Below, piece by piece: positions 1 to 58,068 of a stretch of 58,068 nucleotides of DNA. The number at the start of each line of letters is the position of its first letter. The first letter of the stretch is position 1. A program made the translations under genes and the position numbers. The stretch is from an uncultured SAR86 cluster bacterium (lineage in GTDB: Bacteria > Pseudomonadota > Gammaproteobacteria > Magnimaribacterales > AG-339-G14): assembly GCA_902578495.1 (NCBI GenBank), contig CACHCY010000005.1, forward strand, positions 1 through 58,068. The letters are read 5' to 3'. Under the pieces are notes generated by a model that saw only the letters and a list, made by a program, of their open reading frames with translations, was not told the DNA's origin and did no database searches.

Positions 1-743
1 GAAATTAAGCATGCACCTATAAAAAAGGCTGCTGATGAGAAATCTCCAGGAACTTCAATTTGTCCTGGAGTTTTTAAATCACTTCTTTCAATTTCAACAA
101 TCCCTTTCGAAGATGAAATATTAGCTTCAAAAGTTTTCATCATCCTTTCTGTATGGTCTCTTGTTGGATATTTTTCTTTTACCTGAGTTTTACCTTCCGC
201 GTTTAATCCCGCCAATAAAATTGAGGATTTTACTTGCGCACTTGCAATTGGCATTTTGTAAGTAATACCTTTTAAACCAGTTGACGGAATAATCTTAAGA
301 GGAGGATTTTCTTTATTAGTCGCGAAAATTTTTGCTCCCATTTTTTGCAAAGGATCAATAATTCTCATCATAGGCCGATTTGAAAGAGAGGCATCTCCAG
401 TCAATGTGGATGAAAAGCTTAACGAGCTCAGGAATCCCGCAAAAAGTCTCATGCCTGTTCCAGAGTTACCAAAATAAAGATCTTTTGCTGGGGCAGATAA
501 TCCTTCTATGCCAGGAGAATCAAGAAAAATGATAGAGTTTTTAACCTTGGTTTCGATTCCAAGAAATCTAGCTACATTAAGCGAATTAAGAACATCTTCG
601 CTATTTTGTGAGCCGTGAATTTGCGTTTTTCCTTTGCTTAAAAGTCCAAATAAGATTGCTCTGTGCGAGATAGATTTATCGCCTGGAATAACAATCTCTC
701 CTGAAAGGTTTTTTTTCTTTGATGACTTTAATGATGTAGTCAT
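1..743 (-). CDS. aroA: 3-phosphoshikimate 1-carboxyvinyltransferase (EPSP synthase), N-terminal part, cut by window edge
   Basis: AroA transfers the enolpyruvyl group of PEP to shikimate-3-phosphate in the cytoplasmic shikimate pathway. About 247 of the usual ~430 residues are present; the C-terminal half lies beyond the left edge. Family motifs are visible: GDKSISHR near residue 21 (PEP/S3P-binding Lys and Arg), GNSGTGMRL near residue 92, and GDASLSNRPM. The ATG at 743 directly abuts the TGA of tyrA, so the two are probably translationally coupled. It is the last visible gene of a gyrA-serC-pheA-hisC-tyrA-aroA run. In pseudomonads cmk and rpsA usually follow, but that region is outside the window. 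Confidence 0.96.
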   Translation of the reverse strand, partial: MTTSLKSSKKKNLSGEIVIPGDKSISHRAILFGLLSKGKTQIHGSQNSEDVLNSLNVARFLGIETKVKNSIIFLDSPGIEGLSAPAKDLYFGNSGTGMRLFAGFLSSLSFSSTLTGDASLSNRPMMRIIDPLQKMGAKIFATNKENPPLKIIPSTGLKGITYKMPIASAQVKSSILLAGLNAEGKTQVKEKYPTRDHTERMMKTFEANISSSKGIVEIERSDLKTPGQIEVPGDFSSAAFFIGACLI

Positions 744-1574
744 TCAATCAATTATTTTTTTTCTTGCCTTGTTGGATTCAGCAATTAAGTTTTTAGTTTT
801 AGAGCGACTGCTTAAGATATTTTTTTCCATTACCTCTAATTCTTTCTTAAAACCTTTTATTGAATTTAAAATTTCCTTTTTATTTAGATCAAAAATATCG
901 CTCCACATTTCTGGGTCACTTGAAGAAATTCTAGTGAAGTCTTTTAGTCCACCTCCCATAAGGACTTTATTCTTTATATTTGAGGATTTTTCGATATATC
1001 TCATTAAGCTAAAACTAATTACATGAGGTAAGTGGCTTGTAGCTGCTAATATTTTATCGTGAGAGTTTAAATCCATTTTTATGCAATTAGAGCCTAAAGA
1101 TTCCCATAATTTTTGGGCCTTTGTAATTGAATTTTTTGACGTCATTTTTAACGGGGAAAGAATACAAATTTTGTTTTCAAAAAGTTTTATGTCAGATGCA
1201 TCTATCCCGCTTCCTTCGTTCCCTGCAATTGGATGTGAAAGAATAGCATTTTCAATTTTGTTGATAAAAGCATTCTTTTTTATCTTATTTTTAGAGCTAG
1301 ATGTCTCAGTAAATAGAACAGCATTTTTAATGAGATCTTTATTTTCGTTAACTAATTTATTGGTAACAATTGGAGGAGTTGAGAAAATAACTGAATAGGG
1401 TTTTGAAAGGTCTAAATCTGAGAATGTTCCTTTAATAATTTTATTTTTTATTGCATATGTGATTGTTTTTTTACTCAAATCCTCTGCATAGACTCTAATT
1501 CCCTGTTTGCAAAGAGACTTGGCTATAGATCCTCCAATATGACCTAAGCCGAATATTAGTATTTGTTCTTTCAA
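744..1574 (-). CDS. tyrA: Prephenate/arogenate dehydrogenase (TyrA family)
   Basis: This enzyme oxidatively decarboxylates prephenate (or arogenate) with NAD(P)+ on the way to tyrosine. The 276-residue protein starts with a Rossmann nucleotide-binding loop, GLGHIGGS at residues 9-16. It has the family's SHPIAGNEGSG segment with His114 and a second conserved stretch, SHDKILAATSHLPH, near 171-184. There is no chorismate mutase or ACT domain, so this is the short cyclohexadienyl-dehydrogenase form. The start is TTG at 1574, overlapping the hisC TGA as TTGA. Its stop abuts the aroA ATG; in many pseudomonads these two genes are fused, whereas here they remain separate reading frames. Confidence 0.94.
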   Translation of the reverse strand: MKEQILIFGLGHIGGSIAKSLCKQGIRVYAEDLSKKTITYAIKNKIIKGTFSDLDLSKPYSVIFSTPPIVTNKLVNENKDLIKNAVLFTETSSSKNKIKKNAFINKIENAILSHPIAGNEGSGIDASDIKLFENKICILSPLKMTSKNSITKAQKLWESLGSNCIKMDLNSHDKILAATSHLPHVISFSLMRYIEKSSNIKNKVLMGGGLKDFTRISSSDPEMWSDIFDLNKKEILNSIKGFKKELEVMEKNILSSRSKTKNLIAESNKARKKIID

Positions 1575-2680
1575 TTGCTTGAACCTTTAATCTTTTTTGT
1601 AGCCTCAATAAAAGCATCGTTTTCAAATTCCTGACCAATGCTTACTCTTACAAATCTATCCATATTGTAAGATTTGAGAGATCTCAATATGATTCCTTCA
1701 CTTAAAAAGGCTTCAAAGGTTTCATCAGAATCTGCACCCAAACTAAAAGAAAAGAAATTACCCTGAGTGGGCAGATATTCAATAATTTCTTTTTTAAAGA
1801 ATTGCATTAATTTATTTTTTTCTCTTTGGTTTAAATCGATAGATTTTCTTAAATGCTCCTTGTCATTTAAAGATGCAATACCCGCCTCAAGGGCAAAAGA
1901 ACTTACATTGAATGGCTGTCTAACACGATTTAAATAATCTGCAATTTTTTGAGATGAGATGCAGTAGCCAAGTCTATAAGCCGCAAGACCGTGAGCCTTT
2001 GAAAAACTTCTGGAAATTATCAAATTTTGATACTTATCGATTAAATCAAAAGGTACTTTGTAATGTTCATCTTCAATATATTCAAAGTAAGCCTGATCAA
2101 GAAAGACAATTAAATCATTTGGTATATCATTTAACATTGCTTCAATTTCAGAGAATGTATTTGCTGATCCTGTAGGATTATTTGGCGATGCTATGAAAAC
2201 TACCTTAGATTTTTTATCAACGAAATTAATTACCGAAGTTAAGTCTTGATGATAATTTTCAGTCACAGGCAATTCTCTTAAATCTGCTCCAGTAGCAAGG
2301 ATGGCAAGGGGATATATTGCAAATCCATGTTTAAAATAAAGTGCATTATCTCCATTCGTTAAAAAAGCTCTGGCTGAAAACTCAATCAAATCATTGGATC
2401 CATTTCCTAACGTAATGCAATCAAGTGGAACTTTTTCTAACTTTGAGATTTCTTGTTTTAGTTTTGTGCCATTTCCATCAGGATATCTATGCGCTTCTTC
2501 AACAATATGACTAATTGCTTTAGTAGCTAACTTACTAGGACCTATAGGATTCTCGTTGCTTGCAAGCTTTATCAGCTTTTCTTTGCTTATGTTGAGGCTA
2601 TCGGATGATTTTCCAGGTTGATAAGGAGTTATCTTATTTACGCCGAGATTTACTCTATCTTCGGGAAAAGTCTTTTTCAT
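1571..2680 (-). CDS. hisC: Histidinol-phosphate / aromatic aminotransferase
   Basis: This is a PLP-dependent fold-type I aminotransferase acting on histidinol phosphate, and in this operon context probably also on aromatic keto acids. The 369-residue protein has SNENPIGPS (41-49), the substrate/cofactor segment SPNNPTGS (165-172) and the PLP-lysine motif SFSKAHGLAAYRLGY with Lys228 and a conserved Arg236. The ATG at 2680 overlaps the pheA TAA by one base (TAATG). Its position between pheA and tyrA, as in the classical supraoperon, suggests a role in phenylalanine/tyrosine transamination as well as histidine synthesis; this dual role is inferred. No other his biosynthesis gene except hisZ is in the window. 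Confidence 0.92.
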   Translation of the reverse strand: MKKTFPEDRVNLGVNKITPYQPGKSSDSLNISKEKLIKLASNENPIGPSKLATKAISHIVEEAHRYPDGNGTKLKQEISKLEKVPLDCITLGNGSNDLIEFSARAFLTNGDNALYFKHGFAIYPLAILATGADLRELPVTENYHQDLTSVINFVDKKSKVVFIASPNNPTGSANTFSEIEAMLNDIPNDLIVFLDQAYFEYIEDEHYKVPFDLIDKYQNLIISRSFSKAHGLAAYRLGYCISSQKIADYLNRVRQPFNVSSFALEAGIASLNDKEHLRKSIDLNQREKNKLMQFFKKEIIEYLPTQGNFFSFSLGADSDETFEAFLSEGIILRSLKSYNMDRFVRVSIGQEFENDAFIEATKKIKGSSN

Positions 2681-3771
2681 TAAATTCCTTTGGGATAGGA
2701 TCCCAAAACTTTTAAATTTAGTGAAAGTCGTGATATTTTTTTTAGGGCAATATCTACATTCTTATCAGTCTCGTGACCATCTAATTCTATAAAAAACATA
2801 TACTCCCAGTTGTTCTTTTTGGTTGGCCTCGATTGAATGTTTGTAAGATTGATTTTTTGTTCTTTAAACTTTTCTAAGATATCTGAAAGTGCTCCAGACT
2901 TATTTTTTGTTATTATGCTTACGCTAGTTTTATCCTCTTTTGTAGCTGAGACGTCATGATTTCCGACAATGATAAATCTTGTTTTATTATTTTTATAATC
3001 TTGAATATTTCGCTTTAAAACTTTCATGTCGTATTTTTTTGCAGCCTCAATAGAAGCTATAGCAGCGGAATAATTTGTTCTTTTTGACTGCAATACTCCT
3101 TGAGAATTACTTGTCACATCTTTTTTTATAACTTTGGGTAAATTTTTACTCATCCAAGATTGGGACTGTGCAAAAGCCTGACTGTGCGCGAAGATAGTTT
3201 TAATACTTGAAAGAGCAATGTTTTTCTTTGATAAAAGGCTTAAATTAATTGGAATGCTTATCTCGCTGCAAATCTTTAGATTACTTTCAATGATTTCATC
3301 TAAAGTAGAATTTACTAGGCCTTCAGTTGAATTTTCAATTGGCAAAACTCCGTAATATTCTGAATTATCTTCAACTGAATCTATAATTTCTCGGATAGAT
3401 CCGCAAGAAACAAAATTTGTAGAGGACCCGAAATGTTTTTTTGCAGCTTTTTCTGAAAATGAACCTTCAGGCCCCAAATATGCAACCTTAATTTCAAATG
3501 CTGTTGAAAAACAGGCCGATATAATATCCTGAAAAATTGTTCTGATTTTATTATCCTCTAGCGGCGAGTTATTCAAAGATTGTAAACGCCTAATAATTTC
3601 TCTCTCTCTATCTGGACGATAAAAAGGGCCTTTCGATGTATTTTTTTTTAAATTCTCAGCATCAATAACCAAAGAGACCCTTTCTTCAAGTAAAGAGAGC
3701 ATCTGGTCATCAATTAAATCAATTTTCTTACGAATTAAACCTAATGATTTTTCTAATTTTGAGTTAGCCAT
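2680..3771 (-). CDS. pheA: Bifunctional chorismate mutase / prephenate dehydratase (P-protein)
   Basis: PheA converts chorismate to prephenate and then to phenylpyruvate. An AroQ-type chorismate mutase occupies about residues 1-90. A prephenate dehydratase domain follows (GPEGSFSEKAA, PIENSTEGLVNSTLDE, and TRFIIVG with the catalytic Thr-Arg-Phe). A C-terminal ACT domain starts at SGALSDILEKF, where phenylalanine feedback would act; the usual ESRP motif reads QSRP. I chose the ATG at 3771 because MANSKLEK matches the usual beginning of the mutase helix. A frame-compatible ATG at 3789 would add six residues inside serC. The chosen start overlaps the serC stop by 8 bases. Confidence 0.93.
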   Translation of the reverse strand: MANSKLEKSLGLIRKKIDLIDDQMLSLLEERVSLVIDAENLKKNTSKGPFYRPDREREIIRRLQSLNNSPLEDNKIRTIFQDIISACFSTAFEIKVAYLGPEGSFSEKAAKKHFGSSTNFVSCGSIREIIDSVEDNSEYYGVLPIENSTEGLVNSTLDEIIESNLKICSEISIPINLSLLSKKNIALSSIKTIFAHSQAFAQSQSWMSKNLPKVIKKDVTSNSQGVLQSKRTNYSAAIASIEAAKKYDMKVLKRNIQDYKNNKTRFIIVGNHDVSATKEDKTSVSIITKNKSGALSDILEKFKEQKINLTNIQSRPTKKNNWEYMFFIELDGHETDKNVDIALKKISRLSLNLKVLGSYPKGI

Positions 3772-4843
3772 ACTTATTTGCAAATACATCCATAAAAGAA
3801 ACTAGAGCATCTATAGCTTCTTCTGGCACAGCATTGTATATGCTAGCTCTCATCCCTCCAACTGATCTATGACCAGCAAGATTCAGTAAACCTTCTTTTT
3901 CGCTTTCTTTAAGAAATGAATCATTTAGGGAATCATCGTTCAATAAGAATGGAACATTCATGATAGACCTACTCTCGATAGATACATCGTTGTAGTAAAA
4001 ATCACTGTTGTCTATGTAATCATAAAGTTTTTTTGCTTTTCCAAGATTAATTTCTTCAATTGATTTAAGGCCGCCATTCCTTTTAAGCCAAGAAAAAACT
4101 TTTCCTGAAAGATACCAAGCAAATGTAGGAGGCGTGTTGTACATTGATTCAGAATCTGCATATGTCTGGTAACTCATTAAAGCGGGAAGATCATCTCTTT
4201 TTTGAATTAAGTCTTTTCGAATAATTACAATTGCTAACCCAGCTGGGCCAATATTTTTTTGAGCGCCTGCATAAATGAGTCCAAACTTTTTTACATCTAG
4301 AGGCTCAGAGAGTATGTTGGAAGAACAGTCAGAAACTATTACTTTTTCTGGCAAATCATCTAACGACCTGCATGCAACTCCTTCAATTGTCTCATTCATC
4401 ACCATATGTATGTAGGAGGAATCTTCTGAAATATTCCAGTCATTTATTGGAGGATATTTTTTGAATGAAATATCTTTCGAAGATGCGGCTATATTAACGT
4501 TATGAAATTTCTTAGCTTCAGCTATAGCTTTTTTAGACCACGATCCGACCTCTAAATAATCTAGCTTTTGGCTCTTATTTCCGAGATTCATTGGAATCAT
4601 TGAAAATTGTAAACTGGCACCCCCTTGAATAAATAAAACATCGTAATCATCGGGTATGGATAATAAATCAATGAAATCTTGTTTTGCTTGCTCCGCTATG
4701 GATACAAACTCTTTGCTTCTGTGGCTCATTTCCATAACCGCTAAACCATGATTTTTATAATCTAGAGTTTCTTCCTGTAACTCCTGCAAGACTTCTTCAG
4801 GAAGCGCAGCTGGACCTGCACAAAAATTAAATGCCCTAGTCAT
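3764..4843 (-). CDS. serC: Phosphoserine aminotransferase
   Basis: SerC is a PLP enzyme that makes 3-phosphoserine from 3-phosphohydroxypyruvate, and acts in parallel in pyridoxine synthesis. From the chosen ATG at 4843 it has 359 residues beginning [15 protein letters not shown], the family's typical N-terminus. An upstream ATG at 4855 would add only four residues. The PLP lysine is in [12 protein letters not shown] (Lys196 from this start). The C-terminal [18 protein letters not shown] segment is the phosphate-binding end. It overlaps gyrA by 8 bases and pheA by 8 bases, and is the second gene of the gyrA-to-aroA run. Confidence 0.95.
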
Positions 4844-7364
4844 CTGTATCTTCAATTATAGAAGCCAGCCCCACTAGCTTTTCTGAGTCTTTAAGTTTTA
4901 TAACAGTTACTCCTTGAGTATTTCGTCCAATGACATTAATTTGATCGACTTTAGTTCTGACTAAAGTACCTTTGTTACTAATTAACATGATTTCTTGGTC
5001 TTCTATAACCTGATTTGCGCCTATAAGCAATCCATTCCTATCGGAAGTTTGCATTGCAATAACACCTTTCGCTCCTCTCCTAGTTTTTCTGAAGTCATCG
5101 ACGTTTGTTCTTTTCCCATAACCGTTTTCAGAAACAGTGAAGATTGTATTTTCTTTCTCAGGAACAAGGAGAGATATGACCTGATCATCTTGCCCCAAAT
5201 TGATGCCTTTAACTCCCCTAGCAGCCCTTCCCATTGATCTAGCTTCCTTTTCATCAAAAAAAACTGCTTTACCAGATTGAGAAACTAGCATGATGAATTT
5301 TTCTCCATCGGTTAAAGTTGAGCCTACTAATTCATCATCAGGATCAAGTTTTATAGCTCTTTTTCCAACTTTCCATTGTCTTTTAAATTCATCTAAAGAA
5401 GTTTTCTTTACCACCCCTTTTTTTGTTGCCATGAAAACAAATCCTGGCTCTTCAAACGATTCAACGTTCAATAAACTCGTTATTCTCTCTCCTTCATCTA
5501 AATTTATTAAGTTTATAAGCGGCCTACCTTTGGCAACTCTTGATGCTGCAGGGATTTGATAAACCTTAAGCCAATATACTTTGCCTAAATTAGAAAAACA
5601 TAAAAGCGTTGAATGAGTATTTGCAACTATAAGCTGCTCTACAAAATCCTCATCTTTAACGGATGCAGCGGTTTTACCTACACCGCCTCTTCGTTGAGAT
5701 CTGTAAACTTCAAGAGACTGAGTTTTTGCATAACCTAGGTGGGAGATAGTCACAACCATATCTTCCTGTTTGATCAAATCCTCATCAGTCAGATCTAACT
5801 TATCCTCGATAGGAGTCTTTCTAGCATCTCCATACTCTTCTTTAATCTCATTTAGCTCTTCTTTGATAACGCTTATGAGCTTATTTTTATCCGAAAGAAT
5901 TTCTTGTAATTTTTTTATTTGATCTAATATTTCAGCATACTCTTCTTTTAATGATTCCTGTTCAAGTCCAGTAAGTCTTTGAAGTCTGAGATCTAATATT
6001 GCCTGTGCCTGGTGATCCGATAGTTGGTATTTATTTCCGGACAATCCAAAATCATTTTTTTTACTTCCGGATATATCAGCGCCAGATGCTTTGAGTAGCT
6101 TAACCACATTAGAGGCTTTCCATGATTTTGATAACAATTTTTTCTTGGCTTCTTGTCCATCCTTTGATTTTTTAATCAGATCTATAACAGGATCTATGTT
6201 TTCTAAAGCTACGGTAAGTCCCTCGAGAACATGAGATCTATTTTTTGCTTTTTCTAGATCAAATTTGGTTCTTCTGGTTACTACCTCTTTCCTATGATCA
6301 ATAAATACTTCAAGAATTTGTTTTAAATTTAAAAGTTTTGGGACGTTGTTTATTAATGCTACGTTATTGATCCCGTAAACATTTTCTAAAGGAGTTAATG
6401 CATATAAGTTATTAAGGATAACTTCTGGAGATTGACCAGATCTAATTTCAATTACTATTCTAACGCCATCTTTATTAGACTCATCCCTTATTTCAGAAAT
6501 TCCCTCAATTCTTTTTTCTTTGGAAAGTTCAGCAATTTTCTCTACCAATCTTGATTTATCTACTTGGTATGGAATTTCAGAAACTATGATTTTGTAACGG
6601 TCTTTTTTGTCTGTTTCTATGTCGGCTTTTGCTCTGAGATAGACTCTGCCCTTTCCAGTTTTTGCTGCTTCTATAAGGCCAGCTCTTCCATTAATGAACC
6701 CGCCGGTTGGAAAATCTGGACCAGGTATAATCTCTAAAAGGGAATCAATATCAGCATCCGGATTATCAATAAGCAACAAGCATGCTTCTATAGACTCAGT
6801 TAAATTATGAGGAAGCATGTTTGTAGCCATGCCTACTGCAATTCCAGATGAGCCGTTAACAAGAAGATTTGGGATTTTTGTAGGAAGAACTTCAGGCATT
6901 AACTCAGTGCCGTCATAATTTTCCACAAAATTAACTGTATCTTTATTTAAATCTGCAAGTAGTTCATGAGCAATTTTTGAAAGTCTGACTTCGGTATATC
7001 TCATTGCTGCTGGCGGATCTCCATCCATAGATCCAAAATTTCCTTGGCCATCAACTAAGGTATAACGAAGAGCAAAGTCTTGCGCCATTCTAACAAGCGT
7101 GTGATAAACGGCAGCGTCTCCGTGAGGATGATATTTACCTATGACGTTACCAACTATTCTTGCTGACTTTTTATAAGCCCTATTCCAATCATTGCCCTCT
7201 ACATTCATGGCAAATAATGTTCTCCTATGAACTGGCTTTAGCCCATCTCTAGCATCAGGCAATGCTCTTCCTACAATTACGCTCATTGCGTAATCCATAT
7301 AGGAAGATTTAAGCTCTTCCTCAATACTTATAGTGGAATCTTTATCGTCAAAAATGTCTGTCAT
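4836..7364 (-). CDS. gyrA: DNA gyrase subunit A
   Basis: GyrA is the breakage-reunion subunit of type II topoisomerase that introduces negative supercoils. The 842-residue protein has the winged-helix/tower core with catalytic Tyr123 in AAMRYTE. A C-terminal beta-pinwheel carries a GyrA box, QRRGGVG, near residue 560, which identifies it as GyrA rather than ParC. It is slightly shorter than the 875-residue E. coli protein. The quinolone-binding segment reads [11 protein letters not shown], so the equivalents of E. coli Ser83 and Asp87 are Ala84 and His88. It is the first gene of the supraoperon, with its own extended -10 promoter upstream. Confidence 0.98.
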
Positions 7365-7420
7365 TCAATGAAATGATACTAAGAAAAATCAATAGAAAAT
7401 AAGCTCAAAATACTGGATGA

Positions 7421-7429
7421 ATTATAGCA
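7421..7429 (-). promoter_or_regulatory. Extended -10 promoter for gyrA
   Basis: Read on the minus strand this is TGC followed by a perfect TATAAT, an extended -10 element, in the 92-base gap between pntB and gyrA. Transcription would start near 7414, giving a leader of about 50 bases. No good -35 hexamer is visible at 16-18 bases, as expected for extended -10 promoters. It would drive the whole gyrA-serC-pheA-hisC-tyrA-aroA run. Confidence 0.6.
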
Positions 7430-7456
7430 TTTCTAACGTATTCTTAGGGGTTTATT

Positions 7457-8887
7457 TTATGACTTAAACTCAGAAACTAAGCCACTTACAGACTCTTTTG
7501 CATCACCAAAAAGCATGCGAGTATTTTGTTTAAAAAATAAACTATTTTGTATCCCTGCGAAACCAGAAGCCATGGATCTTTTTAGGACAAAGACTGTTTT
7601 AGCTCTATCAACCTCTATGACGGGCATGCCATATATAGGACTTGATTCGTCCTCTCTAGCATCAGGATTCACAACATCATTAGCACCAATGACAATGCAT
7701 ACATCTATGGTATCCATAACAGGATTTACATCTTGAGGCTCAACAAGAACATCGTATGAAACATTTGCTTCTGCTAACAGCACATTCATGTGTCCTGGCA
7801 TCCTGCCAGCAACTGGATGAATTGCATACTTAACTTCGCAACCATTATCTTGAAGCAACTCCCCTAACTCCCTTACAGAGTGTTGTGCTTGAGAAACAGC
7901 CATCCCATAACCTGGAACGATAAGAACTGATGAAGCAGCCTCTAATATGAGGTAAGAATCTGCAATGTTGATAGGCTTTACATCACCTTGAACCTTTCCT
8001 TCACCAGAAGACGAGGAGGAGTCAGTCGCTCCAAAACCTGCAAAAAGAACGTTAAGCAATGATCTGTTCATTGCCTTACACATTATATTAGTAAGGATCA
8101 ATCCGCTTGCCCCTACTAATGAACCAGCAACAATCAATACATTGTTCCCTATTACAAATCCTGCTGCACATGCAGCAAGGCCAGAATAACTGTTAAGAAG
8201 AGCAATAATTACAGGCATATCAGCACCACCTATAGGTATGGCTAATAAAATTCCCAGTAAAAGAGATAATGCTATTAGGAGAATTAATGCATATTGCTCG
8301 TTAATCCAATCAAAGCCAAAAAGAATTTCAGCGAAGAAAATACGCGAACAAAACTGAAAAAGTAATAGAAGAAGTAATAAAATTACTAAGCCAGTGAGGA
8401 TTTTTTGACCGATAAATAAATAAGGTTTACCGGGCATAATTTCTGAAAGTTTCCCAAATGCAATTAAGCTTCCTGAGAAAGTTACCCCACCAATGATAGT
8501 TGCGATTCCTATTGCAATCATTGCCACTAGATTAGAAGTTGTTAAAGCAAATAATTCTGCAGAGGCAACCAGAAGGCTTGATGCTCCACCGAAGCCATTC
8601 AATAAAGCAACTAATTCAGGCATTGATGTCATTTTTATTCTTAATGCAGCAATTGCTCCAACTGCTCCGCCTCCAATAAGACCTAACAAGATAAATTGAA
8701 ATGAAACTATTTCTTTGCTTAATAAAGTTACAACTACAGCAAGAAGCATTCCTAGAGAAGATACAAAATTTCCTCTTTGAGCTGTATCGGGTGAGCTCAA
8801 CATTTTCAAACCAAATATAAATAAAACCGAAGCAAAGATATAACTTAGGTTGATAAAGGTATTATTCTGTAAGGCTTCTAAAATCAT
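7457..8887 (-). CDS. pntB: NAD(P) transhydrogenase subunit beta
   Basis: PntB carries the NADP(H)-binding domain and half of the proton channel of the membrane transhydrogenase, which uses the proton motive force to make NADPH from NADH. The 476-residue protein has about eight to nine hydrophobic helices in its first ~270 residues, then a soluble dIII domain with VPGYGMAVSQAQHSV and GANDVVNP, the NADP-binding signatures. The ATG overlaps the pntAb TGA as ATGA. It is the last gene of pntAa-pntAb-pntB. The gyrA promoter begins about 30 bases after its stop, and no clear terminator separates the two units. Confidence 0.96.
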   Translation of the reverse strand: MILEALQNNTFINLSYIFASVLFIFGLKMLSSPDTAQRGNFVSSLGMLLAVVVTLLSKEIVSFQFILLGLIGGGAVGAIAALRIKMTSMPELVALLNGFGGASSLLVASAELFALTTSNLVAMIAIGIATIIGGVTFSGSLIAFGKLSEIMPGKPYLFIGQKILTGLVILLLLLLLFQFCSRIFFAEILFGFDWINEQYALILLIALSLLLGILLAIPIGGADMPVIIALLNSYSGLAACAAGFVIGNNVLIVAGSLVGASGLILTNIMCKAMNRSLLNVLFAGFGATDSSSSSGEGKVQGDVKPINIADSYLILEAASSVLIVPGYGMAVSQAQHSVRELGELLQDNGCEVKYAIHPVAGRMPGHMNVLLAEANVSYDVLVEPQDVNPVMDTIDVCIVIGANDVVNPDAREDESSPIYGMPVIEVDRAKTVFVLKRSMASGFAGIQNSLFFKQNTRMLFGDAKESVSGLVSEFKS

Positions 8888-9159
8888 TTTTTCTTAAACA
8901 TTCTAAGCATTCTATTTGTGACTAAATATCCGCCAACAACATTAAGACTTGCCAAGAAAACAGCTACTGTTCCTAAGGCAATAGTAATACTTGAAGAGTC
9001 GCCCCCCGAAGATAAAATTGCTCCAACAAGGGTTATTCCAGAAATCGCATTAGCACCTGACATCAAAGGAGTGTGAAGAGTAGATGGAACCTTATTAATA
9101 AGCTCAAAACCCAAAAATATTGAAAGGACAAGGACAAACAGTAGCAGCATCATTTCCAT
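8884..9159 (-). CDS. pntAb: NAD(P) transhydrogenase alpha subunit, membrane part
   Basis: This 91-residue protein consists of about three membrane helices and corresponds to the C-terminal dII portion of E. coli PntA. Recognisable segments are GFELINKVPSTLHTPLMSG and a Gly-rich hydrophobic run ending NVVGGYLVTNRML. It would contribute helices to the proton channel together with PntB. The gene lies four bases after pntAa and overlaps pntB by four. The alpha subunit is therefore split into two chains, as known from Rhodospirillum, rather than one polypeptide as in E. coli. Confidence 0.94.
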   Translation of the reverse strand: MEMMLLLFVLVLSIFLGFELINKVPSTLHTPLMSGANAISGITLVGAILSSGGDSSSITIALGTVAVFLASLNVVGGYLVTNRMLRMFKKK

Positions 9160-9163
9160 TAAT

Positions 9164-10282
9164 TTAACTCCTTAGAATTTCTGATATGTAATTACCATCT
9201 TTTGTAACTATGCAGCTTTTTAAAATTTCATCTGATTCATCTAATTCGAGTTTTTTTGCATCTTGATCCCAAAACTCTTCAATTAAATTATAGATATTGC
9301 TTGCGTATACTTGAGTGGAATGTTCCGGAACATACCCTGGAAGATTTTCATGCCCTATTATTTTCACCCCATTTTTTTCAACAGTCTCACCCAAGACTGA
9401 ACCTTCGACATTTCCACCTGTGGTGACAGCCATATCAACAATGACACTTCCCGGCTGCATGCTGGAAATCATGTCTTCAGATAAAATTCTGGGAGCTGGC
9501 TTACCAAAAACTTGTGCCGTAGTTATTACAATATCTGAATATCCACAAACCTTTTTCATTCCTTCTCTTTGTAACTCTAATTGTTTCTCTGTTAATTCTT
9601 TTGCATAGCCTTGATCAGTCTCTTCAGTTTCACCGATATCTATTTTTATAAATCTTGCACCTAAAGACTTCACTTGTTCTTCAACTGCTGGTCTAGTGTC
9701 GAATGCTTCAACGCGAGCTCCAAGTCTTTTTGCTGTTGCCATAGCTTGAAGTCCTGCAACTCCAACACCAATTACAAAAACTCTTGCTGGAGAAATTGTT
9801 CCTGCAGCTGTCATCATCATTGGCATTGCCTTATTCATTTCAGATGAGGCTAACATTACTGCTGAATACCCAGCTAAATTAGCTTGAGATGACAATGCAT
9901 CCATTTTTTGAGCTCTTGTAATTCTTGGAATTAATTCCATGCTAATTGAAGTAATCTTTTTTTGTTTTAGCTTCTCTAAAAATTCTTTTTCATTAAATAC
10001 ATCAAGAAAACTTATTGTTAGTGTCTTTTCAGAAACTGAATCCAAGTCTGATAAAGGCAAATGATTTACTGAGGAAATAATTTCTGAGTTAGACAAACCC
10101 TCTGATCTTGATTTATTTTTACATCCTATATCTTCTAAATCTTGATCTGCGATGTCTATCTTTTGAGTGACTCCTGATTCAAACGAAACTTCTATTCCAA
10201 GATCAATCAACCTCTGAGCAGAAGCAAGATCCAGAGCAGATCTTGTTTCTTTATCAGATTCCTTTGGAAAGAATATTTTCAT
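9164..10282 (-). CDS. pntAa: NAD(P) transhydrogenase alpha subunit, NAD(H)-binding part
   Basis: This is the soluble dI domain that binds NAD(H) at the inner membrane face. The 372-residue protein resembles alanine dehydrogenase/PntA N-terminal domains. It has FFPKESDKETR at the start, the Rossmann loop VFVIGVGVAGLQAMATA near residue 168, the ribose-binding FDTRPA just after it, and GHENLPGYVPEHST near 312. It ends before any membrane helix, which confirms the split alpha subunit. It is first in its operon, with a 121-base intergenic region shared with divergent ubiG. I could not define a convincing promoter for it. Confidence 0.95.
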   Translation of the reverse strand: MKIFFPKESDKETRSALDLASAQRLIDLGIEVSFESGVTQKIDIADQDLEDIGCKNKSRSEGLSNSEIISSVNHLPLSDLDSVSEKTLTISFLDVFNEKEFLEKLKQKKITSISMELIPRITRAQKMDALSSQANLAGYSAVMLASSEMNKAMPMMMTAAGTISPARVFVIGVGVAGLQAMATAKRLGARVEAFDTRPAVEEQVKSLGARFIKIDIGETEETDQGYAKELTEKQLELQREGMKKVCGYSDIVITTAQVFGKPAPRILSEDMISSMQPGSVIVDMAVTTGGNVEGSVLGETVEKNGVKIIGHENLPGYVPEHSTQVYASNIYNLIEEFWDQDAKKLELDESDEILKSCIVTKDGNYISEILRS

Positions 10283-10377
10283 TTCAAGTTTTAAGCAAAA
10301 AATTAAAAATTAATTTTAAACAAAGTATTAAGCTTAATATAAATGAAGCTTTAACTTTTTTTTACAATGTAATTCAA

Positions 10378-10383
10378 TATACT
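10378..10383 (+). promoter_or_regulatory. Candidate -10 box for ubiG
   Basis: TATACT (5 of 6 to consensus) lies 20 bases before the ubiG ATG in the divergent pntAa/ubiG region. No convincing -35 is seen at 16-18 bases. The implied leader is only about 14 bases. Confidence 0.3.
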
Positions 10384-10403
10384 GATCTCAGATTGTCAGA
10401 AAT

Positions 10404-11096
10404 ATGAATATCGATCAAGCAGAAAAAGATAAGTTTAATAAAATAGCAGAAGAGTGGTGGGATCCTTCTGGAAAATTTGCACCTCTTCACAAAATTAATC
10501 CCTTACGTTCGAATTATATTAATGACAAAAAAAACGTAAATAATTTAGAGGTTCTTGATGTTGCTTGTGGTGGCGGATTATTAGCAGAAGCTTTGTATGA
10601 TTTTGGAGCTCAAGTCACAGGAGTTGATATATCAGAAGTTGCAATAGAAACAGCGAAACTTCATGCCTCAAAAAACAACAAGGACATAAGCTACATTCTT
10701 GGAGAAGCTGAAAGCTTGTTTCTTGATAAAAAAGCTTTTGATGTCGTTTCTTGTCTTGAAGCTATAGAACATGTTCCCGATCCTGAATTGCTCGTGAAGA
10801 CTTGTTCAGATTTATGTAAGCCGGGAGGTGAAGTGTTTTTTTCAACTATCAATAGAAATCCAAAATCCTTTCTGTTTGCAATTATTGGTGCTGAATACAT
10901 CCTTAACTTATTACCCAAAGGCACCCATGATTTTAATAAGTTCATAAAACCATCAGAACTTCATGGTTTTATGACAAATTCAGGCTTAGAAGTTAAAGAA
11001 ATCATTGGAATGAGCTATAACCCACTTTCAGGCAACTATTGGTTAGGTGATGATGTTACAGTTAACTATTTAGTTCATGCTCATAAACCACAGTGA
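10404..11096 (+). CDS. ubiG: Ubiquinone biosynthesis O-methyltransferase
   Basis: UbiG catalyses both O-methylations in ubiquinone synthesis. The 230-residue protein begins with the family's MNIDQAEKDKFNKIAEEWWDP-type N-terminus, has the SAM-binding motif LDVACGGGLLAEAL near residue 50, and SCLEAIEHVPDP (motif post II). The later segment PKGTHDFNKFIKPSEL is characteristic of UbiG and distinguishes it from generic methyltransferases. It is followed by an overlapping HAD phosphatase gene, the same order as ubiG-mupP in pseudomonads. Confidence 0.95.
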   Translation: MNIDQAEKDKFNKIAEEWWDPSGKFAPLHKINPLRSNYINDKKNVNNLEVLDVACGGGLLAEALYDFGAQVTGVDISEVAIETAKLHASKNNKDISYILGEAESLFLDKKAFDVVSCLEAIEHVPDPELLVKTCSDLCKPGGEVFFSTINRNPKSFLFAIIGAEYILNLLPKGTHDFNKFIKPSELHGFMTNSGLEVKEIIGMSYNPLSGNYWLGDDVTVNYLVHAHKPQ

Positions 11097-11736
11097 TATT
11101 GACCTGTACCTCTTTGATTTGGATGGCACCATTCTGGATACTGCTAAAGAATTTCATGTGTCTCTTAATTCTTTGCTTCAGCAAAAGAAGTTAATTGAAA
11201 AAGATTTTTCATCTGTAAGACAAATTGTTTCTGAGGGTGCTGGAGCCTTGATTTCACTTGGATTCTCAATTTCAGACAATCATGCTAATTTCGAAAGTCT
11301 TAGGAAAGAGCTTATTGAGGAGTACGAAAAAATATGCACTGACTCCGTAACATTTGGAGGCTTTGAAGAACTTATAAAATTCATCAAAGATAATAATAAA
11401 AAGTGGGGGATAGTTACAAATAAACCTAAATTCCTCACTGATAAAATCTCAAATTTTTATAAATGGAATGAAATGGCAGATATAGTTATCTCTCCAGAAG
11501 ATAGTGAGAACAGACGAAAACCCGATCCAAGCGGTATAAATTTAGCTATGAAGAAGTTAAATTGTTCTCCTGAAAATACTCTCTTTTTTGGAGATCATTT
11601 CAAAGATTTCGAAGCATCAAAACGTGCGAAAACCTCATTTATATTTGCAGAATATGGCTATCATAATAACTCCATCAAAAATGAGGATTTAAATGATGTT
11701 GTTAAAATTAAATCCCTAAGAGAGATTCTTAATTAA
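11077..11736 (+). CDS. HAD-family phosphatase (MupP/Gph-like)
   Basis: This is a haloacid-dehalogenase phosphatase with the nucleophile motif FDLDGT (Asp14, Asp16), a cap domain, VTNKP (motif II) and FFGDHFKDFEASKRA (motif IV). The 219-residue length fits phosphoglycolate phosphatase (Gph) or N-acetylmuramate-6-phosphate phosphatase (MupP). The position directly after ubiG matches mupP of pseudomonads, where it feeds MurNAc recycling, so that role is favoured by context only. It overlaps the ubiG end by 20 bases. Its last 21 bases are antisense to the end of rluB. Confidence 0.85.
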   Translation: MLINHSDIDLYLFDLDGTILDTAKEFHVSLNSLLQQKKLIEKDFSSVRQIVSEGAGALISLGFSISDNHANFESLRKELIEEYEKICTDSVTFGGFEELIKFIKDNNKKWGIVTNKPKFLTDKISNFYKWNEMADIVISPEDSENRRKPDPSGINLAMKKLNCSPENTLFFGDHFKDFEASKRAKTSFIFAEYGYHNNSIKNEDLNDVVKIKSLREILN

Positions 11737-12441
11737 GTTATCAATTTCTTTTTGACCCAGTTCTTTATAGGAGCCCTGCTTCAACGTTGAGGGTAAAAAA
11801 ATATTTGCGTATCTTACTCTCTTGAGGCGACTTACTTCGTAGCCTAATGCATTCCATAGCTTTCTGACTTCTCTATTTTTTCCCTCTTGTATAACAAGAG
11901 CAAACCAAGAGTGAGATTTGGTTATCCTGCCTTCAACTAAATCATTGAATTTCATTCTATTTCCATCAATTTGAATACCTTTTTTTAATTTATCTATATC
12001 AGCTGGTTCAACTTCCCCCCTGATACGAGCAATGTATTCTCTATCAAGCATTGATGAGGGATGCATTAGTTGATTGGCAACTTGGCCATTGTTTGTTAGC
12101 AAAAGAAGGCCCGAAGTGTTTAAGTCCAATCTACCTACTGATATCCATCTGAAGTTTTTTTCAGGTGGCAACAAATCAAATATTTTTTTCTTAGGGCTTT
12201 TTTCTGATCTAGTGCATTCAAAACCTTCAGGTTTATTTAAAGCTAATATTCTTAACTTATTATTTACATTTAGAATAATTTTTTTTCCATCAAGGAAAAT
12301 TTGATCTTCTCTTGAAATTTTCTCTCCAAGTTTGGCGAGTCTGTCACCAACAAAGATTCTTTTTTCTTGAATGAACTTTTCTATCTGCCGTCTAGATGCG
12401 ATGCCTGAATCGGAAAGAACCTTTTGGATTCTTTCTTTCAC
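11716..12441 (-). CDS. rluB: Ribosomal large-subunit pseudouridine synthase (RluB/RsuA family)
   Basis: This enzyme isomerises a uridine in rRNA. An N-terminal S4 RNA-binding domain (residues 1-60, ASRRQIEKFIQEKRI) is followed by the synthase domain, with the catalytic Asp in GRLDLNTSGLLLLTNNG near residue 105 and the conserved ending EGKNREVRKLWNALG. At 241 residues it is short for RluB because it lacks the basic C-terminal tail. RsuA/RluE cannot be fully excluded, but the position directly after scpB is the usual one for rluB. The start is GTG, overlapping the scpB TGA as GTGA. Confidence 0.88.
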   Translation of the reverse strand: MKERIQKVLSDSGIASRRQIEKFIQEKRIFVGDRLAKLGEKISREDQIFLDGKKIILNVNNKLRILALNKPEGFECTRSEKSPKKKIFDLLPPEKNFRWISVGRLDLNTSGLLLLTNNGQVANQLMHPSSMLDREYIARIRGEVEPADIDKLKKGIQIDGNRMKFNDLVEGRITKSHSWFALVIQEGKNREVRKLWNALGYEVSRLKRVRYANIFLPSTLKQGSYKELGQKEIDNLIKNLS

Positions 12442-13037
12442 TGGATTATCTCATTTCCCTCAATGGAATTTTGGTCTGGATCCTCCAAAGGTAATGGCAT
12501 GGTAGATTCAGTAGAAATATTTATTTCAGGTAAAGAAGGCAAATCCGATAGCTTCTTGAGCCCTAAGTCATCAAGAAACTCTTTTGTAGTCCCTAGCAAA
12601 CTTGGTTTTCCAGGAACATCTCTAATACCGACAACTTTAATCCATCCCTTTTCAAATAAATTCTTAATTAAATTACTGCTTACTGAAACTCCTCTTACTT
12701 CCTCTATCTCGCTTCTTGTTATAGGCTGCTTATAGGCTATCAAAGTTATAGTCTCCATCAAAGCTCTGGAATATCTTTGATTCTTCTCTTGCCAAATTTT
12801 AGCAATGTAAGGGGCATAAGCTTGATCAACCTGAAGTCTAAATCCACTTGCAACCTTTGATAAAGTAAAAGAATTATTTTGAGAGTTTTGCTCAATCAAA
12901 TCTAAAGCGTCTTTAAATTCCGAATGAGATGGTTTTTCATTTTCGTCAAATAGATTAGTGATCTCTTTTTCGCTTAAAGGTCTGCCAGACGATAGAAGTA
13001 TCGCCTCAATAATTTTTGAAAGTGTGATCGTATTCAT
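12438..13037 (-). CDS. scpB: Segregation and condensation protein B
   Basis: ScpB is a dimeric winged-helix partner of ScpA in the SMC-ScpAB condensin. The 199-residue protein begins KIIEAILLSSGRPLSEKEI, has ALMETITLIAYKQPITRSEI near residue 90, and GTTKEFLDDLGLKKLSDLP near 148, all typical of the family. It directly follows scpA (TAA then ATG, no gap) and overlaps rluB. Its presence implies an SMC-type condensin rather than MukBEF; smc itself is not in the window. Confidence 0.95.
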   Translation of the reverse strand: MNTITLSKIIEAILLSSGRPLSEKEITNLFDENEKPSHSEFKDALDLIEQNSQNNSFTLSKVASGFRLQVDQAYAPYIAKIWQEKNQRYSRALMETITLIAYKQPITRSEIEEVRGVSVSSNLIKNLFEKGWIKVVGIRDVPGKPSLLGTTKEFLDDLGLKKLSDLPSLPEINISTESTMPLPLEDPDQNSIEGNEIIQ

Positions 13038-13883
13038 TTAGTGGACGCCTGTAATTTTTTTTGAAAGATGAATTTTTCCGAAAGGTTCGTTTTGAATCCC
13101 CTTTATTAGTGAATCTTTAAGCAACTCCATGATTGCTAACAAGACAACTGCGACGCCCATTTTTCCTTCTGACTTCTTTATCAAATCATTGAAAGCTATC
13201 AAGTCACTTTGTTGGAGTAATTCAAGAATTTCGGTCATCCTTTCTCTTGTAGAAAGTTCTTCAAAATCAATAACATGACTTTTTTTAAGACTTATTCTTT
13301 CTTTAAGCTCATTAAAAATAAGCACTAAGTCTTCTCCGGTAATTTTTGGTTTTTCTTTTGGTGCTTCAAATTCAGGTTTTGCTGCACTAGCGAGATAAAA
13401 ATCTCTATTTACCATTGGAATATCATTTAAGCTTTCAGATGCTTTTTTATATCTCTCGTATTCTTGAAGTCTTCTAATTAATTCTGATCTCGGATCGTCC
13501 TCCATCTCATCATCTTCAGATAGCGAAGGTAGTAAAATCCTAGATTTTATCTCTGCAAGATAAGCAGACATGACTAGGTATTCTCCAGCCAAATCAAACT
13601 GAAGTTCTTCCATGAGGTTTATGTATGAAATGTATTGGTCAGTAATCAAAGAAACATCTATGTTGGCAATATCAAGGTTCTGCTTTTTAATAAAATACAA
13701 AAGGAGGTCTAACGGGCCTTCAAATGAATCCAAAAATATCCTCAGAGAATTAGGCGGGATGTATAAATCTTCGGGAAGGTCAGATATATTCTCGCCTTGC
13801 AATTTTAGAGGCAATTCTTGTTGTTCAGCTTTATTGATGTCTTTTATTGTATCCACAGCTGTTTTGAGCGAATTATAGCTCAA
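13038..13883 (-). CDS. scpA: Segregation and condensation protein A (kleisin)
   Basis: ScpA bridges the SMC heads. The family signature FEGPLDLLLYFIKKQNLDI begins near residue 54, followed by AGEYLVMSAYLAEIKSRILLP and a C-terminal winged helix that would bind the SMC cap. The longest frame starts at TTG 13883, with an AAGG ribosome-binding sequence a few bases before it. A GTG at codon 10 is an alternative, and the first ~50 residues are poorly conserved, so the exact start is uncertain. The gene lies 46 bases downstream of nadE on the same strand. Confidence 0.93.
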   Translation of the reverse strand: MSYNSLKTAVDTIKDINKAEQQELPLKLQGENISDLPEDLYIPPNSLRIFLDSFEGPLDLLLYFIKKQNLDIANIDVSLITDQYISYINLMEELQFDLAGEYLVMSAYLAEIKSRILLPSLSEDDEMEDDPRSELIRRLQEYERYKKASESLNDIPMVNRDFYLASAAKPEFEAPKEKPKITGEDLVLIFNELKERISLKKSHVIDFEELSTRERMTEILELLQQSDLIAFNDLIKKSEGKMGVAVVLLAIMELLKDSLIKGIQNEPFGKIHLSKKITGVH

Positions 13884-13929
13884 TTGCCTTCAAAAGCACA
13901 AAATGTAGTGATTTTTTCTAACAATAACC

Positions 13930-15531
13930 CTATATATTGGGTTTCCATGAATTGGTAATAGGATATCTTCTACCCTTGTCAAAATTTCTATCGGATATTT
14001 TCACTCCCAATGGAGCCTGTCTTCTTTTGTACTCATTAAAATCAATAAGTCCGATTATTTTTTCTACAGTCTTTTTATCAAAACCTTCTTGAATTATCTC
14101 TTTTACGGAAAAATCCTTTTCTACGTAGAGCTCTATTATTGGGTCCAATATTTCATAATCTGGCAGGGAATCAGAATCTTTTTGATCTGGAGCTAGTTCA
14201 GCACTTGGGGGTCTTGTAATAATTCTTTCTGGAATCACTTCATTTAATCCATTTCTATATTTTGATAGTTCGTAAACCAATGTCTTTGACACATCTTTTA
14301 AAACTGCAAATCCACCTGCAGTATCGCCGTATAACGTCGAGTAGCCAACTGCAGTTTCACTTTTATTTCCTGTTGTGAGAACTAATAAACCGTTTTTATT
14401 TGAAATTGCCATCAGAGTCACTCCTCTGATTCTTGACTGCAAATTTTCTTCGGTTTTATCAATTTTTTTATTGTTAAAAATTTCAGAAAGCTTGCTCATA
14501 TGAGCGTCATAAACCTTCTCTATTGGGATTTCTTGATGATTGATTTTTAAATTCTTTGCCAAAAGCGCAGCATCATTGATGCTAATGTCTGCAGTATATT
14601 TAAAAGGCATCATTATCGTTCTAACTTTATCTGAACCAAGAGCATCTGTTGCAATCGTTGCTGTCAAAGCAGAGTCAATGCCGCCGGATGAGCCAATTAG
14701 CACTCCTTTGAAGTTATTTTTTTCTACGTAGTCTTTTGTAGCCAGGACTAATGAATCATAAAGATCTTTCAATCTATTTGATGTTTTCTCTTTGATTGAA
14801 CTTTTATTTATTTCTTCATGATTAAATTTAATAGAGTCAGTCGCAAAGCTTTTAAGTTCAATAGCCACATCCCCTTGCTTATTGATTACTGAGGAAGTGC
14901 CATCAAAAACCAGCTCATCTTGTCCCCCCGTTTGATTTACGTAAATCAAAGGAATATTTAACTTTTCAGAGATCTTGGCAAACACATTGCCTCTCTCCTC
15001 TTTCTTGCTGATAGTAAATGGTGAAGCGCTGAGGTTTATAAGAAGGTCTAAATTATTTTCTTTTTGCAAATCTATAAATCCTTCATCCCAAATATCTTCG
15101 CAAATTGAAAGTCCTACTTTAAGGTCATTTATTAGAAAGAAATTTTTAGAATTTCCATTTGAGAAATATCTCTTTTCATCGAATTCAATATAGTTAGGAA
15201 GAACATGTTTGTCATAGATTTGAATGATTCCAGACTTATCGATTAAAGCGGCAGAATTGTATCTTTTGCCATTTTTTAGTGTTGGTAGCCCAATTAAAAC
15301 TTTCGATTTTTTTATAGATGAAGACAAATTTTCAACACTCTTTTGTGCAGAAATCAAAAAATCCTCTCTCAACAAAAGATCTTCAGGCGGATAGCCTGTT
15401 ATAAAGAGCTCGCTAAATATAATAAGATCTGAACCAGATGATTCATGGTTCAAAATATAATCACTTGCTATAGACGCATTACCGTCTATGTCTCCCACGA
15501 CTGGGTTTTCCTGTACTAGAGAAATTTTCAC
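13930..15531 (-). CDS. nadE: Glutamine-dependent NAD+ synthetase
   Basis: This enzyme amidates deamido-NAD using ammonia released from glutamine. An N-terminal nitrilase-type amidase domain has the triad Glu41, Lys108 and Cys144 (in LSICEDIWDE). The C-terminal synthetase carries the ATP-pyrophosphatase loop SSGGIDSA at 281-288. The 533-residue length fits the single-chain bacterial glutamine-dependent form. The start is GTG at 15531, with divergent aroG 66 bases away. No dedicated terminator follows; a short AACCC/GGGTT hairpin spans the stop but lacks a U-tract. Confidence 0.96.
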   Translation of the reverse strand: MKISLVQENPVVGDIDGNASIASDYILNHESSGSDLIIFSELFITGYPPEDLLLREDFLISAQKSVENLSSSIKKSKVLIGLPTLKNGKRYNSAALIDKSGIIQIYDKHVLPNYIEFDEKRYFSNGNSKNFFLINDLKVGLSICEDIWDEGFIDLQKENNLDLLINLSASPFTISKKEERGNVFAKISEKLNIPLIYVNQTGGQDELVFDGTSSVINKQGDVAIELKSFATDSIKFNHEEINKSSIKEKTSNRLKDLYDSLVLATKDYVEKNNFKGVLIGSSGGIDSALTATIATDALGSDKVRTIMMPFKYTADISINDAALLAKNLKINHQEIPIEKVYDAHMSKLSEIFNNKKIDKTEENLQSRIRGVTLMAISNKNGLLVLTTGNKSETAVGYSTLYGDTAGGFAVLKDVSKTLVYELSKYRNGLNEVIPERIITRPPSAELAPDQKDSDSLPDYEILDPIIELYVEKDFSVKEIIQEGFDKKTVEKIIGLIDFNEYKRRQAPLGVKISDRNFDKGRRYPITNSWKPNI

Positions 15532-15597
15532 TGTATATTTAGATTAAAACCTTTAAATTGAAGAGATTATATATAAAATGCTTTCACTTGAAGAATT

Positions 15598-16668
15598 ATG
15601 CAATATTTAACAGACAATACTAGGATTAAAGGGCTTCTTGAGGTAACACCTCCAATAAAGCTGATTGACAAGTTACCACTGTCTTCAAAAGCATCAAAGC
15701 TGGTTTACGAATCAAGAAATGAACTATCCTCAATTCTTAAGCAAGAAGACGACCGTTTGATGGTTGTAGTAGGTCCATGCTCTATTCATGATCCAAAGGC
15801 TGCCCTAGAATATGCTAAAAAATTGAAGCCATTTGCTGATAATCTATCGAAAGAACTCAAAATAGTGATGAGGGTTTATTTCGAAAAACCTAGGACCACA
15901 ATTGGATGGAAAGGATTGATAAACGATCCAGATATTGATAATAGTTTCAATATTAATAAAGGACTCAAAACTGCAAGGAAACTTCTATTAGAAATAAATG
16001 AAATAGGATTACCTGCTGGAACCGAATATCTCGATATCATCACTCCTCAATATATCTCTGATTTAATAACTTGGGGAGCCATTGGTGCTAGGACCACTGA
16101 GAGTCAGATTCATAGAGAGCTAGCCTCTGGTTTATCCTGTCCTGTTGGATTCAAAAATAGTACTAATGGTTCAGTCAAAGTAGCAGTTGATGCTTTGAAA
16201 GCTGCCAGTCATTCACATATCTTTTTATCTATAACTAAAGAGGGTAAGTCAGCCATCTTCAACTCGGCAGGAAATCAGGATTGCCATGTAATCCTTAGGG
16301 GAGGAAGTGAACCTAATTATAAAGATAAAGATATAAAGGAAACATCAAAAATACTTAAAGAAAACGGATTAATAGATTCTGTTATGGTTGATATGAGTCA
16401 TGGAAATAGCAGTAAACAATTCAAAAAACAGTTAATAGTAAATCAAGACCTTTGTAATCAAATATCTTCTGGATCAAAAAATATCATTGGAGTAATGATT
16501 GAAAGCAATTTAATTGAGGGAAATCAAAGCTCCGATAAAAAAGATAAGCTTAAATACGGACAAAGTATCACCGATGCTTGCGTGGGTTGGGAAGATACAG
16601 AAATTATGCTGAACTTGCTTTCTAGTGCTGTCAAAAATCGAAGACAGAATATGAAGGTTTCAGCATAA
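15598..16668 (+). CDS. aroG: 3-deoxy-7-phosphoheptulonate (DAHP) synthase, class I
   Basis: This enzyme condenses PEP and erythrose-4-phosphate, the entry step to aromatic synthesis. The 356-residue protein has VVGPCSIHDPKAALEYA near residue 58, RVYFEKPRTTIGWKG near 93, GARTTESQIHRELASGLS near 164 and VDMSHGNSSKQ near 266, the standard AroF/G/H motifs. Which feedback isoform it represents cannot be read reliably from sequence, so the symbol is generic. A GAAG sequence lies about six bases before the ATG. The next gene begins directly after its stop, so the two are very likely co-transcribed. Confidence 0.94.
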   Translation: MQYLTDNTRIKGLLEVTPPIKLIDKLPLSSKASKLVYESRNELSSILKQEDDRLMVVVGPCSIHDPKAALEYAKKLKPFADNLSKELKIVMRVYFEKPRTTIGWKGLINDPDIDNSFNINKGLKTARKLLLEINEIGLPAGTEYLDIITPQYISDLITWGAIGARTTESQIHRELASGLSCPVGFKNSTNGSVKVAVDALKAASHSHIFLSITKEGKSAIFNSAGNQDCHVILRGGSEPNYKDKDIKETSKILKENGLIDSVMVDMSHGNSSKQFKKQLIVNQDLCNQISSGSKNIIGVMIESNLIEGNQSSDKKDKLKYGQSITDACVGWEDTEIMLNLLSSAVKNRRQNMKVSA

Positions 16669-17580
16669 ATGTCTGAAAAGAAATACTCGTTCTCAAAAGA
16701 AATTGCTGAATCTCTTGGAATTACTGAAGCAATAATTCTAGATTTTTTTCAAAATAATCGAGAAAACTTTTCTTTGGATAATCTCAAGAATGAATTTAAA
16801 TTTCTAGGTGTTTCACAAATAGAAAATTCTTATAAAAAACTTAATCATTTAGGCCTTTTCAAAAATATTTCTGCGATAGACAATGCTTCTAAGCCAGATG
16901 AAAAGGATGATTTTTATCCTAGTGAAGATCTTATTAAGCAAGCAAGCAATTTAGGAATCGAAGAGGATTTTTTAGGAGATCAGTTACCAAGCTTTAATTT
17001 ATTTTGGAAAGGAAAAGAGTTAAAGCCGCATTCAAAGGAGTCAAAATTTCTTCAATACGCTTTAAAAAATTGGAGGGAAAAGGAAAAAATTGAATATCAA
17101 GAATCGAAAAAAGTTCTTATAAATAGCAACTGGCTGCCTTCAGAAGATGCGATGTCAATTCTTAAAAGTCTTAACATGAATGATTCTTTCATTGAAAGCC
17201 TTCTGCCAGAATTTATTCTATTCTGGAAAGAAAAAAGGATTAAATCCAATTCTTGGAATTCCACTTTTTTAAATCATGCAAAAAAACAATGGGCTAGAAA
17301 GAAATTTAAGCTCGATAGTGATAAAGAAAATCATCCTATGTCAAAAAATTGGCTGCCCAGCGAGGATTGCTTAAAGGTTTTGGAAGTATCAAATATTCCA
17401 GTTGATTTCATAGAATCAAAATTACCTGAATTTAGACTTTATTGGATTGATGCAGGAGAAATTTCTTCAAACTGGAATAATAAATTTATAAACTTTTTAA
17501 AAAACTCTTGGGAAAAGGATTCAAAAAAAAGTTCTAATATATTGGACAGACTTGCTAATACTGAATGGGCGAAAAAGTAA
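16669..17580 (+). CDS. Winged-helix protein with three DnaT-like ssDNA-binding domains (candidate primosome/helicase-loader partner)
   Basis: I recognise this 303-residue protein by domain, not by name. Residues 1-75 look like a winged helix (IAESLGITEAIILDFFQ, then LGVSQIENSYKKLNHLGLF), resembling the N-terminus of phage O-type replication proteins. Three copies of a ~56-residue unit follow at about 82-137, 155-210 and 228-283, each with PSED, a hydrophobic helix, LPEF-L-W and W-x-x-F...W. This pattern matches the DnaT C-terminal ssDNA-binding domain. The repeats are exactly 73 residues apart (Pro84, Pro157, Pro230). The gene starts directly after the aroG stop and overlaps the next gene by 16 bases. 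A role in origin melting or helicase loading is inferred. Confidence 0.72.
   Translation: MSEKKYSFSKEIAESLGITEAIILDFFQNNRENFSLDNLKNEFKFLGVSQIENSYKKLNHLGLFKNISAIDNASKPDEKDDFYPSEDLIKQASNLGIEEDFLGDQLPSFNLFWKGKELKPHSKESKFLQYALKNWREKEKIEYQESKKVLINSNWLPSEDAMSILKSLNMNDSFIESLLPEFILFWKEKRIKSNSWNSTFLNHAKKQWARKKFKLDSDKENHPMSKNWLPSEDCLKVLEVSNIPVDFIESKLPEFRLYWIDAGEISSNWNNKFINFLKNSWEKDSKKSSNILDRLANTEWAKK
16912..17517 (+). repeat. Three tandem in-frame protein-domain repeats (219-base period)
   Basis: Three diverged copies of a DnaT-like domain lie within one gene. Their conserved Pro-Ser-Glu-Asp starts fall at codons 84, 157 and 230, a constant 219-base period. The copies have diverged at nucleotide level, so this is an old internal duplication held at constant spacing rather than a recent DNA repeat. 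Confidence 0.8.
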
Positions 17581-18152
17581 AAATTCCTAACAATCACATA
17601 GAGTTGGTTAATCTAATTTTTGCTCAATTAGAAATTACCTATCACAATCAATTTCATAAAGCTTTTAAGGATGAAGTTAGTTTAAATTTAGCAAAACAAT
17701 TATGGCTTAAGAAATTAGAAATCTTCTCTCAGGATTTAATATTTGAAGCTATTGATGAACTGACTTCAAAATCAAAATTTCTTCCTTCGCTTAGTCAAAC
17801 GCTTGAACAAATTAAAAGCCATTATTTAAAAAAAGAGGGAATTAAATCTATTGAATCTGCTTTTGCCGAGGCTTGTTTAGGGTCGGATGATCCTGAAAAT
17901 TTCAAATGGTCGCATCCTTTAGTGTATGAAACAGCTAAAAACTTTGGTTGGGCAGATCTCAGACGCTCTGAAGAAAGAATAGGTTTTGAAAAGTTTCAGT
18001 CTCTTATGTCGGATTCGATAAAGGATTATCTAAGTGATGCTAATAATTTTTATCTTCCAGAATCAAATACAACAAAAGAAAGTAGAACTAATTTGTCTCA
18101 AGAAGAACAAATTCATCTTCTTGAAAAATTAAAAGAAAAGCACTCTATTTAA
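17565..18152 (+). CDS. Lambda P-like replication protein (putative replicative-helicase loader)
   Basis: The 195-residue protein resembles the phage lambda replication protein P family, which binds DnaB and delivers it to the origin. Visible matches are a helical N-terminal half with QLWLKKLEIFSQDLIFEAI, the KFLPSLSQTLEQI turn at 71-83 (equivalent to FLPSPGQF of lambda P), and WSHPLVYETAKNFGWADLRR at 115-134. No Walker motif is present, so it is not DnaC/DnaI, and it does not look like DciA. It overlaps the DnaT-domain gene by 16 bases, so the two products are probably made together. The surroundings are housekeeping genes, not a prophage. The family call is by eye and should be confirmed by a profile search. 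Confidence 0.68.
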   Translation: MGEKVKIPNNHIELVNLIFAQLEITYHNQFHKAFKDEVSLNLAKQLWLKKLEIFSQDLIFEAIDELTSKSKFLPSLSQTLEQIKSHYLKKEGIKSIESAFAEACLGSDDPENFKWSHPLVYETAKNFGWADLRRSEERIGFEKFQSLMSDSIKDYLSDANNFYLPESNTTKESRTNLSQEEQIHLLEKLKEKHSI

Positions 18153-18155
18153 TTA

Positions 18156-18215
18156 TTGACATGTAAACTGTCATAAGATAAAAATGCATGTATTACGCAG
18201 CTAAGTTGATATAAT
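18156..18215 (+). promoter_or_regulatory. Promoter region of the RND efflux operon with a palindrome
   Basis: A perfect -35 (TTGACA, 18156-18161) is followed 17 bases later by a weak -10 (TAAAAA). An extended -10 (TGA then TATAAT, 18207-18215) lies closer to the gene. TGACA-N7-TGTCA (18157-18173) is an inverted repeat covering the -35, a plausible repressor operator. This is the only intergenic gap in the plus-strand run from 15598 to 25466 that looks like a new transcription start. Confidence 0.5.
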
Positions 18216-18239
18216 CCTTTTCGTCTCCATAATAATTAA

Positions 18240-19310
18240 ATGAAATTTTTAAGCTCAATCTTAAAATCGATTTTCTCGATTTCTAACCTACAATCTGCAG
18301 GAATATTTTTATTTTTTGCTTCCATCTGGATGATCTCAGGTTTTTTTGTAGAAAATGAAATTCCAACCAAACAAGTTGTTATCGAGGAAACTATAGTCAG
18401 AGTAATGAAACAATCTGCTCAGCCTTTCTCAAGAAATATTGTTCTAAAAGGTTCTGCGGAAGCAGATAAAAATATTCAATTAAGAGCGGAGACCTCTGGT
18501 CAGGTTATTGGTCTTCCAGTTGCGCAAGGACAATTTGTAAAAAAAGGTAGCCCGATATGTCAAATTTTTGTTGGGGACAAAGACGAAGTAGCGAAAGAAG
18601 CTTCTTTAAATTACGAAACTGCAAAAAAATTATTTGATGAGGGTCTATATTCGAATAGCCAACTTCAAGCTACAAAAGCAAGATACGAAAGAGCTTTTCA
18701 AGATCTAGACTTTGCATCTGTAAAAGCTCCTTTTGATGGAATAGTTGATAGGATTGATCTTGATGTAGGAGACTTTCTACCAAGACAAGGCATTTGCGCT
18801 ACAGTATTAGATCTTAATCCAATTCTTATTTCTGCAGAGATATCTGAAAATGATATGTCGGAAATTTCTCTCGATTCTAAGGCAAAAGTTGAGTTAAATA
18901 ATGGAAAATTTTTTGAAGGCGATGTTAAATTTATTTCATCATCTGCTAACCCAGTCACAAGAACATTTAGAGTTGAAATTTCGATCCCTAATCCAGAATC
19001 TGAAATAAAAGATGGTATGACTTCTGAAGTAACCCTTAAAGGAATAGAACGATTAGCTCATCTGGTTCCAGTTTCAGTTCTACGTTTAGATGCTAATGGT
19101 GATTTAGGTATCAGAACCATTGATGGGGATGGCCTAGTCGCCTTCAAATCAATTGAACTTATTGAAGACACTAGCTTTGGAGCTTGGATAACTGGTCTTG
19201 ATACTATTTCAACAATCATAACAGTCGGACAAGATTACGTATCCCAAGGAGAAAAAGTAGGTATAGCTTTAGATAGCAGATTTACAAACTCTAATGAAAG
19301 GATTAATTGA
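18240..19310 (+). CDS. RND efflux periplasmic adaptor (HlyD/MFP family)
   Basis: The adaptor links an inner-membrane RND pump to an outer-membrane channel. The 356-residue protein has an N-terminal membrane anchor at about residues 19-37 (FLFFASIWMISGFF), no lipobox, then a barrel-sandwich lipoyl half (RAETSGQVIGLPVAQGQFV), a short alpha hairpin, VKAPFDGIVDRIDLDVGDF and a beta-barrel domain. The hairpin is short, so it may not span far. Its end overlaps the pump gene by 17 bases. The exported substrate cannot be predicted, and no outer-membrane factor is encoded in the window. Confidence 0.9.
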   Translation: MKFLSSILKSIFSISNLQSAGIFLFFASIWMISGFFVENEIPTKQVVIEETIVRVMKQSAQPFSRNIVLKGSAEADKNIQLRAETSGQVIGLPVAQGQFVKKGSPICQIFVGDKDEVAKEASLNYETAKKLFDEGLYSNSQLQATKARYERAFQDLDFASVKAPFDGIVDRIDLDVGDFLPRQGICATVLDLNPILISAEISENDMSEISLDSKAKVELNNGKFFEGDVKFISSSANPVTRTFRVEISIPNPESEIKDGMTSEVTLKGIERLAHLVPVSVLRLDANGDLGIRTIDGDGLVAFKSIELIEDTSFGAWITGLDTISTIITVGQDYVSQGEKVGIALDSRFTNSNERIN

Positions 19311-22300
19311 TTTTTTTGTAGATCGATACAGAACTACCTTAACAATGATGTTCCTCGTTTTAACATGGGGAATTTTTTCTTACGGTCAAATACCTAATGC
19401 CTCTGAACCAGATATAGATGTTCCCTTTGTTATGGTCAGCACCTTCTACGAAGGTGTTTCACCAGAAGATGCGGAAAGACTTATCTCGAGACCAATCGAG
19501 AAAAGACTTTTAACAGTAGATGATGTCAAAGGAGTTCAATCATATAGTAGATTGGATTTTTCCACTGTTATCGTTGAGTTCCCAAATGATTTTGACCCAG
19601 ACATTGCAAAAACAAATGTCAGAGATGCTGTAGATGAGATAGCTTTTAAATTGCCTACTGATGCTGAAGAGCCAATGGTCAATAACTTCAATTTTTCAAG
19701 ATTTCCAATAATGCGAGTAAATCTTGTATCCAATGAATTATCAAAAAGAGAGCTTAATTATATCGCTAAAGATTTAAGATCAGACGTTGAAAGTATCCCA
19801 CTTGTCCTTGAAGCAAATTTAGCTGGTGTACCAGAAGATCTTTTGGTGGTTGAAGTTGATAGAACTAGATTAGAGAGTTTCGGTATAACAGCTCAAGATT
19901 TTTATAATGCAATCTCTCAAAATAATAGAGTAATACCTGCCGGTTTAATAACAACAGGCACCGGCACATTTGCTGTTAAAGTTCCTTCGATTTTTGAAGA
20001 TGTTGGTGATGTAAGGAAAATACCACTTATAAAAAGGGGAAACGCTGTTATAAGAATAGAAGATGTAGCTGAAATAAGAAGGTCTTACAAAGATCAAGAA
20101 ACTTATGCAAAGGTCAATGGCAAGAATACCGTTGCTATAGAAGTAGTAAAAAGAACCGATGCCAATGAGCTAGATGCAGTTGAAGCCATCAATAAACTTT
20201 TGGATCAGAAAAGAGAACTTTATCCTCCTTCTCTTGAAATAGTCATCACAGAAGATAGAACTGCTTGGAATACAGTTATGTTGGAAGAGCTTATGGGTAA
20301 CGTAATTACTGCCTTAGTGTTGGTAATGGCAGTTGCTTTGGCTACCATGGGCATTAGATCTTCATTAATGGTAGGTGCTGCTATTCCTTTATGTTTCTTC
20401 TTTGGAATGATAATTCTAAATGCATACGGAACGTCGTTTAACTTTCTAGTCTGTTTTGGAATACTTATTTCTCTAGGAATGTTGATTGATGGAGCTGTAG
20501 TTGTAATTGAATTTGCCGATAGAAAAATGGCAGAGGGATTAGATAAAACAACAGCTTATAAACTAGCAGCAAGAAGAATGTTTTGGCCGGTAATAGCATC
20601 CAATCTGACGACTTTAGCGGCTTTTTTTCCCCTTCTTTTTTGGGACTCTCTTTCTGGAAGCTTCCTAAGAACTCTTATTGTCACTGTATTTGCTGTCCTA
20701 GGTGGGTCTCTTATCTATGCACTTCTATTTACTCCTGCAATAGGATCTTTGTTTGGCAGTATTGGAAATAGGAGCCAAGAGTCAATTCAAAACACCTCAA
20801 AGTTAGAAAATGGTGATCCCACTGAACTTCCTGGAATAACAGGTGCCTATGCTAGATCATTGGACTTTATTCTATCTAGGCCTATTCAAGTATTATTCTT
20901 TGTTATCCTACTTGTTTATACAATTTTTCTTTTGCAGGCAAGACATGGCGCGGGCTCAACTTTTTTTGCAGAAGGTGAACCAACCTTCGTCAGTGTAAAT
21001 GTTGAAGCTAGAGGAAATTTAAATGCTAATGAAAAATTAGAACTTATTGAGCAGATTGAAGATGAGCTTGTTCAAATTCCAGAAATCATAAAGCTATCAA
21101 CCTTTACTGGTGGAAACTCTGCTGGAGACCCTAGAAGTAGAGGATCATCGGACGGTATTGGTGGATTCATGGTCGAACTAGCATTTCTTGAAGAGGATGA
21201 AATTATTGGAGGCCTTAATGGCTATCAAGTGCTGGATCAGATCAGAGGTATAAGTAATGAATTTCCGGGTCTTAAGTTTAATGTCAGGAGAGAAGAAGGA
21301 GGACCACCTATTGATGCTCCAATTGAAATTGATATCTCAGGACAAAATTCTAGAGTTGTTTACGAAGCCACTATAGCTCTTGAAGAGTTCATGAAGTCAT
21401 CAATTGATGGAGTAGACAACGTTAAAACTACAATTCCAGTTAGAAAAATTGAATGGGCAATGGATATTGATAAAGAAAAAGCTTCGTTATTTGGGGTCTC
21501 TACTTCTGAAATCGGAGCAGCTGTTCAATTTGTTACAAATGGCCTCAGACTTGGTGAATATAGACCAGAAGACGTTGAAGATGAAGTTGAAATTAGAGTT
21601 AGATATCCTGAGTCTGAAAGAAGGCTAGATCAACTGGGAGAACTAAATATTCCTACTCGAGAAGGATTGATGCCTCTTAGTAGTTTTGTTGAAGTGGTTC
21701 CAAAACTTGATGTTCCTTCAATAAGAAGAGTTGATGGGGAAAGAGCTTATACAGTAACAGCTGATTACTTGGAAAATGCAGTTCCTTCAAACGTGATTTC
21801 TCAGATTAATACCTGGATAGATGAAAATATCGAATTTAACCAAATTAGTTTTAATTTTGGTGGAGAGCAAGAGGAAACCGAAGAGGCGGCTGCTTTTTTT
21901 GCTACGGCTGGAATGATCTCAATTTTCCTTATGGCTATGCTTCTTGTTACTCAATTAAATAGTTTTTATCAGGCTTTTGTCATTGTATTTGCCATAGTTC
22001 TATCAACTGCAGGCGTACAGTTAGGCCTCTTAGTAACTCAATCTCTTACCAGCGTATTATTTACTGGATTATCAGTTGTGGCTTTAGCTGGAATTGTTGT
22101 TAATAATAATATTGTGCTTGTTGATACTTATAATGTTTTAAAAAGAAACTCTATCAATTTAAAAGAGAAAGACATCCTTATTAGAACCTGTGCTCAGAGA
22201 TTAAGACCTGTTTTCTTGACCTCATTCACCACTGTAGTCGGATTAATGCCTCTAGCTAGTAGTATTGGTGTAGATTTCATTTCAAGAGAAATTGGTGTTG

Positions 22301-22473
22301 GCGGAAGAGTAGCTATTTACTGGCAACCCCTTGCCTTTGGCCTGGTTTGGGGTTTATCTTTTGCTACTATACTAACTCTCTTTGTGACTCCAGCATGGCT
22401 AATTTTGCCTTCGAGACTAAGGGAAATTTTTTCAAAATTTGAAATATTCAGTAAAAAAGTAAATGTCCAGTAG
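19294..22473 (+). CDS. RND-family efflux pump, inner-membrane permease
   Basis: The 1059-residue protein has the classical RND layout: TM1 near the N-terminus, a large periplasmic loop, TM2-6, a second large loop and TM7-12. It aligns with AcrB-type hydrophobe/amphiphile pumps rather than SecDF. The proton-relay positions differ from AcrB: the TM4 pair reads Asp399-Gly400 (LIDGAVVV) where AcrB has Asp-Asp, and TM10 has Asn937 (GIVVNNN) where AcrB has Lys. Related RND subfamilies also deviate here. It overlaps the adaptor by 17 bases and xseB by 11, tying efflux to the isoprenoid genes downstream. Confidence 0.93.
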   Translation: MKGLIDFFVDRYRTTLTMMFLVLTWGIFSYGQIPNASEPDIDVPFVMVSTFYEGVSPEDAERLISRPIEKRLLTVDDVKGVQSYSRLDFSTVIVEFPNDFDPDIAKTNVRDAVDEIAFKLPTDAEEPMVNNFNFSRFPIMRVNLVSNELSKRELNYIAKDLRSDVESIPLVLEANLAGVPEDLLVVEVDRTRLESFGITAQDFYNAISQNNRVIPAGLITTGTGTFAVKVPSIFEDVGDVRKIPLIKRGNAVIRIEDVAEIRRSYKDQETYAKVNGKNTVAIEVVKRTDANELDAVEAINKLLDQKRELYPPSLEIVITEDRTAWNTVMLEELMGNVITALVLVMAVALATMGIRSSLMVGAAIPLCFFFGMIILNAYGTSFNFLVCFGILISLGMLIDGAVVVIEFADRKMAEGLDKTTAYKLAARRMFWPVIASNLTTLAAFFPLLFWDSLSGSFLRTLIVTVFAVLGGSLIYALLFTPAIGSLFGSIGNRSQESIQNTSKLENGDPTELPGITGAYARSLDFILSRPIQVLFFVILLVYTIFLLQARHGAGSTFFAEGEPTFVSVNVEARGNLNANEKLELIEQIEDELVQIPEIIKLSTFTGGNSAGDPRSRGSSDGIGGFMVELAFLEEDEIIGGLNGYQVLDQIRGISNEFPGLKFNVRREEGGPPIDAPIEIDISGQNSRVVYEATIALEEFMKSSIDGVDNVKTTIPVRKIEWAMDIDKEKASLFGVSTSEIGAAVQFVTNGLRLGEYRPEDVEDEVEIRVRYPESERRLDQLGELNIPTREGLMPLSSFVEVVPKLDVPSIRRVDGERAYTVTADYLENAVPSNVISQINTWIDENIEFNQISFNFGGEQEETEEAAAFFATAGMISIFLMAMLLVTQLNSFYQAFVIVFAIVLSTAGVQLGLLVTQSLTSVLFTGLSVVALAGIVVNNNIVLVDTYNVLKRNSINLKEKDILIRTCAQRLRPVFLTSFTTVVGLMPLASSIGVDFISREIGVGGRVAIYWQPLAFGLVWGLSFATILTLFVTPAWLILPSRLREIFSKFEIFSKKVNVQ

Positions 22474-22705
22474 CAGTAAAAAAAAATCACTTAATTTTGA
22501 ATCCACTCTTGATGAAATAGAAAAAATTATCGAGAGCTTAGAAGAAGGAAACTTATCTTTAGAAGATTCAATAGAAGCTTATGAAAAAGGCATTTCTTTA
22601 ACTAAAGCTTGTCAAAAGATGCTCTCGGATGCAGAACTAAAAATTAAAAAATTATCCTCTAAAGAAGGAGAAGATGTTTCTTTTGAGGATATATCAAATG
22701 ATTGA
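22463..22705 (+). CDS. xseB: Exodeoxyribonuclease VII small subunit
   Basis: XseB is the small helical subunit that assembles in several copies on XseA. The 80-residue protein has the family's FESTLDEIEKIIESLEEGNLSLEDSIEAYEKG core and a short charged tail. It overlaps the RND pump by 11 bases and ispA by 8. The xseB-ispA-dxs order is standard in gammaproteobacteria; what is unusual is its attachment to an efflux operon. Confidence 0.95.
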   Translation: MSSSSKKKSLNFESTLDEIEKIIESLEEGNLSLEDSIEAYEKGISLTKACQKMLSDAELKIKKLSSKEGEDVSFEDISND

Positions 22706-23591
22706 TGATTTATCTTTTTTAGAAAGAAATCAAAAAAGAATTGAGAAAGCTCTTAACAAAGCTTTGCCTGCGAGAGATTTTTCAAACATTACAGAAGCTA
22801 TTCATTATTCTGTTCTGGATGGCGGAAAAAGAATAAGGCCTCAACTAATATATCTTGTAGCAGATTCCCTTAATTTAAATCTCAAAAGTGAAACCATTGA
22901 TGCTATGGCAGCATCTGGAGAACTTATTCACTGTTACTCTTTAATCCATGATGATCTGCCTGCTATGGATAATGATGATCTAAGAAGAGGTAAACCTTCT
23001 TGTCACATCAAGTTTGGTGAAGCATCAGCTATTCTTGCTGGCGATGCTATTCAACCATTGGCATTGGAAATAATCACTGACATTGATGATCCTAATTTAT
23101 CTGCAGATACCAAAATTAAAATTATTAGTATTTTTTCGAAGGCCTGCGGCCCTTTTGGAATGGTTGAAGGTCAAAATAGAGATATTAAATCAGAAAATAT
23201 TGATATCTCTCTTGAAGAGCTGGATATGATTCATGTTCTAAAGACAGGCAAATTAATTTCTGCCTGCGTTCATGCCACTTGTCTTTTGAAGGAAGATTTG
23301 CCTGAAGATTATACAGAATCATTCATTAGGTTTGCAGAGTGCATTGGTCTAGCTTTTCAAATAAAGGATGACATTTTAGATTGCACCTCATCAACAGAAG
23401 ACTTGGGTAAACCAGCTCATTCCGACGAAAATTTAAAAAAAAATACTTATCCAAAATTAATTGGAATTGAAGAATCCCGTTTAAGAGCAGAATCCTTATG
23501 TAATGAGGCTATTCAGTGTTTAAAATCTCTCCCTTACAATACTGAAAAGCTAATTGAATTATCAAAATTCATAGTTAAAAGAACAAATTAA
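22698..23591 (+). CDS. ispA: Farnesyl diphosphate synthase (short-chain polyprenyl synthase)
   Basis: This enzyme condenses IPP with DMAPP/GPP to farnesyl diphosphate for quinone and undecaprenyl synthesis. From the ATG at 22698 it has 297 residues, with DGGKRIRPQL (41-50), the first Asp-rich motif DDLPAMD at 85-91 followed by NDDLRRGK, and the second Asp-rich motif QIKDDILD near 221. An upstream ATG at 22674 would add eight residues unlike the family. The chosen start overlaps the xseB stop by 8 bases. Confidence 0.94.
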   Translation: MIDDLSFLERNQKRIEKALNKALPARDFSNITEAIHYSVLDGGKRIRPQLIYLVADSLNLNLKSETIDAMAASGELIHCYSLIHDDLPAMDNDDLRRGKPSCHIKFGEASAILAGDAIQPLALEIITDIDDPNLSADTKIKIISIFSKACGPFGMVEGQNRDIKSENIDISLEELDMIHVLKTGKLISACVHATCLLKEDLPEDYTESFIRFAECIGLAFQIKDDILDCTSSTEDLGKPAHSDENLKKNTYPKLIGIEESRLRAESLCNEAIQCLKSLPYNTEKLIELSKFIVKRTN

Positions 23592-23597
23592 AATAGA

Positions 23598-25466
23598 GTG
23601 AAAGTATTTGATTCCATTCCAGATAAATACCCTGAAACTCCTTTACTAGATAGAGTAAATTCACCTTCAGACTTAAAACAGCTAAAAGAAAATCAATTAG
23701 AAGAGTTCTGTGACGAACTGAGAGAATTTCTTTTATACTCTGTTGGACAAACGGGTGGACATTTTGGGGCTGGTTTAGGCGTTGTAGAGCTTACAGTTGC
23801 TCTTCATTATGTCTTCGATTCTCCTAAAGATAAAATAGTTTGGGACGTTGGTCATCAGACCTACCCTCATAAAATTATTACTGGGAGAAAAAGTTTAATG
23901 TCATCTATGCGACAAAAAGATGGTTTGCATCCCTTCCCCTCAAGAGAAGAAAGCATCTTTGATACTTTTGGCGTGGGTCATTCAAGCACTTCTATCAGCG
24001 CAGCTCTGGGTATGACGGTAGGTTCAAATGAAAAAGCTATAGCAGTCATAGGCGACGGCGCACTAACAGCCGGTATGGCGTTTGAAGCTTTGAGTCATTC
24101 TGGCAATCTAAATAAAGATTTGTTAGTAATTCTCAATGATAACAATATGTCAATTTCGAAAAATATTGGTGGGTTATCTAATTACCTTGCAAGAATTTGG
24201 TCAAGTCGATGGTATACGCAGATAAGAGAAGGAGGAAAAATGGCGCTAAGATTGATTCCTTCTGCAAGAAAATTTGCTAGTAAAGCTGAAGAGCATATTA
24301 AAGGTATGGTTGCACCAGGAACTTTATTCGAAGAACTTGGCTTTAACTATGTCGGGCCCATGGATGGGCACAACGTTAAGGAAATAATTAGAACTTTAAG
24401 AAATCTAAACGATACCTCAGGTCCTAAGCTTCTTCATCTAATTACTAAAAAAGGAAAAGGATTTAAACCTGCAGAGGTTGATCCAATTGGATTCCATGCG
24501 ATCACAAAAATGGAAAATCCAAACGCATCAAAGAAGAAAAATGTAGGCATGAAATATTCAGATGTTTTTGGTTCTTGGCTAACTTCAAAAGCAAATATTG
24601 ATCCTTCCCTAATTGCAATCACTCCTGCTATGAAAGAAGGTTCAGGGATGGTTGAATTTGCTGATAAATTCCCTTCACGTTTCTATGATGTAGCAATCGC
24701 CGAACAACATGCTATGACTTTTGCTGCCGGACTTGCCTGCGAAGGGAAAAAGCCTGTCCTAGCTATATACTCTACCTTCTTACAAAGAGCATATGACCAA
24801 TTAATTCATGATGTAGCAATTCAAAACCTTGATCTCCTTATTGCCATAGATAGAGCTGGATTAGTTGGAGAGGATGGGGCAACGCATTCTGGCATATTTG
24901 ATTTATCCTTCATGAGGTGCATTCCAAACTTGATTATTATGACGCCCTCCTCTGAAGAAGAATGTTGGAGGTTGTTGGAAACCGGTTATAAATTTGAAGG
25001 CCCGGCTGCAGTTAGATATCCCAAAGGCTTTGGATTAGGAACAGATCTACCTACTGAATTTGAAGAAATTGAGATTGGAAAATCTAAAGAAATTAAATTT
25101 TCAGAGACAAATAAAATTTCTATCTTAAGTTTTGGTTCTATGTTGTCACTCTCAGATGAAATAAGTAAAAGTTTAGACGCAAATTTGATTGATATGAGAT
25201 TTGTTAAACCATTAGACGCTGCATGCATAATCAAGTGCGCAAGGCACTCTGATTTGCTTGTGTCAATTGAAGATAATGTTGTTGCTGGAGGTGCCGGTTC
25301 AGCCATAAATGAATTTATTGCAGAAGAAGATATTAAAGTTAAGACAATTAATTTTGGAATTTCTGATCATTTCCCATCGATCGGAGGGATATCTGAACAA
25401 AGAAAAGACTATAAATTAGATAGAGATAAAATAGTAAAGAAAATTAAAGAGAGATTAAGTAAATAA
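23598..25466 (+). CDS. dxs: 1-deoxy-D-xylulose-5-phosphate synthase
   Basis: Dxs is the thiamine-diphosphate enzyme that starts the MEP isoprenoid pathway from pyruvate and glyceraldehyde-3-phosphate. The 622-residue protein has QTGGHFGAGLGVVELTVALH, VWDVGHQTYPHKI, the ThDP/Mg motif GDGALTAGMAFEAL...NDNNMSIS, and the transketolase motif AGLVGEDGATHSGIFDLS. The start is GTG, six bases after ispA, without a clear Shine-Dalgarno sequence. Its last 12 bases overlap the convergent end of pgpA. Confidence 0.97.
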   Translation: MKVFDSIPDKYPETPLLDRVNSPSDLKQLKENQLEEFCDELREFLLYSVGQTGGHFGAGLGVVELTVALHYVFDSPKDKIVWDVGHQTYPHKIITGRKSLMSSMRQKDGLHPFPSREESIFDTFGVGHSSTSISAALGMTVGSNEKAIAVIGDGALTAGMAFEALSHSGNLNKDLLVILNDNNMSISKNIGGLSNYLARIWSSRWYTQIREGGKMALRLIPSARKFASKAEEHIKGMVAPGTLFEELGFNYVGPMDGHNVKEIIRTLRNLNDTSGPKLLHLITKKGKGFKPAEVDPIGFHAITKMENPNASKKKNVGMKYSDVFGSWLTSKANIDPSLIAITPAMKEGSGMVEFADKFPSRFYDVAIAEQHAMTFAAGLACEGKKPVLAIYSTFLQRAYDQLIHDVAIQNLDLLIAIDRAGLVGEDGATHSGIFDLSFMRCIPNLIIMTPSSEEECWRLLETGYKFEGPAAVRYPKGFGLGTDLPTEFEEIEIGKSKEIKFSETNKISILSFGSMLSLSDEISKSLDANLIDMRFVKPLDAACIIKCARHSDLLVSIEDNVVAGGAGSAINEFIAEEDIKVKTINFGISDHFPSIGGISEQRKDYKLDRDKIVKKIKERLSK

Positions 25467-25946
25467 CAGATAAAAACAAAGGAACACAAGAAAACTCAAA
25501 AATCCTGCAATCAAATCATCTAAAAAAACTCCAAATCCATTTTTTAAATTTTGATCTACGTAAGAAATAGGCCAGGGCTTGACTATGTCAAAAGCTCTAA
25601 AAAGTGCAAAACCTATAAGATAACCTAAGATTTCATCTGAAATGATACTCACCATGAATAAGGTGAGTAGCATTCCGCCCATTTCATCAGAAACTATTCT
25701 TGAGTCATCCTTTATATCTGCGTCTCTCGAGGCAACGATGCATGAAATCAAAAATATTAATAACAAGGAAGAGATGAATACAAATAGATGCAAGAGATCA
25801 TCGATAAAAGCTTCTAAAACAATAAATAAAATTAAGGCAAGAGTAGATCCCCAAGTTCCTGGGGCAATTTTAATAAAGCCTGAGCCGAAACCTACAGCAA
25901 TTAAGTGGAAAATATTCTTTGTGTTAGGAAAATTATTTTTTTCCAT
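25455..25946 (-). CDS. pgpA: Phosphatidylglycerophosphatase A
   Basis: PgpA removes the phosphate from phosphatidylglycerophosphate at the inner membrane. The 163-residue protein has GFGSGFIKIAPGTWGST near its N-terminus, three to four hydrophobic segments and the acidic SDEMGGMLLTL and FDIVKPWPI motifs of the family. It overlaps thiL upstream by 14 bases, the usual thiL-pgpA pair. Here the pair sits convergent with dxs rather than after nusB. Confidence 0.92.
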   Translation of the reverse strand: MEKNNFPNTKNIFHLIAVGFGSGFIKIAPGTWGSTLALILFIVLEAFIDDLLHLFVFISSLLLIFLISCIVASRDADIKDDSRIVSDEMGGMLLTLFMVSIISDEILGYLIGFALFRAFDIVKPWPISYVDQNLKNGFGVFLDDLIAGFLSFLVFLCFYLLFT

Positions 25947-26880
25947 GGTTCCAACCTTTCTTTCTTGGAAATTTTACTTCTTCATTATTAATGATGTATT
26001 TAATTTCACTATTTTTTTTGGTTTGTCCAATTAAGTTAATGTTAATTCCTAAGCTATCAGAAAGGTAAATAATTTTCTTGTGATATTTTTTATCCGCTGT
26101 AAAAATTAATTCAAGGTCATCTCCAAATGTAAAATCTTCAAGTGATGATTTATCAGTCCTAGGAACCTCATCTAGATCAATTGCTGCTCCTTGATTACTT
26201 GGAATTAGAATTTTCTCTAGGTCTGCGATAAATCCATCTGAAATATCTATGCATGATGAGGCAAACTGGGAAATGAAATTAGAAATTTCTAATCTCAGCT
26301 CAGGAAAGACAAATCTTTTTACATTTTTTTTTCTGTAAATATTTTTATTAAAATTTTTTTTAATTTCTTCTAAACCTTTTCTTGCAAGCCCCAATTCTCC
26401 AGTTAGATAAATGTTTTGATTATGTTTGGCTCCAGATCTTGAAAGATAATTATTTTTTTTCGTTTCTCCGGATACCGAGACAGTCACTGACTTTTGATTT
26501 GTTTTTATTAAATCGCCACCAATTAAAGGAACACATAATAAGCTTGATACTTTCTTTAAGCCTCTCGAGAAGTCATTTATGAATTTCTCATCAAAATCAC
26601 ATGCAAGAGCAACACTGAACCAAAGAGGTTTTGCTCCCATCGCTGATATGTCGCTGAAAGAGCGAAGCACTGATCTTGATGCTATAAATTCAGCAGGTAA
26701 AGATTTAGGAAAATGAATTCCTTCAAAATTTTGATCAACAGAGTAACAAAGATTGTTAGTGCTCTTGAAAACAGCCGAATCATCTCCGGAACCTAGAATG
26801 AAATTTTTTTTAGATAAAAATTTTGATCCAATATTTTTAAAATATTTTTCAATTAAAAAAAATTCGTCTACCTGTGACAT
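25933..26880 (-). CDS. thiL: Thiamine-monophosphate kinase
   Basis: ThiL phosphorylates thiamine monophosphate to the active diphosphate. The 315-residue protein has GSGDDSAVF (30-38), the Mg/ATP site, SRSVLRSFSDISAMGAKP, GGDLIKT and CIDISDGFIADLEKI. The ATG at 26880 lies inside the loop of a strong hairpin that looks like the terminator of the upstream thiolase gene, and codons 2-7 form one arm. Expression of thiL therefore probably depends on read-through or on an unrecognised promoter. Confidence 0.93.
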   Translation of the reverse strand: MSQVDEFFLIEKYFKNIGSKFLSKKNFILGSGDDSAVFKSTNNLCYSVDQNFEGIHFPKSLPAEFIASRSVLRSFSDISAMGAKPLWFSVALACDFDEKFINDFSRGLKKVSSLLCVPLIGGDLIKTNQKSVTVSVSGETKKNNYLSRSGAKHNQNIYLTGELGLARKGLEEIKKNFNKNIYRKKNVKRFVFPELRLEISNFISQFASSCIDISDGFIADLEKILIPSNQGAAIDLDEVPRTDKSSLEDFTFGDDLELIFTADKKYHKKIIYLSDSLGININLIGQTKKNSEIKYIINNEEVKFPRKKGWNHGKK

Positions 26881-26897
26881 TTACAGATAGACGAATT
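26861..26897 (-). terminator. Intrinsic terminator of the thiolase gene, overlapping the thiL start
   Basis: Arms at 26861-26875 and 26883-26897 pair over 15 positions, with one G-U pair in minus-strand RNA and a 7-base loop. On the minus strand the stem is followed by an uninterrupted U-run (complement of 26855-26860, plus two stem positions). The thiolase stop is only 12 bases before the stem. The thiL ATG (26880-26878) falls in the loop. Confidence 0.8.
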
Positions 26898-26908
26898 TAA
26901 CTTTTTTA

Positions 26909-28102
26909 TTAAGAATTGTAGGCTTCAAATAGACCAGTGGCACCCATTCCGCCGCCAACACACATGGTAACAATACCGTATTTGCCGCCTCGTCTGCCAA
27001 GCTCCCTAGCGACATGTCCTACTTGTCTAGAACCAGTCATTCCAAAAGGATGCCCAATAGAGATAGAGCCGCCATTTACGTTAAGTTTTTCAGTAGGTAA
27101 TCCAAGAGTATCTCTTATGTATACTACTTGAGAAGCAAAAGCTTCATTAAGTTCCCATAAATCAATATCTTCAATAGATAGATTAGCTGATTTCAATAAC
27201 TTGGGTATTGAATAAACTGGGCCAATTCCCATTTCATCTGGTTGACAGCCTACAACGGTGAAACCTCTAAAATAGAGTTTAGGTTCCAAGCCTAGTTCTT
27301 TGGCTTTTTCTTCACTCATAACTAAAGTAACAGATGCACCATCAGATAACTGAGAGGAATTACCAGCAGTAACAGAACCGTTTTCAGGATCAAAAACAGG
27401 CTTCAAAGATGAAAGGCCTTCAATAGTGGTTTCTGGTCTGTTGCAATCATCTTTGTCTACGGTAACTTCTACATCTTTCTCTTCACCAGTTTCCTTGTTG
27501 ACGAGTTTCATCACTGTATCCATTGGAATAATTTCATCATCGTAAAAACCTGCTTCTTGAGCTGCAGCGGTTCTTTTCTGACTGGATAAAGCGTACTCAT
27601 CTTGTGCTTCCCTAGTGACGTTGTATCTTTTTGCCACACACTCAGCTGTTTGACCCATGGCATGATAAATCCCTGGCGCTTCTTCAGCTAACTGCTCGTT
27701 AACATACATATGCATGTTAGTTTGGCCTTGAGTAGTGCTTATTGATTCTACTCCTCCTGCCATGATGCAGTCTGAAAAACCACTAGCAACCTGGTTAGCA
27801 GCCATTGCAACGGTTTGTAAACCTGATGAACAGTATCTGTTAACTGTTGTTCCACCAACTTCAATTGGAAGATTTGATAATACTGCTACATTTCTTGCTA
27901 TGTTATGACCTTGGGCACCTTCAGGCGCTCCGCATCCTAAAATCATGTCTTCTACCATTTCAGGTTTCAGTGATGGATTTCTTTCTAAAAGCTCATTCAC
28001 TAAGTGAGCAGTCATATTGTCAGCTCTTGTTTGGTTGAACCCCCCTCTGAAGGACTTTGCTAAACCAGTCCTCACACTATCAACGATTACTACGTTTCTC
28101 AT
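26909..28102 (-). CDS. Acetyl-CoA C-acyltransferase (thiolase)
   Basis: Thiolases cleave 3-ketoacyl-CoA in beta-oxidation or condense acetyl-CoA. The 397-residue protein has the acyl-accepting Cys91 in NRYCSSGLQTVA, and C-terminal GHPFGMTGSRQV (catalytic His) and TMCVGGGMGATGLFE (catalytic Cys). The sequence fits the FadA/FadI-like degradative group better than PhaA, but this is not decided. It is not next to a fadB homologue. It has an unusually good ribosome-binding site and its own terminator, so it is probably a strongly expressed single-gene unit. nth is divergent, 124 bases away. Confidence 0.92.
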   Translation of the reverse strand: MRNVVIVDSVRTGLAKSFRGGFNQTRADNMTAHLVNELLERNPSLKPEMVEDMILGCGAPEGAQGHNIARNVAVLSNLPIEVGGTTVNRYCSSGLQTVAMAANQVASGFSDCIMAGGVESISTTQGQTNMHMYVNEQLAEEAPGIYHAMGQTAECVAKRYNVTREAQDEYALSSQKRTAAAQEAGFYDDEIIPMDTVMKLVNKETGEEKDVEVTVDKDDCNRPETTIEGLSSLKPVFDPENGSVTAGNSSQLSDGASVTLVMSEEKAKELGLEPKLYFRGFTVVGCQPDEMGIGPVYSIPKLLKSANLSIEDIDLWELNEAFASQVVYIRDTLGLPTEKLNVNGGSISIGHPFGMTGSRQVGHVARELGRRGGKYGIVTMCVGGGMGATGLFEAYNS

Positions 28103-28107
28103 AAATT

Positions 28108-28113
28108 CTCCTT
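28108..28113 (-). promoter_or_regulatory. Strong Shine-Dalgarno sequence of the thiolase gene
   Basis: On the minus strand AAGGAG lies five bases before the ATG at 28102. Most other genes in the window have weak or no such sequence, so this one stands out and fixes the thiolase start. Confidence 0.75.
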
Positions 28114-28226
28114 AAATTAATTGAACCGTAAAATAAAACAAATATAAATTTTACTTATTTTTATTTGACGAAAGCATATACTAATCTAGTTTTTAAGAAA
28201 GTATAAGTAATTCTTCCTGCAAATTT

Positions 28227-28880
28227 ATGAATAGAAAACAAAGGGCTGTTTTTATTGCTAATAGGTTGCAAGAAATGTATCCCAATCCTAAAGTTCCTTT
28301 AAATCATAAAAATTCATTTACTCTTCTGGTTGCTGTCTTATTGAGCGCTCAATGCACTGATGAAAGGGTCAATATCGTAACTAAAGAACTTTTTAAAGTT
28401 GCTTCTTCCCCAGAAGAGATGCACTCTCTTGGCCATGACAAGATATACAACTACATTAAGAGTTGCGGGCTTGCACCCAAAAAAACTAAGGCGATAGTTA
28501 AAACCTCAGAAATATTAATAGATCAGCACAACTCTAAAGTTCCAAAAGATATAAAGGCGTTAGAAGATCTTCCAGGGGTTGGACACAAGACTGCATCTGT
28601 GGTTTTAAATCAAGCTTACGGAATAGAAACATTTCCAGTAGATACTCATATTCATAGATTGGCGCAAAGGTGGGATCTAACGAATGGAAAATCCGTAGTC
28701 CAAACTGAAAAAGATTTGAAAAATCTCTTCGATAAATCACTTTGGGGAAAATTGCACATACAAATTATTTTGTATGGAAGACAATTTTGTACTGCCAGGG
28801 GATGTGATGGAACCATATGTTTCATGTGTACCGAATTATTTCCGAAAAGAAAGAAAAAGGTTATAACCAATAAAGCTTAG
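28227..28880 (+). CDS. nth: Endonuclease III (base-excision DNA glycosylase/AP lyase)
   Basis: Nth removes oxidised pyrimidines. The 217-residue protein has the helix-hairpin-helix LPGVGHKTA with catalytic Lys121 and the Asp139 of PVDTHIHR, exactly one residue offset from E. coli Lys120/Asp138. The C-terminal iron-sulphur cysteines are Cys188, Cys193, Cys198 and Cys201, spaced C-X4-C-X4-C-X2-C instead of the usual C-X6-C-X2-C-X5-C. The frame runs on without interruption. It stands alone, divergent from the thiolase and 30 bases before glyA. Confidence 0.93.
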   Translation: MNRKQRAVFIANRLQEMYPNPKVPLNHKNSFTLLVAVLLSAQCTDERVNIVTKELFKVASSPEEMHSLGHDKIYNYIKSCGLAPKKTKAIVKTSEILIDQHNSKVPKDIKALEDLPGVGHKTASVVLNQAYGIETFPVDTHIHRLAQRWDLTNGKSVVQTEKDLKNLFDKSLWGKLHIQIILYGRQFCTARGCDGTICFMCTELFPKRKKKVITNKA

Positions 28881-28898
28881 AAAAATCGCTGTAGAAGT

Positions 28899-28904
28899 TA
28901 TAAT
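28899..28904 (+). promoter_or_regulatory. Candidate -10 box for glyA (leaderless mRNA)
   Basis: A perfect TATAAT ends six bases before the glyA ATG, so a start site 7 bases downstream would fall on the A of the ATG. The -35 is weak. No Shine-Dalgarno sequence fits in the space. Confidence 0.5.
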
Positions 28905-28910
28905 TTAGTT

Positions 28911-30179
28911 ATGTACACAGAAAATTTATCTATCCAATCTTTTGATGAAGAACTTTGGAGTTCTTTGGAAAATGAAAAAAAACGTCAAGAAGAACACATA
29001 GAACTTATAGCCTCTGAAAATTATACTTCGCCAAGAGTCTTAGAAGCCCAAGGCTCAGTTCTTACAAATAAATATGCTGAAGGATATCCTGGTAAAAGAT
29101 ACTACGGAGGATGTGAATTTGTTGATGTAGCAGAGCAGCTTGCTATTGATAGAGCAAAAGAATTATTCGGGGCTGATTATGCCAATGTTCAACCCCATTC
29201 AGGGGCAAGTGCTAATGCAGCAGTTTTCTTAGCTTTATGTGACGCAGGAGATAAAGTGCTTGGAATGAGTCTTGATCAAGGGGGTCATTTAACTCATGGC
29301 GCTAAAGTAAATTTTTCTGGAAAAATTTATGAGTCATTCAGCTATGGTTTGGATGAAAGTGGAGACATCGATTACGACGAGGTGCAAGCTTTAGCTGATG
29401 AACATAAACCCAAAGTTATTATCTCTGGGTTTAGTGCATTTTCTGGAATTATTAAATGGGATAGGTTCAGGGAAATAGCTGATTCGGTTGGAGCTTATTT
29501 GCTGGCAGATATGTCACATGTATCTGGATTAGTGGCTGCAGGTATTTATCCCTCGCCAGTACCTTATGCAGATGTTGTTACAACCACAACTCATAAGACT
29601 CTTGTTGGCCCTAGAGGTGGACTTATTCTGGCCAAAGAAAATGAGGATATTCATAAAAAATTAAATTCAGCACTCTTTCCTGGCTCTCAAGGAGGGCCTT
29701 TAATGCATGTGATTGCGGCAAAGGCAGTATGTTTCAAAGAAGCAATGGAGCCTGAATTCAAAGAATATCAAAATCAAGTTCTTAAAAATGCGCAACACTT
29801 AAGTAAGAGAATAATGGAGAAAGGGATTGATATTGTCTCCAATGGAACAAACAATCATATGTTTCTTGTCAATCTTGTTAGTAAAGATCTTACAGGAAAG
29901 GAAGTTGATAGCGCGTTAGGCAGAGCGAATATAACTGTTAATAAGAATGCAGTACCAAATGATCCAAAATCTCCTTTTGTTACCTCAGGAATAAGAATAG
30001 GAACTCCAGCTGTTACAAGAAGAGGCTTTAAAGAAGATGAAATGGATATTCTTTCAGATTGGATTTCTAATATAATTTTAGATGTGAAAAACGATAATTT
30101 AATAGAAAGCACAAAATCAGAGGTTAAGGATCTTTGTGCTGCCTTTCCCGTTTATGAATCATCTAAAATTAATCCATGA
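28911..30179 (+). CDS. glyA: Serine hydroxymethyltransferase
   Basis: GlyA interconverts serine and glycine and loads tetrahydrofolate with one-carbon units. The 422-residue protein has [33 protein letters not shown], the PLP lysine in [14 protein letters not shown] (near residue 230) and [18 protein letters not shown]. It overlaps nrdR as ATGA, giving glyA-nrdR-ribD-ribBX-ribH-nusB. Upstream only a TATAAT six bases before the ATG is seen, consistent with a leaderless transcript. Confidence 0.97.
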
Positions 30180-30628
30180 AGTGCCCTTTTTGCTCATACG
30201 AAGAAAGCAAAGTAATTGATTCAAGGCTGGTTGCAGACAGCAGTCAAATCAGAAGAAGAAGGGAATGCAATAAGTGTAACGAAAGGTGGACTACTTTTGA
30301 GCTCGCCGAACTCCTTATGCCCAAAATCGTTAAACAAGATAAATCAAGAGTCCCTTTTGATGAAATTAAACTTAAAGAGGGTATTTCGCGCTCCTTAGAA
30401 AAAAGACCTGTTAGTGAAGAAGACTTTGAAACACTAATTGAGCAAATTAAAAGAGATATTAGAGGATTTGGTGAAAGAGAAGTTTCTTCTAGAGTTATTG
30501 GCGAAACTGTTATGAAGCATTTAAGAAAAATTGATGAAGTAGCCTTTGTCAGATTTGCCTCTGTATACAGAAGCTTCCAAGATCCGCTTGAGTTTAGCGA
30601 AGAAGTAAAAAAACTTTCTAACGATTAA
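30176..30628 (+). CDS. nrdR: Transcriptional repressor NrdR
   Basis: NrdR represses ribonucleotide reductase genes in response to ATP/dATP. The 150-residue protein has a zinc ribbon with Cys3, Cys6, Cys31 and Cys34 and DSR...RRRREC between, followed by an ATP-cone domain ([21 protein letters not shown]). The ATG overlaps the glyA stop by four bases, and its TAA overlaps the ribD ATG by one. Its targets (nrd genes) are not in the window. Confidence 0.96.
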
Positions 30629-31734
30629 TGAATAAATCAGCTTTGATGGAAAGAGCTGTTCATTTGGCCTTAAAAGGAAGTTTTACAACGAGAGAAAATC
30701 CTAACGTAGGATGTCTTATTTATAAGAACGGTATGATACTCTCAGAAGGATGGCATGTTTCTCCAGGCTCAAACCATGCCGAAGTAAATGCAATTCTCAA
30801 TGCAGAGTCAAAATTTAAGGATTCGACAAAAGATGTCCTTGATGGGAGTTCTTTATTTGTAACTCTTGAACCCTGTTCTACAGAAAAAAGAACACCGCCT
30901 TGCACAGATTTGATTCAAAAATATTCTTTTAAAGAAATTATCTATATGCAAAGCGATCCATCCCAAGAGGGATCAGATATTTTAAAAGAAAAAGGTTTTG
31001 GAATTGAAAAGTTAAGTCTAAGTAACTCAGTTCTAAATAACGGTTTTTTTAAACATTTAGCGGAAGGAAAGCCTTATGTTAGAGCTAAGATAGCTTGCTC
31101 TTTGGATGGGAAAATTGCTTTTAAAAAAAATAATGAACAATGGATAACAACTCAAGCATCAAGGAAAGATGGTTATTTTTATAGAGCCATATCAGGTGCA
31201 ATTATTACTGGATCAGGAACTCTAGAGACAGACGACCCTCTTCTAAATGTAAGGCTTGAAGAGGCAGTTAATGATCAAGACTTTAAACAGCCTCTCAAAG
31301 CTTTGTTCTCAACAAAATCATGCATTGATAGCAATAAAAAGTTCTTTCAAGATAATTCCAGAAAAATTATTTTTACTAATAATGAAAATTTAGAAATGCA
31401 AATCGGTGAAACTTTAAATACAGAGATAGTTAAGGTTGAATCTGATGCTAATCAAATATCTATTCCTTCGGTGCTCAACTACCTTGGTTCTATAAATGTT
31501 AAAGATGTCCTTCTAGAAGCGGGTCCCAGATTGATCTCAAGTTTTATTGATTTAAACCTTATTGATGAATATATTTTTTACATTGCGCCTAAAGTTTTAG
31601 GGAATAAAGCAAATAGTTTTTACACAAATAAAAATTTAGAAGGTATATTAAATTCTCCTGATCTAGAAATCGTTGAAGAAAAATCCGTTGGGAGAGACCT
31701 TAAATTAGTGCTAAGAAAGAAAAATGCCTCTTAA
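30628..31734 (+). CDS. ribD: Bifunctional riboflavin deaminase/reductase
   Basis: RibD performs the second and third steps of riboflavin synthesis. The N-terminal deaminase carries the zinc ligands His50 (NHAEVNAI), Cys83 and Cys92 (EPCSTEKRTPPCT). A C-terminal NADPH-dependent reductase starts around residue 145 (PYVRAKIACSLDGKIA). The 368-residue length is normal. ribBX follows directly (11-base overlap); riboflavin synthase (ribE), which usually sits between them in gammaproteobacteria, is absent. Confidence 0.95.
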   Translation: MNKSALMERAVHLALKGSFTTRENPNVGCLIYKNGMILSEGWHVSPGSNHAEVNAILNAESKFKDSTKDVLDGSSLFVTLEPCSTEKRTPPCTDLIQKYSFKEIIYMQSDPSQEGSDILKEKGFGIEKLSLSNSVLNNGFFKHLAEGKPYVRAKIACSLDGKIAFKKNNEQWITTQASRKDGYFYRAISGAIITGSGTLETDDPLLNVRLEEAVNDQDFKQPLKALFSTKSCIDSNKKFFQDNSRKIIFTNNENLEMQIGETLNTEIVKVESDANQISIPSVLNYLGSINVKDVLLEAGPRLISSFIDLNLIDEYIFYIAPKVLGNKANSFYTNKNLEGILNSPDLEIVEEKSVGRDLKLVLRKKNAS

Positions 31735-32797
31735 CAATACAAGTGAATTACTGTCTGACCTTAAAAAAGGAAAGATGGTTGTGCTAATGGATGATGAAGA
31801 TAGAGAGAATGAAGGAGATTTAATTTTACCTGCAGAAAATGTTTCTCCTGAGGCTATAAATTTTATGGCAATGCATGGAAGAGGTCTCATTTGTCTTGCA
31901 TTAACAGAAGAACATTGCGACAGACTAAAACTTGATCAAATGGTTAAGACTAATAAAAGTAAACATGAAACTGCTTTTACAGTTTCCATAGAAGCCGCAA
32001 GCGGAATAACAACAGGCATCTCTGCCAAAGATAGATCAAAAACAATAGAAGTCGCATCGAACCCTCAAGCTCTAAGTTCAGACATAGTTCAACCGGGGCA
32101 TATTTTTCCACTCAAAGCAGAAGATGGTGGAGTTTTGAATAGATCTGGACATACAGAAGCTAGTATTGATCTAGCAAGATTATCAGGATTCCATCCGGCT
32201 GCAGTAATTTGCGAGATAATGAATGAAGACGGCTCAATGTCCAGAAGACCTGATTTAGAGAAATTCTGCGAAAAACATGATCTTAAGATTGGGACAATCG
32301 CGGACTTGATTAACTACAGATTGACGAATGAAAAGTCTATTGAATTAATCAGTGAATCATCTATAAAAAATAAATACGGAGAATTCAATTTTTTTGTTTA
32401 CAAAGACTCTCTTTTAAATGAAGTTCACTATGCTTTAAAAATGGGAGAAATAAAGTCATCTCAACCAACCCTTGTTAGAGTCCAACAAATTAATATTAAG
32501 CATGATATTTTTAAATCTAATGATTTTGGTGAGAGATGGTCTCTTGATGATGCGATGGAAAAAATATCTACTTCTGAAAATGGTTTAATCGTATTAATTA
32601 GTTCAGATTTAACTCAGCCTGACGATGATATCGAAGAAAAAAATGATTCTTCAGATTCAGATAAAAGAAGGATAGGTGTTGGTTCACAAATACTAAAAGA
32701 GTTTGGCGTATCAAAAATTAGACTCCTTGGCGCAGAAGCTAAATACCCATCGCTATCTGGATTTGATTTAGAAGTTATTGAATTTATTTCAAATTAA
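31724..32797 (+). CDS. ribB: 3,4-dihydroxy-2-butanone-4-phosphate synthase with degenerate GTP cyclohydrolase II domain (RibBX-type)
   Basis: The N-terminal domain (residues 1-~205) is an intact DHBP synthase with DDEDRENEGDLILPAE, HGRGLICLALT, SGHTEASIDLA and NEDGSMSRRPDLEKF. The C-terminal ~150 residues are shaped like GTP cyclohydrolase II but contain no cysteine at all, so the three zinc-binding cysteines are missing, as is the GDxLGSxRCDC motif. It should therefore make only the four-carbon unit. A separate ribA must exist elsewhere if riboflavin is made. Such RibBX proteins are known in other proteobacteria. Confidence 0.92.
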   Translation: MPLNNTSELLSDLKKGKMVVLMDDEDRENEGDLILPAENVSPEAINFMAMHGRGLICLALTEEHCDRLKLDQMVKTNKSKHETAFTVSIEAASGITTGISAKDRSKTIEVASNPQALSSDIVQPGHIFPLKAEDGGVLNRSGHTEASIDLARLSGFHPAAVICEIMNEDGSMSRRPDLEKFCEKHDLKIGTIADLINYRLTNEKSIELISESSIKNKYGEFNFFVYKDSLLNEVHYALKMGEIKSSQPTLVRVQQINIKHDIFKSNDFGERWSLDDAMEKISTSENGLIVLISSDLTQPDDDIEEKNDSSDSDKRRIGVGSQILKEFGVSKIRLLGAEAKYPSLSGFDLEVIEFISN

Positions 32798-32799
32798 TC

Positions 32800-33264
32800 A
32801 TGACTGATTTTAGTAAAACGGAAATTAACATCGATAAAAAAGATTATTCTAACTATCGTATTTTAATAGTCTCAACCTCTTGGAATCGAGAGATCATAGA
32901 TGTCATGCAAAAGGATGCAATTTCTGAACTAAAAGGGTTCAACGTCAATCATATTGATAGTGTTGAGGTGCCAGGCGCGTTTGAGTTATCGCAAGCAGCG
33001 GAAAAGTTTATTAGTTCATACGATGCAATTCTAGCTTTAGGCACCATCATCAAAGGAGAAACTTATCACTTTGAAGTGCTTGCTCATGAAACTGCAAGGT
33101 CCTTATCTCAGGTAAGTATTTCAAAGAAGAAGCCAGTGATTTTTGGAGTATTAACTACCGATAACGAATTGCAGGCAAAGCAAAGAGCAGAAGTCAAAGG
33201 ATCTGAGTATGCGAAAAGTCTTCTTATGATGATTGACTTATTTTCTAAAGATGCCGCTGGTTAA
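32800..33264 (+). CDS. ribH: 6,7-dimethyl-8-ribityllumazine synthase
   Basis: RibH joins the RibD and RibB products into the lumazine precursor. The 154-residue protein has VSTSWNREI, VPGAFELSQAAE, ALGTIIKGETYHFE with the catalytic His, and FGVLTTDNELQAKQRA, all family signatures. It starts two bases after ribBX and overlaps nusB, the standard order. Confidence 0.96.
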   Translation: MTDFSKTEINIDKKDYSNYRILIVSTSWNREIIDVMQKDAISELKGFNVNHIDSVEVPGAFELSQAAEKFISSYDAILALGTIIKGETYHFEVLAHETARSLSQVSISKKKPVIFGVLTTDNELQAKQRAEVKGSEYAKSLLMMIDLFSKDAAG

Positions 33265-33658
33265 AAAAAAGCTCTCCCCCACAAAGACAAGAGAGATTCT
33301 TTTACAGGCTCTTTATCAAAAAGAAATATCAGATATTTCTAATACTAATTTAATCAATCAATTCAAGAAAGCATATAGAGAATTTGATATTTCCAACATT
33401 GCCGAAAAATTAAAGGGAATAAATAAAAATAATGATTCATTAAATAAAAATATTGCTGATAATTCGAGCATTGAAATTAAGTCAATCGGTGAAATAGAAA
33501 TTTCAATTCTTCGACAATCTATCTTTGAAATTGAAAATTCAGATATTGACTATCCAATAGTAATTAATGAGGCTGTAAAGTTAGCCAAAAAATTTGGCCA
33601 AGAAGATAGTTATAGATTTATAAATGGCGTACTAGACTCTTATATTGCTGCTAAATAA
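33251..33658 (+). CDS. nusB: Transcription antitermination protein NusB
   Basis: NusB with NusE/S10 binds boxA in rRNA leader transcripts. From the ATG at 33251 it has 135 residues, with TKTREILLQALYQKEI, the SIGEIEISILRQSIFEI helix and PIVINEAVKLAKKFGQEDSYRFINGVLD. An upstream ATG at 33233 would lengthen the overlap with ribH to 32 bases and add residues untypical of the family. Its end overlaps convergent purA by 8 bases. thiL, the usual next gene, is relocated to 25.9 kb. Confidence 0.92.
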   Translation: MPLVKKKLSPTKTREILLQALYQKEISDISNTNLINQFKKAYREFDISNIAEKLKGINKNNDSLNKNIADNSSIEIKSIGEIEISILRQSIFEIENSDIDYPIVINEAVKLAKKFGQEDSYRFINGVLDSYIAAK

Positions 33659-34934
33659 TATCGTTCTTGAAAATAGTGCTTTCTCTTTCTGGTCCAGTTG
33701 AAATGATGTCAACAGATACGCCGCAAACCTCTTCAATTTTAGAAATAAATTCAATAGCCTCTTTTGGAAAATCATCCAAAGTTTTTAAACCATAAATGGG
33801 TTTTTTCCATCCTGATAACTCAATGTATTGAGGCTTTACGTGATCTAGATTGAGAGATTCCTCAAAGAATTCATCTGAATTATCATAGCTATCGCAAATT
33901 TTAATACTTTCCATTCCATCAAAAACATCAAGTTTTGTAATACAAAGGCTCTTAATGCTGTTAGATTGAATAACTTTTTTCATAGCAACAGCATCAAACC
34001 ATCCGCATCTTCTTGGCCTTCCTGTAGTCGCCCCTACCTCGCCACCTTTCTTTGCAATATGAATACCAATGTCATCAAACAATTCTGTAGGCATTGGCCC
34101 CTCACCAACTCTAGTAGTATAAGCTTTGACAATACCTAAAATATTACTTACCGATAGCGGTCCTAAGCCCGAACCTGAAGCAATACCAGCTGCGGATGAA
34201 TTACTTGAAGTAACATAAGGATAAGTTCCATTATCAACGTCTAGTAATGCTCCTTGAGCGCCTTCAAAAAGAACCTTCTTTCCATCATTGTTCATTTCTA
34301 AAATAAGTTTAGAAATATCTTTCGTCATAGGTCTCAATCTTTCACCATAAATTAAGGCCTTTTCAAAAGTTTGCTGAAAACTAACCTCTTCAACTGCGAA
34401 AAGTTTTTTAAACATAAAATTATAAAAATCTAAATTTTCTCTTAACTTTTCTTCCAAAATCTTTTCATAAAAACAATCAACCAATCTGATTGCTCTCCTT
34501 CCTACTTTGTCTTCATATGCAGGACCTATACCTCTCCCAGTGGTTCCAATAGTTTTAAATGAATTAGATTTTTCTCTGCATTGGTCAAATTTTTTATGAT
34601 GATCGAGGATCAGAACACAGGCAGAACTTATTTTTAATCTATCTTCGACACCTTCTAAAAAAGTATTAGCTTCTGATATTTCCTCAAATAAGTCATTTGG
34701 TGAAAGAACCACACCTTTACCAATCAATGAGAGAGCATCTTTTTCACAGATAGAGGATGGTAGTAGATGAAGAATTAATTTTTTGCCGTTCACAATAAGA
34801 GTATGGCCGGCGTTATGACCGCCTTGGAATCTACAAGTTGCATGAAAATTTGGGGACAAGAAGTTTACTATTTTTCCTTTTCCCTCATCTCCCCATTGAA
34901 GACCGAGAACTGCAAAATTTTGCGTTTTTGTCAT
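33651..34934 (-). CDS. purA: Adenylosuccinate synthetase
   Basis: PurA makes adenylosuccinate from IMP and aspartate with GTP. The 427-residue protein has the phosphate-binding loop GLQWGDEGKGK at 11-21, the catalytic His in GGHNAGHT near residue 41, GTTGRGIGPAYEDK and GATTGRPRRCGW. The ATG overlaps the hisZ TGA as ATGA. Its position after hflC-hisZ is conserved in pseudomonad-type gammaproteobacteria. Confidence 0.97.
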   Translation of the reverse strand: MTKTQNFAVLGLQWGDEGKGKIVNFLSPNFHATCRFQGGHNAGHTLIVNGKKLILHLLPSSICEKDALSLIGKGVVLSPNDLFEEISEANTFLEGVEDRLKISSACVLILDHHKKFDQCREKSNSFKTIGTTGRGIGPAYEDKVGRRAIRLVDCFYEKILEEKLRENLDFYNFMFKKLFAVEEVSFQQTFEKALIYGERLRPMTKDISKLILEMNNDGKKVLFEGAQGALLDVDNGTYPYVTSSNSSAAGIASGSGLGPLSVSNILGIVKAYTTRVGEGPMPTELFDDIGIHIAKKGGEVGATTGRPRRCGWFDAVAMKKVIQSNSIKSLCITKLDVFDGMESIKICDSYDNSDEFFEESLNLDHVKPQYIELSGWKKPIYGLKTLDDFPKEAIEFISKIEEVCGVSVDIISTGPERESTIFKNDII

Positions 34935-35911
34935 TTACTCTGTAATTTTAAAATAGATATTAAATCTATATCAAAACCCATACCCTTTCTTTCTTTTTTA
35001 TTTGCTTTTGAAAAAGGGGTTTTATACTGTCCACCATTAATCAAGGGAACTCCCGTCTTTGGTTGAAAGATAGAAAAAACTATACCAGAGTGATACGAGT
35101 AACCAGGAAAATCAACCATATCAATTAAAACATTCTTAATTTTATTCTTTTTAAGAATGTCAAAAGATTGTTTAATAATTTTTAATTTTTTAGGATCAAT
35201 TTTTAATTCCCTGCAAATCAAATTAAGATTCTTAAATTCCTGCTCATAATCACCAATAATGTCGAGCAGCTTCGATAAGATTGATAAAGTTCTTTTACCT
35301 TTACCTTCTTGCTTTAGAAATTCAGATAAATCACTTTTTGATCTTGAAGATAAAATATCCTTTAGTTTATTTCTTTTATCTAAAGGAAATCTCAGTTTAT
35401 CTAGTATTTCATCAAGGATAGAAATATCACCAATGGTGAGGACATAATCTTTAAGGCCTAATTTTTTAAGAGCTCCAGATAAGGCATTAAAAATATCCTC
35501 TTTGACGCCTGTCTCGCTATCATAAAAAATTTCTAGTCCAACTTTCATAGTGCTAATTGCTTTAGTAAAAGAGCCACGTGGTTTTTTTATAACTTCGCCG
35601 TAGTAACAGTATTTTTTATTTTTTTCAGTCAAAAACCTTCTATCTATTCTAGCTACCTGTTGAGAAATATCAGGTCTTAGAGAAAGAGATCTTTCCGAGT
35701 TTGTATCAGAAAACTGAAAACTCGACCTTGATAATTCTTCATTTGCTAGACCTCCTATAGAGTCAGAATATTCAACCAGGGGGGTAAAAATGAGATCAAA
35801 ACCTTTATTTTGAAAGAAATCTAGTAACTCAGTTTTTGTTTTTTCTAAATTTGTAGAAAGAGGAGGAACGATTTCTTCGACTCCATCCGGGAGATTCCAG
35901 AAATCTGTCAT
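34931..35911 (-). CDS. hisZ: ATP phosphoribosyltransferase regulatory subunit
   Basis: HisZ is a catalytically inactive histidyl-tRNA-synthetase relative that completes the short-form HisG enzyme at the first step of histidine synthesis. The 326-residue protein begins FWNLPDGVEEIVPP and has LSLRPDISQQVARI and YYGEVIKKPRGS, like other HisZ proteins. It lacks the C-terminal anticodon-binding domain of true HisRS. Its presence predicts a short HisG elsewhere. It sits between hflC and purA, as in pseudomonads. Confidence 0.88.
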   Translation of the reverse strand: MTDFWNLPDGVEEIVPPLSTNLEKTKTELLDFFQNKGFDLIFTPLVEYSDSIGGLANEELSRSSFQFSDTNSERSLSLRPDISQQVARIDRRFLTEKNKKYCYYGEVIKKPRGSFTKAISTMKVGLEIFYDSETGVKEDIFNALSGALKKLGLKDYVLTIGDISILDEILDKLRFPLDKRNKLKDILSSRSKSDLSEFLKQEGKGKRTLSILSKLLDIIGDYEQEFKNLNLICRELKIDPKKLKIIKQSFDILKKNKIKNVLIDMVDFPGYSYHSGIVFSIFQPKTGVPLINGGQYKTPFSKANKKERKGMGFDIDLISILKLQSK

Positions 35912-35916
35912 ACCTA

Positions 35917-36792
35917 TTAATTACCTTTTGAGCTATCCAAGTATTTGAAAAAATCGCTGTCAGGGTCAATTAAAAGAACATCTGATTTGTTTTTAAAAGC
36001 CATTTGATAAGCTTTCAAACTTCTAGTGAATTCATAAAATTCTGGATCTTCATTGAATGCATCTGCATAAATGTTAGCTGCGGTTGCATCACCCTCACCT
36101 CTAAGTTCTTCAGAAATTTTATACGCATTAGCTAGAATTATTGTCCTTTCTTTATCAGCTGTAGCTCTTAATTCTTCAGCAATTTCATTTCCTTGAGCCC
36201 TAAGCTCTTGAGCTAACCTTTCACGCTCAGTTCTCATTCTGTTGTAGACCGAATCGTTAACCTCATTAGGTAATTCAATCTTTTTTATCCTTACATCAAT
36301 TACTTCGATACCCAATTCATCCCCAACTGTTTGGTTAAGATTGGTAGTTAAATTAGCCATTAGCTCATCTCTTTCCCCAGAAACAACCTCTTGGACACTT
36401 CTTGTACCGAATTGGTTTCTTAAACCTTCATCAGCTCTTTGAGTCAAAAGCGCTCTCAGGGCCGAAAGTTGACCGCCCGATGTAGTGATATAAAACTGCT
36501 CATCATCAGTAATTCTCCACTTAACGAAGTAATCAACAATCAATCTTTTCTTCTCAGCAGTGAAATAAGGTTGAGGTAAATTATCTAAAGTTAGTACTCT
36601 CTCATCGAATTTTTTAATTGTGTGAAGTATTGGAACTTTGAAATGTAACCCTGGCTCAATTGAAGAATCAATTATTTCACCAAATCTTAATTTGATAGCA
36701 GTCTCTCTATCAGTAACTATGAAGAGGGTATTAGCAAGGATCACTATTGTGATAACAACTGCTGATACGATAATTAAACCTAGTCTAGTCAT
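35917..36792 (-). CDS. hflC: HflC, modulator of the FtsH protease (SPFH/band 7)
   Basis: HflC and HflK form a membrane complex around FtsH. The 291-residue protein has an N-terminal membrane helix (VVITIVILANTLFIV), the SPFH domain with RETAIKLRFGEI, and the coiled-coil RMRTERERLAQELRAQGNE typical of HflC. Its ATG overlaps the hflK TAA by one base, so the pair is tightly coupled. Confidence 0.95.
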   Translation of the reverse strand: MTRLGLIIVSAVVITIVILANTLFIVTDRETAIKLRFGEIIDSSIEPGLHFKVPILHTIKKFDERVLTLDNLPQPYFTAEKKRLIVDYFVKWRITDDEQFYITTSGGQLSALRALLTQRADEGLRNQFGTRSVQEVVSGERDELMANLTTNLNQTVGDELGIEVIDVRIKKIELPNEVNDSVYNRMRTERERLAQELRAQGNEIAEELRATADKERTIILANAYKISEELRGEGDATAANIYADAFNEDPEFYEFTRSLKAYQMAFKNKSDVLLIDPDSDFFKYLDSSKGN

Positions 36793-37916
36793 TATCTTCT
36801 CTCCTGTCTTTTTCTTATTTCTTCTATCACTTGGTCTGTGATATCACCAATAGAAACATCTCGATCATCATTAGATGATGAATTATTTCTATCTGCAGCT
36901 ACTGCAGCAGATGCGATCTTATCTAAAGGCAAGTAAAGGATGTTGTTACCATCCTGAACATCGATCATAACCTTGGTGCTGTTGTCCATTACAGACTGCA
37001 CAGCGTCTAGATAAAGTCTTTGTCTGGTAACTTCCGGAGCTTTGGTGTATTCAACAAGCAATTGACTAAAACGAGAAGCATCACCTTCTGCCTCTGCTAT
37101 CACTTTACTCTTGTAACCCTCTGCATCCTGAATGGTTCTTTGCGCATCACCCCTAGCTATTGGAACTACCTCGTTTGCATAAGTTTCAGCTTGGTTTCTC
37201 AATCTAACCTCATCTTCTCGAGCCTTCACAACATCATCAAAGGCCTCTCTTACTGCATCGGGTGGCTTAGACTCTTTAACGTTGACTGTTACAACCTCAA
37301 TTCCAGTTAAATAGTCATCTAATCTTTGTTGTAATCTATCTTTGACGTCAAATGCTATTTGTTCCCTTCCAGTAGTGAGCACGTCATCCATAATATTGCT
37401 ACCGACAACATGCCTTAAGGCTGCCTCAGATGCTTGCGCAAGACTATCGTCGGGTGTTGAAGCTTCTAAAAGATAATTAACGGGATTGGATTTCTTATAC
37501 TGAACTCCAATTTCAACGATGACGATGTTTTCATCCTTAGTCAACATAGAAGAAGTAGCTGTATGAGTGAATAATTTTTCAGTATTCACAATAGTTCTTG
37601 TATCGATAATGGGAGGATTCCAATGTATGCCTGGTCCTTTGGTGTTAACGTACTCACCAAATCTCATGACAACTGCTTGTTCTTGAGCATCTATAGTATA
37701 GATTCCTAAAGCTCCATATAAGATAGCTATGACTGCTAAGACAGGTGTAAGAAATTTTCTTGGTTTAAAATCACCGCCACCAGAACTGGATTTTCTTCCA
37801 AATAGAAAACTGAATTGATCTCTAAATTTTTTTAAAGCTTCATCGATATCAGGAGGACCATCTTTTCCTCCCCAAGGATCTCTTGATCCATTATTTCCGT
37901 TGTTATTCCAAGACAT
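36792..37916 (-). CDS. hflK: HflK, modulator of the FtsH protease (SPFH/band 7)
   Basis: HflK is the partner of HflC in the periplasm-facing SPFH cage around FtsH. The 374-residue protein has a Gly/Asn-rich N-terminus (MSWNNNGNNGSRDPWGG), one membrane helix near residues 54-75, and the band 7 domain (DAQEQAVVMRFGEYV, GPGIHWNPP). In E. coli and pseudomonads hfq and hflX precede it after miaA; here only 37 bases separate miaA and hflK. Confidence 0.95.
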   Translation of the reverse strand: MSWNNNGNNGSRDPWGGKDGPPDIDEALKKFRDQFSFLFGRKSSSGGGDFKPRKFLTPVLAVIAILYGALGIYTIDAQEQAVVMRFGEYVNTKGPGIHWNPPIIDTRTIVNTEKLFTHTATSSMLTKDENIVIVEIGVQYKKSNPVNYLLEASTPDDSLAQASEAALRHVVGSNIMDDVLTTGREQIAFDVKDRLQQRLDDYLTGIEVVTVNVKESKPPDAVREAFDDVVKAREDEVRLRNQAETYANEVVPIARGDAQRTIQDAEGYKSKVIAEAEGDASRFSQLLVEYTKAPEVTRQRLYLDAVQSVMDNSTKVMIDVQDGNNILYLPLDKIASAAVAADRNNSSSNDDRDVSIGDITDQVIEEIRKRQERR

Positions 37917-37953
37917 AAGTCACATTTTAAAGATAAGATTGATATAAAGATAC

Positions 37954-38868
37954 TCAATAAGATAAATATTCCAATATTTCATTTTTTGCAGTATCCGCAC
38001 TTTGAAAAGCTTTCAAGTTAGGGATTTTTTTTATCCAAGTTCTCTGATGCTTTGCTAATTTCTTATGGGCAAAATATATTTTTTCAATAAGGACATCCTT
38101 TTTAATTATTTTATCTATATGCATAGAAACTTCTTTGTATCCTGCAGAATTAAAAAGGGGTAATTTGTTAGATTTGTAAATTTTTATTATTTCTTCTACT
38201 TCATCAATGAAACCTTTTCTTAACATATTTTCGACTCTATTTTTTAGATCCTCATCAAAATTTGAACCTTTACCTTTATCAATCACTATAGGGAAAACAT
38301 TTGAATTAGAATTTTCTTTCCTTTTAAAAAAAGAACTCATGGGTTTATTTGAAATTTCTAAAACTTCCAAAGCTCTAACCAGTCTTTGAGTATCATTAGG
38401 ATGAATGTTTTTTGCTGCTTCGGGATCTTTTGTTTTTAGTCTTTTATAAGCTACTTCTTTTCCCTTTATATCAATGTCTTGAAGAATCTTTTTTCTAGTG
38501 TCGGGATCAGACTTAGGAAGATCATCAAATCCAACAAGATATGAAAAAAAATACATCATCGAGCCACCAACTAAAACTGGTACTTTATTTGACTGGACTG
38601 ATTTATCGATAGCGCGCTTTAGGTCTTTTAAAAATTCACCAACGGAATAAACCTCATTAGGCTCTATGATATCGATAAGCTCATGAGGATATTTATTTTG
38701 AAGTTCCTTAGATATTTTATTGCTCCCAATGTCTGCATGTTTATAAATTTGAACGGAATCAACACTTATCAAATCTGCGGATATTTCATCAAAAAGTCTC
38801 AGCGATAAATCTGTCTTTCCAGAATTCGTTGGTCCTAGGATGCAAATGATTGGGGATAAGGTTTTCAA
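37954..38868 (-). CDS. miaA: tRNA dimethylallyltransferase
   Basis: MiaA adds the dimethylallyl group to A37 of tRNAs reading UNN codons. The 304-residue protein has a P-loop GPTNSGKTDLSLRL (13-26), SVDSVQIYKHADIGSNK, and HPNDTQRLVRALEV. The longest frame begins at TTG 38868, only 12 codons before the P-loop as in other MiaA proteins, so this start is plausible. Divergent from the acyl-CoA synthetase; the 80 bases between must hold both promoters. Confidence 0.95.
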   Translation of the reverse strand: MKTLSPIICILGPTNSGKTDLSLRLFDEISADLISVDSVQIYKHADIGSNKISKELQNKYPHELIDIIEPNEVYSVGEFLKDLKRAIDKSVQSNKVPVLVGGSMMYFFSYLVGFDDLPKSDPDTRKKILQDIDIKGKEVAYKRLKTKDPEAAKNIHPNDTQRLVRALEVLEISNKPMSSFFKRKENSNSNVFPIVIDKGKGSNFDEDLKNRVENMLRKGFIDEVEEIIKIYKSNKLPLFNSAGYKEVSMHIDKIIKKDVLIEKIYFAHKKLAKHQRTWIKKIPNLKAFQSADTAKNEILEYLSY

Positions 38869-38948
38869 AATATTTTTAAACTGTTGTATTTTGGTTAATT
38901 ATTATCTAATTTAACACTTCAAAACATAAGAAAATTTTTGGGGGAAAT

Positions 38949-40568
38949 ATGAACATGCATTTTGCATCTGTTTTTGAAAAAATTTCTAGAATCATTCCGG
39001 AAGAACCAGCTCTCGTTTGTGAAGATAAAGTAGTAACTTGGCGAGACTACGAAGATCAAGCGGCTAAGTTAGCGAATTACTTAGAGAGCAAAGGTCTTTC
39101 TTTTGATTCGAAAGTTGGACTTTACCTTCATAACTCAAATGAATACCTCGTAGCTCAATTTGCCACTTTTAAAAATGAATGTGTTCCCATCAATGTGAAT
39201 TATCGTTATCAAGAAGATGAATTAATTTACTTATTAGATAATGCAGATGCAGAAGCCATTTTTTATCAAGCTTGTTACGCTGACAGAATAAAAGCCATCA
39301 AAAATAAACTTCCTAAAATTAAAGCTTTCATTCAAGTAATGGATGGAAGCGAGGATCTTTTAGAGGGATCAGATGAGTATTCAGAGATTATTCAAAAAGA
39401 AGATAGACAAGAAGAAAGAGAAAGATCTGAAGAGAATTTTTATATGCTTTACACAGGAGGCACTACTGGAATGCCTAAAGGAGTTATGTATAAACAAGGT
39501 TTATTTCTCGGCTCGATGATGAAGACAGCTTTTGCCATGGGTTTTCCTGTCCCTGAAGATCTAGAGGATACCGAGGCATTGATTAAAGAAAAAGCGGCAT
39601 CTAATGAATTACCGGTCAGTCTTGTTGGATGCCCTCTAATGCACGGGACAGGAATGTGGTTAGGAGCATTTTTGCCCCATCTATCCGGTGGCAGTGTTGT
39701 GACCATGCCTTCTTTAGGATTTGATCCAGATCGTTTATGGAGGGAAGTAGAATCTAAAAAAGCTACAAGCGTTGTTATTGTTGGTGATGCATTTGCAAAA
39801 CCTATGTTGGATTCATTGAACGAAGCTTCAGCGGATGGAAATTCTTATTCTATAGATAGTTTACAAACAATTATTTCGAGTGGAGTTATGTGGAGCTCTG
39901 AAGTAAAAGATGGACTTCTAAAGCATAAGGATATGGTTTTAATTGATACCATGGGATCAACGGAAGGCGGAATGGGTTCATCAATTTCTTCCAGAGACAA
40001 CCCAGCCAAAACAGCTAAATTCAATATCAATCCTGGAGTAATTATTGTTGATGATGAAGGTAGAGAAGTTTCACCCGGCTCCGGTGTAAGAGGGAAAATA
40101 GGAACAAGCGGCTTGGTTCCAGAGGGTTACTATAAAGATCCTGATAAATCAGCTGAGACCTTCAAAGAATTCAATGGAATAAGGTATAGCTTTCCTGGAG
40201 ATTATGCTCTTCTTGAGGAAGATGGATCGATTACTTTATTAGGAAGAGGTAGTAATTGCATTAATACAGCAGGAGAGAAAGTTTACCCTGAGGAAGTCGA
40301 AGAAGCTTTAAAGCTTAATGCTAGTGTTTACGATTGTCTTGTTGTTGGTTTGCCTGATGAAAAATTTGGTCAAAAAGTTGTCGCAGTTGTGTCTTCTGAG
40401 AAGGATAATGATCCCAGCGAAGCGGAACTAATTGCTTTTCTGAAAACAAATTTAGCTGGTTATAAAGTTCCAAAAAGTATTCTTCTTACGGAAGAAGTTA
40501 AGCGAGCACCAAATGGAAAAGCTAATTATAAATGGGCAAAGGAATTTGCTGAGTCTTCTTTAAGCTAA
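38949..40568 (+). CDS. Acyl-CoA synthetase (AMP-binding, adenylate-forming)
   Basis: This enzyme activates a carboxylic acid through an acyl-adenylate to the CoA thioester. The 539-residue protein has the AMP-binding P-loop YTGGTTGMPKG near residue 166, DTMGSTEGG (motif equivalent to YGxTE), YSFPGDYALLEEDG, the hinge LLGRGSNCINTAGEKVYPEEVE and a C-terminal Lys in APNGKANYKW. It resembles fatty-acyl/propionyl-type ligases; chain length cannot be read from sequence. A G-run (GGGGG) precedes the ATG closely; a second ATG two codons later is also possible. No beta-oxidation partner is adjacent. Confidence 0.9.
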   Translation: MNMHFASVFEKISRIIPEEPALVCEDKVVTWRDYEDQAAKLANYLESKGLSFDSKVGLYLHNSNEYLVAQFATFKNECVPINVNYRYQEDELIYLLDNADAEAIFYQACYADRIKAIKNKLPKIKAFIQVMDGSEDLLEGSDEYSEIIQKEDRQEERERSEENFYMLYTGGTTGMPKGVMYKQGLFLGSMMKTAFAMGFPVPEDLEDTEALIKEKAASNELPVSLVGCPLMHGTGMWLGAFLPHLSGGSVVTMPSLGFDPDRLWREVESKKATSVVIVGDAFAKPMLDSLNEASADGNSYSIDSLQTIISSGVMWSSEVKDGLLKHKDMVLIDTMGSTEGGMGSSISSRDNPAKTAKFNINPGVIIVDDEGREVSPGSGVRGKIGTSGLVPEGYYKDPDKSAETFKEFNGIRYSFPGDYALLEEDGSITLLGRGSNCINTAGEKVYPEEVEEALKLNASVYDCLVVGLPDEKFGQKVVAVVSSEKDNDPSEAELIAFLKTNLAGYKVPKSILLTEEVKRAPNGKANYKWAKEFAESSLS

Positions 40569-40637
40569 TTCACAAAAGATCCCTGTAGCTCTAAGGACAT
40601 AAATATTCAGAGGCTTGTGATAGTCAAAAAAATATTT

Positions 40638-41009
<372 letters not shown>

Positions 41010-41011
41010 TT

Positions 41012-41039
41012 ACTATAAAAATTTAAGAAAATGTCTCAA
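41012..41039 (-). promoter_or_regulatory. Sigma-70-type promoter of the PII gene
   Basis: On the minus strand TTGAGA (41039-41034) and TATAGT (41017-41012) are separated by 16 bases, each 5 of 6 to consensus. The implied leader is about 30 bases. No sigma-54 GG/GC pair is seen, so expression is probably not under NtrC/sigma-54 here. Confidence 0.55.
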
Positions 41040-41053
41040 TGTTCTGAAAAAAA

Positions 41054-42319
41054 TTAAATTAATTTAAATTTTTCACTGATTTTTTGACTTATTAACTTTG
41101 AAGCACCCCTGCTTTCATCTAACCAAAGATCAATCTCCTGCTTCAAAGGATCAGAGATAGCTTCCATATTTTCAATTGCATAGGTAATTTCATCTTTATT
41201 TGAGACAAATCTTAATAAATCTAAATCTTCTAACTTTTTTGAAATTTCTTCAAAGTTATATGTACTTCTTCCTGAAATAATTGGTTTATGAAAATAAGCT
41301 GGTTCGAGAAAATTTTGTCCTCCATGATCGACTAAAGTACCTCCAATAAAGACATAATCAGCAATCTCATAAAAATCTAATAGGCGGCCTATTACATCAA
41401 CTATAGTTACGTCACTCTTATCATTTTGGTTAGAAGAAATTTCAGTGTAAAAAATGCTAGTTAATTTTTTTTCTTTTAATAATTCTTCGATCTCATTAAA
41501 CCTTTCTGGATGTCGAGGCGCTAGAACTAAATGCTTATTTTCTTTTTTTAAATCTATGAAACTTTCAATGAGTATTTCTTCCTCTCCGGGATGTGTACTT
41601 CCGCAAACGAATACATATTTTTCCTTGTAATAATTAACCTCATGTTCGTTAAAATTTTTTGGAGATGCTGAGTTCGTATCAAACTTAATTGAGCCAGTCA
41701 CACTCATTGCATCTTCTTTAACTCCAGCCTCAAAAAATCTTTCGAAATCATTTTTTGATTGGACAAAAGCATGATTAATTTTATTGAAACTACTTCTAAA
41801 GAAGAAATTCAGTCTTTGATATTTCTTTAAGGATTTATTAGATAGTCTTCCATTAACTAAAACTACCGGCAGGTTAAATTCATTGAAGACATTAATTAGA
41901 TTTGGCCAAATTTCAGTTTCTACGAGTAAGAGTATTGAAGGTTTATAAAAGTTAATGAATTTCTTGCAAATAAATTTTAAGTCGAATGGAAAATAAACAT
42001 GTATTGAATTTTTATTTAGATTTTCTTTAGCTTTTCTTGCTCCAGTTAAAGTTGTCGTAGATAAAATAAAATTTGGATTTTCTAAGATCTCTTCTAAATC
42101 TTGAATTAACTTTAGGGCGACATTCACCTCACCGACTGATACAGCATGAATCCAGATTGATTTATTTGAGTTTTTATCTCCTTTAAACAATCCTATCTTT
42201 TCCAGAGCTTGAAGTCTTTTTTCTCCGAAAGAACTTGCTTTTAGTATGTGCCTCACTAAAGCAAAAGGAATTATTAGAAAAATTAAAAAATTGTAAAAAA
42301 AGAAAATAAAATGCTCCAA
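41054..42319 (-). CDS. waaA: 3-deoxy-D-manno-octulosonic acid (Kdo) transferase
   Basis: WaaA (KdtA) adds Kdo to lipid IVA at the cytoplasmic membrane face. The 421-residue protein has an N-terminal membrane anchor (FIFFFYNFLIFLIIPFAL), IHAVSVGEVNVALKLI with the conserved Glu near residue 63, LLVETEIWPNL, and the CMP-Kdo binding region FVCGSTHPGEEEI and GGTLVDHGGQNFLEP. The longest frame starts at TTG. Divergent lpxL-like gene is 53 bases away, making a small LPS locus. Confidence 0.94.
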   Translation of the reverse strand: MEHFIFFFYNFLIFLIIPFALVRHILKASSFGEKRLQALEKIGLFKGDKNSNKSIWIHAVSVGEVNVALKLIQDLEEILENPNFILSTTTLTGARKAKENLNKNSIHVYFPFDLKFICKKFINFYKPSILLLVETEIWPNLINVFNEFNLPVVLVNGRLSNKSLKKYQRLNFFFRSSFNKINHAFVQSKNDFERFFEAGVKEDAMSVTGSIKFDTNSASPKNFNEHEVNYYKEKYVFVCGSTHPGEEEILIESFIDLKKENKHLVLAPRHPERFNEIEELLKEKKLTSIFYTEISSNQNDKSDVTIVDVIGRLLDFYEIADYVFIGGTLVDHGGQNFLEPAYFHKPIISGRSTYNFEEISKKLEDLDLLRFVSNKDEITYAIENMEAISDPLKQEIDLWLDESRGASKLISQKISEKFKLI

Positions 42320-42343
42320 ATCTTCGAATTATTCAAATGCTAC

Positions 42344-42349
42344 TATAAT
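42344..42349 (+). promoter_or_regulatory. -10 box of the LpxL-like acyltransferase gene
   Basis: A perfect TATAAT lies 23 bases before the ATG in the short waaA/lpxL divergent region. No good -35 is visible. The predicted leader is about 17 bases. Confidence 0.45.
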
Positions 42350-42372
42350 GGGAAAAATTTTAAATGTCTTAA

Positions 42373-43224
42373 ATGCTATATTTATTGAACTTTGTAGAAT
42401 TTCTCTTTGCAAAATCTGTTGCCTATCTCTTAAGGACTTTTGGAAATATAAGAAGGAAAATAGCTGAAAAGAATTTAGAAGTTTGTTTTCCAGAATTAAA
42501 TGAATCAGATAGATCTAAAATTCTATATAAACATTATCTTCGCCTTGGAGCCTCAATTTTTCACAGTCTTAAAGCTTGGGTTCTTGACAATGAAAATTTT
42601 AAGAGGCTTCTGATAAATCTTGATGAATTTGATTTGGATGAGCTCAAAAAATCATCACAAGGTAATCTTATTTTAATCCCGCACACAACAGATTTAGAAA
42701 TCACAGGTCGAGTAGCAGCAATTATGTTTGATGTGAATGCAATGGCAAAAAAACAAAAAGGTAGATTAGTAAATAATTTTATCTTTAGTTCAAGAGATAA
42801 GTATTTCAAACAAATTCTCTTCCCAAATGAAGTTTTAAAATCTATGAGACTATTGCAAAAAGGTGAAAATTTACTGTATTTGCCAGATCAGGACTATGGA
42901 TATGATCACTCTATTTTTGTGCCGTATTTCAATATACCCACATTGACCGTTAAATTTCCTTCAATTGCCAAAAAAAGGGCTGGGTGCAAAATTTATTTCC
43001 TTTATCTAGAGGATATAAAAAATAGATATAAAATAACTTTAAGGGAAATAGATATGAGTGGTGAAAATCTTTATGAAGACTTAGCATTGCTTAATAAAGA
43101 AATTGAAATATGTATCAGAGAACAACCGGAGAGATATCTTTGGATACATAGGAGATTCAAACATCGACCTAAAAATACTCAAGATATTTATGATGAGAGC
43201 CTCTTACGAAAAAGGCTATATTGA
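42373..43224 (+). CDS. Lipid A late acyltransferase (LpxL/HtrB family)
   Basis: These inner-membrane enzymes add secondary acyl chains to Kdo2-lipid IVA. The 283-residue protein has an N-terminal hydrophobic helix, NIRRKIAEKNLEVCFPEL typical of the family, and the HX4E catalytic motif as His104-TTDL-Glu109 (usually HFGNWE). YLPDQDYGYDHSIFVPYF near residue 175 is the second conserved block. Only one such enzyme is in the window, so LpxL versus LpxM specificity is open. Its end overlaps convergent panC by 9 bases. Confidence 0.88.
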   Translation: MLYLLNFVEFLFAKSVAYLLRTFGNIRRKIAEKNLEVCFPELNESDRSKILYKHYLRLGASIFHSLKAWVLDNENFKRLLINLDEFDLDELKKSSQGNLILIPHTTDLEITGRVAAIMFDVNAMAKKQKGRLVNNFIFSSRDKYFKQILFPNEVLKSMRLLQKGENLLYLPDQDYGYDHSIFVPYFNIPTLTVKFPSIAKKRAGCKIYFLYLEDIKNRYKITLREIDMSGENLYEDLALLNKEIEICIREQPERYLWIHRRFKHRPKNTQDIYDESLLRKRLY

Positions 43225-44037
43225 AAAAACAATATTATCTATTAGTCTTGTATTTCCAATTTTTGCAGCAGTAGCTAAAACAAAATCACCCTTAAGGCGA
43301 GGACTTTCATTTATTGATTCCAAAGACTCTGCATCAAATAGATCAAAATAAATTACATTGATATTATTTTTTTTAAGGTAATTTATTTTATTTTTTAAGT
43401 CTTTTCTCTTAAAACCGTTCTTAAAAATAAGATTTTTCGTATCTACAAGCGTTGAATATATTTTTGCTGCCTGCATCTTTTCGTTTTCAGTCAGATAATT
43501 ATTCCTCGAGGACATTGCTAACCCAGAATTTTCTCTGGCAGTAGGTATGGTTATTAATTTGCATTTGAAATTATGCTTGATGATTAGTTCCTTTATTACG
43601 AGGGTTTGCTGAAAATCTTTTTCCCCCATGATGATTGAATTAGGTTGTATGATTTCTAAAAACTTTCTAATAATTGATGCTACTCCGTTGAAGTGTTCTG
43701 GACGATCTATCCCGCAAAGAAAATTGTTATATTTTGAAGTTTCTTGATGAATTCCATTTAAGAGTTCTTCAGATTTAGGCAGAAAGAGATAGTCACATTC
43801 CTTACTTATGAGTTTTAATTTATCTTCCTTTAAAGTCTTTGGATATGAATCAAAATCTTCATCTTTTCCAAATTGTAGAGGATTAACAAAAATAGAGACT
43901 ATAACTTCATATTCTAATTTTTTTGCTTCAGAAACTAATTTCAAATGTCCAGTATGAAGGTTCCCCATAGTTGGAACAAATGCAAGTTTTTTTGAATTTA
44001 ATGCTTCTAGTTCTTTATTTGATTTTATTATCTTCAA
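43216..44037 (-). CDS. panC: Pantothenate synthetase
   Basis: PanC ligates pantoate and beta-alanine with ATP. The 273-residue protein has VPTMGNLHTGHLKLV near residue 22 (HIGH-like), FVNPLQFGKDEDFDSYP, GEKDFQQ and the SSRNNYL (KMSKS-like) segment. The start is TTG, overlapping the panB TGA as TTGA, so panB-panC are coupled. panD is not in the window. Confidence 0.96.
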   Translation of the reverse strand: MKIIKSNKELEALNSKKLAFVPTMGNLHTGHLKLVSEAKKLEYEVIVSIFVNPLQFGKDEDFDSYPKTLKEDKLKLISKECDYLFLPKSEELLNGIHQETSKYNNFLCGIDRPEHFNGVASIIRKFLEIIQPNSIIMGEKDFQQTLVIKELIIKHNFKCKLITIPTARENSGLAMSSRNNYLTENEKMQAAKIYSTLVDTKNLIFKNGFKRKDLKNKINYLKKNNINVIYFDLFDAESLESINESPRLKGDFVLATAAKIGNTRLIDNIVFSI

Positions 44038-44849
44038 TCTAAAAAAGTATGCTCTTTTGATGGAAAAATGCCTTCTCTTACCTCATATACATAGGAACTA
44101 ATTGCTTCTTGAATAGAATTATTTTCAGCAAGGTAATCTTTAACAAATTTAGGTTTTGTTGCTAAGGGAGAAATTCCTAGCATATCGTGCAAGACCATAA
44201 TTTGCCCATCTGTTTTGGGCCCCGCTCCTATACCAATTGTTGGTATTGATAAATTATCCACTAAAGAATTTGTTAAAGAATCAGGAATGCATTCAAATAA
44301 AATCATTTCGGCTCCCGCATCTTGAAGTTCAATAGCTTCTTTAAGTATTTTTTTCTTATCCTCTGGATCTCTTCCTTGAACAGAATAACCTCCAATTCTA
44401 TTTATTGATTGAGGAGTAAGACCAATATGAGCACATATCGGAATGCCTTGCGAGGATAAAGTTTTTGTAATGTTCAACATCCATTGACCACCCTCAATTT
44501 TTATTGAATTTGCTCCTGCCTGCATAATCCTAGAAGCATTTTCAAAAGCGAGATCTTCGGTTGCACAACTCATGAAAGGCATATCCGCCATAATGTGTGC
44601 ACTCAAGTTTCCTTTTTTTACACATCTCAAATGATAAATAATATCTTCAACAGAAACCGGAAGAGTTGAATCGTGCCCTTGTATGACCATACCCAAGCTA
44701 TCTCCAACTAAGATCATCTCGACGCCATTGTCACTTAAAGTTTTTGAAAGAGTAGCGTCGTAGCAAGTAAGTGCAGAGAATTTAGTTTTATTCTTTTTGT
44801 GCTTTCTAAAATTTTCAATTGTAATTTCAGAAGATTTTACTGCGCTCAT
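44034..44849 (-). CDS. panB: 3-methyl-2-oxobutanoate hydroxymethyltransferase
   Basis: PanB makes ketopantoate from alpha-ketoisovalerate and methylene-tetrahydrofolate. The 271-residue protein has LTCYDATLSKTLSDNG, ILVGDSLGMVIQGHDSTLP (metal/substrate site) and IGIGAGPKTDGQIMVLHDMLG. It follows hldE by three bases on the same strand, so the pantothenate pair may be transcribed with LPS genes. Confidence 0.97.
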   Translation of the reverse strand: MSAVKSSEITIENFRKHKKNKTKFSALTCYDATLSKTLSDNGVEMILVGDSLGMVIQGHDSTLPVSVEDIIYHLRCVKKGNLSAHIMADMPFMSCATEDLAFENASRIMQAGANSIKIEGGQWMLNITKTLSSQGIPICAHIGLTPQSINRIGGYSVQGRDPEDKKKILKEAIELQDAGAEMILFECIPDSLTNSLVDNLSIPTIGIGAGPKTDGQIMVLHDMLGISPLATKPKFVKDYLAENNSIQEAISSYVYEVREGIFPSKEHTFLD

Positions 44850-44852
44850 AGC

Positions 44853-46199
44853 TCAAAAAGAGATTTTATTAATTATATTTGAAGTTGATTTTCCTTTGGC
44901 AAGTTTAACTAACTTAATTTGACCTCCATAAGACTCTACAAATTCCCCGCCAATAACTTGTTCTTTTGTATAGTCTGCTCCTTTTACTAATATACTAGGC
45001 TTCAGTTTTTTGATTAATTTCAGAGGATTTTCTTCATTGAAAATAATTACTTCGTCAACGTATTTTAATGCTAAAAGAATTTTTTTCCTTTCAGACTGGC
45101 CAATTATTGGCCTTTCAGGCCCTTTTAATTTGCTGATTGATTTATCAGAGTTAAGACCCACAATTAGCTTATCTCCGTAACTTCTTGCTTCTTTTAGTAA
45201 ATCTAAATGACCTGAGTGGATAATATCGAAGCAACCGTTTGTAAAAACAATAACTTGTTCTTTATTACCTTTTGAGGTCTCCAAACTGGTAACCTCTTCT
45301 ATGCTAACTGTGGAAGTTCCTAACTTAGAAACTGAAATTGAAGCTGCTAGATTAGCGAACTCAGCAGCAGAAAAAATATCATTGCCCTCAGACAAGGCTG
45401 CACCCAAGGCAGATATCGTTGTATCCCCTGCACCTGATACGTCAAATACCTCTTGAGGATAAGCATTTATGAAGTCTCCTATAATTTTTTTATTATATTT
45501 TTTGAGAACATACATTCCTTCTGAGCCTAGAGTTACTATCAGCGATTCCAAATTCAAATGCTCCAGCATTTTCTTTGCTTTATTTGCTAAATCTCTTTTA
45601 GAGCCCACCTTGCCCATAATATTTTCAAATTCAGATTTATTGGGAGTAATTAAATTTGCTCCTTTGTACTTTGTAAAATCTTTTCCCTTTGGATCAATTA
45701 GGATCTTTTTCTTTAGTTTTTTGGCAGATTGGATGAGCTTTCTTGCATTAAAAATAGTGCCCTTTCCATAGTCTGAAACTATTATTAAGTCTGTTTTAGC
45801 AATATTTTTAATAAATGTGTTAAATGTATTGGTTAGCTTGCTTCCATGAAAATACTGCTCGTAATCTATCCTTGCTAATTGCTGATTGGAAGACATCAAT
45901 CTTTGTTTGCAAATGGTTTGAAAACTTTTTTCTGATGTTAAATTAAACTTTATTTTTTCTGCCTTTAAATGTTCTTTCAATAAAGAACCAAAATGATCAT
46001 TGCCAGTAGCGCCAATAAGAAAAGGTTCGATTTCAAGATGCTTTAAATTATTTGCCACATTCGCTGCGCCACCCAATTGAAACTTAGACTCTTTGAATTT
46101 TACAACTGGTACAGGTGCTTCCGGAGAAATTCTTGAGGATTCTCCGTGGAGATACCAATCGATCATGACATCACCGATTACAGTTATTTTCTTTTTCAT
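44853..46199 (-). CDS. hldE: Bifunctional heptose-7-phosphate kinase / heptose-1-phosphate adenylyltransferase
   Basis: HldE makes ADP-heptose for the LPS inner core. A PfkB/ribokinase-type kinase covers residues 1-~315 (SRISPEAPVPVVKF, LGGAANVANNL, and the anion hole DVSGAGDTTISALG). A nucleotidyltransferase domain follows (FTNGCFDIIHSGHLDLL near 322, and GADYTKEQVIGGEFV). The 448-residue length is slightly shorter than E. coli's 477. It lies between a putative alpha/beta hydrolase and panB. Confidence 0.95.
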   Translation of the reverse strand: MKKKITVIGDVMIDWYLHGESSRISPEAPVPVVKFKESKFQLGGAANVANNLKHLEIEPFLIGATGNDHFGSLLKEHLKAEKIKFNLTSEKSFQTICKQRLMSSNQQLARIDYEQYFHGSKLTNTFNTFIKNIAKTDLIIVSDYGKGTIFNARKLIQSAKKLKKKILIDPKGKDFTKYKGANLITPNKSEFENIMGKVGSKRDLANKAKKMLEHLNLESLIVTLGSEGMYVLKKYNKKIIGDFINAYPQEVFDVSGAGDTTISALGAALSEGNDIFSAAEFANLAASISVSKLGTSTVSIEEVTSLETSKGNKEQVIVFTNGCFDIIHSGHLDLLKEARSYGDKLIVGLNSDKSISKLKGPERPIIGQSERKKILLALKYVDEVIIFNEENPLKLIKKLKPSILVKGADYTKEQVIGGEFVESYGGQIKLVKLAKGKSTSNIINKISF

Positions 46200-46202
46200 T
46201 TT

Positions 46203-47078
46203 TTAATTCAAGATAAAAGATTCTATATCAGAACTAAGTTGATCGCCCTTTTCCATTGGCAAGAAATGTGAAGCATCGTATGGTTTAAGCCTAAAATTAT
46301 GTTTTTTTTGGAGACTTTTTCTTGCGCCATCTCCCATGGTTGATGCAATTAATGCATAGGGCACGAATACTTTGCACTTTACTTTTTTTACGTATTTCCA
46401 TGTATCTAACGATGCGGTGTTGAAAACCTCTGATTCCCAATGAGGATGACAGCTTAAATAAGCCTTATCCTGTTCAACAATCATTCCTCCATTTAAGTAA
46501 TCTTGCAAAATATCATCATTCCAGGATTTATAGGCTCCTCTGCCTTTAAAGTGATTGAATGCTTCTTGCTTTGATGCAAATTCAAACCTTCTATTTTTTG
46601 CGGCCAAGACCATATGAGAAGTTTTATTCAATCTAAATAATTTTTTTACCCTTCCATAAGCAGAAAATTTGGGACCTGGTAAAACAGGATCTATCAAAAA
46701 TAATCTAGAAATTTCTGGGAACTCTGTTGAAAGCTTCAACGCAATAATTGCTCCCATTGAATGACCAGAAAAATATAATTCCTTTGAGGAAAATTTTTGA
46801 ACAAAGTCCTTTGCGTCATCAACAAATGAATTCCATGTAGAAAGTTTTCCCGAATCTGCATTTGCTGAAGATAATCCATGCCCTCTTTGATCTAAAGAAA
46901 TGATTTTGTAATTGTCTCCTAATTTTTTTGATAGATTGCTTAGAAAGCTATTGTAAGTCTCTGCATTGAAACCAGTGGCATGAAAGAAAAAGATCAAGTT
47001 TTCTGCTTCTTGGTTTCCATGGGTCAGATAGGAAAAATTTTCTCCTTTTGAATTCGTGTAGACTTCTCTGGTAAACAT
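46203..47078 (-). CDS. Alpha/beta hydrolase
   Basis: The 291-residue protein has the alpha/beta-hydrolase fold features: FFHATGFNAETY (oxyanion region), LDQRGHGLS, the nucleophile elbow SGHSMGA with Ser107, an Asp in FLIDPVLPG and a C-terminal His in DASHFLPMEKG. There is no signal peptide, so it is cytoplasmic. The substrate is unknown. It is three bases upstream of hldE on the same strand and divergent (8 bases) from a methyltransferase gene, so a role near envelope-glycan genes is only suggested by position. Confidence 0.85.
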   Translation of the reverse strand: MFTREVYTNSKGENFSYLTHGNQEAENLIFFFHATGFNAETYNSFLSNLSKKLGDNYKIISLDQRGHGLSSANADSGKLSTWNSFVDDAKDFVQKFSSKELYFSGHSMGAIIALKLSTEFPEISRLFLIDPVLPGPKFSAYGRVKKLFRLNKTSHMVLAAKNRRFEFASKQEAFNHFKGRGAYKSWNDDILQDYLNGGMIVEQDKAYLSCHPHWESEVFNTASLDTWKYVKKVKCKVFVPYALIASTMGDGARKSLQKKHNFRLKPYDASHFLPMEKGDQLSSDIESFILN

Positions 47079-47086
47079 TTTTTAAA

Positions 47087-47704
47087 GTGAATTGGATTAA
47101 AAATTTTAATAATCATATAGGTTTCCTTGATTTTTCTGAAGCAGAAAGACTTTTTGAATTAGCATCAGAAGCCTCAAAAAAAGGTCCTTGCCTTGAAATT
47201 GGAACATATTGTGGGAAGTCTTCGTTGGTCATTGCTGAGGCCTGTGCAGCTAATGATGCTTATCTAATAACAGTCGATCATCATATAGGCTCAGAAGAGC
47301 ACCAGCCTGGCGAAGAATATTTCGATAAAAATTTTTATGATGAAAGAATTGATAAATTTAATACTTATCCTGTTTTTAGGTCTTATATTGAGGATTTTCC
47401 TTACAAAGGATCTATATTGCCTGCAGTGGGTGATTCAAAAGAAGTAAGTTCACTCTGGCCAAAGAATTATGAGATTGGTCTTCTCTTCATTGATGGCAGT
47501 CATAGCAAAAAATCAGCATTTTCAGATTTTAAAGCTTGGAGTGATTTCGTTTGCAAAGATGGTTATTTACTCATTCATGATGTTTTTCCTGATCCTAATG
47601 ATGGAGGAAGGCCGCCCTATGAATTATTTGAATATGTAAAGGAAACAAATCATTATAAATTCATAGAGCTATACAAAACTTTAGGTATATTTAAAAAAAT
47701 TTAG
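47087..47704 (+). CDS. Class I SAM-dependent methyltransferase-like protein
   Basis: The 205-residue protein has a Rossmann methyltransferase motif, CLEIGTYCGKSSLVIAEAC, then ITVDHHIGSEEHQ and LLFIDGSHSKKSAFSDFKAW, resembling the Methyltransf_24 group. The start is GTG with only eight bases to the divergent hydrolase, and no clear ribosome-binding site. It is the only plus-strand gene within a 9 kb minus-strand LPS-related block. The substrate is unknown; polysaccharide methylation is a guess from context. Confidence 0.75.
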   Translation: MNWIKNFNNHIGFLDFSEAERLFELASEASKKGPCLEIGTYCGKSSLVIAEACAANDAYLITVDHHIGSEEHQPGEEYFDKNFYDERIDKFNTYPVFRSYIEDFPYKGSILPAVGDSKEVSSLWPKNYEIGLLFIDGSHSKKSAFSDFKAWSDFVCKDGYLLIHDVFPDPNDGGRPPYELFEYVKETNHYKFIELYKTLGIFKKI

Positions 47705-47705
47705 A

Positions 47706-48701
47706 CTACAACTTCTTAAAAAAGTCTCCTGCCGAAGTAAATCCATTCAATGCATTCGCAGCGAGAATATATGCTGCTGCAGTCCAAGTAGGTTTTTCAA
47801 TTGGCCAATATTTCTCATCATCAAAAACATAACCCATCCAGAAAATATTGTCTTTGGGATCTTTTAATTTACTTACTTTTTCAAAGAGATCCTTGGCTTT
47901 TTTTATCTCATCTATTTTATTTAGTGTTATTATTAATTCCGATGTTTCGGCTACAGTAATCCAAGGTCTATCGCTGACGCATCTACAGCCAAACTCTTCG
48001 TTAATAAAGATGTTCCATTTGGAATTAATTTTTCTAATAGCTTCTGATTTATCATAAATTCCTGCCAAAATTGGATAATACCAATCCATACTGTATCTTT
48101 CTTTTGAATCCCAATTCCTATCGAATCTAGGTTTGTTGTTTAAAAAAACTTTTTTTAGATCTGTAAGTGAACTTTCAATTTGATTAGAATTTTGGCCCAA
48201 CAAATCAAAAATTTTTTTATAAGCTTTCAAGCTCATATAGATTGATGAGTTACCTGTTTTTAAAGCATCGTCTAGCCACTTTCCATTTTCCATAGCCCAA
48301 GAGAATTCACCGAAATCAGTTTGCGCTGAGAGGGTAAACTCCAGAGACTTTTTAAGCGTTGGAAGCAAGTTTTCTAAGAATTTCAAATCTCCATAACTCT
48401 CATAATTATGTAGTGCTCCAATTGCAATATACGAAGAGAAGTTTGATTCTTTTCTAGAAGAAATATTTTTGTTGGCTTGATACTCTGAATACCATGATCC
48501 ATCATCCTCTTGATTATCAATAAGCCATTGGAAGCCTAGCGAAGATTTTTCTTTTTCTCCGAAAACATCCAAAGCCATGCAGCATTCAATATGGTCCCAA
48601 GGATCAAGAATTTTCTCTCTCTCTGAAGGAATTCCTCCCCATTCATCTTGACTCTCGGCAATGTATTCAGAAAGATGATTTAACTCAGATAAAGATTTCA
48701 A
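47706..48701 (-). CDS. Predicted alpha/alpha-toroid (prenyltransferase/terpene-cyclase-like or glycosidase-like) protein, function unknown
   Basis: I do not recognise a specific function. The 331-residue protein is built of repeated helices with aromatic turns such as QWLIDNQEDDGSWYSEY, DFGEFSWAMENGKWLDDA, DRPWITVAETSELIITL and KPTWTAAAYILAANAL. This is the pattern of alpha/alpha-barrel proteins of the squalene-cyclase/prenyltransferase superfamily. No DxDD cyclase motif is seen and there is no signal peptide. The longest frame begins at TTG. It lies nine bases downstream of a methyltransferase and GT4 pair, so it probably acts in the same glycan or lipid pathway. Confidence 0.7.
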   Translation of the reverse strand: MKSLSELNHLSEYIAESQDEWGGIPSEREKILDPWDHIECCMALDVFGEKEKSSLGFQWLIDNQEDDGSWYSEYQANKNISSRKESNFSSYIAIGALHNYESYGDLKFLENLLPTLKKSLEFTLSAQTDFGEFSWAMENGKWLDDALKTGNSSIYMSLKAYKKIFDLLGQNSNQIESSLTDLKKVFLNNKPRFDRNWDSKERYSMDWYYPILAGIYDKSEAIRKINSKWNIFINEEFGCRCVSDRPWITVAETSELIITLNKIDEIKKAKDLFEKVSKLKDPKDNIFWMGYVFDDEKYWPIEKPTWTAAAYILAANALNGFTSAGDFFKKL

Positions 48702-48710
48702 AACTAGATT

Positions 48711-49415
48711 CTAATTTTTTTCAAAATAAATAACTGTGCTTTTACCAATCAAAGGTTGCAATATTTTTTCTAGAAGTCTTGTGATGAAAGGTTTTTTCAT
48801 CATATCCCAAACTAGAAAGTCATGATATTTGTTAACTAAGTATGAATTGTCTTGATTCTCCCAAAATAAGCACTTTAACCACCAATACGGACTATGAAGT
48901 GCATGTTCACGATGTTTCTCTATGAATTTACAATTCCTTTCCTCAATCATTTTTCTTAGCTGCGTGTATTTAAAAATCCTCACATGTCCACCTGGTGTTA
49001 ATTGGTAATCTTTACTGAGAGACCAGCAAACCCATTCCGGAAAGAAGGAAGGAACACTCACAGCAATTTTACCTTTTCGCTTGGTGACTCTGATAATTTC
49101 ATCAACTGCGTAATCAACCTCTGGAATATGCTCAAGTACCTCTGAGCAAATCAAGTAATCAAAAGTCTCATCGGCAAAAGGAAGTTTTGTGGCATCAGTA
49201 CATCCAAAACTGCAACTTTTACTATCAGATTTTTCATCGAATTGTGGAAAATTATCTATTGCTTTCTGTACATCGTTTGGGTTTAAATCAAAACCATAAA
49301 CGTCTAAATTCGCATGCATGTATGCACCAAAACAATGCCGACCTTCTCCGCAACCCAGGTCAAGAACTTTTGCATTGTCTAAAAGATTAAGTTTTTGAAT
49401 ATTTATTGTTTGCAT
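48711..49415 (-). CDS. Class I SAM-dependent methyltransferase
   Basis: The 234-residue protein opens with the SAM-binding loop VLDLGCGEGRHCFGAY at about 17-32, then VYGFDLNPNDV and DYLICSEVLEHIPEVD (motif post II), placing it in the Methyltransf_11/25 group. The C-terminal 80 residues are Trp-rich and predicted to bind the substrate. It overlaps the GT4 glycosyltransferase by 29 bases, so it may modify the product of that enzyme. The substrate is unknown. Confidence 0.85.
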   Translation of the reverse strand: MQTINIQKLNLLDNAKVLDLGCGEGRHCFGAYMHANLDVYGFDLNPNDVQKAIDNFPQFDEKSDSKSCSFGCTDATKLPFADETFDYLICSEVLEHIPEVDYAVDEIIRVTKRKGKIAVSVPSFFPEWVCWSLSKDYQLTPGGHVRIFKYTQLRKMIEERNCKFIEKHREHALHSPYWWLKCLFWENQDNSYLVNKYHDFLVWDMMKKPFITRLLEKILQPLIGKSTVIYFEKN

Positions 49416-50646
49416 GATTCTCTATCATTTGATGATAAATATTTTCCAGTTTTAAAGCAGCATTGTGCCACGTAAATTTATCTTTAACCCTAGAGATGCC
49501 TTTGGCTACAAAATTTTTTCTTAAATCTTCATAAGAAAATAATTCATTTACAGCATCAACGATGGCATTCTCGTCTCCAGGAATAATAACCTTTCCTGCT
49601 TCTCCAATGATTTCCTTTAATGATCCGCCATCGGATACCACTGCGGGAACTCCACAAGCCATTGCTTCTGCAGCAGCAAAACCAAAACCTTCATACAAAG
49701 ATGGAATAACTACTACATGAGATGAACAATATTGTTTTCTTAATTCTGAATGAGATAGACCTGATACAAAATTTATATCATCTTTGAGGTCTAAACTATT
49801 TATGAGTCGTTCTGTATGCCCTTCTTCTCTTATTTTTCCTAAAATACTCAATTTAGCTTTTGGATAGTTTTTTTTGATTTTTGGAAAAGCTTTGATCATG
49901 AAATCTAAACCTTTCATTGGTACGTCAGAGCTTGCTATGGATAATATTTTGTATTCCTCATAAGGCTTTTCGGAAGGATAGAAAAAACTTAAATCTATGC
50001 CGTTGTGAACAACTTCAATACTTGCCTCTTTCAATGAAAAATCCTTAACAACATCTCTCCCAGAAGATTCAGAGGGAACAACAATTTTTTTTAATTTTTT
50101 TGCAACCTTTATCTGAGTTGGAATGAATGAGTGCCATCTTTTTATAAGGAGTTTTAAAAAAAAATCATTTGTACTCTTTAGCTGAAATTCTAAATCTTTC
50201 GTAATTGGATGATGGATAGTTGTCACTAAAGGAAGTTTCTGTTGAAGAGAAATAAGTTCTTTACATAAAGTTTGATTGTCATGGATTACATCAAATTGGT
50301 CAGCGTTTTCTTCAATAAATTTCTCTAGTCTTGGACCAAAAGTATGTGGCTCAGGAAAACCACCAGTATTTGCGCTGATCCATTCTTTCAAGTTATTCAA
50401 AGATAATAATTCTGAAAATTTAACGTTAAGAAACTTATTTTTTTTTGAAAATAAGTCAAGGCTGGGTATTTTAACTAGTTTGATATCTTTTCTTATTTCC
50501 GGATAAGGAGGACCAGAAATGACAGTAACCTCATGCCCAAGATCCGATAGAGCTCGACTTAGATAGTTTATGTAAATACCTTGACCTCCTGAAGAAGGAT
50601 TACCTCTGTAAGTTATCAAGCCGATTTTTAATTTTTTCTTATTCAA
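49387..50646 (-). CDS. Glycosyltransferase family 4
   Basis: This GT-B-fold retaining glycosyltransferase has an N-terminal acceptor domain (KIGLITYRGNPSSGGQGIYI), an interdomain VVPSESSGRDV, KAKLSILGKI and the EX7E donor motif EGFGFAAAEAMACGVP. In gene order it occupies the waaG-like position next to the heptosyltransferase, so it may add a core hexose; that is inference. I prefer the TTG at 50646 (8-base overlap with the upstream gene and a purine-rich sequence before it); an earlier TTG at 50670 would add eight residues. Confidence 0.88.
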   Translation of the reverse strand: MNKKKLKIGLITYRGNPSSGGQGIYINYLSRALSDLGHEVTVISGPPYPEIRKDIKLVKIPSLDLFSKKNKFLNVKFSELLSLNNLKEWISANTGGFPEPHTFGPRLEKFIEENADQFDVIHDNQTLCKELISLQQKLPLVTTIHHPITKDLEFQLKSTNDFFLKLLIKRWHSFIPTQIKVAKKLKKIVVPSESSGRDVVKDFSLKEASIEVVHNGIDLSFFYPSEKPYEEYKILSIASSDVPMKGLDFMIKAFPKIKKNYPKAKLSILGKIREEGHTERLINSLDLKDDINFVSGLSHSELRKQYCSSHVVVIPSLYEGFGFAAAEAMACGVPAVVSDGGSLKEIIGEAGKVIIPGDENAIVDAVNELFSYEDLRKNFVAKGISRVKDKFTWHNAALKLENIYHQMIENHANNKYSKT

Positions 50647-51595
50647 AACTTTCTTCTTTAAGCATCTCAATAATAAGAGAAGGATTTATTTCAGTCATTT
50701 GTGATTTCTTGATCACTCTTTGATGATCAAAAACAGGTCCTACTTTTGAAGGATCTGTAGGTCCAAATAAAAAAATTCCAGATAATCCTAATCCTGCACA
50801 TATATGAGTTAGGCCTGTATCGACTCCTATAAAAAATGAACACTTATCAAACTCTTCTTTGATCTCATGAAAATTATCAGTTTCCAGCTTCATGGCTCTA
50901 GAATTAATTTTATTTATTTCTTTAAAGTAATTTAATTGATTCTCTCCATGCACAGGTATGCAAATATCTAAGTTGAAATTGTTTAAGTAATCAGCTAATT
51001 TTTTCCAATAATCTAAGGGATATTCTTTATTTCTCCTGCTGGATCCGTGAACAAAAATAATCTTATTTGTTTTATCTAAGCCTTCTTGCTTAAAACCATA
51101 ATCATGTTCTTCGTTTAGCTCATAATTTAAACTTTCTGAAGCTAGTTTTTTCATTCTCATTACAGCATGTTCTTCCTTAGTTACATTTTTTCTTTTGTCG
51201 TATAAAAATGTTAAGAGCCCTTCTTTTGCTGATCTAAAGTTATATCCAATAAAATTTTTGGATCTGGAGATTTTTTTGATTTTTGATCCTATAATTTGAG
51301 TTCTCATCAATCCTTGAAAATCAATTACAAAGTCATAAGTGATATTTTTAAATGATGCATTTATTTCTTCATTCAAATTCTGAAGTCTTTTCACAAAAGA
51401 TTGATTTTTTGTTTCTCTTAATGATATTGAAAAAAAATTGTCGATAGACTTATTTAATTTTGCTGTATTGAGAAATGTGCTATCAACTAGAAAATCTACT
51501 CTAGATTCAGGGTAATTCTTTTTTATGTCTTCTATGGCTGGAAAAGAATGAATTATATCTCCCAGAGAAGAAGTTTTTATTATCAAGATTTTCAA
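50639..51595 (-). CDS. waaC: ADP-heptose:LPS heptosyltransferase (WaaC-like, GT9)
   Basis: GT9 enzymes transfer L,D-heptose to Kdo or heptose of the LPS core. The 318-residue protein begins KILIIKTSSLGDIIHSFPAIEDI, closest to WaaC. It has VIDFQGLMRT near residue 99 and the donor-site GVDTGLTHICAGLG near 260. It is the only heptosyltransferase in the window, and WaaF versus WaaC cannot be settled with certainty. The start is TTG overlapping the ilvE TGA (TTGA). The ilvE-heptosyltransferase adjacency matches pseudomonad core loci. Confidence 0.88.
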   Translation of the reverse strand: MKILIIKTSSLGDIIHSFPAIEDIKKNYPESRVDFLVDSTFLNTAKLNKSIDNFFSISLRETKNQSFVKRLQNLNEEINASFKNITYDFVIDFQGLMRTQIIGSKIKKISRSKNFIGYNFRSAKEGLLTFLYDKRKNVTKEEHAVMRMKKLASESLNYELNEEHDYGFKQEGLDKTNKIIFVHGSSRRNKEYPLDYWKKLADYLNNFNLDICIPVHGENQLNYFKEINKINSRAMKLETDNFHEIKEEFDKCSFFIGVDTGLTHICAGLGLSGIFLFGPTDPSKVGPVFDHQRVIKKSQMTEINPSLIIEMLKEESFE

Positions 51596-52530
51596 TTATC
51601 AGAAATATTAGTTAACCATTCAGGGAATAAAATGTTCTCCCCCCTTACATGATTAGAGTATTTTGATTGAAGAATCTTGGTAATAGGTCCTCTTTGACCA
51701 TTTGATATTTTACTTTTATCAACAAATGTTATTGGTAATACCTCTGCTGCGGTTCCTGTAAAAAACAGTTCATCTGCCTGAATAACCTCTTCTGGAGAGA
51801 TGTTTTGTTCAATGACATCAATTTTTTCATTCTTAGCTAAATCAATAATGCTTTTTCTTGTAATACCATTAAGTGAAGCTTCAACATCAGGAGTGAATAT
51901 TTTCCCATCTTTCACCATGAAAAAATTTTCTCCAGAACCTTCAGCAACATTTCCTTCAGTATCTAACATTAATGCTTCATCAAAGCCTGCTTCAAGTGCT
52001 TCATTAAGAGCAACAATAGAATTAACGTAGTTTCCGTTAACTTTTGATCTCGAAACTTTATTTCCTCTTTGTCTTGTAAAGCTGGATAGTTTTACTTTGA
52101 TTCCTTTCTCATAAAGCTCTGGAGAAAGGTAGCTTGGCCAGTACCAAGCAGCGACAATACAGTGAACTTTAAGATTATCAGCCCTAAGTCCCAAGCCTTC
52201 AGAACCATAAAAACACATAGGCCTTATATATGCTTCCTCTAATTTATTTCTTTTTACGACTTCTATTTGAGCTTTATTTATTTCGTCTTTTGAATAAGGA
52301 ATTTTTAATTTAACTGTTTCAGCTGATTCAAAAAGGCGATCTGTATGGTCCTTAAGACGGAAAATCGTTGGTCCTTGCGTGGTAGAATAAGCTCTAACAC
52401 CTTCAAATACGCCTAATCCGTAATGAAGAGTATGAGTTAAAACATGAACCTTGGCATCTTTCCAGTCAACATACTGACCGTCAAACCATACAACGCCATC
52501 TATATTATCAAGGCCTTTTGAAGTATCCAT
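51592..52530 (-). CDS. ilvE: Branched-chain amino acid aminotransferase
   Basis: IlvE is a fold-type IV PLP enzyme transaminating Leu, Ile and Val. The 312-residue protein has LTHTLHYGLGVFEGVRAY, the PLP lysine in RSKVNGNYVNSIVA (near residue 163), EGSGENFFMVKDG and the phosphate-binding LNGITRKS. It is first in the LPS-core block, and algC is divergent with only 17 bases between, so promoters must overlap coding sequence. Confidence 0.95.
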   Translation of the reverse strand: MDTSKGLDNIDGVVWFDGQYVDWKDAKVHVLTHTLHYGLGVFEGVRAYSTTQGPTIFRLKDHTDRLFESAETVKLKIPYSKDEINKAQIEVVKRNKLEEAYIRPMCFYGSEGLGLRADNLKVHCIVAAWYWPSYLSPELYEKGIKVKLSSFTRQRGNKVSRSKVNGNYVNSIVALNEALEAGFDEALMLDTEGNVAEGSGENFFMVKDGKIFTPDVEASLNGITRKSIIDLAKNEKIDVIEQNISPEEVIQADELFFTGTAAEVLPITFVDKSKISNGQRGPITKILQSKYSNHVRGENILFPEWLTNISDN

Positions 52531-52547
52531 ATTTAAATTAGAACCAA

Positions 52548-53927
52548 ATGCAAATTAATCAAAATATTTTTAGAGCATATGATATCAGAGGTATTGCATC
52601 TGAGGACCTGAGCGATGAATTTGTTATATCATTGGGATCAGCTTTAAGTCATAAAATTAAAAAATTAGGTTTAAAACAAGTTGCAGTAGCACGCGACGGA
52701 AGATTATCTGGAGCAAGAATTTGCTCAGCCTTGATCAAATCATTCTTAGATAATGACGTAAACGTGATAAATGTGGGTATGGTGCCCTCACCTTTACTTT
52801 ATTTTGCGGTTGAGAAATTCAATACTAAGAATGGAGTCATGATCACAGGGAGTCACAATCCCAAAGAATATAATGGTTTTAAAATAATTTTAGGTGGTAA
52901 GACAATTTTTGGGCAAGAAATTCAAGATATTAAAAATGACATACTGCAAGGCTCATACTCAAAAGAAATCAAGAAAGGTAGTTTAGAAGAGATAGACATT
53001 TTGGATGATTACATTAATGAGCTTAGAAACAATATCTCATTAAAAAGACCCATGAAGATTTGTCTTGATAGTGGAAATGGTGTTGGAGGAGTAATTGCGC
53101 CACAAGCATTTAAAGCAATTGGTTGTGAAGTTATAGAACTTTTTAGCGAAGTTGATGGTAATTTTCCAAATCATCACCCTGATCCTGGCAATCCTAAGAA
53201 TCTTGAAGACTTGCAGAACAAGATAAAAGAATCAAATTCTGATGTTGGTATAGCCCTGGATGGTGATGCAGATAGAGTTGGAATTGTTGATAGCTCAGGG
53301 AAAGTTATCTACCCAGATATTCAAATGATTTTATATGCAGGTCAAGTTTTAGAGAAAAATAAAAACGCGACAATTATTTTTGACGTTAAGTGTTCTAACA
53401 TCCTAAAAAATTTCATTGAAAAAAATTCTGGCATAGCTTTCATGTCAAAAACGGGCCACTCCTACATAAAGAAAAATCTCTTTGAAAAGAATGCTCTTTT
53501 AGCGGGAGAACTGAGTGGGCATATTTTTTTTAAAGATAGATGGTTCGGTTTCGACGACGCTATTTATGCTGGAAGTAGGATGTTAGAAATTTTGTCAGAA
53601 AAGGAAAAAAGTTCGTCAGATATTTTTTCCGAACTACCTCAAAATTTATCAACTCCAGAGATAAATATATCTGTTTCAGATGAAAATAAGTTTTCAATAA
53701 TAAGTAAACTAATAAAAATACTGGAGAAAGAAAGTGGAGAGATTAGCTCCCTAGATGGAATTAGAATAGATAAAGATTCTTGCTGGGGCCTTATTAGAGC
53801 ATCAAATACTTCACCAAACTTGGTTTTAAGGTTTGAGGGAAATTCACCTCAAGATTTAGATGATATAAAAAATGTATTTAAAAAAGCTATTTCAAAAGTG
53901 GATAATACGATCAAAGCAAACTTTTAA
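52548..53927 (+). CDS. algC: Phosphomannomutase/phosphoglucomutase
   Basis: AlgC interconverts hexose-6- and hexose-1-phosphates for LPS and polysaccharide precursors. The 459-residue protein has FRAYDIRGIAS at the start, the phosphoserine loop ITGSHNPKEYNG with Ser102, the metal site ALDGDADRVGIVD, the sugar-binding GELSGHIFF and the C-terminal phosphate-binding RASNTSPNL. Gene order algC-argB follows that of pseudomonads. The TAA overlaps the argB ATG by one base. Confidence 0.94.
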   Translation: MQINQNIFRAYDIRGIASEDLSDEFVISLGSALSHKIKKLGLKQVAVARDGRLSGARICSALIKSFLDNDVNVINVGMVPSPLLYFAVEKFNTKNGVMITGSHNPKEYNGFKIILGGKTIFGQEIQDIKNDILQGSYSKEIKKGSLEEIDILDDYINELRNNISLKRPMKICLDSGNGVGGVIAPQAFKAIGCEVIELFSEVDGNFPNHHPDPGNPKNLEDLQNKIKESNSDVGIALDGDADRVGIVDSSGKVIYPDIQMILYAGQVLEKNKNATIIFDVKCSNILKNFIEKNSGIAFMSKTGHSYIKKNLFEKNALLAGELSGHIFFKDRWFGFDDAIYAGSRMLEILSEKEKSSSDIFSELPQNLSTPEINISVSDENKFSIISKLIKILEKESGEISSLDGIRIDKDSCWGLIRASNTSPNLVLRFEGNSPQDLDDIKNVFKKAISKVDNTIKANF

Positions 53928-54778
53928 TGATCAAAGATAGTAAATCAGCAGAATCACTAGCAAAGATCCTAAGCGAGGCCTTGCCTTACATACAAAAGTT
54001 TTCTGGAAAGATAGTGGTCATTAAATATGGCGGCAGCGCTATGAAAGAAAACAAATTAAGGCAAAATTTTGCTAGAGATATTGCTTTGATGAGGCAAATT
54101 GGAATATTTCCTGTTCTTGTACACGGAGGCGGACCTCAAATTGAAAGAAATTTGAAGAAGAGCAATATAAAAACTGTGTTTATTGATGGTCTTAGAAAAA
54201 CAGATGCAAATTCAATAAAAATTATTGTTAAAACTTTAAGGGAAGTAAACGGAGATATTGCCGAACTGATCAAAACTTGGGGAGCAAGAACAAAAACATT
54301 CAATGACGTTAGAGAGAGTATTCTTATCTGTAAAAAAATTAAAACAAAGATGGATCTTGGTTTTGTAGGTGATATTACAAAAGTTGATGGAAATTTAATT
54401 AAGAAAAATATTTTTAATGGAAAAATTCCTGTAATTGCTCCAATTGGCAGGGACAGATTTGGAATGCATTACAATATTAATGCTGATCATGTGGCTTGCA
54501 AGGTTGCTGAAAAATTAAAAGCTGAAAAATTAATTATGATGACGGATGTAAAAGGAGTGTTGACAAATACAGGGAAGAAAATATCTGAAATGGATATCAA
54601 AAAGGCCAAAAGAATTTCTAAATCAATAAGAGGAGGAATGCTTCCAAAACTCTCATCTGTGATAAAAAGTCTAGAAAGCGGTGTGAAAAGTGCTCATATC
54701 GTCGATGGTAGAGTGCCGCATGCAGTTTTAGTTGAGATACTTACGGACAAAGGCGTTGGAACTTGGATAACTAAATAA
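53927..54778 (+). CDS. argB: N-acetylglutamate kinase
   Basis: ArgB phosphorylates N-acetylglutamate in arginine synthesis. The 283-residue protein has VVIKYGGSAMKEN (ATP-binding Lys), PVLVHGGGPQIERNL (substrate loop), INADHVACKVAEKLKAEKL and RGGMLPKLSSV. The N-terminal extension of about 30 residues resembles the arginine-inhibited hexameric type; feedback inhibition is inferred. It is placed between algC and slmA with near-zero spacing. Confidence 0.96.
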   Translation: MIKDSKSAESLAKILSEALPYIQKFSGKIVVIKYGGSAMKENKLRQNFARDIALMRQIGIFPVLVHGGGPQIERNLKKSNIKTVFIDGLRKTDANSIKIIVKTLREVNGDIAELIKTWGARTKTFNDVRESILICKKIKTKMDLGFVGDITKVDGNLIKKNIFNGKIPVIAPIGRDRFGMHYNINADHVACKVAEKLKAEKLIMMTDVKGVLTNTGKKISEMDIKKAKRISKSIRGGMLPKLSSVIKSLESGVKSAHIVDGRVPHAVLVEILTDKGVGTWITK

Positions 54779-54779
54779 G

Positions 54780-55364
54780 ATGACTGAAACTCTGACAAAT
54801 AGACAGATAAATATTATGCAGACTTTAGTTTCCATGCTTGAAAGTAAAGAACCGATTAAAATTACCACTGCTGAATTAGCAAAACGATGTGAGATAACTG
54901 AAGCTGCCATCTATAAACATTTTCCAAGCAAAAGAAAAATATATGAAGGTTTGGTCGATTTTTGTGAGGAAAATATATTTCCAAGAATATCATCCATAAA
55001 AAAAGAAGTTTCCAGTCCAGAGACTCCTTTTAATATTTGCACTCTAATACTGGCGTTCTGTGAGAAGAACAAAGGTATTTGTAAAATTTTGACTAGAGAA
55101 GCTCTTACTCCAGATGAAATAAAAATAGAAGAAAAAGTAAATCATTTATTTGAAAGATTTGAGCTTGAGATAAAACTTGCATTCCAAAATTACGAACAAT
55201 CAAGCAAGGCAAAATTCAACTTAACTCCAACCGATTCAGCTGGATTGATAATTTCTATTCTAGAAGGAAAGATTCAAAGCTTTGTAAGATCAAATTTTAA
55301 AAGAAAAGTATTGGAAGAATGGAATGAATATTCTTCAAAATTAATGCTAACAATTTATAAGTAA
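54780..55364 (+). CDS. slmA: Nucleoid occlusion factor SlmA (TetR family)
   Basis: SlmA binds chromosomal sites and blocks FtsZ ring assembly over the nucleoid. The 194-residue protein has a TetR-type helix-turn-helix at about 10-60 (ITTAELAKRCEITEAAIYKHFPSKRKIYEGL), matching SlmA closely, and a helical C-terminal dimer/FtsZ domain. It begins one base after argB. In E. coli slmA lies near dut, which often neighbours algC in other gammaproteobacteria, supporting the call over a local repressor. Confidence 0.9.
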   Translation: MTETLTNRQINIMQTLVSMLESKEPIKITTAELAKRCEITEAAIYKHFPSKRKIYEGLVDFCEENIFPRISSIKKEVSSPETPFNICTLILAFCEKNKGICKILTREALTPDEIKIEEKVNHLFERFELEIKLAFQNYEQSSKAKFNLTPTDSAGLIISILEGKIQSFVRSNFKRKVLEEWNEYSSKLMLTIYK

Positions 55365-55369
55365 TTTAA

Positions 55370-57766
55370 TTAATTTATCAAAAAGTCAAAGAAGATGTTC
55401 TTTTCATCAGGCTTGGCAATTTCTCCAGTGCTTTTATTCAGTCTAGCTGCAGATAAATTCTTAGGTCTTGGTTGCGTCCCTTTATCTATATAGTTCTCAA
55501 CCTCGGAGACATAATTCATCCAGATAGGTAAAGCCGTTGTGCTTCCAAACTCTCTCTCCCCTAGCGGTTTAGGTTGATCATATCCAAACCAAACCGTTGC
55601 TAAGAAGTTATTATTGAAGCCTGTAAACCAAGTACTTTCCGCATCATTAGTTGTTCCAGTTTTTCCTGCAAAATCATCTCTGGATAATTTTTTAATATTG
55701 CTTGCTGTTCCTCTTTTTGCCGCCTCTATCAAAATATCATTAATTACATATGTAATTCTTGGATCAATGATTTCTTCTTCATTATTTTCTTCATTGTATC
55801 CATTCCATAATCTTGAGGTCCTATAATCTAAAGTTTTAGTTTTGGAGAAATCTAATACTTCTGAACTAGGAAGAAGGATTTTTTCAATGTAATAAGGCTC
55901 TATAGATTTTCCTCCATTAGCAATGATAGAAAAGGCTTTTGCATTTTGTAGGGGAGTCGAACTATAAGATCCCAGAGCTAAAGACAAATCATTCGGAATT
56001 TCATCTTCTTGGAATCCATATTTCTGAACATGACTTCTTACTTTGTCGATACCTAATTCCTGAAGAAGTCTCACTGAAACTATATTTCTTGACTGAACCA
56101 ATGCCTCTCTTAATCTTGTTGGTCCATAGAATCTACCGGATGAGTTTTTCGGGCGCCAAACATCTTCTAAATTCTCATCTTCAAAAACTATGGGTGCATC
56201 AAGGATTATTGAGGATGGGTTATAACCATTCTCAAAGGCAGCGCTATATAAAAAAGGTTTAAAGTTTGAACCAAGCTGAGGTTTTGCTTGAAAAGCTCGA
56301 TTGTAGTTACTTGAATAAAAGTCATATCCACCAACCAATGCCAAGATCTTTCCATCCTTTGGATCAAGACTCACGATGCATGATTGAATCTCTGGATATT
56401 GAGAAAGCTCTACTTTTTCACTACTTTCATTCATCCAAACGAGATCTCCAGGAGAGAAGAAATCCGAGAATTCCTGCACTTCTCTATCTATTCTATTTTC
56501 ATCTATTTTTGGTCTAATCTTCGTACTCAAATCCTCTTTAAAAATTCTTATGAGCTCTAAATTAGAGTTAATAAGAAATACAACTTGATCTTCAACTGAT
56601 AGAAATATGGCAGGGACAAAATTTTTGTATTTTGGAAGTGACTCATAAAGAGATTCAATCTCCTTAAAAGGATGCTCATCCGATTTTTCTATTCCATACT
56701 CATCAGAAAAATCAATATCTTGATAAAAAAATTGATAGAACACTTCAGACTTGTTAAGAAATTTATTTGGAATCAAATTTTCATAATTCTTTGGCTTTCT
56801 AAATCCATGTCTATTCTCATAACTCTCTATTCCAGTTTTAAGAGCTTTGTTGGCAGAAAGTTGATGTTCTGAATTTATTGTTGAATAAACTTCATAGCCT
56901 TCTTTGTATACTTCCTTTCCATATTTACTAACCATGTATTTTCTGATTTCCTCTGCCAAATGACCGGCTTCCACCTCAGGTTTTATTCCAAAATTATCTG
57001 CTGTAAGAGTTTCGGATACATTTACCTGATAATCGCTCTCTGAGATGTATCCGAGATCTTTCATTCTTTTTAGTATCCAATTTCTTCTATTCAATGCCCT
57101 TCTTTTATTTGCCAGCGGGTTCACTTCTGATGGTCTCTGCGTTGAAGCAGCAATCATCGCAAATTGAGCTATAGATAGATCCTTAAGAGGTTTTCCGTAA
57201 TAAATCGAGGAAGCCGCAACAACACCGTAGGCTCTATTCCCTAAAAAAACTTTATTTACGTAAAGTTCAAATATTTCCTCTTTAGTTAAGAAAACTTCAA
57301 GCATAAAGGCCGTATAAATTTCCTTTAACTTTCTTTTGTAGGTTTTTTCTTGGGTAAGCAAATAATTTCTTGCAACTTGCATTGTCAAAGTTCCACCACC
57401 GCTGCCTTTTTCTCCCGTAATTATCAACTCACTTAGCGCTCTAGCAAGAGCAGTAAAATCGATACCCGTATGAGAGAAAAATTCATCGTCTTCAGCTGCA
57501 AGATATGCATTAACAAGTCCCTCGGGTATGTCTTCAAAAATAATTTTTGTTCTGTGGATTTCCCCAAATTCAGAAATAAGCTTTCCATCGCTAGTATAAA
57601 TTTTTAATGGAATTTGTAATTCTGCTTTATCAAGGTCACTGATTTTAGGTAATTCAGGATAAAGATATATGTAAACTCCGAGCGCCATTTGAAATGGCAA
57701 AAGAATAGTAATTAAAGATATTAGAAATATCTTTGACCTGAATAATGCCCTAAAAAAAATTTTCAT
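55370..57766 (-). CDS. mrcA: Penicillin-binding protein 1A (class A, bifunctional)
   Basis: PBP1a polymerises and cross-links peptidoglycan. The 798-residue protein has an N-terminal membrane helix (LISLITILLPFQMALGVYIYL), the GT51 glycosyltransferase with AAEDDEFFSHTGIDF (catalytic Glu) and GGGTLTMQVARNYLL, a long insertion/OB region and the transpeptidase with SNFKPF (active-site Ser), SRN and KTGTT. It is convergent with slmA (5 bases apart) and divergent from aroK (36 bases). In many relatives pilMNOPQ lies between ponA/mrcA and aroK; here it is absent. Confidence 0.95.
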   Translation of the reverse strand: MKIFFRALFRSKIFLISLITILLPFQMALGVYIYLYPELPKISDLDKAELQIPLKIYTSDGKLISEFGEIHRTKIIFEDIPEGLVNAYLAAEDDEFFSHTGIDFTALARALSELIITGEKGSGGGTLTMQVARNYLLTQEKTYKRKLKEIYTAFMLEVFLTKEEIFELYVNKVFLGNRAYGVVAASSIYYGKPLKDLSIAQFAMIAASTQRPSEVNPLANKRRALNRRNWILKRMKDLGYISESDYQVNVSETLTADNFGIKPEVEAGHLAEEIRKYMVSKYGKEVYKEGYEVYSTINSEHQLSANKALKTGIESYENRHGFRKPKNYENLIPNKFLNKSEVFYQFFYQDIDFSDEYGIEKSDEHPFKEIESLYESLPKYKNFVPAIFLSVEDQVVFLINSNLELIRIFKEDLSTKIRPKIDENRIDREVQEFSDFFSPGDLVWMNESSEKVELSQYPEIQSCIVSLDPKDGKILALVGGYDFYSSNYNRAFQAKPQLGSNFKPFLYSAAFENGYNPSSIILDAPIVFEDENLEDVWRPKNSSGRFYGPTRLREALVQSRNIVSVRLLQELGIDKVRSHVQKYGFQEDEIPNDLSLALGSYSSTPLQNAKAFSIIANGGKSIEPYYIEKILLPSSEVLDFSKTKTLDYRTSRLWNGYNEENNEEEIIDPRITYVINDILIEAAKRGTASNIKKLSRDDFAGKTGTTNDAESTWFTGFNNNFLATVWFGYDQPKPLGEREFGSTTALPIWMNYVSEVENYIDKGTQPRPKNLSAARLNKSTGEIAKPDEKNIFFDFLIN

Positions 57767-57790
57767 TTTCTAAAAGATAATTCTAATAGA

Positions 57791-57796
57791 TATAAT
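57791..57796 (+). promoter_or_regulatory. Candidate -10 box for aroK (leaderless mRNA)
   Basis: A perfect TATAAT ends six bases before the aroK ATG at 57803, in the 36-base mrcA/aroK divergent gap. A start site at the normal distance would fall on the ATG itself. The -35 region is not recognisable. Confidence 0.5.
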
Positions 57797-57802
57797 GAGT
57801 AG

Positions 57803-58068
57803 ATGAACATCTTTCTTGTTGGACCCATGGGATCTGGAAAATCAAGCTTGGGAAAGAAACTCGCTAAAAGTTTAGATAAAAAATTTATTGATACAGATAA
57901 AGAAATTGAGAAAAAAGAAAACAAAACTATTAATGAGATTTTTGAAAATAATGGTGAGAAATATTTTAGAGAAAAAGAGAAAGAGTTTTTAATAAATATC
58001 CCAAATAGCTTAAATATGGTTATTGCAACTGGCGGAGGTATCGTTACTGATCAAGAAAACCGTGACAA
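57803..58068 (+). CDS. aroK: Shikimate kinase, N-terminal part, cut by window edge
   Basis: AroK phosphorylates shikimate with ATP. The visible 88 codons begin MNIFLVGPMGSGKSSLGKKLA with the P-loop GPMGSGKS at 7-14, then FIDTDKEIEKKENKTINEIF (substrate Asp region), GEKYFREKEKE and ATGGGIVTD near residue 78. The C-terminal half, including the LID, lies beyond the right edge. aroB usually follows but cannot be seen. Confidence 0.95.
   Translation, partial: MNIFLVGPMGSGKSSLGKKLAKSLDKKFIDTDKEIEKKENKTINEIFENNGEKYFREKEKEFLINIPNSLNMVIATGGGIVTDQENRD

Follow-up and report, generated by a model that had tools for sequence, protein, structure and literature searches.

A probable dopC/dopE-type DnaB loader in SAR86 bacteria and its apparent reduction to a single protein in two families

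An overlapping gene pair in a stretch of 58,068 nucleotides from a SAR86 bacterium (the whole stretch is called the window here) is probably the SAR86 form of dopC/dopE, a phage-derived loader of the helicase DnaB that would replace DciA and DnaC. On the same reading, two families of the SAR86 order lost the body of DopE independently, and the C-terminal helix of DopE was joined to the end of DopC to give a one-protein loader. SAR86 is an abundant bacterial group of the surface ocean. The window pair itself belongs to a known but little-tested kind of loader, and it is the reduction series within SAR86 that is new. The evidence is computational. It consists of homologies, synteny, searches in which the known loaders were not found, the disappearance of DopE, the presence of its tail on DopC and two origins of the DopE-less state on a tree of neighbouring genes. 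In the literature covered here, DopE is listed among the loader families in a 2026 paper (PMC13326638), DopC and DopE get no more than a mention as a loader family without a mechanism, no paper links SAR86 with DnaT, and no SAR86 stands among the matches listed for DciA and helicase.

Gene order at the SAR86 locus

The contig that holds the window belongs to an assembly of 1.18 Mb that is 88% complete, and all the features described below lie on its + strand. An aroG-type gene for DAHP synthase (15598..16668; PF00793, 316 bits) is followed by ORF1, the dopC-like gene of 303 aa (16669..17580), which starts directly after the DAHP synthase stop. ORF1 overlaps ORF2, the dopE-like gene of 195 aa (17565..18152), by 16 bases. 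A reading made earlier from the sequence only had described two overlapping genes right behind a DAHP synthase gene, and these coordinates agree with it exactly. Downstream of the pair lie a gene for an HlyD-family adaptor (18240..19310; PF16576, 80.9 bits) and one for an RND transporter of the AcrB family (19294..22473; PF00873, 501.8 bits). No recognised phage gene is found among the window ORFs from 13.5 to 22.5 kb, in agreement with the earlier remark that phage genes do not surround the pair.

The same neighbours recur throughout the order. In the long SAR86 loci read, the genes follow one another as aroG, dopC, dopE where present, HlyD and RND pump, as far as each stretch reaches. aroG precedes dopC in every SAR86 locus whose fetched stretch covers its position, and in many of the long loci a divergent nadE lies upstream. 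The position after aroG, for which the sequence-only reading had suggested a survey of related genomes, is thus kept within the SAR86 order. The order aroG-dopC-dopE is also seen in a genome outside the SAR86 order (G243), in DNA of 68% G+C.

Domains of the DopC-like protein

In a Pfam scan, ORF1 matches PF17948 (DnaT) with 173.1 bits against a cut-off of 25 (E 9.1e-52) in three stretches, which confirms the three DnaT-like domains that had been read in it. The first copy (16906..17085) is the weakest with 44.7 bits, and the second (17119..17304) and third (17335..17529) score 68 and 73.8 bits. A winged helix in front of these domains had been claimed as well. A SAR86 homologue (L153) shows it in its AlphaFold2 model at residues 10-80, and by alignment to this part of the model a winged-helix domain is probable in the window protein, at approximately 16681..16863. 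The suggestion that the triple-DnaT layout is unusual did not hold, for three copies were also found in 4/4 non-SAR86 homologues tested with Pfam. Many other SAR86 genera have two copies.

A search of the DopC profile against solved structures returned six distinct sequences up to E 1, all of them DnaT. With a DopC model as query, the fold search yielded nothing at E <= 0.001, and a DnaT domain (6aeq) appeared at E 0.77. All the Pfam matches of ORF1 and ORF2 other than PF17948 and PF06992 are under their cut-offs, and NCBIfam gave no match for either ORF up to E 1. The DciA family (PF05258) is absent from the Pfam scan of both, in which no AAA+ domain was found up to E 1 either. Against phage records, only weak matches were obtained, four for the window DopC and five for the window DopE. 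With DnaT (primosomal protein 1, PF17948), DopC shares the DnaT DNA-binding domain, but it differs from DnaT in having two or three copies of it, a probable winged helix in front and a lambda-P-like partner, and in that no DnaC was found in the genome.

Lambda P likeness of DopE

ORF2 passes the cut-off of PF06992 (Phage_lambda_P) with 28.5 bits against 26 (E 1.5e-6) and matches phrog_109, annotated as 'P-like helicase loader', with 55.6 bits (E 1.4e-14), so its earlier description as a lambda-P-like protein stands. The PF06992 cut-off is passed in only 66 of the 199 genomes of the order, and the SAR86 DopE profile recovers many more.

The AlphaFold2 model of the window DopE has a mean pLDDT of 84.9 and falls into three parts. 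The helical body (residues 11-157; 17595..18035), with pLDDT mostly around 90 and conserved columns, includes the W-S-H-P motif at residues 115-118. It is followed by a linker (residues 158-178; 18036..18098) with mostly low pLDDT and little helix. The C-terminal helix (residues 179-192; 18099..18140) is proposed to be a latch for DnaB on the basis of the helix in the model, the tail statistics given below and a C-terminal counterpart in lambda P. Foldseek ranks lambda P in its complex with E. coli DnaB as the best PDB match of the model (9oa1 chain Z; E 1.8e-4, prob 1.00). VIA-align places residues 8-195 of the model on residues 33-228 of lambda P over 183 residues with an rmsd of 7.7 and a Z of 11.5, though the tool cautions that helical bundles can commonly give Z values below about 13. 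SPP1 G39P (1no1) comes second (Z 8.4, 67 residues, rmsd 1.9), and the first row that is not a loader has a Z of 4.7. The likeness to G39P is one of fold and is confined to the N-terminal half of the DopE model, and the sequence match is weak (E 0.024). The end of the lambda P sequence aligns with the DopE tail under profiles A4 and A5, the A5 alignment having low per-residue confidence there.

Phage lambda P (PF06992; 6bbm, 8v9s, 8v9t, 9oa1, 9oa2) and DopE thus share the fold, the Pfam match and a loose stretch that leads into a C-terminal helix. They differ in that their identity in the structural alignment is 13% and that the gene of DopE is chromosomal. Moreover, the partner of DopE carries DnaT repeats, whereas lambda P has lambda O as its partner.

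Searches for the known loaders in the SAR86 order

DciA and DnaC/DnaI presumably do the same job as DopC/DopE, but the proteins are unrelated. By a PF05258 search that was positive in 7/14 control genomes, DciA was found in none of the 199 SAR86-order genomes (0/199), 40 good ones included. It was also not found in the window's own genome, at the 88% completeness of that assembly, where the sequence-only reading had proposed to look for it. PF01695, the family that holds DnaC, gives weak matches in 193/199 genomes of the order, the best with 39 bits. Nearly all of those listed lie in frames of 370-518 aa, which is the length of DnaA, and they stand at the contig start in several single-contig genomes. 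Among the matches listed for the order, there is accordingly nothing for DnaC beyond weak, mostly DnaA-sized cross-matches.

The DnaT domain (PF17948) occurs in 170 of the 199 genomes and in 39 of the 40 good ones. Among the 29 in which it was not found, all the seven queried are without the locus's aroG as well (7/7; both controls matched, 2/2), and in one (G012) the expected region of the locus is partly N, so that absence there is uninterpretable. With this occurrence and its fixed neighbours, the pair has resident chromosomal status in the lineage, and it is not patchy within the order apart from the losses of DopE. The proposal that it is the resident loader in place of DciA or DnaC is supported by the absence of DciA, by the weakness of the DnaC cross-matches and by the fixed place of the pair.

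Relatives outside the order and possible donors

An alignment scan of named genomes with DopC kept 80 loci of 227 relatives, 19 of SAR86 type and 61 others. The others include Spongiibacter, Zhongshania, Teredinibacter, Cellvibrionaceae, Luminiphilus and Porticoccaceae, which belong to Cellvibrionales, and Thalassolituus, Bermanella and Oceanobacter of Oceanospirillales. A DopE-like ORF adjoins DopC in 53 of these 61 loci. In Pfam tests of non-SAR86 proteins, 4/4 DopE pass the PF06992 cut-off, just as the 4/4 DopC have their three DnaT domains. Eight loci are without DopE. The contig ends at dopC in one of them (L178), and the remaining seven (L155, L159, L163, L195, L202, L205 and L223) have a DopC that neither adjoins a DopE nor bears the tail described below; their DopE may lie elsewhere, or they may need neither DopE nor tail. 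In L202, L205 and L223, DopC stands directly behind a radA-like gene; the Pfam scan of this gene in L202 gives KaiC-type ATPase, zinc-ribbon and Lon-like domains. L155 is a MAG titled Klebsiella pneumoniae with a Cellvibrionales-like DopC locus, and the assembly is probably mislabelled or chimeric.

Brezellec reportedly named dopC and dopE in Cellvibrionales in 2017 and proposed that they form a third kind of loader for DnaB. The pairs seen here in Cellvibrionales and Oceanospirillales, which are direct homologues of the window pair, are presumably these published genes, in keeping with the reported absence of other loaders in Cellvibrionales. With dopC/dopE as reportedly described, the window pair shares the adjacent and overlapping arrangement, a DopC with three DnaT domains, a DopE of the lambda P family and genomes without dciA or dnaC. 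An earlier paper reports the order Cellvibrionales to be without dna[CI] and without dciA (Brezellec et al. 2016, PMC5109545). The window pair was filed as dopC/dopE because of its homologous Cellvibrionales pairs, this report and the 2017 paper. In contrast to other dopC/dopE, the SAR86 pair lies behind aroG, its DopC is shorter and has two or three DnaT copies, and two SAR86 families are without DopE and carry the tail on DopC.

In a survey of the class, DciA was found in 243/303 genomes. PF17948 matched in only 9/303, although Cellvibrionales homologues are many in named genomes, and the survey was used solely for the contrast between DnaT and DciA. The genomes with at least two DnaT matches are all DciA-negative (6/6) and those with one match are all DciA-positive (3/3), a contrast with a probability of 4.9e-5 if the six genomes are independent and of 0.008 for three lineages. 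P-like genes of phrog_109 occur in 20 genomes of the class, and since 12 of these 20 carry DciA, a P-like gene alone is no marker of a resident loader.

Two further arrangements were seen in the class. MEX2-MAG4 (G201; L213/L139), a genome of 1.5 Mb in the same class and outside the SAR86 order, has a DopC with three DnaT domains and a short DopE without the half that bears W-S-H-P, and this pair is not beside aroG. A protein of 385 aa in G358 (L140:5371-6528), a class genome outside the DciA-positive rows, resembles a natural DopC-DopE fusion. Its N-terminal part has a weak likeness to DopC (14.5 bits), and its C-terminal part resembles the first half of DopE plus a tail (42.6 bits with A1; 17.1 with the Pfam lambda P family, below its cut-off).

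The viral contigs L228-L232 (IMG/VR) encode proteins of 166-214 aa with two DnaT-like domains and, near their end, D-(R/S)-S-W-A, which resembles the end of many DopC. A D-(R/T)-S-W-A-like motif is kept at or near the C-terminus of non-SAR86 DopC and viral DnaT proteins. In L228, the DnaT-like gene is followed by GemA and Mor genes of Mu type, confirmed with Pfam. A gene for a DnaT protein overlaps a P-like gene on the viral contig L235 and in the prophage-like locus L145 (G464). L228-L232, L235 and L145 are plausible as kinds of donor, and are meant as nothing further.

Loss of DopE and the tail on DopC

The SAR86 genomes fall into four families, f1 to f4. At E <= 0.001, the DopE profile matches in 36/40 genomes of f1 and 87/103 of f3 (123/143 together) and in none of f2 (0/35) or f4 (0/21), that is, in 0/56 for these two. 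Three weaker rows, such as an f2 match of 58 residues at E 0.085, were left uncounted. The DnaT domain is found in 122/143 genomes of f1 and f3 and in 48/56 of f2 and f4. Two single-contig genomes, G005 of f2 and G008 of f4, are both DopE-negative by the profile. In those loci of f2 and f4 that were read, the HlyD gene comes directly after dopC, and aroG, dopC and hlyD are contiguous. An assembly gap was therefore rejected as the cause of the absence of DopE in f2 and f4, the locus being contiguous without dopE and the profile finding nothing in any of their genomes.

The DopC of f2 and f4 ends as DopE does, with L-x-x-L-(K/R)-x-K-(H/Y)-x-I and small variation. The occurrence of this tail was counted in complete ORFs with a profile score of at least 90 from loci in which HlyD or RND matched, one for each distinct sequence. 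The pattern, which was defined after inspection of the tails, is present in 25/25 distinct DopC from SAR86 loci without DopE, in 0/49 from loci with DopE and in 46/49 SAR86 DopE (3/49 miss it). It is present in 0/858 control ORFs, which are ORFs of at least 100 aa from the fetched loci, 285 of them from SAR86 loci, with gene status unchecked. With a matrix made from the SAR86 DopE tails, all the 25 DopC exceed the 99th percentile of the control ORFs and 23/25 exceed every control. One made from non-SAR86 DopE tails separates poorly, its 99th percentile being passed by 4/44 DopC without DopE, rows that mix viral and non-SAR86 sequences, and by 11/75 of the DopE group, which is mixed too. Outside the main group, the tail is borne by the DopC of one SAR86 locus that ends before hlyD (L160), the sole match among the other 73 rows.

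The last ten residues of DopC are 65% identical between members in f2 and 64% in f4, and the preceding ten 22% in each. The tail of an f2 DopC is modelled as a helix at residues 347-360 behind a low-confidence stretch. The DopE of genus g11, which belongs to f3, has only 147 aa and consists of the N-terminal half and the tail (2/8 genomes read). The DopE of G243, outside the order, is without the tail.

Placement of the DopE-less families

A tree of aroG, HlyD and RND gives the topology ((f1,f2),(f3,f4)), each family with an SH-aLRT of 100. It comes from a quick search on 33 loci and represents neighbour genes rather than independent species markers, and the branch of f4 is long in it. Forcing f2 and f4 into one clade costs 67 log units and is rejected (p-AU 6e-12). 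In a tree of DopC only, f2 and f4 form a basal grade of SAR86 with weak branches. The neighbour-gene tree is preferred because the DopC tree contains the trait itself and its branches are weak. Since DopE is present in f1, in f3 and beyond the order, there were apparently two separate losses, each of which left the tail on DopC.

Alternative explanations

The pair could be thought a prophage leftover rather than a resident loader, as related pairs of DnaT and P-like genes occur in the prophage-like locus L145 and on the viral contig L235. This reading is hardly credible and was rejected: the pair has a fixed place between aroG and the HlyD/RND operon, with no recognised phage gene in the 13.5-22.5 kb part of the window, and is found throughout the order, whereas the genome of the prophage-like pair (G464) has DciA. 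A function in restart only, in which DopC would be a DnaT-type partner of PriA/PriB with DopE as its helper, and DnaB would reach the origin through some other loader or with no dedicated one, is quite improbable. It would suit the solved relatives of DopC, all of which (six distinct, up to E 1) are DnaT and go by the name of primosomal protein 1 or replication restart protein. However, the absence of both DciA and DnaC accompanies the pair, DopE resembles lambda P, which is a full helicase loader, and at least DopC has been retained across an order of small genomes.

As to the tail, it is rather unlikely that the end of DopC in f2 and f4 is unrelated to DopE, being a basic helix that arose by chance or convergence, for example for contact with DNA or SSB, in families that use some other loader. 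The tail is short and lysine-rich, it matches strongly with SAR86 DopE tails only, and no trace of a fusion was seen at the DNA level, all of which would fit such an origin. Against it stands the distribution of the tail, which no end of the 858 control ORFs matches and which divides the DopC without DopE (25/25) from those with it (0/49). The tail is also present in both DopE-less families and conserved above its linker, and neither DciA nor, among the matches listed, DnaC was found in f2 or f4.

Proposed mechanism and implications

In the DopC/DopE loader as proposed, DopC would provide DNA binding through its winged helix and its DnaT repeats for single-strand binding. DopE would act like lambda P, its helical body and its linker-borne C-terminal helix holding DnaB, and the last helix would dock on the linker-helix module of DnaB. 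According to a cryo-EM study, the C-terminal segment of lambda P reaches the linker helix of DnaB, an assignment of sequence to density that its authors call tentative (PMC6391071). DciA, DnaC and lambda P are all reported to bind the LH-DH module of DnaB (PMC9912922). We infer three things, namely loading of DnaB by the pair, binding of the tail to DnaB and arrival of the tail on DopC through a fusion with dopE. The tail on DopC would then suffice as the DnaB latch in f2 and f4 and leave a one-protein loader. The chances seem about even that two SAR86 families do use such a twice-evolved loader, made of a string of DnaT domains and a terminal helix of lambda P type of about 12 residues, with this helix alone as the essential DnaB latch.

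If this is true, a helicase loader would be reducible to holding single-stranded DNA and hooking DnaB, without an AAA+ domain or the body of lambda P. SAR86 would offer a natural deletion series that runs from the whole DopE through half a DopE with the tail, in genus g11, to the tail alone on DopC, apparently reached twice. This series singles out a short peptide and is consistent with the LH-DH module as the place where DciA, DnaC and lambda P meet DnaB. SAR86 extends the range of DopC/DopE by a whole order, and the question of what a minimal helicase loader is would become directly testable.
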